A DNA stretch of 21,955 nt. Source: a virus. Under the pieces are notes generated by a model. The model did not search any database, was not told where the DNA came from, and saw only the letters and a list, made by a program, of their open reading frames with translations. Both the position numbers and the translations under genes were made by a program. Of this stretch, positions 1 through 21,955 are shown in pieces. Every line of letters starts with the position of its first letter. Within the stretch, counting starts at the first letter, position 1. The DNA is taken from positions 1 through 21,955 of IMG/VR virus record IMGVR_UViG_3300008107_000447; one strand, 5' to 3'.

Positions 1-576
1 TATTCAGATCCATATGCTGCCAAGAAGGCGGCTGAAATGAAGAAGTCATATAGTAAGACTATGGCAGATGCCAAGAAGGAATATGAAGCTGCCAAGAAGC
101 CAAAGTTTGCCAAGAACTTCATGAAGATGAAGAACGAAGAAGTGAAGCCCATTGATGAATTGAAATCTGCAACGCTCGGTTCGTATATCAAAAAGGCAGC
201 AGATTCATATGCAGGTGAAGCTCAGTCTGGTACATACCAAAAGGTAGACAAGCGAGAAAGAGGAATTGCAAATGCTACAAACAAGCTTGTTAAGCGTGCA
301 AAGGCTAATGAAGAAGTGGAATCCATTGATGAAATTTCTTCTGAAACTTTGAAGTCGTATCAACGAAAGTCCATGGATCAAGGCACCAGAGTGTTGAAGA
401 AGCAAGAAGCACCTTTGTCAGCAAAAAAATTTGCCAAGCGCGTGAAGGGTATGGCCCGTTCCTCACAAATATTAGACAAGCGTGAACCTCCCAAAAAACT
501 TTATAGAGGTGACAACAAGGGTGGATATCCAAAACAATGGGATGAAAGTACAAAGTTCACCGTTGAAAAGGATTAA
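1..576 (+). CDS. Lys-rich phage virion/prohead-associated protein, 5' end cut by window
   Basis: The frame is open from base 1, before the first ATG at 37, so this is the C-terminal part of a longer protein. It is very rich in Lys, Ala and Glu. Two related modules follow each other: one begins NEEVKPIDELKSATLGSY at base 133 and the other NEEVESIDEISSETLKSY at base 307, each followed by a basic helical tail. This IDEL-x4-TL-x-SY repeat recurs in small structural or prohead proteins of T4-like phages (family recollection, not a search). In T4 the slot just before gene 21 holds prohead core genes 67 and 68, so a core or internal head role is plausible. I do not recognise a defined function. Confidence 0.6.
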   Translation, partial: YSDPYAAKKAAEMKKSYSKTMADAKKEYEAAKKPKFAKNFMKMKNEEVKPIDELKSATLGSYIKKAADSYAGEAQSGTYQKVDKRERGIANATNKLVKRAKANEEVESIDEISSETLKSYQRKSMDQGTRVLKKQEAPLSAKKFAKRVKGMARSSQILDKREPPKKLYRGDNKGGYPKQWDESTKFTVEKD

Positions 577-578
577 TC

Positions 579-929
579 ATGGCAAAGATGAGCGAAAAGG
601 ATATGGCTCAACGAGAAAAGATTGTGAAGTCCATGAAGAAAAACTTCAAAGATTTTCGCAAACGTTACGGTGCCAATGCAAAAAATGTAATGTATGCCAC
701 AGCCACTAAAATGGCAATGAAGGAAGAAACATCCGAAGAAAGAGGTGAATATGATTATGAAGGTGATATGGCAAAATCTTCATTGAAAACAATTATTCGT
801 AATGCACAAGAAATGCATGATATGTTATCTGAAGATACCAATCTTCCTGAATGGGTTCAAGGCAAAATTACCTTAGCAGAAGATTATATTGTATCGGCTG
901 CACAATATATGCAATCAGAATCGGAGTAA
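579..929 (+). CDS. Conserved small T4-like phage protein upstream of prohead protease
   Basis: A 116-residue protein starting two bases after the previous stop, with an AAGGA stretch upstream of ATG 579. The N-terminal half is basic (KKNFKDFRKRYGANAKNVMY, then ATATKMAMK). The C-terminal half is acidic and helical (MAKSSLKTIIRNAQEMHDML, then WVQGKITLAEDYIVSAAQYM). Both motifs recur in proteins of environmental T4-like phages, often as C-terminal modules of larger structural proteins; that is from memory of the family. Position between a Lys-rich protein and gp21 suggests a prohead core or head-associated role like T4 gp67/gp68, but sequence alone does not prove it. Confidence 0.65.
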   Translation: MAKMSEKDMAQREKIVKSMKKNFKDFRKRYGANAKNVMYATATKMAMKEETSEERGEYDYEGDMAKSSLKTIIRNAQEMHDMLSEDTNLPEWVQGKITLAEDYIVSAAQYMQSESE

Positions 930-932
930 CAA

Positions 933-1307
933 ATGGCCATATCAATACTTAAAAAGACACCCATACATGTTGTAGTTGCCATTACAGGCGCAAATGCATC
1001 TGAAACCATTGATTTAGAAACAACACTAGAAACTACAACACAGAATGCCGCAACACCTAAGGCAAATATTAGTGGCATCTATTGGTCAATACCTTCAGGT
1101 AACGGAACCGTTTCAAGAAATTCTGTACAACTTTGGGCTATGACAGGTGCACGTGATTTTCAATTTCACGGATTTTCTGATAACAGAGAAAATGGTAGTA
1201 ACATAGTTGTGACATTACCCGCAGGTGGTGGTACCATTATTCTTGAAATCATGAAGGTCTCAGGATATGGTGATACACAACATCTTAATCAATCAATAGG
1301 AGCATAA
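933..1307 (+). CDS. Beta-rich hypothetical phage protein, probably virion-associated
   Basis: A 124-residue protein with a clear ribosome site: GGAG at 923-926, overlapping the previous stop, with six bases to ATG 933. It is rich in Ile, Val, Thr, Gly and Asn and reads as alternating beta strands with no charged coiled-coil stretch. Recognisable blocks are ISGIYWSIPSG, TVSRNSVQLWAMTG and IILEIMKVSGYG. No catalytic motif, signal peptide or membrane segment is seen. It sits directly before the prohead protease in a late-gene cluster, so a head decoration or other virion protein is the simplest guess. Function unknown. Confidence 0.6.
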   Translation: MAISILKKTPIHVVVAITGANASETIDLETTLETTTQNAATPKANISGIYWSIPSGNGTVSRNSVQLWAMTGARDFQFHGFSDNRENGSNIVVTLPAGGGTIILEIMKVSGYGDTQHLNQSIGA

Positions 1308-1309
1308 TC

Positions 1310-1960
1310 ATGAGACTCATTGCTGAAATAGTTGAAGATGTTCAAATCATCAACGAAGAAAATTCAAAAAATCTTTTCATTGAAGGTGTGTTTCTTCAAA
1401 GTGAAATTGCCAATAAAAATTCACGTATCTATCCCAAGACAGTTATGGAACGCGAAGTAAAGCGTTACATGAAGGAATATGTCGAAGCCAATCGCGCATT
1501 TGGTGAACTGGGACATCCTGAAGGTCCAACCATCAATCTTGACCGTGTCTCTCACATGATTGTGTCATTGAAGGAAGATGGAAACAATTATGTTGGTCGT
1601 GCAAAAATCATGAACACCCCAATGGGTAATATTGCACGTAACATCATTGAAGGTGGTGGTAAGTTGGGTGTGTCGTCACGCGGATTGGGTTCATTAAAAA
1701 CCACTTCAGAAGGTATCAACGAAGTTCAAGATGATTTCTATCTTGCAACGGCGGCTGACATTGTGGCTGACCCTTCGGCACCTGATGCTTTCGTACAAGG
1801 GATTATGGAAAATAAGGATTGGATGTTTGTAAATGGTTCATGGACATATCAAAATATGGATGAAACTAAGAAGCTGATTGAAAAGACCAATCAACGTCAA
1901 TTGCAAGAAATGAAGATTCGTGCCTTTGAAACCTTCTTAAATGCCATTTCAAAGAAATAA
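1310..1960 (+). CDS. 21: Prohead core protease (T4 gp21-like)
   Basis: Serine protease that matures the prohead by cleaving scaffold and capsid precursors inside the shell. The 216-residue protein carries the family blocks: FGELGHPEG with the presumed catalytic His69, and LGVSSRGLG with the nucleophile Ser at 122/123. Downstream Asp residues (ATAADIVADPSAPDAF) fit the acid. T4 gp21 is of similar size. The start is ATG 1310, with AGGAG at 1298-1302. Order 21-22-23 is exactly that of T4. The T4 enzyme cuts after (I/L)-x-E before A/G. Matching sites occur in the scaffold and capsid proteins here, and an NIIEGGGK site lies within this protein itself (residues 111-118). High confidence in identity; active-site numbering is by motif reading. 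Confidence 0.93.
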   Translation: MRLIAEIVEDVQIINEENSKNLFIEGVFLQSEIANKNSRIYPKTVMEREVKRYMKEYVEANRAFGELGHPEGPTINLDRVSHMIVSLKEDGNNYVGRAKIMNTPMGNIARNIIEGGGKLGVSSRGLGSLKTTSEGINEVQDDFYLATAADIVADPSAPDAFVQGIMENKDWMFVNGSWTYQNMDETKKLIEKTNQRQLQEMKIRAFETFLNAISKK

Positions 1961-1965
1961 ACTCG

Positions 1966-1973
1966 TATAAATA
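1966..1973 (+). promoter_or_regulatory. T4-type late promoter upstream of gp22
   Basis: Perfect TATAAATA octamer, the T4 late promoter element read by gp55-loaded RNA polymerase. It lies 44 bases before the scaffold ATG, in the short gap after gp21. A gp55 homologue is encoded in this window, which supports the reading. Confidence 0.8.
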
Positions 1974-2009
1974 ATATAAAGTTTTTGAAACAACTACAGG
2001 AGATACTAA

Positions 2010-3293
2010 ATGTCAGTAGAAAACAAGATTCGAGAAATGATGGCTAAAAAGCTCGATGAAGCCTTCCCAGGAATGGGTAAGAATTTGGAAACTAAGGCTC
2101 CAGCTCAAGGCTCATCACAAACACCAGAAGTTCAAATGATGCACAAGGGCGGTGGCGCAGAAAAGCCATCAAACCCTGTAAATCAATTACAAGCAGGCGC
2201 AGGCCCCAAAGAAGCTGCTCCCATGAAGCAAGGTTCATCACAAGATGCTTCAATTGATTTAGAAACTGATGAAAAGAATCAAGGTAAGGCACAAGCATCA
2301 AAGAAGGCTAAGATGCCTACTGTTTCACATCAAGGTGCAGGCGCTGCCACTAACTACACAACAGTAGCAGATCCATCATCTGTCATCAACCAAGCATCTT
2401 CAAAGGGCAATGTTCACCAAGAAGAAGCTGAAGTAGAAGGCGAAGAAGTCATTTCAGAAGAAGAATACAATGCTCTTTCAGAAGAAGAAAAGGCACAATA
2501 TTCATTAGTAGAAGAAGGCCCAGAAGAAACTGAAGAAGAAGATGAAACAGCACTTGCCGAAGCCATGGAAAACATGAAGGCTGAATTGGCAAAGGATGTT
2601 GAAAATCTTTTTGCATCAGAAGTTGACTTGTCAGAAGAATTCAAGACAAAGGCAGCTTCATTATTCGAAGCCGTCGTAACTGCTCGCGTTGCTCACGAAG
2701 TAGAAAAGATGCAAGATGCGCTTGCTGAACAAGCAGCACACACCGTCGTGAACATCCACGAAGAAATGGTTTCAAAGATTGATGCCTATCTCTCATATGT
2801 TGCTGAACAATGGTTGGCAAACAATGAAGTTGCAATTGAAACAGGACTTCGTGCAGAAGTCACTGAAGATTTCATTGCAGGCTTGAAGGTGTTGTTCAAG
2901 GAACACTACATTGAAGTTCCTGAAGAAAAGTACGATGTTTTAGGCGACATGCAAAATCAAATTGATACATTAACTGCACAAGTTAACGAATCATTGGCAA
3001 AGGCAGTTGAACTTAATACAGAGTTGAACGAAGCAAAGCGTGAAGTTGTATTCTCAAAGGCAACAAGTGACTTAGCACAAACTGAAGCTGAAAAACTTCG
3101 CGGCTTGATTGAAGAAGTTGAATTTGAAAATGAAGAATTATTTGAACAAAAGATTTCAGTTATTAAAAATAACTACTTCCCCAAGTCAACTGTTTCTTCA
3201 CCCATCACAGAAGAAGTGGTAGAAACACAAGAAGTATCAGGTACGGTTGCTAAATATGCAGAAATGCTTTCACGCAACACATTTGGAAAATAA
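2010..3293 (+). CDS. 22: Prohead scaffold/core protein (T4 gp22-like)
   Basis: Internal scaffold that templates capsid assembly and is then degraded by gp21. At 427 residues it is clearly longer than T4 gp22 (about 270). The N-terminal 130 residues are low-complexity (Gln, Ser, Ala, Gly, Lys). A very acidic Glu-rich stretch covers about 140-180, and a long helical/coiled-coil C-terminal half runs from about 180 to 380. Four sites match the (I/L)-x-E/(A/G) protease rule: E17/A18, E184/A185, E220/A221 and E341/A342, as expected for a protein chopped into peptides. The start has AGGAGA at 1998-2003, six bases before ATG 2010. Glu is almost always GAA and Gln CAA. Identity rests on gene order, composition and cleavage sites more than conserved motifs. 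Confidence 0.87.
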   Translation: MSVENKIREMMAKKLDEAFPGMGKNLETKAPAQGSSQTPEVQMMHKGGGAEKPSNPVNQLQAGAGPKEAAPMKQGSSQDASIDLETDEKNQGKAQASKKAKMPTVSHQGAGAATNYTTVADPSSVINQASSKGNVHQEEAEVEGEEVISEEEYNALSEEEKAQYSLVEEGPEETEEEDETALAEAMENMKAELAKDVENLFASEVDLSEEFKTKAASLFEAVVTARVAHEVEKMQDALAEQAAHTVVNIHEEMVSKIDAYLSYVAEQWLANNEVAIETGLRAEVTEDFIAGLKVLFKEHYIEVPEEKYDVLGDMQNQIDTLTAQVNESLAKAVELNTELNEAKREVVFSKATSDLAQTEAEKLRGLIEEVEFENEELFEQKISVIKNNYFPKSTVSSPITEEVVETQEVSGTVAKYAEMLSRNTFGK

Positions 3294-3299
3294 AGCTAG

Positions 3300-3307
3300 T
3301 ATAAATA
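3300..3307 (+). promoter_or_regulatory. T4-type late promoter upstream of gp23
   Basis: Perfect TATAAATA octamer just after the gp22 stop and 43 bases before the capsid ATG. The flank (AGTATAAATAATA) resembles the promoter at 1966, so scaffold and capsid genes each have their own late promoter. Confidence 0.8.
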
Positions 3308-3349
3308 ATAGTAACGTTTAACAGTAAACAAAAACTCAGGAGAACGTAA

Positions 3350-4642
3350 ATGTTTTTATCAGAATCATTACAAAAGAAGTGGGCTCCAGTTCTAGAACAC
3401 GGATCCCTACCAGCCATCAAAGACAACTACAAGAAGGCTGTTACTGCCGTTATTCTTGAAAACCAAGAAAAGGCATTGCGCGAAGAAAAGCAAGCATTGT
3501 TCGAAGCTGTTCCAGTTAACAACATTGCTGGCTCAGGATCAACCGAAATTGACCGTTACGACCCAATCTTAATTTCATTGGTTCGTCGTTCACTTCCAAA
3601 CTTGATGGCCTATGACGTAGCCGGCGTACAACCAATGACTGGTCCAACTGGCCTCATCTTCGCCATGAAGTCACGTTATTCAACCCAAGATGGTGCAGAA
3701 GCATTATTCAATGAAGCTGATACCGACTTCTCAGGCACAGGCACACACGAAGGTACAAACCCAGTTGATGGCACATACACATACGGCACAGGCTTAACAA
3801 CAGCAGCAGCTGAAGCTCTAGGCACAGGCGGTATGGCTGGTGACTTCAACGAAATGGCTTTCAGTATCGAAAAGACAACTGTAACAGCCAAGTCACGTGC
3901 ATTGAAGGCCGAATACACAGTTGAATTAGCACAAGACTTGAAGGCAATTCACGGTCTTGATGCAGAAAGTGAATTATCAAACATTCTTTCACAAGAAATT
4001 CTTGCTGAAATGAACCGTGAAGTAATTCGTACTATCTACAAGGTTGCTAAGCCAGGTGCTGCTTCAACAGCAACAGCAGGTACATTCGACCTTGACGTTG
4101 ACTCAAACGGTCGTTGGTCAGTAGAACGCTTCAAGGGCTTGATGTTCCAAATCGAACGCGATGCAAACGTAATCGCACAAGAAACTCGTCGTGGACGCGG
4201 TAACTTCATCGTCTGTTCATCAGACGTTGCAGCAGCTCTTGCCATGACAGGTAAGTTGGATTACACACCTGCTCTTTCAGGCAACGACGGCATCTCAATG
4301 GATGACACAGGCAACACATTCGCAGGTACATTGAATGGTCGCTTCAAGGTGTTCATTGATCCATACTCAGCCAACACAAACTCAGCTTCACAATTCGTAG
4401 TAGTTGGTTATAAGGGTTCAAATGCATATGACGCAGGTATCTTCTACTGCCCATACGTTCCATTACAAATGGTACGTGCCATTGACCCATCTTCATTCCA
4501 ACCCAAGATTGGATTCAAGACACGTTACGGCATGATTGCAAATCCATTCGTAACACAAGCCAACGGTACAACTGACGGCGATACATTCACCGCTAACCGT
4601 AATCACTACTATCGTCGCTTGAAGGTCACAAACCTTCTATAA
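3350..4642 (+). CDS. 23: Major capsid protein (T4 gp23-like)
   Basis: HK97-fold hexamer subunit of the head; 430 residues, shorter than T4 gp23 (521). The N-terminal 52 residues form a Lys/Glu-rich delta-like domain ending in QALFEAVPVNN. That contains a match to the gp21 rule (L-F-E before A), predicting cleavage between E52 and A53, comparable to T4 cleavage after E65. After it comes the family region EIDRYDPILISLVRRSLPN. The C-terminal part contains GTLNGRFKVFIDPY and YCPYVPLQMVRA, typical of these capsids. A strong AGGAGA lies at 3338-3343. Codon choice is extremely uniform (GAA, CAA, AAG, TCA, ACA), as expected for the most abundant phage protein. A terminator follows. Confidence 0.95.
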   Translation: MFLSESLQKKWAPVLEHGSLPAIKDNYKKAVTAVILENQEKALREEKQALFEAVPVNNIAGSGSTEIDRYDPILISLVRRSLPNLMAYDVAGVQPMTGPTGLIFAMKSRYSTQDGAEALFNEADTDFSGTGTHEGTNPVDGTYTYGTGLTTAAAEALGTGGMAGDFNEMAFSIEKTTVTAKSRALKAEYTVELAQDLKAIHGLDAESELSNILSQEILAEMNREVIRTIYKVAKPGAASTATAGTFDLDVDSNGRWSVERFKGLMFQIERDANVIAQETRRGRGNFIVCSSDVAAALAMTGKLDYTPALSGNDGISMDDTGNTFAGTLNGRFKVFIDPYSANTNSASQFVVVGYKGSNAYDAGIFYCPYVPLQMVRAIDPSSFQPKIGFKTRYGMIANPFVTQANGTTDGDTFTANRNHYYRRLKVTNLL

Positions 4643-4661
4643 TCGAAGTAGCAGATGAAAC

Positions 4662-4700
4662 AGGAAAGGGAGAGGCTGAAAAGTCTCTCCCAATCCTTTT
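4662..4700 (+). terminator. Rho-independent-type terminator after gp23
   Basis: GGGAGAG (4668-4674) pairs perfectly with CTCTCCC (4685-4691) around a 10-base loop. The stem extends through an AA/AA internal loop to AGGA (4662-4665) with TCCT (4694-4697). A short T run follows (4697-4700). It starts 19 bases after the capsid stop and probably ends the abundant capsid mRNA. Confidence 0.75.
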
Positions 4701-4743
4701 GCTATATACTTGTATACTTTCTCAGGAGTAGGGAGTATATAGC
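4701..4743. repeat. 10-bp inverted repeat in the gp23/tube gap
   Basis: GCTATATACT (4701-4710) and AGTATATAGC (4734-4743) are exact reverse complements separated by 23 bases. The repeat directly abuts the terminator and precedes the CATAAATA late promoter. The 195-base gap 4643-4837 thus holds a terminator, this dyad and a promoter, with no gene seen. It could be a second RNA hairpin or an operator. Confidence 0.55.
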
Positions 4744-4756
4744 TGTTTTATAGTAT

Positions 4757-4764
4757 CATAAATA
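4757..4764 (+). promoter_or_regulatory. Probable late promoter (CATAAATA) upstream of tube-like gene
   Basis: CATAAATA differs from the T4 late consensus TATAAATA only at the first base and is followed by G-T-A as in the other late sites nearby. It lies 73 bases before ATG 4838, downstream of the gp23 terminator, where a new late start would be needed. Confidence 0.55.
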
Positions 4765-4837
4765 GTATTATCAATTCATCCCAGACATAGTGAGTTTAAC
4801 ACTCTGTCAAGTGCCAGTCAAGAGAGATAGGTGAAAC

Positions 4838-5434
4838 ATGTCAACCGAAATCACAGAAGCAAAATGGACTAATCGTCAACCTGAGGAACTAGATTTTCTA
4901 CGTCCCAATGGCTTTCGTTTCATGATTCAAAGTCTGCCGAAAGTAACATACTTTTGTCAGGCAGCAAACATCCCGTCCATGAATTTAGGTGTAGCAAAAC
5001 AACCCACACCATTGATTGATATCCCAAAGCCAGGTGAAAAACTTGACTTCGGTGAACTCACCATTCGTTTCATGATTCAGGAAGACATGGCAAATTACAT
5101 TGAATTGTACAACTGGATGATTGCTTTAGGTTTCCCAGAGAACCATAAACAATTTCAAAAGAGATTCGCGGATCAAGCATTCCGAACACCTGAAATCAAT
5201 AACCAAGATGTGGGTACACAACGTAGAACTGACCTACCGGAATATAGTGATGCCACATTAATGGTATTGAATTCCAGTGACCTCCCAATCGTTCGGTTAA
5301 ACTTCATAGATTGTTTCCCCATCTCGTTATCTGGATTGGATTTCGATGTATCAACAGGAAACACACAATACTTTGTAGGCAACGCCGTCTTTAAATATCG
5401 CATGTTCACGGTGGAGTCTTTATTGACTACTTGA
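4838..5434 (+). CDS. Tail tube-fold protein (T4 gp19/gp54-like)
   Basis: A 198-residue protein of a family common in environmental T4-like phages, annotated as tail tube or baseplate tube initiator. Recognisable blocks are RPNGFRFMIQSLPKVTYFCQ, AANIPSMNLGVA, TPLIDIPKPGEKLDFGELTI, YNWMIALGFPE and, near the C-terminus, FKYRMFTVES. The beta-strand pattern and the LxFxELxIxF...WMxxLGFP layout fit the tube fold, whose subunits stack to form the DNA channel of the tail. It stands alone between the capsid gene and uvsY. In T4 the tube gene 19 lies upstream of 20, so this copy may be the tube initiator (gp54), or a terminator-like protein (gp3), rather than the main tube. The ribosome site is modest: AGGTG at 4829-4833. 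Broad class likely; exact orthology open. Confidence 0.65.
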   Translation: MSTEITEAKWTNRQPEELDFLRPNGFRFMIQSLPKVTYFCQAANIPSMNLGVAKQPTPLIDIPKPGEKLDFGELTIRFMIQEDMANYIELYNWMIALGFPENHKQFQKRFADQAFRTPEINNQDVGTQRRTDLPEYSDATLMVLNSSDLPIVRLNFIDCFPISLSGLDFDVSTGNTQYFVGNAVFKYRMFTVESLLTT

Positions 5435-5459
5435 CAAATGTAGTTGTACTGTGTATGTT
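5431..5459 (+). promoter_or_regulatory. Sigma70-like early/middle promoter for uvsY-uvsW
   Basis: TTGACA at 5431-5436 (overlapping the stop of the tube gene), exactly 17 bases, then TATGTT at 5454-5459. The ATG of uvsY is at 5487. It separates late structural genes from recombination genes and matches the other TTGACA-N17-TANNTT sites in this window. Confidence 0.65.
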
Positions 5460-5486
5460 ACATGATGTATTAACAAGTGAGGTGGT

Positions 5487-5927
5487 ATGAAGTTACAAGA
5501 AATACAGGACATGTGGACAGAAGATTGTAAAATTGACCAAACTAATTTAGGGCGTAGTGCCGCCCGTGTTCCTGAACTTCACGCAAAATATCTCAACATG
5601 ATGTCATCAGTCCGCCTTCAATATCGTAAGGCTGAGGCTGAATACCTTCGTATCCGAAAGTTGAAAGGTAGATATTATCGTGGCGAACTCTCAAAAGAAG
5701 AACTTAGTGAATTGGGCTGGGAACAATATCTCAATGCGCGTCCATTAAAAAATGAAATGGATGATGTCATGAATACTGACGATGATGTTATCCGCATGAC
5801 GGATAAGTTGGAATATTTAAAAACTGTCATGTACCAATTGGAACAAATCATTAAAAGCATCAATAGTAGAACATGGGACATCAAGTCTGCTATTGAATGG
5901 TATAAGTTTACGAATGGTGGATTATGA
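5487..5927 (+). CDS. uvsY: UvsY-like recombination mediator
   Basis: T4 UvsY loads the UvsX recombinase onto gp32-coated single-stranded DNA. This 146-residue protein is close to the T4 length (137) and follows its pattern: MKLQEIQDMWTEDCKIDQTN at the start (T4 also opens with an xLEDLQEE-type helix and a D-x-T-x-L turn). Next come YLNMMSSVRLQYRKAEAEY, a basic helix with KGRYYRGEL, and a C-terminal helical region. It is immediately followed, with an ATGA overlap, by uvsW, as in T4-like phages where the two genes are neighbours. A strong TGAGGTGG ribosome site lies at 5479-5485. Identity rests on size, pattern and linkage. Confidence 0.85.
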   Translation: MKLQEIQDMWTEDCKIDQTNLGRSAARVPELHAKYLNMMSSVRLQYRKAEAEYLRIRKLKGRYYRGELSKEELSELGWEQYLNARPLKNEMDDVMNTDDDVIRMTDKLEYLKTVMYQLEQIIKSINSRTWDIKSAIEWYKFTNGGL

Positions 5928-7405
5928 GTGATGTTACCATTAGCAAGAAAGATGAGGTTTATCTTCATGTAGATGCCGATGCATCCATTCTACTTGAAAT
6001 GAATGACTTCTTCACGTTTGCAGTTCCGGGTGCTCAATTCACACCCCAATATCGTGCAAAACTTTGGGACGGAAAAATTCGTCTACTAAGTTTGTTCACA
6101 AAGGAGTTATATGTAGGTCTTGCTCCTTATGTAAAAGAATTTTGTAAGTCAAACAATTATACACTTACAAATCATTTACCTTCATATGCCGAAGATGTTG
6201 AACAAGCAAAACAATTCATTGCATCATTGAATTACCATTCAAATGGTAAGCCCGTTGATATTCGTGATTATCAAGAAGATGCTGTACTAGAATCCATTCA
6301 TCGTGGACGAACACTTCTTCTTTCTCCTACTGCGTCAGGCAAAAGTTTAATCATTTATTCTTTGGTTCGTTGGCATCAGACCCAAGGGCGCCGACAACTT
6401 ATCATCGTTCCCACAACTTCTTTAGTCGAGCAATTGTATGGTGACTTTGCTGATTATGCTACAGCGTCGGATTGGAAAGTATCTGAAAACTGCACCCGCA
6501 TTTATTCAGGTAAAGAAAAAGTTACAAACGTTCCTATTGTAATCTCCACGTGGCAGAGCATCTACAAGATGCCGAAAAGTTATTTTGAAAATTTTGATGT
6601 GGTATATGGTGATGAGTGCCATTTGTTTAAAGCCAAATCATTATCATCAATTCTACACAAATGCACCAAGGCACCTTTTAAGATAGGTACAACAGGAACA
6701 TTGGATGGCACCAAGACACATCGTTTAGTATTAGAAGGATTGTTTGGTGCTGTTCATAAAGTAACAACCACAAAGAAGTTAATGGATACACAACAGCTTG
6801 CTGATTTAAAGATTCGTTGCTTACAGTTGGATTACAGTGATGAAGAAAAACAGTTGTGTAAGAAGTTCACCTATCAACAAGAATTAGATTGGTTAGTCAC
6901 ACACCCCAAGAGAAATAAATTTATACAAAATTTAGTGCTTGACCAAAAAGGAAATACTCTAGTATTATTCCAATATGTTGAAAAACATGGTGAAGTATTG
7001 TTTGATATGCTCTCTGAAAAAGTTGAAAAGGGACGAGAGTTATTCTTTGTACACGGTGGAGTTGAAACTAAAGATAGAGAAGCAGTTCGTGCCATTACAG
7101 AAAAATCTGAGAATGCCATTATTCTTGCGTCATATGGAACATTCTCTACGGGGATAAATATTAGAAATCTCCACAACATTGTATTTGCTTCGCCCTCGAA
7201 ATCTCGTATCAGAAATTTACAAAGTATTGGTCGCGGTCTTCGATTGGGAGAACAAAAAACAAGTTGTAAGTTGTATGATATTGGAGATAACCTCTCATGG
7301 AAAACACATAAAAATTATACCCTACTTCATTTAATTGAACGTGTAAAAATTTACAATGAAGAAGGATTCAATTATAAACTATTAACAATACCCTTACATG
7401 CATAG
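5924..7405 (+). CDS. uvsW: UvsW-like ATP-dependent DNA/RNA helicase
   Basis: Superfamily 2 helicase. In T4, UvsW unwinds R-loops and branched DNA, shutting off origin replication and helping recombination-dependent replication and fork repair. Motifs in order: a Q-like DYQEDAV before motif I; Walker A SPTASGKS with K140-S141; motif Ib region VVISTWQSIY; DEAD-type box GDECH (D230-H233); motif III GTTGT; motif VI QSIGRGLR (433-440). The N-terminal 100 residues match the UvsW DNA-binding head (FFTFAVPGAQFTPQYRAKLW). At 493 residues it is near the family size. It overlaps uvsY by four bases and the next gene by eight, so it is translated as part of one operon. Confidence 0.93.
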   Translation: MSDVTISKKDEVYLHVDADASILLEMNDFFTFAVPGAQFTPQYRAKLWDGKIRLLSLFTKELYVGLAPYVKEFCKSNNYTLTNHLPSYAEDVEQAKQFIASLNYHSNGKPVDIRDYQEDAVLESIHRGRTLLLSPTASGKSLIIYSLVRWHQTQGRRQLIIVPTTSLVEQLYGDFADYATASDWKVSENCTRIYSGKEKVTNVPIVISTWQSIYKMPKSYFENFDVVYGDECHLFKAKSLSSILHKCTKAPFKIGTTGTLDGTKTHRLVLEGLFGAVHKVTTTKKLMDTQQLADLKIRCLQLDYSDEEKQLCKKFTYQQELDWLVTHPKRNKFIQNLVLDQKGNTLVLFQYVEKHGEVLFDMLSEKVEKGRELFFVHGGVETKDREAVRAITEKSENAIILASYGTFSTGINIRNLHNIVFASPSKSRIRNLQSIGRGLRLGEQKTSCKLYDIGDNLSWKTHKNYTLLHLIERVKIYNEEGFNYKLLTIPLHA

Positions 7406-7865
7406 TTACAACAAGTATAATGAGGGAACGTATTATAAGATTGTGAAATTGAAAACAGGAGAAACTATACTCTGTACCATGAATCATGATGTTCGGTCGT
7501 TGGCATCTGAAACACATTTACAAATGAATGTTCCTGTACAGGTTATCCCTCACCAAGAAACACGACGCAATGGTCAAGTGATAGGCGAAAGTTTTGTTTT
7601 GCGTCCATGGATTGGATTAAGTGATAGTGATGAATTTACAATTAGTACTGACATTGTATTAACCATAGGAAGTTTAAAGAAAGAGGTACGTCAACAATAT
7701 GTCAACTATATTGAACATACCATTGAAACACAAAAGCGCCAAGAAGAACAAATAGAACGTGAAGAAGCAGCAGAAAATTTATTACGTGAAATTACACCCG
7801 GTGAGTTATATTTTGTTGATGAACCTTTGAATATGGAAAATAACCATGACGAAAACCAAGAGTAA
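7398..7865 (+). CDS. LSm/Sm-like small phage protein between uvsW and gp55
   Basis: 155 residues. The N-terminal part (YYKIVKLKTGETILCTM, then PVQVIPHQ, SFVLRPWIGLSDSDEFTIST, DIVLTIG) reads like a small Sm-type beta barrel, a fold usually involved in RNA binding. About residues 95-155 form a Glu-rich helix (RQEEQIEREEAAENLLREI) and an acidic tail. Similar proteins occur in marine T4-like phages without a firm function (from memory). It overlaps the uvsW end by eight bases and the gp55 start by 20, so it is translationally coupled to the late sigma factor. It could be an RNA-binding regulator. A gp33-type late co-activator is an alternative that I cannot show from motifs. Confidence 0.6.
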   Translation: MHSYNKYNEGTYYKIVKLKTGETILCTMNHDVRSLASETHLQMNVPVQVIPHQETRRNGQVIGESFVLRPWIGLSDSDEFTISTDIVLTIGSLKKEVRQQYVNYIEHTIETQKRQEEQIEREEAAENLLREITPGELYFVDEPLNMENNHDENQE

Positions 7866-8457
7866 AACAAACAATCATTACATAGATAATAAAAAGTTTC
7901 TACAAGCCTTAATAGATTATAAAGTAGAGGTACGTGAAGCAGAACAGAACAAAGAGGAACGTCCACAAGTTCCAGAATACATAGGCGACTGCTTCATTAA
8001 AATTGCCAATCATTTAGCCTATAAAAATAATTTCATTAATTACAGTTTCCGTGAGGATATGATTTTAGATGCCATTGAAAATTGTCTCACATATATGGAC
8101 AACTTCGATCCCGCGAAATCAAGCAATCCCTTTGCCTACTTCACACAAATTACCTATTATGCCTTTGTGCGAAGAATTCAAAAAGAGAAGAAGCATCTAC
8201 AAACCAAATATAAGTATATTGCTTCGTTAGATGTGGATAACATCATTCGTCAAGCTCATGACGAAGGCACACATACAAATGAGTTCATTCGGTACTTGCA
8301 AAAGCAAGCTGATGCCGCCAACCAAGAATTAAGTGCCGACAAAGAAACGAAAAAGATTACACGTAAACCAAAATATCTACAGGCACTTGATGACGATGTG
8401 GTGATTATTGAATCTGAGTATATTGATGTGGAAGAAGTGGATGAATATGATGAGTGA
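7846..8457 (+). CDS. 55: Late-transcription sigma factor (T4 gp55-like)
   Basis: Small sigma70-family protein that directs host RNA polymerase to TATAAATA promoters, which are present upstream of 22 and 23 here. 203 residues against 185 in T4. The match to T4 gp55 is clear: a YIDNKKFLQALIDYKVE opening, then SFREDMILDAIENCL, YMDNFDPAKSSNPFAYFTQI and AFVRRIQKEKKHLQTKYKYI (T4 has equivalent NFDETKYKNPHAYITQ and AFVQRIKKERK blocks). The T4 C-terminal clamp-binding motif (SLDFLYE) is not recognisable; instead the tail is very acidic (SEYIDVEEVDEYDE). The ATG overlaps the upstream gene. It is the last gene of its operon; a new promoter follows at once. Confidence 0.92.
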   Translation: MTKTKSKTNNHYIDNKKFLQALIDYKVEVREAEQNKEERPQVPEYIGDCFIKIANHLAYKNNFINYSFREDMILDAIENCLTYMDNFDPAKSSNPFAYFTQITYYAFVRRIQKEKKHLQTKYKYIASLDVDNIIRQAHDEGTHTNEFIRYLQKQADAANQELSADKETKKITRKPKYLQALDDDVVIIESEYIDVEEVDEYDE

Positions 8458-8460
8458 AAC

Positions 8461-8489
8461 TTGACAAATACCTAAATAGTCTGTAGATT
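8461..8489 (+). promoter_or_regulatory. Sigma70-like promoter of the deazaguanine cassette
   Basis: TTGACA at 8461-8466, 17 bases, TAGATT at 8484-8489, and queE ATG at 8519. It starts three bases after the gp55 stop. The spacer contains CCTAAATAG, which also occurs at the internal promoter at 9228. It drives the inserted cassette separately from gp55. Confidence 0.7.
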
Positions 8490-8518
8490 GTTATATAACT
8501 TTGTGATTGGAGTGTGAT

Positions 8519-9424
8519 ATGCGTATTCGTTACTCAGAAATTTTTTATTCATTTCAAGGTGAAGCTGAATTGGCAGGAACGCCTGCCGTTTGGTTACGTT
8601 TCTTTGGTTGTAATTTAAATTGTAGTGGATTCGGACAAAAGAATCCCACAGACCCATCTACATATGAATTACCATTCGAAACATTCGATGTGGATTCTGT
8701 GAAGCATGTCAATGACCTTCCCGTGTGGAAGTTTGGGTGTGACTCATCCTATTCTTGGTCACAACGTTTCAAGCATCTAGCGCACGATGCATCTCCCGAA
8801 GAAATTGCTGACCGTTTAGTTGAAGCCAACAAGAGCGAGCATAACCCACAAGGATTGTTCATTCATCCTGTAACACAACAACCCATCATGCTATGCTTCA
8901 CGGGCGGCGAACCCATGATGCAACAAAAGGCAATGATGGAAATTCTTCGTGTGTTGCGTGACAGAAATAATGCACCACAACTTGTCACGGTGGAAACAAA
9001 TGCCACACGCCCCTTGTCAGAAGAATTAAGAAAATTCATGTCATTTGAATTCCCATTCATGGGAAATGGTAAGGCGCGTTGGCATTGGTCAATGAGTCCA
9101 AAATTGTTCACGGTATCAGGTGAAGATAATGTGGTGAGTGCAGAACACATTCATGAATATTCACTTGCCAATGCTACATCCATTTTGAAATTTGTGTGTA
9201 ACGGGACAAAAGAAAATTGGGATGAACTTGACAATCACCTAAATAGAATTAGATTACTATGTGGGAGATACATGCCAGACGTATGGGTGATGCCTGTCGG
9301 CGCCACAAAGGATGCTCAAGAGGATCCGTATATTGGTGATTTGTGTATCGAAGCAATGAATCGTGGTTATAAAGTTGCCACACGAAATCATTGTTATGTC
9401 TTTGGCAACGTCATTGGGAGATAA
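8519..9424 (+). CDS. queE: 7-carboxy-7-deazaguanine synthase, QueE-like radical SAM enzyme
   Basis: QueE converts 6-carboxytetrahydropterin to CDG using a 4Fe-4S cluster and SAM. The ATG at 8519 is preceded by GGAG at 8509-8512; the in-frame TTG at 8507 sits on that ribosome site and is unlikely. 301 residues. The N-terminus IRYSEIFYSFQGEAELAGTP matches QueE (EMFxTLQGEGxxTGxP). The cluster cysteines are C31-x3-C35, but the third, C74, in GCDSSYSW, is displaced by a 38-residue insertion compared with the usual CxxxCxxC. This split form is known in phage QueE relatives. TGGEP (128-132) is the SAM-binding motif. Next gene folE begins two bases after its stop. Function as CDG synthase is highly likely. 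Confidence 0.92.
   Translation: MRIRYSEIFYSFQGEAELAGTPAVWLRFFGCNLNCSGFGQKNPTDPSTYELPFETFDVDSVKHVNDLPVWKFGCDSSYSWSQRFKHLAHDASPEEIADRLVEANKSEHNPQGLFIHPVTQQPIMLCFTGGEPMMQQKAMMEILRVLRDRNNAPQLVTVETNATRPLSEELRKFMSFEFPFMGNGKARWHWSMSPKLFTVSGEDNVVSAEHIHEYSLANATSILKFVCNGTKENWDELDNHLNRIRLLCGRYMPDVWVMPVGATKDAQEDPYIGDLCIEAMNRGYKVATRNHCYVFGNVIGR
9228..9255 (+). promoter_or_regulatory. Candidate internal promoter in queE, upstream of folE
   Basis: TTGACA at 9228-9233, 16 bases, TAGATT at 9250-9255. It shares ACCTAAATAG and a nearly identical layout with the cassette promoter at 8461 and lies about 170 bases before folE. It is within coding sequence, so chance cannot be excluded. Confidence 0.45.
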
Positions 9425-9425
9425 T

Positions 9426-10127
9426 ATGAAGTCACAACATCGTTTTAACGCATCAGCTATTCGTTCTGCCATGGGCAAGACTGATCCTGAATTGGGATTA
9501 CAGGTACATAAGCATCTTGTTGCTCAGGGTGTAGAGACACCTTTCATGCAGACGGAAGAATATAGTGACAAGAAGATTAAGAAGATTGAAAAACATTTCA
9601 CTGAAATCATGACAACTCTAGGTATGGATTTGACTGATGACAGTCTCCAAGATAGTCCTAAGCGTGTTGCCAAGATGTTTGTGAATGAACTATTTTGGGG
9701 ATTAGATTATGCAGCATTTCCGAAGTGTACTGCCATTGAGAATAAGATGGGGTATGATGAGATGGTTCTTGAAAAGAACATCACGGTGACTTCGGCATGT
9801 GAACATCACTTTGTCACTATTTCAGGTGTGGCACATGTTGCCTACATCCCGAAAAATAAGGTGTTGGGGTTGAGCAAGTTGAATCGTGTTGTTGAATATT
9901 TCTCACGCCGTCCTCAGGTTCAAGAGCGCCTTGCAGAACAAATTTATCATGCTCTGTCATTCATCCTTGACACGCCTGATGTAGCGGTTGTTATTGACGC
10001 CGAACATTTCTGTGTAAAGGCACGAGGTGTTGAGGATCCACATTCCAATACAATCACATCGAAGTTGGGTGGCGGATTCAAGGAGAATCCTGCCCTTCGT
10101 TCAGAATTCATGCATCTCATCAAGTAA
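9426..10127 (+). CDS. folE: GTP cyclohydrolase I (FolE)
   Basis: Converts GTP to dihydroneopterin triphosphate, the first step of both folate and 7-deazaguanine synthesis. Chosen start ATG 9426 has GGGAG at 9416-9420 with five bases spacing; an upstream in-frame ATG at 9363 lies deep in queE. 233 residues, near the bacterial length. Zinc-site residues are visible: SACEHHF (C125, H127/H128) and EHFCVKARGV (C196). Other family blocks are DSPKRVAKMFVNELFWGL, HVAYIPKNKVLGLSKLNRVV and RRPQVQERLAEQI. Placement between queE and dpdA marks its product for deazaguanine rather than folate. A phage copy would relieve dependence on host pterin flux during DNA synthesis. Confidence 0.95.
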   Translation: MKSQHRFNASAIRSAMGKTDPELGLQVHKHLVAQGVETPFMQTEEYSDKKIKKIEKHFTEIMTTLGMDLTDDSLQDSPKRVAKMFVNELFWGLDYAAFPKCTAIENKMGYDEMVLEKNITVTSACEHHFVTISGVAHVAYIPKNKVLGLSKLNRVVEYFSRRPQVQERLAEQIYHALSFILDTPDVAVVIDAEHFCVKARGVEDPHSNTITSKLGGGFKENPALRSEFMHLIK

Positions 10128-10131
10128 TATC

Positions 10132-10647
10132 ATGTCAAGTGATATCAATGTAATGATTGACTTGGAAACCATGAGTACCGAGTCAAACGCAGCAATCGCC
10201 TCTATTGGTGCGGTAAAATTTTCTATCGAAGCAGGTGTGATAGATACATTTTACTGCACGGTAGATGTGGCTGACTGTAAATTACAGGGATTACACATTT
10301 CTGCTGATACTGTGAAATGGTGGAGTAAGCAACCCAAGGAAGTATTAGAAATGCTTCGTGAAAATAATGTATCTCTGCGCGAAGCTCTTACAAAGTTTTC
10401 TCAATGGTATGGAACAGTACAATATCCTACATGGGGTTGTGGTTCTGATTTTGATAATGTCATTATGGAAAATGCCTATAAGGCAGTAAGTATGGTACGT
10501 CCTTGGAACGCCTGGAGAAACAGGTGCTATCGCACAATACGCGAAGTAATTAAATTACCAGAAGCTGAACGAACAGGCACATATCACAATGCACTTGATG
10601 ATGCGTTACATCAGACACATCATCTACTTAAAATCTTTGGGAGCTAA
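10132..10647 (+). CDS. DEDD-family 3'-5' exonuclease (Rv2179c/DexA-like)
   Basis: A 171-residue nuclease of the DnaQ-like fold. Acidic metal ligands are visible: Exo I VMIDLETMS (D10, E12), Exo II GSDFDN (D106/D108), and Exo III YHNALDD with H152-x4-D157. The IASIGAVKF strand after Exo I and the TVKWWSKQP segment fit the Rv2179c-like / T4 DexA group. ATG 10132 is four bases after the folE stop; a longer frame from 10027 lies inside folE and is rejected. T4 DexA degrades single-stranded DNA. Its place inside a base-modification cassette could mean a role in degrading unmodified host DNA or RNA, but that is inference. A routine nucleotide-recycling exonuclease is the alternative. Confidence 0.82.
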   Translation: MSSDINVMIDLETMSTESNAAIASIGAVKFSIEAGVIDTFYCTVDVADCKLQGLHISADTVKWWSKQPKEVLEMLRENNVSLREALTKFSQWYGTVQYPTWGCGSDFDNVIMENAYKAVSMVRPWNAWRNRCYRTIREVIKLPEAERTGTYHNALDDALHQTHHLLKIFGS

Positions 10648-10649
10648 TA

Positions 10650-11909
10650 ATGTTTGAATATGTTGCTTCTGGGTTATCCTTTCTGCGTTGCAACTTTAAG
10701 GATACACATACAGGATATCTATTGGGTGAATTGAATAAAATGTGGGGACATATTCGTGGTAAATATGACCACGAATTTTCATTCCTGTATAACGCCTATA
10801 TTGAAAAGCATTTCGGTGAGGTGTTTTATGGTGCCTATCGTGGTAAAGGTATTAATCAGGTGTATGCCGACTCGGGCGGTCTACAAATTGTCACACAAGG
10901 ATTGACCATCACGCCGGCATTAAAACAGAAGGTGTACGAGAGTCAAGCCATGTACTCTGATTGCGCCATGAGTTTTGATGAAATTCCTGTGAGCATTATT
11001 GGCACAAAGGCGGTACGTTCAGATATTAACAGTAAATATTTTGATAGAAATAAATTTGAATGGTGTGCGCGTGAATCAGGCAGAAATGTGAAGAACCAAA
11101 TTGACACATTCATCGCCATGAAATCTGATGCCAAGCCCATGTTCATTGTACAAGGCGGTGACCTTGACACATACATCAAATGGTGTGAGTTGGCACTGGA
11201 AGAAATTCCTAAGGAATATCATGAACGCATTGGCGGTGTCGCCATGGGTTCAGGTGGTATCGGTAACGGGATGTTTGAAGATTGTAAGCGAGCATTTTAT
11301 TACACACAAACACCCTTGTTTGAAATGAACAATCATCTCCATTTGTTAGGTATTGGTGCAGTATCACGTATGGTACCTACATTGGCAATGATTGAAAGTG
11401 GCTTATACACAAACAAACATATTAGTTATGATAGTACGACCCATACATCGGGTGTACAAATGGGAAGATACTATGGTCCTGATTTCTCTTGGATTACTCC
11501 CGGCAAACACTTCATCAATGAAAATGGTCCTCAGTATTCCATTATCAATGCCGACATCAAGAAAAATGTTCCGTTCTATGATGTAACAGATGAAGTATTC
11601 CATGAGGTCATGAACATCAGTGTTCGAAAGTATCAGGCAAAAACAAATGATCCTAATCCGCCCATTCTTGCATTTAACGCATACTTCACTTCATCAGTCA
11701 TTAACTTTCTACGTCACTTAGATACCATGAGAAAGGATTTTTCACAGATTCATACATTGATGAGTGACGATGAATACAATGCCATGATGGCGTTTAGTCG
11801 AGTTAAAAACAGAGTGGATTTTGAAAAGTGGGAAAATGAAATGGGACGATATCTCCCAAGTCAAGCTGTTCGTGATGGCATACCTGCAACATTACCTGAG
11901 GACTTTTAA
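10650..11909 (+). CDS. dpdA: DpdA-like DNA guanine transglycosylase (TGT superfamily)
   Basis: DpdA enzymes replace guanine in DNA with a 7-deazaguanine base, as tRNA-guanine transglycosylase does in tRNA. 419 residues. Superfamily landmarks are visible: YADSGGLQIVTQG with D74 (the general acid/base Asp of TGT DSGGFQ), FIVQGGDLDTY (Q168-D171, binding the base), and HISYDSTTHTSG with D261 (the nucleophile position). The CxCxxC zinc site of tRNA TGT is not seen, which favours DpdA over TGT. GGGAG at 10639-10643 precedes ATG 10650. Neighbours folE, queE and queD supply its base substrate. The sequence fits a phage DpdA; which base it inserts cannot be read from it. Confidence 0.88.
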   Translation: MFEYVASGLSFLRCNFKDTHTGYLLGELNKMWGHIRGKYDHEFSFLYNAYIEKHFGEVFYGAYRGKGINQVYADSGGLQIVTQGLTITPALKQKVYESQAMYSDCAMSFDEIPVSIIGTKAVRSDINSKYFDRNKFEWCARESGRNVKNQIDTFIAMKSDAKPMFIVQGGDLDTYIKWCELALEEIPKEYHERIGGVAMGSGGIGNGMFEDCKRAFYYTQTPLFEMNNHLHLLGIGAVSRMVPTLAMIESGLYTNKHISYDSTTHTSGVQMGRYYGPDFSWITPGKHFINENGPQYSIINADIKKNVPFYDVTDEVFHEVMNISVRKYQAKTNDPNPPILAFNAYFTSSVINFLRHLDTMRKDFSQIHTLMSDDEYNAMMAFSRVKNRVDFEKWENEMGRYLPSQAVRDGIPATLPEDF

Positions 11910-11911
11910 TC

Positions 11912-12283
11912 ATGATAAAGCGTTACATTGAAGTGACATTTCAGAAAGAAGGTATTCACAAATATCCCGCAGCATTGACTGACCCGAAATTGAAAGATGT
12001 AGAATTTTTAGGATATCCTCATAGACACATGTTTCATTTCCGTGTTCGTGTATCGGTGACACATAATGACCGAGACATTGAATTCATCTTATTCAAGCGT
12101 GAACTTGAACATCTATATCAAGGCACGTTGCATGTTGATTATAAGAGCTGTGAAATGTTGGCAGAAGATTTAATAGAGTACATTACTAATGTTTATCCGG
12201 GCAGAGAAGTTGAAGTAGGTGTGAGTGAAGATGGTGAGAACGGTGCAATCATTCAATATCAACCAATGGGGAGTTTGACATGA
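11912..12283 (+). CDS. Small QueD-like (T-fold) protein, degenerate, between dpdA and glycosyltransferase
   Basis: 123 residues, usually unnamed in such phages. Read against QueD it keeps the whole plan. H16 comes early, then PHRHMFHFRVRVSV with H37 and H39 at the position of the HGH zinc pair. NDRDIEFILFKRELEHL matches GMVMDFGDLKK, SCEMLAEDLIEYI matches PTSENLARWI, and VEVGVSEDGENGAII matches VRVWETPTSYA. So a three-His metal site seems retained, while the catalytic Cys four residues before the HxH is missing (L33). The real QueD lies two genes on. It may be a metal-binding partner or a pterin/deazaguanine-binding protein. The weak ribosome site (GAGG, 10 bases away) and ATGA overlap with the next gene suggest coupling. 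The homology is a by-eye inference. Confidence 0.6.
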   Translation: MIKRYIEVTFQKEGIHKYPAALTDPKLKDVEFLGYPHRHMFHFRVRVSVTHNDRDIEFILFKRELEHLYQGTLHVDYKSCEMLAEDLIEYITNVYPGREVEVGVSEDGENGAIIQYQPMGSLT

Positions 12284-13443
12284 AGATTTTCTATATGGGA
12301 TTGGAATCATATGAATCACGATATACATTGCAACTAACTAAGTGGGCAACTACCACTATGGATCGTCGTGGTGTTGAATATGTGATTGTTCCCGGCAAGA
12401 CCATTGATAACAGTCAGGCAATTTCTGTGGGACAGGTTCTTGATGCACATGGAAGAAGTTATTTCGCTATGTCACAAATGATGAATCTTGTGCAGATGAT
12501 GAAAGATGGGACAGTCACCGGTGAAGATGCCATCTTTTTTGAAGATATGTTTCAACCCGGCATTGAATCGCTTCCTTACATCATGAATCAAATCCCTGAA
12601 AAGGATCGACCGAAGGTGTGGGTACGTTGTCTTGCACAAAGCATTGATCCTGATGACTTTGTTCATGTGTGGGGTATGGCACCTTGGATGAGTAAGTATG
12701 AACACATGGTGAATGATTTTGTTACGGGTGTTCTTGCGTCAAATGAAGAAATGGTGGCACATATGAAGATTGCAGGTTGGACAGCACCTCTCTACAACAT
12801 TTCAGGCTTGACGTTTGACCGTGATGAGGTGAGAAGTCGAGTATCGCATATTCCAGAATTCTCATCTAGAAAGATGCGTGTTGTATTTGCTGCTCGGTTT
12901 GACCAAGAAAAGCAACCCAACTTCTTCATGGATATTGCTGAACAAGTTGCAGAAACATATAACATTGAATTTGCCATAGTATCGGGCGGTCCATTACGGA
13001 GTAACAATCCGGTATATTTGGAACGTGCTCGTAAATTAGAAAAGAGTGGTCTTTTAAAGATTTATGATAATCTTTCTAAGAATGAGTATTATGAGATTGT
13101 TGCCAATAGTCGTGTATTGTTTAATTGTGCATTACAAGATTGGGTAAGTAACACGGTGTCTGAGGCAGATGCACTTGAATGTAATGTGTTGTATCCTGCC
13201 TATCGGTCATTCCCAGAAACGTTTGCCAATGATGCTGAACGTTTATATGTACCTTGGTCACAACAAGATGCCATTAACAAGTTGTTCAGGCACTTGAATG
13301 AACCTCATAGAAACATGGGAAAGATTTCAGCTTGGACATCACAGACAATGGATAGAATTCTAGATGTGATGTTGGGTCAAGGTGAAGCATGGCGCCGGGA
13401 TGATAATCGTTATCGTGACTACACTTCTACAAACAAATACTGA
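12280..13443 (+). CDS. Putative GT-B (GT4-like) glycosyltransferase in the deazaguanine cassette
   Basis: 387 residues with a two-domain GT-B layout. The N-terminal half (about 1-180) has FFEDMFQPGIESLPYIMN, MAPWMSKYEHMV and VLASNEEMVAHM, the last typical of the hinge after the acceptor domain. The C-terminal half starts MRVVFAARFDQEKQPNFFMD, the classic GT4 nucleotide-sugar domain opening, then FAIVSGGP, NEYYEIVANSRVLFNCALQD and VSNTVSEADALECN, in the place where GT4 enzymes carry their donor-binding Glu residues. The start has GGGGAG at 12268-12273 and overlaps the upstream stop. It sits between dpdA and queD, so its acceptor may be the deazaguanine or modified DNA. Glycosylation of another target, such as a virion or host component, cannot be excluded. 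Confidence 0.72.
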   Translation: MKIFYMGLESYESRYTLQLTKWATTTMDRRGVEYVIVPGKTIDNSQAISVGQVLDAHGRSYFAMSQMMNLVQMMKDGTVTGEDAIFFEDMFQPGIESLPYIMNQIPEKDRPKVWVRCLAQSIDPDDFVHVWGMAPWMSKYEHMVNDFVTGVLASNEEMVAHMKIAGWTAPLYNISGLTFDRDEVRSRVSHIPEFSSRKMRVVFAARFDQEKQPNFFMDIAEQVAETYNIEFAIVSGGPLRSNNPVYLERARKLEKSGLLKIYDNLSKNEYYEIVANSRVLFNCALQDWVSNTVSEADALECNVLYPAYRSFPETFANDAERLYVPWSQQDAINKLFRHLNEPHRNMGKISAWTSQTMDRILDVMLGQGEAWRRDDNRYRDYTSTNKY

Positions 13444-13453
13444 GGAGATGACA

Positions 13454-13897
13454 ATGAAATTCTATTCAACGAAAACATTTGGTAATGAGCGTGGTTTGAG
13501 CTGTGCATTTCGTCAATGGCGAGCAAAATCACATTGCAATCAAATTCATGGTTATAGTTTAGGATTTCGTTTCATCTTTGAGGCAGATGTCCTAGATGAA
13601 AGAAACTGGGTATATGACTTTGGTGATACCAAGTGGATTAAGGAATACTTAGATGTTGCCTTTGACCACACAACGGCAGTTGCCAAGGATGATCCTTTGC
13701 TTCCCTTGTTCAAACAAATGGATAAGGAAGGCGGATGCACATTGCGTATTTTTGATAGTGTTGGATGTGAAGCATTTGCTCATATGGTATATGTTGACAT
13801 TGCCCCCGGTGTTGTACACAAGACGAACGGGCGAGTTCGCCTTAAGAGTGTGGAAGTATTTGAACATGGGAGCAACTCTGCCCTGTACGAGGGATAA
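13454..13897 (+). CDS. queD: 6-carboxytetrahydropterin synthase, divergent QueD
   Basis: QueD turns dihydroneopterin triphosphate into 6-carboxytetrahydropterin, the QueE substrate. 147 residues from ATG 13454 (GGAG at 13443-13447; an ATG at 13448 would overlap the ribosome site). The catalytic features remain: HCNQIHGY with C28 four residues before H32, WVYDFGDTKWIKEYL, FDHTT for the Asp-His pair, and VEVFEHG with the pterin-binding Glu. The standard zinc ligands differ: the early His is replaced (SCAFRQW) and HGH reads HGY, with an extra H27 before C28. I recall this SHCxxxHGY variant from bacterial and phage QueD relatives, so activity is plausible. It is followed directly by gp47. Confidence 0.87.
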   Translation: MKFYSTKTFGNERGLSCAFRQWRAKSHCNQIHGYSLGFRFIFEADVLDERNWVYDFGDTKWIKEYLDVAFDHTTAVAKDDPLLPLFKQMDKEGGCTLRIFDSVGCEAFAHMVYVDIAPGVVHKTNGRVRLKSVEVFEHGSNSALYEG

Positions 13898-14941
13898 ATG
13901 AAAGTTGCCATAATCACAGATACACATTTTGGTGCGCGAAATGATTCACAGCATTTCGACGCCTATTTCCGAAAATTTTATGATGAAGTATTTTTCCCAT
14001 ATCTAGATGAAACGGGAATCAAAACTCTTTTGCATTTAGGGGATGTATTCGATAGAAGAAAGTACATCAACTTCAATACACTACGTTCATGTAAGGAATA
14101 TTTTTTCGAGCAACTAAAGATACGTGGTATTGACATGAAGGTGATTCCTGGCAATCATGATACATATTATAAGAATACAAATGAAGTGAATAGTTTAGAT
14201 TTATTGTTACGGGAATATCATAACATTGAAATCATTGAAGACCCAACCATCACACAATTAGATGGTCGCACAGTATCTTTTATTCCTTGGATGTGTGCAG
14301 AGAACTATGATGCCTGTATGAAAGTCATTCAACAACCTGCTGAGTTATGTTTTGGGCATTTTGAAATTGCCGGATTTGATATGTTTCGTGGGGCAAAGAA
14401 TGATGGAGGTATGGATAGACAGGTTCTGAAAAACTATTCAATGGTACTCACAGGACATTTCCATCATCGTAGCACTGATGACAATGTATATTACTTAGGA
14501 AGTCCCTATGGGTTCACATGGAGTGACTATGATGATAAACGAGGATTCCATGTATTGGATTTAGATACATTGGACCTACAATTAATAGAAAATCCATTTG
14601 AAATTTTTCATAAGATTTATTATGATGACCGCGAGAAAACCATTGATGCATCCAAGTATGCAAAGGCATGTGTGAAATTGATTGTTGTCCATAAAAATGA
14701 TTATCAAAAATTTGACAAACTGCTTGATGCGTTGTATATTAATGAAGTGATTGAATTAACTATCCACGAAGATTTTTCAGAATTTGAGTCTGAGGCATTG
14801 GATAGTGAGACGGTGAATATTGAAGATACAATGACACTTCTTTCTGAATATGTTGATTCCGTTGAATCAGCCAAAGACAAGAATAAATTGAAAACGTTGC
14901 TGAAAACCTTATACGTTGAGGCACAGAATCTTGAACTATGA
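13898..14941 (+). CDS. 47: Recombination nuclease subunit gp47 (SbcD/Mre11-like)
   Basis: Metallophosphatase nuclease of the gp46/gp47 complex, which resects DNA ends for recombination-dependent replication. 347 residues (T4 gp47 is 339). Phosphoesterase motifs in order: IITDTHFG (D8, H10), LLHLGDVFDRR, VIPGNHDT, and LTGHFHHR. The C-terminal third is helical and acidic, as in the part that binds the ATPase partner. GAGGG at 13888-13892 precedes the ATG, which touches the queD stop. The gene overlaps gp46 by the ATGA arrangement, as expected for a stoichiometric complex. A promoter-like sequence for gp46 lies inside its 3' part. Confidence 0.95.
   Translation: MKVAIITDTHFGARNDSQHFDAYFRKFYDEVFFPYLDETGIKTLLHLGDVFDRRKYINFNTLRSCKEYFFEQLKIRGIDMKVIPGNHDTYYKNTNEVNSLDLLLREYHNIEIIEDPTITQLDGRTVSFIPWMCAENYDACMKVIQQPAELCFGHFEIAGFDMFRGAKNDGGMDRQVLKNYSMVLTGHFHHRSTDDNVYYLGSPYGFTWSDYDDKRGFHVLDLDTLDLQLIENPFEIFHKIYYDDREKTIDASKYAKACVKLIVVHKNDYQKFDKLLDALYINEVIELTIHEDFSEFESEALDSETVNIEDTMTLLSEYVDSVESAKDKNKLKTLLKTLYVEAQNLEL
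14712..14740 (+). promoter_or_regulatory. Candidate internal promoter in gp47, upstream of gp46
   Basis: TTGACA (14712-14717), 17 bases, TATATT (14735-14740): the same hexamers and spacing as the intergenic promoter at 20595. It lies about 200 bases before the gp46 start. Being in coding sequence, it needs transcript evidence. Confidence 0.45.
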
Positions 14942-16650
14942 TACATTTTAAAACCGTTCGATGGAAAAACTTTCTCTCAACAGGGAATGCATTTACTGAA
15001 ATAGAACTTAATAGACGCCCCACAACTCTTGTTGTGGGTGAGAATGGTAGTGGCAAAAGTACGATGCTTGATGCCATTTGTTTTGCTTTGTTTGGTAAAC
15101 CTTATCGTAACATTAATAAGCCACAACTTGTCAACACCATTAATGGCAAGCATTGTTTGGTTGAGATTGAATTTTCTATTGGCGGGAAAAACTATAAAAT
15201 CAATCGAGGTATCAAGCCTGGTATTTTTGAAATCTGGGTGAATGGTACACTTCTCAATCAAGATGCTGCATCACGGGACTATCAGAAATATCTTGAAGAT
15301 AACATTTTGAAATTGAATTTTAAATCATTCACACAAATTGTTATTCTGGGTTCAGCATCATTTACTCCCTTCATGCAATTGCCCGCGGCATCTCGGCGTG
15401 AGGTGATTGAAGATATTTTGGATATCAAGATATTCACATCCATGAATATTGTGTTGAAGGATAAAATCACAGAGTTGAAGAATAAATTACATGATGTCGA
15501 AGGAAAAATTTCTGTGGCGAAGTCAAAGGCTGAAATTCAACAAGAGTATATCAAAACGTTGGAACAAGACCGTGATGCACGAATAGAAGAATTGAACGCT
15601 AAGATTCAGGAGGCACTACATGAAATTTCTGAAAAACGTATTTTATGCGATGGTATTGATGCTCGAAGAAATGATTATCTTAATAGCATTGGGGACCTAT
15701 CTAGTATCACAGAAAATCTCCGAGAAGCTGTTCAACAAATCAATGAATATGAAGTAGGTTCAACAAAACTGGAAAAAGAAATTTCATTCTATCATAACAA
15801 TGATACATGCCCCAAGTGTAAGCAGGGTATCGGACATGATTTCAAGAATGAAGTAATTCAAGAACATCAAGGCGAACTCTCACAGATTCATGCACACATC
15901 AATGCCATTGAGAACACTAAGAAGGAGTTGGAAGTTCGCTTAAAAGAAATTGGTAACGTCAATAAAGAAATTTCAAAGCTCACTGATGAAGTGAACACCA
16001 TTAAGAATGAAATTAATTCAAGTGAACGATTCATTCAACGTCTAGAGTTGGAAAAGGCGGATGTCTCACAGAAAGTTGGAAACATTGAAGTAGAAAAAAT
16101 GAAGTTGAAAGATTTGGCAAAAGACACCATGGCGATTGTCAAAGACCGATTAGAACTCAATGAACAATCTGATTATTATGACATCGCCTCAGTCTTATTG
16201 AAAGACTCAGGTATTAAAACAAAAATTATTCGTCAATATTTACCTGCGATAAATAAACTTGTGAATAAGTTCTTAACGTCTATGGACTTCTTCGTACAGT
16301 TTACTTTAGATGAGAAATTTGATGAAGTTATTAAATCGCGCTATCGGGATGATTTTAGTTATGAAAGCTTTAGTGAAGGCGAGAAACAAAGAATTGACTT
16401 GGCGCTTCTTTTTACGTGGCGTACAATCGCCAAGCTCAAGAATTCTGCTAGTACTAATCTCCTTATTCTTGATGAAGTATTTGATAGCAGTTTAGATACA
16501 ACTGCAACCGAATATGTCATGCAACTATTAAACACGTTGGGTGATGGGACAAATGTATGGGTCATCTCTCATAAAGGCGACCAATTGTTTGATAAGTTCA
16601 CGCATGTCGTGAAATTTACAAAGAAACAAAACTTTTCTGTTATTGTATAA
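14938..16650 (+). CDS. 46: Recombination endonuclease ATPase subunit gp46 (SbcC/Rad50-like)
   Basis: Partner ATPase of gp47. 570 residues (T4 gp46 is 560). The N-terminal lobe has Walker A GENGSGKST (34-42, K40). Two long coiled-coil arms (about 180-280 and 310-410) flank a zinc hook CPKC (C291, C294) followed by KQGIGHDF. The C-terminal lobe has the ABC signature SFSEGEKQR (from 477), Walker B LLILDEVFD (D512, E513) and an H-loop (VISHKGD). All expected Rad50 parts are intact. It overlaps gp47 by four bases with only a weak ribosome site of its own, so translation probably depends on reinitiation after gp47. Confidence 0.95.
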   Translation: MIHFKTVRWKNFLSTGNAFTEIELNRRPTTLVVGENGSGKSTMLDAICFALFGKPYRNINKPQLVNTINGKHCLVEIEFSIGGKNYKINRGIKPGIFEIWVNGTLLNQDAASRDYQKYLEDNILKLNFKSFTQIVILGSASFTPFMQLPAASRREVIEDILDIKIFTSMNIVLKDKITELKNKLHDVEGKISVAKSKAEIQQEYIKTLEQDRDARIEELNAKIQEALHEISEKRILCDGIDARRNDYLNSIGDLSSITENLREAVQQINEYEVGSTKLEKEISFYHNNDTCPKCKQGIGHDFKNEVIQEHQGELSQIHAHINAIENTKKELEVRLKEIGNVNKEISKLTDEVNTIKNEINSSERFIQRLELEKADVSQKVGNIEVEKMKLKDLAKDTMAIVKDRLELNEQSDYYDIASVLLKDSGIKTKIIRQYLPAINKLVNKFLTSMDFFVQFTLDEKFDEVIKSRYRDDFSYESFSEGEKQRIDLALLFTWRTIAKLKNSASTNLLILDEVFDSSLDTTATEYVMQLLNTLGDGTNVWVISHKGDQLFDKFTHVVKFTKKQNFSVIV

Positions 16651-16659
16651 CGAGGACCT

Positions 16660-17196
16660 ATGACTTTGAAACTTGAAGATTTGCAATTAATTCATTTTGC
16701 TGACCCACGTATGACCACAAAGCCCCCTGAGTTTGATTTCCAGAAGGATGGCGATATTGCAGAGGAGTTGGCAACGATACTCCATAAGCGAATGTTACAG
16801 TTGGGAGGATTAGGATTATCAGCCAATCAAGTGGGCTTACCTTATCGTGTGTTTGTTTTTGGTAATGCCGAACAGCGATATGCCTTATTCAATCCCATTG
16901 TGATTGGTGTAAGTAGAGAACAGACCACAATGGAAGAAGGATGTCTGTCATTCCCAGGATTCATGCTGACATTACAGCGCCCATCTGAAGTTACCGTGGA
17001 ATATCAAGATGTGTCTGGTACAACTCAACGCATGTCATTTAAGAATATTGCTGCCCGTGTGGTGTTACATGAATATGACCACATGGAAGGATTAAACTTC
17101 ACACATCATGCATCAAACTTTAAGTTGCGTTGGGAACTAAATAAATTAAAGAAAAAGAACAAGAAACTTCAACGCAGGATGAAACATGGCAAGTAA
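16660..17196 (+). CDS. def: Peptide deformylase
   Basis: Removes the formyl group from nascent protein N-termini using a metal ion. All three family motifs are present: GLGLSANQVG (51-59), EEGCLSFPG with metal ligand C95, and VLHEYDHMEG with H137, E138 and H141. 178 residues, close to bacterial enzymes; the C-terminus is very basic (KLKKKNKKLQRRMKHGK). A ribosome site GAGGA lies at 16652-16656. Phage deformylases are known in several marine and T4-like phages, where they may keep up with the burst of phage protein synthesis. It overlaps the next gene by 11 bases and forms a three-gene run with it and the ClpP gene. Confidence 0.95.
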   Translation: MTLKLEDLQLIHFADPRMTTKPPEFDFQKDGDIAEELATILHKRMLQLGGLGLSANQVGLPYRVFVFGNAEQRYALFNPIVIGVSREQTTMEEGCLSFPGFMLTLQRPSEVTVEYQDVSGTTQRMSFKNIAARVVLHEYDHMEGLNFTHHASNFKLRWELNKLKKKNKKLQRRMKHGK

Positions 17197-17569
17197 TGAT
17201 TTTGATTTTGGCTTTACATTCACAGACGATGAATTTTCTTCATCCTCCACATCGTCAGGCACACCTCAACCTGCCATTGTTGACCCAGAATTTAAAGATG
17301 AACTTTTTCTAAAGATTCAAAAATTAGAGCAACAAATTGAAGCTCTAACTGAAGGTGATACAAATGATTTGATTGAACAGCATAAACAATTACTAACAAA
17401 AGAAATACGTGGCAAGTTACAAGAAGTTGAACAATTGATCCTCCCGCTTCTTTACAATCTGCAAAAGAATCCTGACAAGGAATATATTCATTGGCCGAAT
17501 CGTAAAGACATTATTCAAAAACAAATTGAACGTATTCAACAGGTGACGAGACATTATGGACAAGACTGA
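17186..17569 (+). CDS. Conserved coiled-coil phage protein of unknown function
   Basis: 127 residues, overlapping the deformylase by 11 bases and the ClpP gene by 14. The N-terminal 30 residues are acidic, aromatic and Ser-rich (FDFGFTFTDDEF, then a Ser/Thr stretch) and likely disordered. From about 35 to 80 a heptad-like coiled coil is apparent (FLKIQKLEQQIEAL), followed by VEQLILPLLYNLQKNP and WPNRKDIIQKQIERI. I recall similar small proteins in other T4-like phages, without function. The disordered acidic head could be a protein-docking tail. Tight coupling to a protease gene makes an adaptor or cofactor role possible but unproven. Confidence 0.6.
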   Translation: MASNDFDFGFTFTDDEFSSSSTSSGTPQPAIVDPEFKDELFLKIQKLEQQIEALTEGDTNDLIEQHKQLLTKEIRGKLQEVEQLILPLLYNLQKNPDKEYIHWPNRKDIIQKQIERIQQVTRHYGQD

Positions 17570-18170
17570 AATTATGGCAGGTAATAACATTACCGCTTTT
17601 ACCGACCGCCCTATCTCAAAGGTGCACAAATTCTATTTGTCGGGAGATATTAAATCACCCGCTGAATATGTACAATGGTTTGAAACCATTAGAAATTCAA
17701 GTGAGAACGATGTGATTGTAGTTCACATTAATAGTTATGGTGGCGACTTATTTACGGCAATTCAATTTATGCGTGTATTTGCTGAATCAAAGGCAAATGT
17801 TGTGGCATCAGTTGAAGGTGCATGTATGAGTGCTGCTACAATCATTTTCCTTTCTGCCAAGCATTGGGAGATTAGTAATCATTCCATGTTCATGTTTCAT
17901 AACTATACCAGCGCAACCATTGGCAAGGGCGGCGAAATGTATGACAACATAATTCATGAACGCAAGTGGAGTGAAAAACTTTGGCAGGATATCTACAGTG
18001 GGTTTTTAACAGCAAATGAAATTAAATCAATTCTTGATAGCAAAGATATTTGGATGTCAGGTGAAGAGGTTTCGAAGCGGTTACAAGAAAAATTTGCACC
18101 GAAATCTCTGAGAACGCCTAAGAAAACCCCTAAAAAAGTCACGAAAACAGTAAAAACCAAGAAGAAATAA
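17556..18170 (+). CDS. clpP: ClpP-type serine protease
   Basis: 204 residues with the ClpP/crotonase fold signature: VVHINSYGGDLFTAIQFM, then VEGACMSAATIIF with nucleophile S92, MFMFHNYTS with H115, and DSKDIWMSGEEV with D164. Spacings between the three match ClpP. The motif around Ser is CMSAA rather than the bacterial ASMGA/AASMA. The last 25 residues are an unusual Lys/Thr/Pro tail (TPKKTPKKVTKTVKTKKK). Start ATG 17556 has AGGTG and GAG upstream; ATG 17574 lacks one. No Clp ATPase is adjacent, so it may use a host ClpX/ClpA or work alone, for example in head maturation. The operon seems to end here, since a hairpin and a new promoter follow. Confidence 0.88.
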   Translation: MDKTEIMAGNNITAFTDRPISKVHKFYLSGDIKSPAEYVQWFETIRNSSENDVIVVHINSYGGDLFTAIQFMRVFAESKANVVASVEGACMSAATIIFLSAKHWEISNHSMFMFHNYTSATIGKGGEMYDNIIHERKWSEKLWQDIYSGFLTANEIKSILDSKDIWMSGEEVSKRLQEKFAPKSLRTPKKTPKKVTKTVKTKKK

Positions 18171-18174
18171 GTCT

Positions 18175-18203
18175 CGTAAGTGCTTATTTTTCAATAACTT
18201 ACG
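18175..18203. repeat. Hairpin element A (29 nt), inverted copy of the element at 20560
   Basis: CGTAAG (18175-18180) pairs with CTTACG (18198-18203), with an inner TTATT/AATAA stem (18184-18188, 18193-18197). It begins four bases after the ClpP stop and ends seven before a TTGACA box. Its 29 bases equal the reverse complement of 20560-20588 with one mismatch. No T run follows, so it is not a standard terminator. Confidence 0.75.
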
Positions 18204-18210
18204 TCAGGGC

Positions 18211-18239
18211 TTGACAAACGGCTTATCGGGTGCTAGATT
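18211..18239 (+). promoter_or_regulatory. Sigma70-like promoter for the VWA gene
   Basis: TTGACA 18211-18216, 17 bases, TAGATT 18234-18239, and ATG at 18283 with GAGG at 18273-18276. It is preceded by AGGGC, as is the promoter at 20595. The -10 hexamer lies in the centre of a large dyad (18220-18257), which suggests operator control. Confidence 0.75.
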
Positions 18240-18257
18240 ACTAGTATCCGATAAGCC
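18220..18257. repeat. 17-bp dyad spanning the -10 box, likely operator or hairpin
   Basis: The arms 18220-18236 and 18241-18257 are reverse complements with 15 of 17 matches, and both mismatches would be G-U pairs in RNA. The outer 10 bases (GGCTTATCGG/CCGATAAGCC) are perfect and the loop is ATTA. It covers the promoter spacer, the -10 box and the expected start site, so a bound protein would block transcription. In read-through RNA from upstream it would form a long hairpin. Confidence 0.75.
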
Positions 18258-18282
18258 TTCGTGACCTTCAAAGAGGTATACT

Positions 18283-20544
18283 ATGTCGAACGTCCTAGAC
18301 AACACAAAGTCAACCCTAGGCAAGCTCCTAGCGGCAGAAAATATTCGCATCGAGCATCGGCAGGTTCGAGGCCCCAGCTTCGATGTTAAGAACCGAGTTC
18401 TGGTTCTCCCCATCTGGAAGGAAATTGACGCTGACCTGTATGACCTCATGATTGGTCATGAGGTTGGTCATGCTCTCTACACACCTACCGATGGTTGGAT
18501 GGATCGGGTACAGGAGCACGGAAAGAATTTCAAGGGTATTCTTAATGTTGTTGAGGATGCTCGTATTGAAAAGCTCATGAAGCGTAAGTTTCCGGGTCTG
18601 CGGAAGCCCATGTATAATGGATACACCCAGCTTGTGGAGCGCGGGTTCTTCGGTGTCGGTCTGGATGATATGAAGCATCTCCCGTTTGCTGACCGTGTGA
18701 ACGTGCATTTCAAGCTCGGTCCTCGCGCAGGTATTACATTTACGGATGCTGAGCAAAATCTTGTTTCTCGTATTGAGAATGCCGAGACATGGGATGAGGT
18801 GATGTCCTTGTCTGAGGAGCTGTTTGCGGCAGCGGATGGGGAGTTCAATGATATTTCCGATGACATTTTCGACAACCTCGATGCTCTGTCTGACGCCATT
18901 GACAACATGGATGAAGGCGGCGAGGGCGAGGGCACGGGCGAAGGGTATGGTGAATATTCCAGCGATACTCCAGGTAGTGGCAAGACGCTGCAGGATGTTA
19001 TAGACCAGCTTCGCGCCGCAGGTAAGGATAATGCTGCCGACAAGCTGGAACGCATGTCCAAGAGCAATGCCTATCGTAGGATGATGACGGAATGGGCTGA
19101 GAATCAGGAAATGGGATCCATCACTGACGAGGCTCTTGAGGCTAATCAGGAAAAGCTCATTGATGAGGATGCCTATCCTAATACATATATTTTCTGGCCT
19201 GAATTGAATCACAAGGATTATGTAATCCCTGCCCGTGTGGTGCATCAGCAGATGCGGTCTGAATACAAGCCGGAATATTTGGCGAAGGAGAATGACCTAT
19301 ACAACACCTTCATGAGCACCAATCGTAATTACATTAAGTATTTGGTTAAGGAGTTTGAGCTAAAGCGAAATGCCAAGCAGTTCGCCAAGGCGCGTGTTAG
19401 CAAGACGGGTAAGCTGAACACGGAAAAACTTTGGCGCTATCAGATTTCAGAGGATCTGTTCCTACAGTCAACCGAAATTCCCAATGGGAAGAATCATGGA
19501 ATGCTTATGGTTATTGATTTGTCAAGTTCCATGACTGAAAACATGGCAGGTACCATTGAGCAAATCATTAATCTTTCCATGTTTTGCCGAAAGGTGAATA
19601 TCCCCTTCGATGTGTATGGGTTCATTGACACCTCAGCTGAAAAGGATTTCATGTTGTCGGGTATTACACGCTCTGAGAGCAAGCATCCAATTTTCGGTAC
19701 GATGTATCGCACATGTCCTAACGACAATCGTGACCGATCCATTCAAATTAACAATGTTGATTTTCGCTTGAAGCAGTTGCTCCATTATAACATGGGTGCT
19801 GCAGAATTTAACGTGTCGGTGAAAAATCTTCTTCTCTTGGCTAACGCCTATAAGCGTTCGGCAAACTATTACTATTATTCTTCAAGCTCCCACCATGTCC
19901 CCCCTTCGATGCATTTGGGTGGGACTCCATTGAACGACGCTGTTTTGGTTCTTCGCTCGCTTGCTGAGGAATTCAAGAAAAACACCCGTGTGGAAATTCT
20001 AAACACGGTACTGCTTACTGACGGTGAAGCATCATATGGATTGGCGTTCAAGGATGGTGAGCAGATGGGTAACGCCGGTGGAATGTACCGGGGTCGGATT
20101 GTGATTGAGGATCGCAAGACAAAGAAGCAGGTCATGGTGTCGAAGTGTGGTAACATCACGTTGGCACTTCTTGAAATGTATCGGCAGCATACAGGTTCGC
20201 GGGTGGTGGGTTTCTATCTGATGTCAGGTCGCAACTATCGCAGTCAGGTGATGGGAACCTTGACGCGAAATAATCCTGAATTCAATCAGGAAGTGTTCGA
20301 TAAGCAGTATGCCGATGAATTCGCAAAGTACAAGTATTTCGGTATGAAGCTCGCCGGGTATGATGTATACTACATGGTGCCAGGTGATGAACTAGAAGTT
20401 GAAGATGTGGATATGGATACAGTCCTCAAGAGCTACAAGGATGGCTCAAAGAAGGGGTCTCTGCTCAAGGCATTTAAGAAAATGCAAAATACGAAAATGA
20501 TTTCGCGTGTATTCTTAAATAGGTTCATTGAACAGATGGCGTAA
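18283..20544 (+). CDS. Large HExxH metalloprotease-like / VWA-domain protein (CobT-like)
   Basis: 753 residues. Near the N-terminus, LMIGHEVGHALYTP gives an HExxH zinc motif (H59, E60, H63). A Gly/Glu-rich acidic linker lies around 205-230 (EGGEGEGTGEGYGEY). The C-terminal half is a von Willebrand A domain with a complete MIDAS: VIDLSSSM (D412), GGTPLND and LLTDGEA. This layout resembles CobT-type partners of AAA+ CobS/MoxR ATPases, and such an ATPase gene follows. Phage copies are often labelled cobalamin genes, but the HExxH motif argues for a peptidase or remodelling role instead. It uses GAG, CAG and CTC far more than the genes upstream and has its own dyad-controlled promoter. The biochemical role is unknown. 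Confidence 0.8.
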   Translation: MSNVLDNTKSTLGKLLAAENIRIEHRQVRGPSFDVKNRVLVLPIWKEIDADLYDLMIGHEVGHALYTPTDGWMDRVQEHGKNFKGILNVVEDARIEKLMKRKFPGLRKPMYNGYTQLVERGFFGVGLDDMKHLPFADRVNVHFKLGPRAGITFTDAEQNLVSRIENAETWDEVMSLSEELFAAADGEFNDISDDIFDNLDALSDAIDNMDEGGEGEGTGEGYGEYSSDTPGSGKTLQDVIDQLRAAGKDNAADKLERMSKSNAYRRMMTEWAENQEMGSITDEALEANQEKLIDEDAYPNTYIFWPELNHKDYVIPARVVHQQMRSEYKPEYLAKENDLYNTFMSTNRNYIKYLVKEFELKRNAKQFAKARVSKTGKLNTEKLWRYQISEDLFLQSTEIPNGKNHGMLMVIDLSSSMTENMAGTIEQIINLSMFCRKVNIPFDVYGFIDTSAEKDFMLSGITRSESKHPIFGTMYRTCPNDNRDRSIQINNVDFRLKQLLHYNMGAAEFNVSVKNLLLLANAYKRSANYYYYSSSSHHVPPSMHLGGTPLNDAVLVLRSLAEEFKKNTRVEILNTVLLTDGEASYGLAFKDGEQMGNAGGMYRGRIVIEDRKTKKQVMVSKCGNITLALLEMYRQHTGSRVVGFYLMSGRNYRSQVMGTLTRNNPEFNQEVFDKQYADEFAKYKYFGMKLAGYDVYYMVPGDELEVEDVDMDTVLKSYKDGSKKGSLLKAFKKMQNTKMISRVFLNRFIEQMA

Positions 20545-20551
20545 TACTGTG

Positions 20552-20596
20552 AAGCCCTACGTAAGTTGTTGAAAAATAAGCACTTACGTAGGGCTT
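20552..20596. repeat. Hairpin element B with 15-bp perfect stem
   Basis: AAGCCCTACGTAAGT (20552-20566) and ACTTACGTAGGGCTT (20582-20596) are exact reverse complements around 15 bases. The loop can pair further (TTGTT with AATAA) around a GAAA tetraloop, leaving a GCA bulge. It starts seven bases after the VWA stop, and its right arm runs into the -35 box. Bases 20560-20588 are the inverted copy of element A. Confidence 0.8.
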
Positions 20597-20623
20597 GACA
20601 GACGAGAGAAATGGTGTTATATT
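20595..20623 (+). promoter_or_regulatory. Sigma70-like promoter for the AAA+ gene
   Basis: TTGACA 20595-20600, 17 bases, TATATT 20618-20623, close to consensus. Its first two bases belong to the right arm of hairpin B, so the dyad could act as an operator. The start would be near 20630, upstream of the AGGAG and ATG 20676. Confidence 0.78.
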
Positions 20624-20675
20624 TATAGTATAATCTGAGATGTACACTTCATCATTCAAGCACACAGGAGTAAAC

Positions 20676-21806
20676 ATGACCCGACTCATTGATGCCCTTC
20701 GCGCTACTGGTAAGACCGAGTTTTCTCGTCCTGATGTTCTCACGGTCGCCCGTGAGGTGGGTGAAAGTCCCAATGTGTTTTTGAATGACCCAGCATACAA
20801 GGTTCGGCGCGGCGTCTATGCCATCACGCCTACAAGCACTTCAAATTATACGCCTATTCAGGCAGAGGCACCTATTGTGAGTAATGCATCTACAATGTAT
20901 CTATCGCAGCCGAAGCTCAAGATTGAGGTGGACAACCTTGTACCAAACAAGGATAGCACCTATGTACCTTTCGGGTTTCATAAGGATCTCATGACCATCC
21001 TCGCCTCCAAGCAATTCTATCCCGTGTTCATTACAGGATTGTCTGGTAATGGTAAGACCACCATGGTGGAGCAGGTGTGTGCCGCATTGAAGCGTGAGTG
21101 TATCCGTGTCAACGTCACCATTGAAACTGACGAGGATGACCTCATTGGAGGCAATACTCTTGTGGATGGCAACGTGGTGTATCGTGAAGGTCCCGTGACC
21201 ATTGGGATGAAGCGCGGCGCTGTGGTCATTCTGGACGAGAGCGACCGCGGCAGTAACAAGCTGATGTGCCTACAGGCAATCCTTGAAGGAAAGCCGTATT
21301 TCAATAAAAAGACGGGCGAGATTATTCACCCTGCCCCAGGTTTCAATATCGTGGCAACGGGTAACACCAAGGGTCAGGGTTCTGACGATGGTAAGTACAT
21401 GTCCGCACAGATTCTGGACGATGCACTCCTCGAGCGTTTCGCTGTGACCATCGAACAGGAGTATCCTAACTCCCGGGTGGAGAAGAAGATTATCATGAAG
21501 AAGATGGAGCGTGTGGAAAAGGTGGATGAGGATTTTGCCGACAAGCTGGTGGCATGGGCAGAAATCATTCGTAAGACGTTCATGGAGGGTGCTGTGGATG
21601 AACTCATCTCCACGCGGCGTCTGGAGCATATCGTGAACGCCTACGCTATGTTTGGTGACCGTCTCAAGGCAATCAATCTCTGTATTGCTCGATTCAATTC
21701 TGAGACCAAGGCGAGCTTTCTCGACCTCTATACAAAGGTGGATGCAGGTGTCACGATGACCCCAGCCGAACAGGCTGAGGGGTATCCCGATGACATTCCC
21801 TTCTAA
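20676..21806 (+). CDS. AAA+ ATPase, CobS/MoxR-like
   Basis: 376 residues from ATG 20676 (AGGAG at 20666-20670, five bases spacing; ATG 20640 lacks a ribosome site). The first 45 residues look like a small winged-helix domain (LIDALRATGKTEFSRPDVLT, then VRRGVYAI). The AAA+ core has Walker A GLSGNGKTT (K127-T128), a presensor region ETDEDDLIGG, Walker B VVILDESDRG (D187, E188), sensor 1 NIVATGNT and an arginine-finger LLERF. It belongs to the CobS/MoxR group that works with VWA proteins, and one lies just upstream. CobS itself is a cobaltochelatase subunit, but no other cobalamin gene is here. A remodelling ATPase for the upstream protein is more likely. Codon use matches that partner. Confidence 0.87.
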   Translation: MTRLIDALRATGKTEFSRPDVLTVAREVGESPNVFLNDPAYKVRRGVYAITPTSTSNYTPIQAEAPIVSNASTMYLSQPKLKIEVDNLVPNKDSTYVPFGFHKDLMTILASKQFYPVFITGLSGNGKTTMVEQVCAALKRECIRVNVTIETDEDDLIGGNTLVDGNVVYREGPVTIGMKRGAVVILDESDRGSNKLMCLQAILEGKPYFNKKTGEIIHPAPGFNIVATGNTKGQGSDDGKYMSAQILDDALLERFAVTIEQEYPNSRVEKKIIMKKMERVEKVDEDFADKLVAWAEIIRKTFMEGAVDELISTRRLEHIVNAYAMFGDRLKAINLCIARFNSETKASFLDLYTKVDAGVTMTPAEQAEGYPDDIPF

Positions 21807-21816
21807 TAGGTGATAT

Positions 21817-21955
21817 ATGGAAAACCCAATGGTGAATTATTCTAAAATCATCGCTGAAACAAATAGTAAAATGTATAATGTTCGGGATGAATATAAGAAT
21901 AATAGTGTTGAAGAAAACATTGCCATTTGCAATAAGGAACACTTGAAGTTCTCGG
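21817..21955 (+). CDS. Unrecognised gene, 3' end beyond window
   Basis: ATG 21817 with AGGTGA upstream opens a frame that stays open to the window end, giving 46 residues (MENPMVNYSKIIAE and onward to NKEHLKFS). Codon use returns to the AAT/GAA-rich style of the earlier genes. I do not identify it. The opening faintly resembles phage SpoU-type RNA methyltransferases, which I would not rely on without the rest of the sequence. Confidence 0.55.
   Translation, partial: MENPMVNYSKIIAETNSKMYNVRDEYKNNSVEENIAICNKEHLKFS

Follow-up and report, generated by a model that had tools for sequence, protein, structure and literature searches.

A GT4-like glycosyltransferase in a viral DpdA cassette without full-length QueC: possible sugar-bearing 7-deazaguanine in phage DNA

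Gene organization of the cassette

The window, which is the whole 21,955-nucleotide stretch of viral DNA analysed, carries genes on its plus strand in the order queE, folE, exonuclease, dpdA, a small gene, a glycosyltransferase gene, and queD, followed by two more ORFs that are read as gp47 and gp46. The run opens with a QueE-like radical SAM protein (CDG synthase; positions 8519 to 9424), which matches the QueE family phrog_2076 at 9.4e-48 and has a TTG at 8507 that also opens its ORF. It continues with the GTP cyclohydrolase I FolE (9426 to 10127; PF01227, 1.5e-62), with an uncertain start in an ORF opening at 9363, and an Rv2179c-like 3′-5′ exonuclease (10132 to 10647; PF16473, 1.5e-43). 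The next gene encodes a DpdA2-like guanine transglycosylase (10650 to 11909), as judged by its match to DpdA of Vibrio phage nt-1, its DSGG, QG, and HxLG motifs, and phrog_10773. A 123-amino-acid protein (11912 to 12283, hereafter “small”) follows on the same strand. The glycosyltransferase ORF (12280 to 13443, plus strand) is intact, encodes 387 amino acids, and begins with an ATG that overlaps the stop of small as ATGA. Its stop codon lies at 13441 to 13443, and the likely ATG of queD is 10 bases further at 13454, with a second in-frame ATG at 13448. QueD (CPH4 synthase; 13454 to 13897) was identified by PF01242 (1.7e-16) and phrog_2389 (1.1e-36).

The sequence-only reading had described a glycosyltransferase embedded between dpdA and queD, with an ATGA overlap upstream and queD 10 bases downstream. 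The overlap and the spacing are both seen in the sequence, and the cassette neighbors are as read, but the gene directly upstream is the small ORF rather than dpdA. This 123-amino-acid ORF, located between dpdA and the glycosyltransferase gene, is the most faithful partner of the glycosyltransferase. All 14 window proteins that were compared are 100% identical to those on a 124-kb contig of the source phage (G001), which may itself be incomplete. A DpdA homologue, FolE, QueD, and QueE are thus all present in the window. No match was obtained with PADLOC.

Fold and conserved residues of the glycosyltransferase

The glycosyltransferase was modeled with AlphaFold2 from a 58-row alignment (mean pLDDT 87.7, pTM 0.87). 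The model represents a complete GT-B/GT4 fold, with residues 1–368 spanned in the fold matches, and the earlier assignment of a GT-B/GT4-like enzyme is thereby borne out by structure prediction and fold comparison. All 50 matches listed are GT4 enzymes, with Z scores of 22.7–27.7 over 295–340 residues, and include sucrose-phosphate synthase (6kih; Z 27.7, 340 aligned residues, 3.5 Å), BshA (Z 26.2), MshA (Z 26.1), and BGluT of Synechococcus PCC 7942 (5zes; Z 24.5, 312 aligned residues, 3.2 Å). The DNA alpha-glycosyltransferase of cyanophage S-TIM5 ranks fourth among the viral fold matches. The T4 glucosyltransferases are not among the 50 matches listed, a listing that is compatible with their being relatives. 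At the level of sequence profiles, a search of the PDB gave seven matches at E ≤ 1, mostly LPS and glycan enzymes (WbaZ at 2.8e-6, WlaC, and RfaG). The Pfam family Glycos_transf_1 matches 36 of the 58 family members at E ≤ 0.01 and covers the C-terminal half of the window protein only weakly (4.6e-5); because its 23.5 bits fall below the cut-off of 26.4, the protein is called GT4-like and not a curated Pfam member.

A motif of the E-x7-E type together with a diphosphate-binding basic pair is a hallmark of retaining GT-B/GT4 enzymes. The basic residues R206 and K211, together with E295, are invariant in the 58 diverse sequences and E210 is nearly so, in a family whose most diverged member shares 17% identity with the window protein. 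In the latter, the acidic motif reads D287-x7-E295 with Asp in place of the first Glu. The enzyme is acidic (pI 5.4, with 56 of the 58 family members below 7), and no sign of a DNA-binding face was found in it, which counts against an action on DNA, although the window DpdA is acidic as well (6.0).

The small protein and the DpdA types

The small protein belongs to phrog_17812 (5.7e-38), and its predicted model (pLDDT 90.8) resembles E. coli QueD with Z 12.2 over 110 aligned residues at 2.3 Å (Foldseek E-value 8.1e-6). Its three histidines H16, H37, and H39 are invariant and match the zinc site of QueD. In the QueD motif, a catalytic Cys stands four residues ahead of a zinc His. An invariant Leu33 occupies this position ahead of His37 in small, in sets of 13 and 34 sequences. 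As the catalytic Cys is replaced, small was not filed as QueD. The link to QueD comes from fold comparison, since neither a profile search of the PDB nor an hhalign run against QueD of the window (probability 1.5%) revealed a relative. The model and the conservation thus suggest that small is a second QueD-like protein beside the true QueD, and that small may carry out another reaction.

The DpdA of the window is 35% identical to the nt-1 DpdA region over residues 41–275 (E-value 1e-30). Across the loci, the DpdA found beside the glycosyltransferase falls into two divergent HMM types, with a third kind, phrog_887, in one locus (L182). The marine type had no relative in PDB and Pfam searches and was tied to DpdA2 by hhalign (E-value 2.8e-8, probability 95). 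A separate, short gene that accompanies small in other phages is probably DpdA3-like, as read from its motif: its hhalign match to DpdA2 is weak (probability 17, E-value 0.0015), Pfam gave nothing useful, no PDB profile relative was found, and PHROG labels the phiST copy as unknown.

Co-occurrence in named phages and metagenomic loci

A tblastn search of GenBank phages with the glycosyltransferase (E ≤ 0.01) returned 15 records, namely BUCT-ZZ01, X1, ACP17 (entered twice), and 11 PA5oct-like jumbo phages (with PA5oct entered twice), which represent four lineages. The BUCT-ZZ01 protein is 69% identical to that of the window and the other 14 are 21–26% identical. Co-occurrence with dpdA beyond the source phage had been set beforehand as a test of the idea, and it was found throughout: DpdA (of the window type or the other type) and small are both present in all 15 records, while small occurs in 26 GenBank phage records including these 15. 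In BUCT-ZZ01, small sits between DpdA and the glycosyltransferase as in the window, and in X1, ACP17, and PA5oct the glycosyltransferase adjoins DpdA. A fifth lineage, Sinorhizobium phage Phosso, was missed by tblastn and has small and the glycosyltransferase adjacent to each other with DpdA elsewhere. DpdA of the window type is by itself more widespread, as 66 of the 70 records that carry it (Vibrio, Stenotrophomonas, and pf16) have no glycosyltransferase match and four do (BUCT-ZZ01, X1, and ACP17). A more sensitive glycosyltransferase profile likewise found no match in KVP40, Moby, and pf16, and the other phages with window-type DpdA were judged by tblastn alone.

Stretches matching the glycosyltransferase are common in viral contigs, with 396 in one scan, at least 545 in another, and 56 in a search aimed at more remote relatives. 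Our own HMMs for each gene were run on the 81 loci (75 distinct glycosyltransferase proteins) in which the glycosyltransferase is flanked by 7 kb or more in both directions; these loci are related to each other, and the counts are therefore not of independent events. Small was found in 80 of them, FolE in 74, DpdA in 71, and full-length QueC in none. The 49 close loci contain small (49), DpdA (49), FolE (48), QueE (28), and QueD (25), as well as a GalE-like gene (46), and the 32 distant loci contain small (31), FolE (26), QueE (25), DpdA (22), QueD (13), and a GalE-like gene (3), again with no QueC in either group. Ten of the 81 loci show neither HMM type of DpdA, and one of these, L182, is rescued by a phrog_887 queuine-transferase-like protein directly downstream of the glycosyltransferase; L181 and L184, which are less fully flanked, encode proteins with a similar DSGAF motif. 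One locus (L162) has the glycosyltransferase without any other cassette gene in view. Two rows did not enter the conclusions, namely “Baked”, which had been translated in the wrong frame, and “MA9V”, which is one portion of a fusion protein.

Strand and neighborhood are equally consistent. Among 170 loci from the glycosyltransferase scan, small shares the strand of the glycosyltransferase wherever it was seen (158 of 158 loci, 131 of them within 1 kb), and so does DpdA (139 of 139). In contrast, the remaining genes of the window do not follow the glycosyltransferase: the exonuclease, which adjoins the cassette in BUCT-ZZ01 too, as well as sigma, UvsW, gp46/47, gp23, PDF, and ClpP were not detected in any of 74 loci (L011–L084). 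DpdA of the window type also went undetected in these 74 loci, where the other DpdA type is present. The pattern is shared by at least five named lineages and by two to three kinds of DpdA. A pattern scan of approximately 85,000 species genomes of bacteria and archaea gave 591 matching stretches, of which five encoded a relative of the glycosyltransferase, all in MAG contigs, with small in five of five and DpdA in four of five. Given this rarity, the family looks mainly viral, within the reach of the bacterial and archaeal pattern scan.

Partition between QueC, small, and the glycosyltransferase

No full-length QueC was found in the 14 GT-bearing records, in Phosso, or in the glycosyltransferase loci, and none was seen in the window; the cassette is thus better described as a variant branch than as a preQ0 cassette. 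The phages that combine DpdA with QueC lack the glycosyltransferase in three of three cases. KVP40, pf16, and CP220 have a full-length QueC and neither the glycosyltransferase nor small, and Moby, in which a gene annotated as QueC-like matches only partially, has no glycosyltransferase and a weak match to small (13 bits, E-value 0.008). Conversely, full-length QueC is missing from 11 complete records that carry small, with partial matches in D479 (over the cut-off) and X1 (below it). The complete records compared here were picked partly by gene content, and the result is a pattern rather than a random test. Partial QueC matches also occur in six of the 14 GT-bearing records, three of which (G001, G004, and G009) are over the Pfam cut-off. 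Those in the source phage contig G001 are tail-only and lie outside the window in two short PP-loop proteins of 170 and 192 amino acids. From such partial matches, QueC-like chemistry remains conceivable, which counts against a QueC-free reading.

A scan of 80 loci seeded with small further separates the types of cassette. The glycosyltransferase is present in 70 of the 72 loci with a long DpdA and in none of the five with the short DpdA3-like gene, and three more loci have the glycosyltransferase with DpdA not in view. The two long-DpdA loci where the glycosyltransferase is not in view are L244 and L230, the latter cut just after the long DpdA. Small likewise accompanies the short gene without the glycosyltransferase in phiST, RHph_I1_18, Bakedbeans, D479, Ahp1_CNU-2021, and MA9V-3, four of which supplied the seeds of the short-gene HMM. 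Taken with the five loci, the glycosyltransferase is absent in 11 of 11 cases in which small is paired with the short gene. This suggests a rule by which the chemistry of phage DNA could be read from genes, with QueC, small plus the short DpdA3-like gene, and small plus the glycosyltransferase and the long DpdA as three alternatives.

Cui and colleagues (2023) are reported to have found both 7-deazaguanine and CDG in the DNA of phages and to have put forward, as predictions, DpdL as a decarboxylase of CDG and DpdA3 as a family. Should small be, as we presume possible, this decarboxylase, its QueD fold and the absence of the glycosyltransferase in all 11 pairings with the short gene would agree with that system. 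The GT-bearing lineages differ from it in that small accompanies a long DpdA and the glycosyltransferase.

Proposed function and alternative explanations

We lean, with moderate confidence and on the strength of gene content and structure models, towards the reading that the glycosyltransferase glycosylates a 7-deazaguanine that is made without QueC and inserted into phage DNA by DpdA. FolE, QueD, and QueE would convert GTP to CDG, following the established chemistry of these families. Small would then act on CDG in place of QueC, as suggested by its fold, by the histidines that it keeps and the catalytic Cys that it lacks, and by the finding that none of the examined relatives with QueC carries it. 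DpdA would exchange guanine in the phage DNA for the product of small, given its homology to DpdA2 of nt-1, and the glycosyltransferase would move a hexose from a nucleotide sugar, either before or after insertion. The transfer would proceed with retention of configuration, as expected of a GT4 fold with a D/E-x7-E motif. A sugar placed in the major groove may help the phage DNA to escape host nucleases.

The acceptor is the most demanding part of this reading, as CDG, deazaguanine, and preQ0 have no ordinary hydroxyl acceptor, which counts against glycosylation by this enzyme. The sequence-only reading had considered CDG or preQ0 as the modified base. A phage-made preQ0 is unlikely given the lack of full-length QueC in the GT-bearing records and loci, and both preQ0 and preQ1 were set aside as phage-encoded acceptors because no QueF over the cut-off occurs in the 14 GT-bearing records either; the host could supply them. 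If small removes the carboxyl group, as predicted for DpdL, CDG would not be the acceptor either. C7 of the inserted base would then be unsubstituted, so that the sugar would be either C-linked there, placed before decarboxylation, or attached elsewhere. If small has a different reaction, the sugar could be joined to CDG as an ester or amide. A more specific version, in which small decarboxylates CDG, DpdA inserts a 7-deazaguanine whose C7 is bare and electron-rich, and the glycosyltransferase forms a C–C bond to C7 to give a C-glycosylated base, seems distinctly unlikely to us. We know of no DNA modification with a carbon-carbon sugar linkage.

Several alternatives concern an acceptor outside the deazaguanine of DNA. 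The glycosyltransferase could act on LPS, a virion protein, or another DNA base and share the operon for expression timing only, which we regard as unlikely, while giving it some weight for the predominance of LPS and glycan enzymes amongst its PDB profile relatives, the further ORFs of the source phage that are read as glycosyltransferases near tail genes (L091 and L092), and the locus L162 with its glycosyltransferase outside a cassette. Such a role does not readily explain the invariable same-strand linkage to small and DpdA across two to three kinds of DpdA, from which the other window genes are free. Cytosine in particular was rejected as an acceptor, since a thymidylate-synthase/dCMP-hydroxymethylase family gene (PF00303) is lacking on the 124-kb contig, in agreement with the initial remark that no cytosine hydroxymethylase was visible; the family is found in three of the 14 GT-bearing records and is absent in 11, including the source phage. 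The most specific rival is a pterin glycosyltransferase like BGluT, in which the sugar is added to a free FolE/QueD intermediate or a host pterin and never enters DNA, since the structure of the enzyme and its FolE/PTPS context are both in keeping with such a role. Pterin glucosylation by a GT4 enzyme is known (5ze7/5zes) and makes a free pathway intermediate a real alternative acceptor, the cassette contains FolE together with two QueD/PTPS-fold proteins, and BUCT-ZZ01 infects PCC 7942, the source of BGluT. We nevertheless consider it improbable: BGluT is no closer to the window protein than many GT4 enzymes and is not among its seven PDB profile matches, the glycosyltransferase tracks DpdA plus small while phages with FolE and without small (KVP40, Moby, and pf16) lack it, and it is found in phages of Pseudomonas, Xanthomonas, Acidovorax, and Sinorhizobium.

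Two further explanations would remove either the DNA or the catalysis from the pathway. The protein could be decayed or structural without catalytic activity, as might be suggested by its score below the Pfam cut-off and the Asp in place of the first acidic motif residue, and yet the conservation of R206, K211, E295, and nearly E210 in highly diverged members makes this the least probable explanation of all. It is also very improbable that the cassette modifies tRNA or another RNA, with the glycosyltransferase making a base like glycosyl-queuosine, despite the homology of DpdA to TGT and the occurrence of glycosylated Q in tRNA. An RNA product is disfavored because the window DpdA is related to the nt-1 enzyme, and mass spectrometry of nt-1 DNA revealed deazaguanines at a low level (dPreQ0 at approximately 0.11% of Gs; available text of PMC6884629). 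In addition, according to the available text of the same source, the viruses covered there lack homologues of QueA, QueG, and QueH.

Comparison with known systems

The window resembles the DpdA phage systems covered in the available text of PMC6884629 in having FolE, QueD, QueE, and an nt-1-type DpdA2 homologue in the cassette of a T4-like phage. It differs in that full-length QueC is missing, its place being taken by a glycosyltransferase and a further protein of the QueD fold, and no sugar step is named for the DpdA phage modification in the accessible part of that paper. The T4 DNA glucosyltransferases are likewise phage GT-B enzymes located beside a base-modification pathway, but they need hydroxymethylcytosine (accessible part of PMC13216743), for which the source phage has no thymidylate-synthase/dCMP-hydroxymethylase gene. 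The literature that could be searched, which lacked key papers from 2023 and 2024, contained no description of a sugar-bearing deazaguanine in phage DNA, which agrees, within the accessible texts, with the initial remark that such a hypermodification was not known as described. Since those key papers lay outside the search, the novelty is provisional. The accessible part of PMC12028318 mentions a glycosyltransferase in another island. Pseudomonas phage MIJ3 was considered as a hypermodified example and dropped, as a 2026 review names “hypermodified DNA” and no such passage was found in the available portion of the primary paper.

BGluT, a UDP-glucose:tetrahydrobiopterin alpha-glucosyltransferase (5ze7/5zes/5zer), shares with the window enzyme the GT4 fold and a heterocycle of the GTP-cyclohydrolase/PTPS pathway, but its acceptor is a free pterin. 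To our knowledge, BGluT has no DpdA or QueE partner. QTMAN (GTDC1) and QTGAL are glycosyltransferases of eukaryotic tRNA queuosine that place the sugar on the cyclopentenediol of Q. They are similar in attaching a sugar to a 7-deazaguanine derivative and different in being eukaryotic and acting on tRNA, and the Q cyclopentenediol is not expected in this phage.

If the proposed function is correct, sugars would join the decorations known on 7-deazaguanine in DNA, and sugar-coated genomes would also occur in phages outside the hydroxymethyl-pyrimidine world. The family is common, and its carriers are T4-like, jumbo, and other phages. As several carriers are cultured, including those on Synechococcus elongatus PCC 7942 and P. 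aeruginosa PAO1, the reading is testable at once.

Sugar donor and additional glycosyltransferase genes

UDP-glucose or UDP-galactose may serve as the donor, given the GalE-like epimerase gene that lies just downstream of the glycosyltransferase in most close relatives. This gene was identified by sequence in 94 of 108 close loci (with the window's own group left out), and begins less than 1 kb downstream of the glycosyltransferase in 89 of them. The copy in L059 passes the NCBIfam galE cut-off and that in L021 is a partial match below it. As a universal clue to the donor, GalE was rejected, being strong in the close marine set (46/49), weak in the distant set (3/32), and without a match in approximately 121 of the 124 kb of the source phage; it is kept only as a hint on account of this uneven distribution. 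The source phage would draw the sugar donor from the host pool.

Tandem glycosyltransferases initially appeared in five of 243 loci and were mostly discounted, since the extra ORFs in L126, L143, L147, and L179 are pieces of the same family and only that in L208 is full. A second, different full-length GT-B-like gene is located near the glycosyltransferase in L208 and in BUCT-ZZ01, where the copy is below the Pfam threshold, and this second enzyme may extend a C7 sugar to a disaccharide.

Accessory genes of the glycosyltransferase cassettes

Several accessory proteins recur in the marine cassettes that encode the GT-B/GT4-like glycosyltransferase (GT). A 174-aa protein family, located in the viral locus L021 (8806-9330) between DpdA and the small QueD-fold protein, is present in 45 of the 49 close (marine) and 16 of the 32 distant loci with at least 7 kb on each side of GT, and matched no family in Pfam, PHROG, or NCBIfam. 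A phosphoribosyltransferase-like protein (e.g., L021:12847-13371; Pribosyltran above the cut-off) is also recurrent in the marine cassettes, and one such protein in Synechococcus phage BUCT-ZZ01 is annotated as xanthine-guanine phosphoribosyltransferase. This protein might salvage the displaced or modified base. Moreover, some marine cassettes repeatedly harbor, close to QueD/QueE, a 400-aa protein (e.g., L071:13108-14310) that reads as amidinotransferase-like and matched none of the Pfam or NCBIfam families.

A second GT-B-like protein, different from GT, is encoded within the cassettes of BUCT-ZZ01 (L001:6650-7993; 447 aa; Glyco_trans_1_4 at a sub-threshold 3.4e-5 in Pfam) and of L208 (7360-8715; 452 aa), and could mean that a disaccharide is formed. 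Additional GT-family fragments adjoin a full GT in four loci (L126:4313-4828, L143:2094-2510, L147:7602-7883, and L179:8696-9043), as if duplicated or broken.

Related proteins and genomic context

The DpdA-like protein at L021:6982-8439 belongs to a family of marine and jumbo phages that matched no entry in Pfam, PHROG, or PDB. The family connects to DpdA2 by hhalign (E 2.8e-8) and may be a DpdA subfamily as yet unregistered. In Vibrio phage Bakedbeans (L196:8212-9363) and Chryseobacterium phage MA9V-3 (L199:8431-9312), the small QueD-fold protein occurs as a fusion with other N-terminal parts. Five MAG contigs labeled as bacterial (L282-L286) all encode this small protein together with GT, and four of the five encode DpdA; these contigs probably come from phages and were binned together with bacterial sequences.

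Two short proteins of the PP-loop type encoded on the contig of the window's phage (L089:2355-2867 and L090:3094-3672) have a tail resembling QueC; they score above the Pfam QueC cut-off with a match limited to the QueC end. The same contig harbors a Nol/NodU-like carbamoyltransferase (L089:17967-19421; phrog_1601, 1.3e-103), adjoined by a row of Cys-motif proteins (L089:7709-17970) that look like SPASM/radical-SAM enzymes. Within the window, gp46 is followed by genes for a peptide deformylase (16660-17196; PF01327, 6.4e-33) and, by reading of the ORF, a ClpP-like protease (17556-18170).
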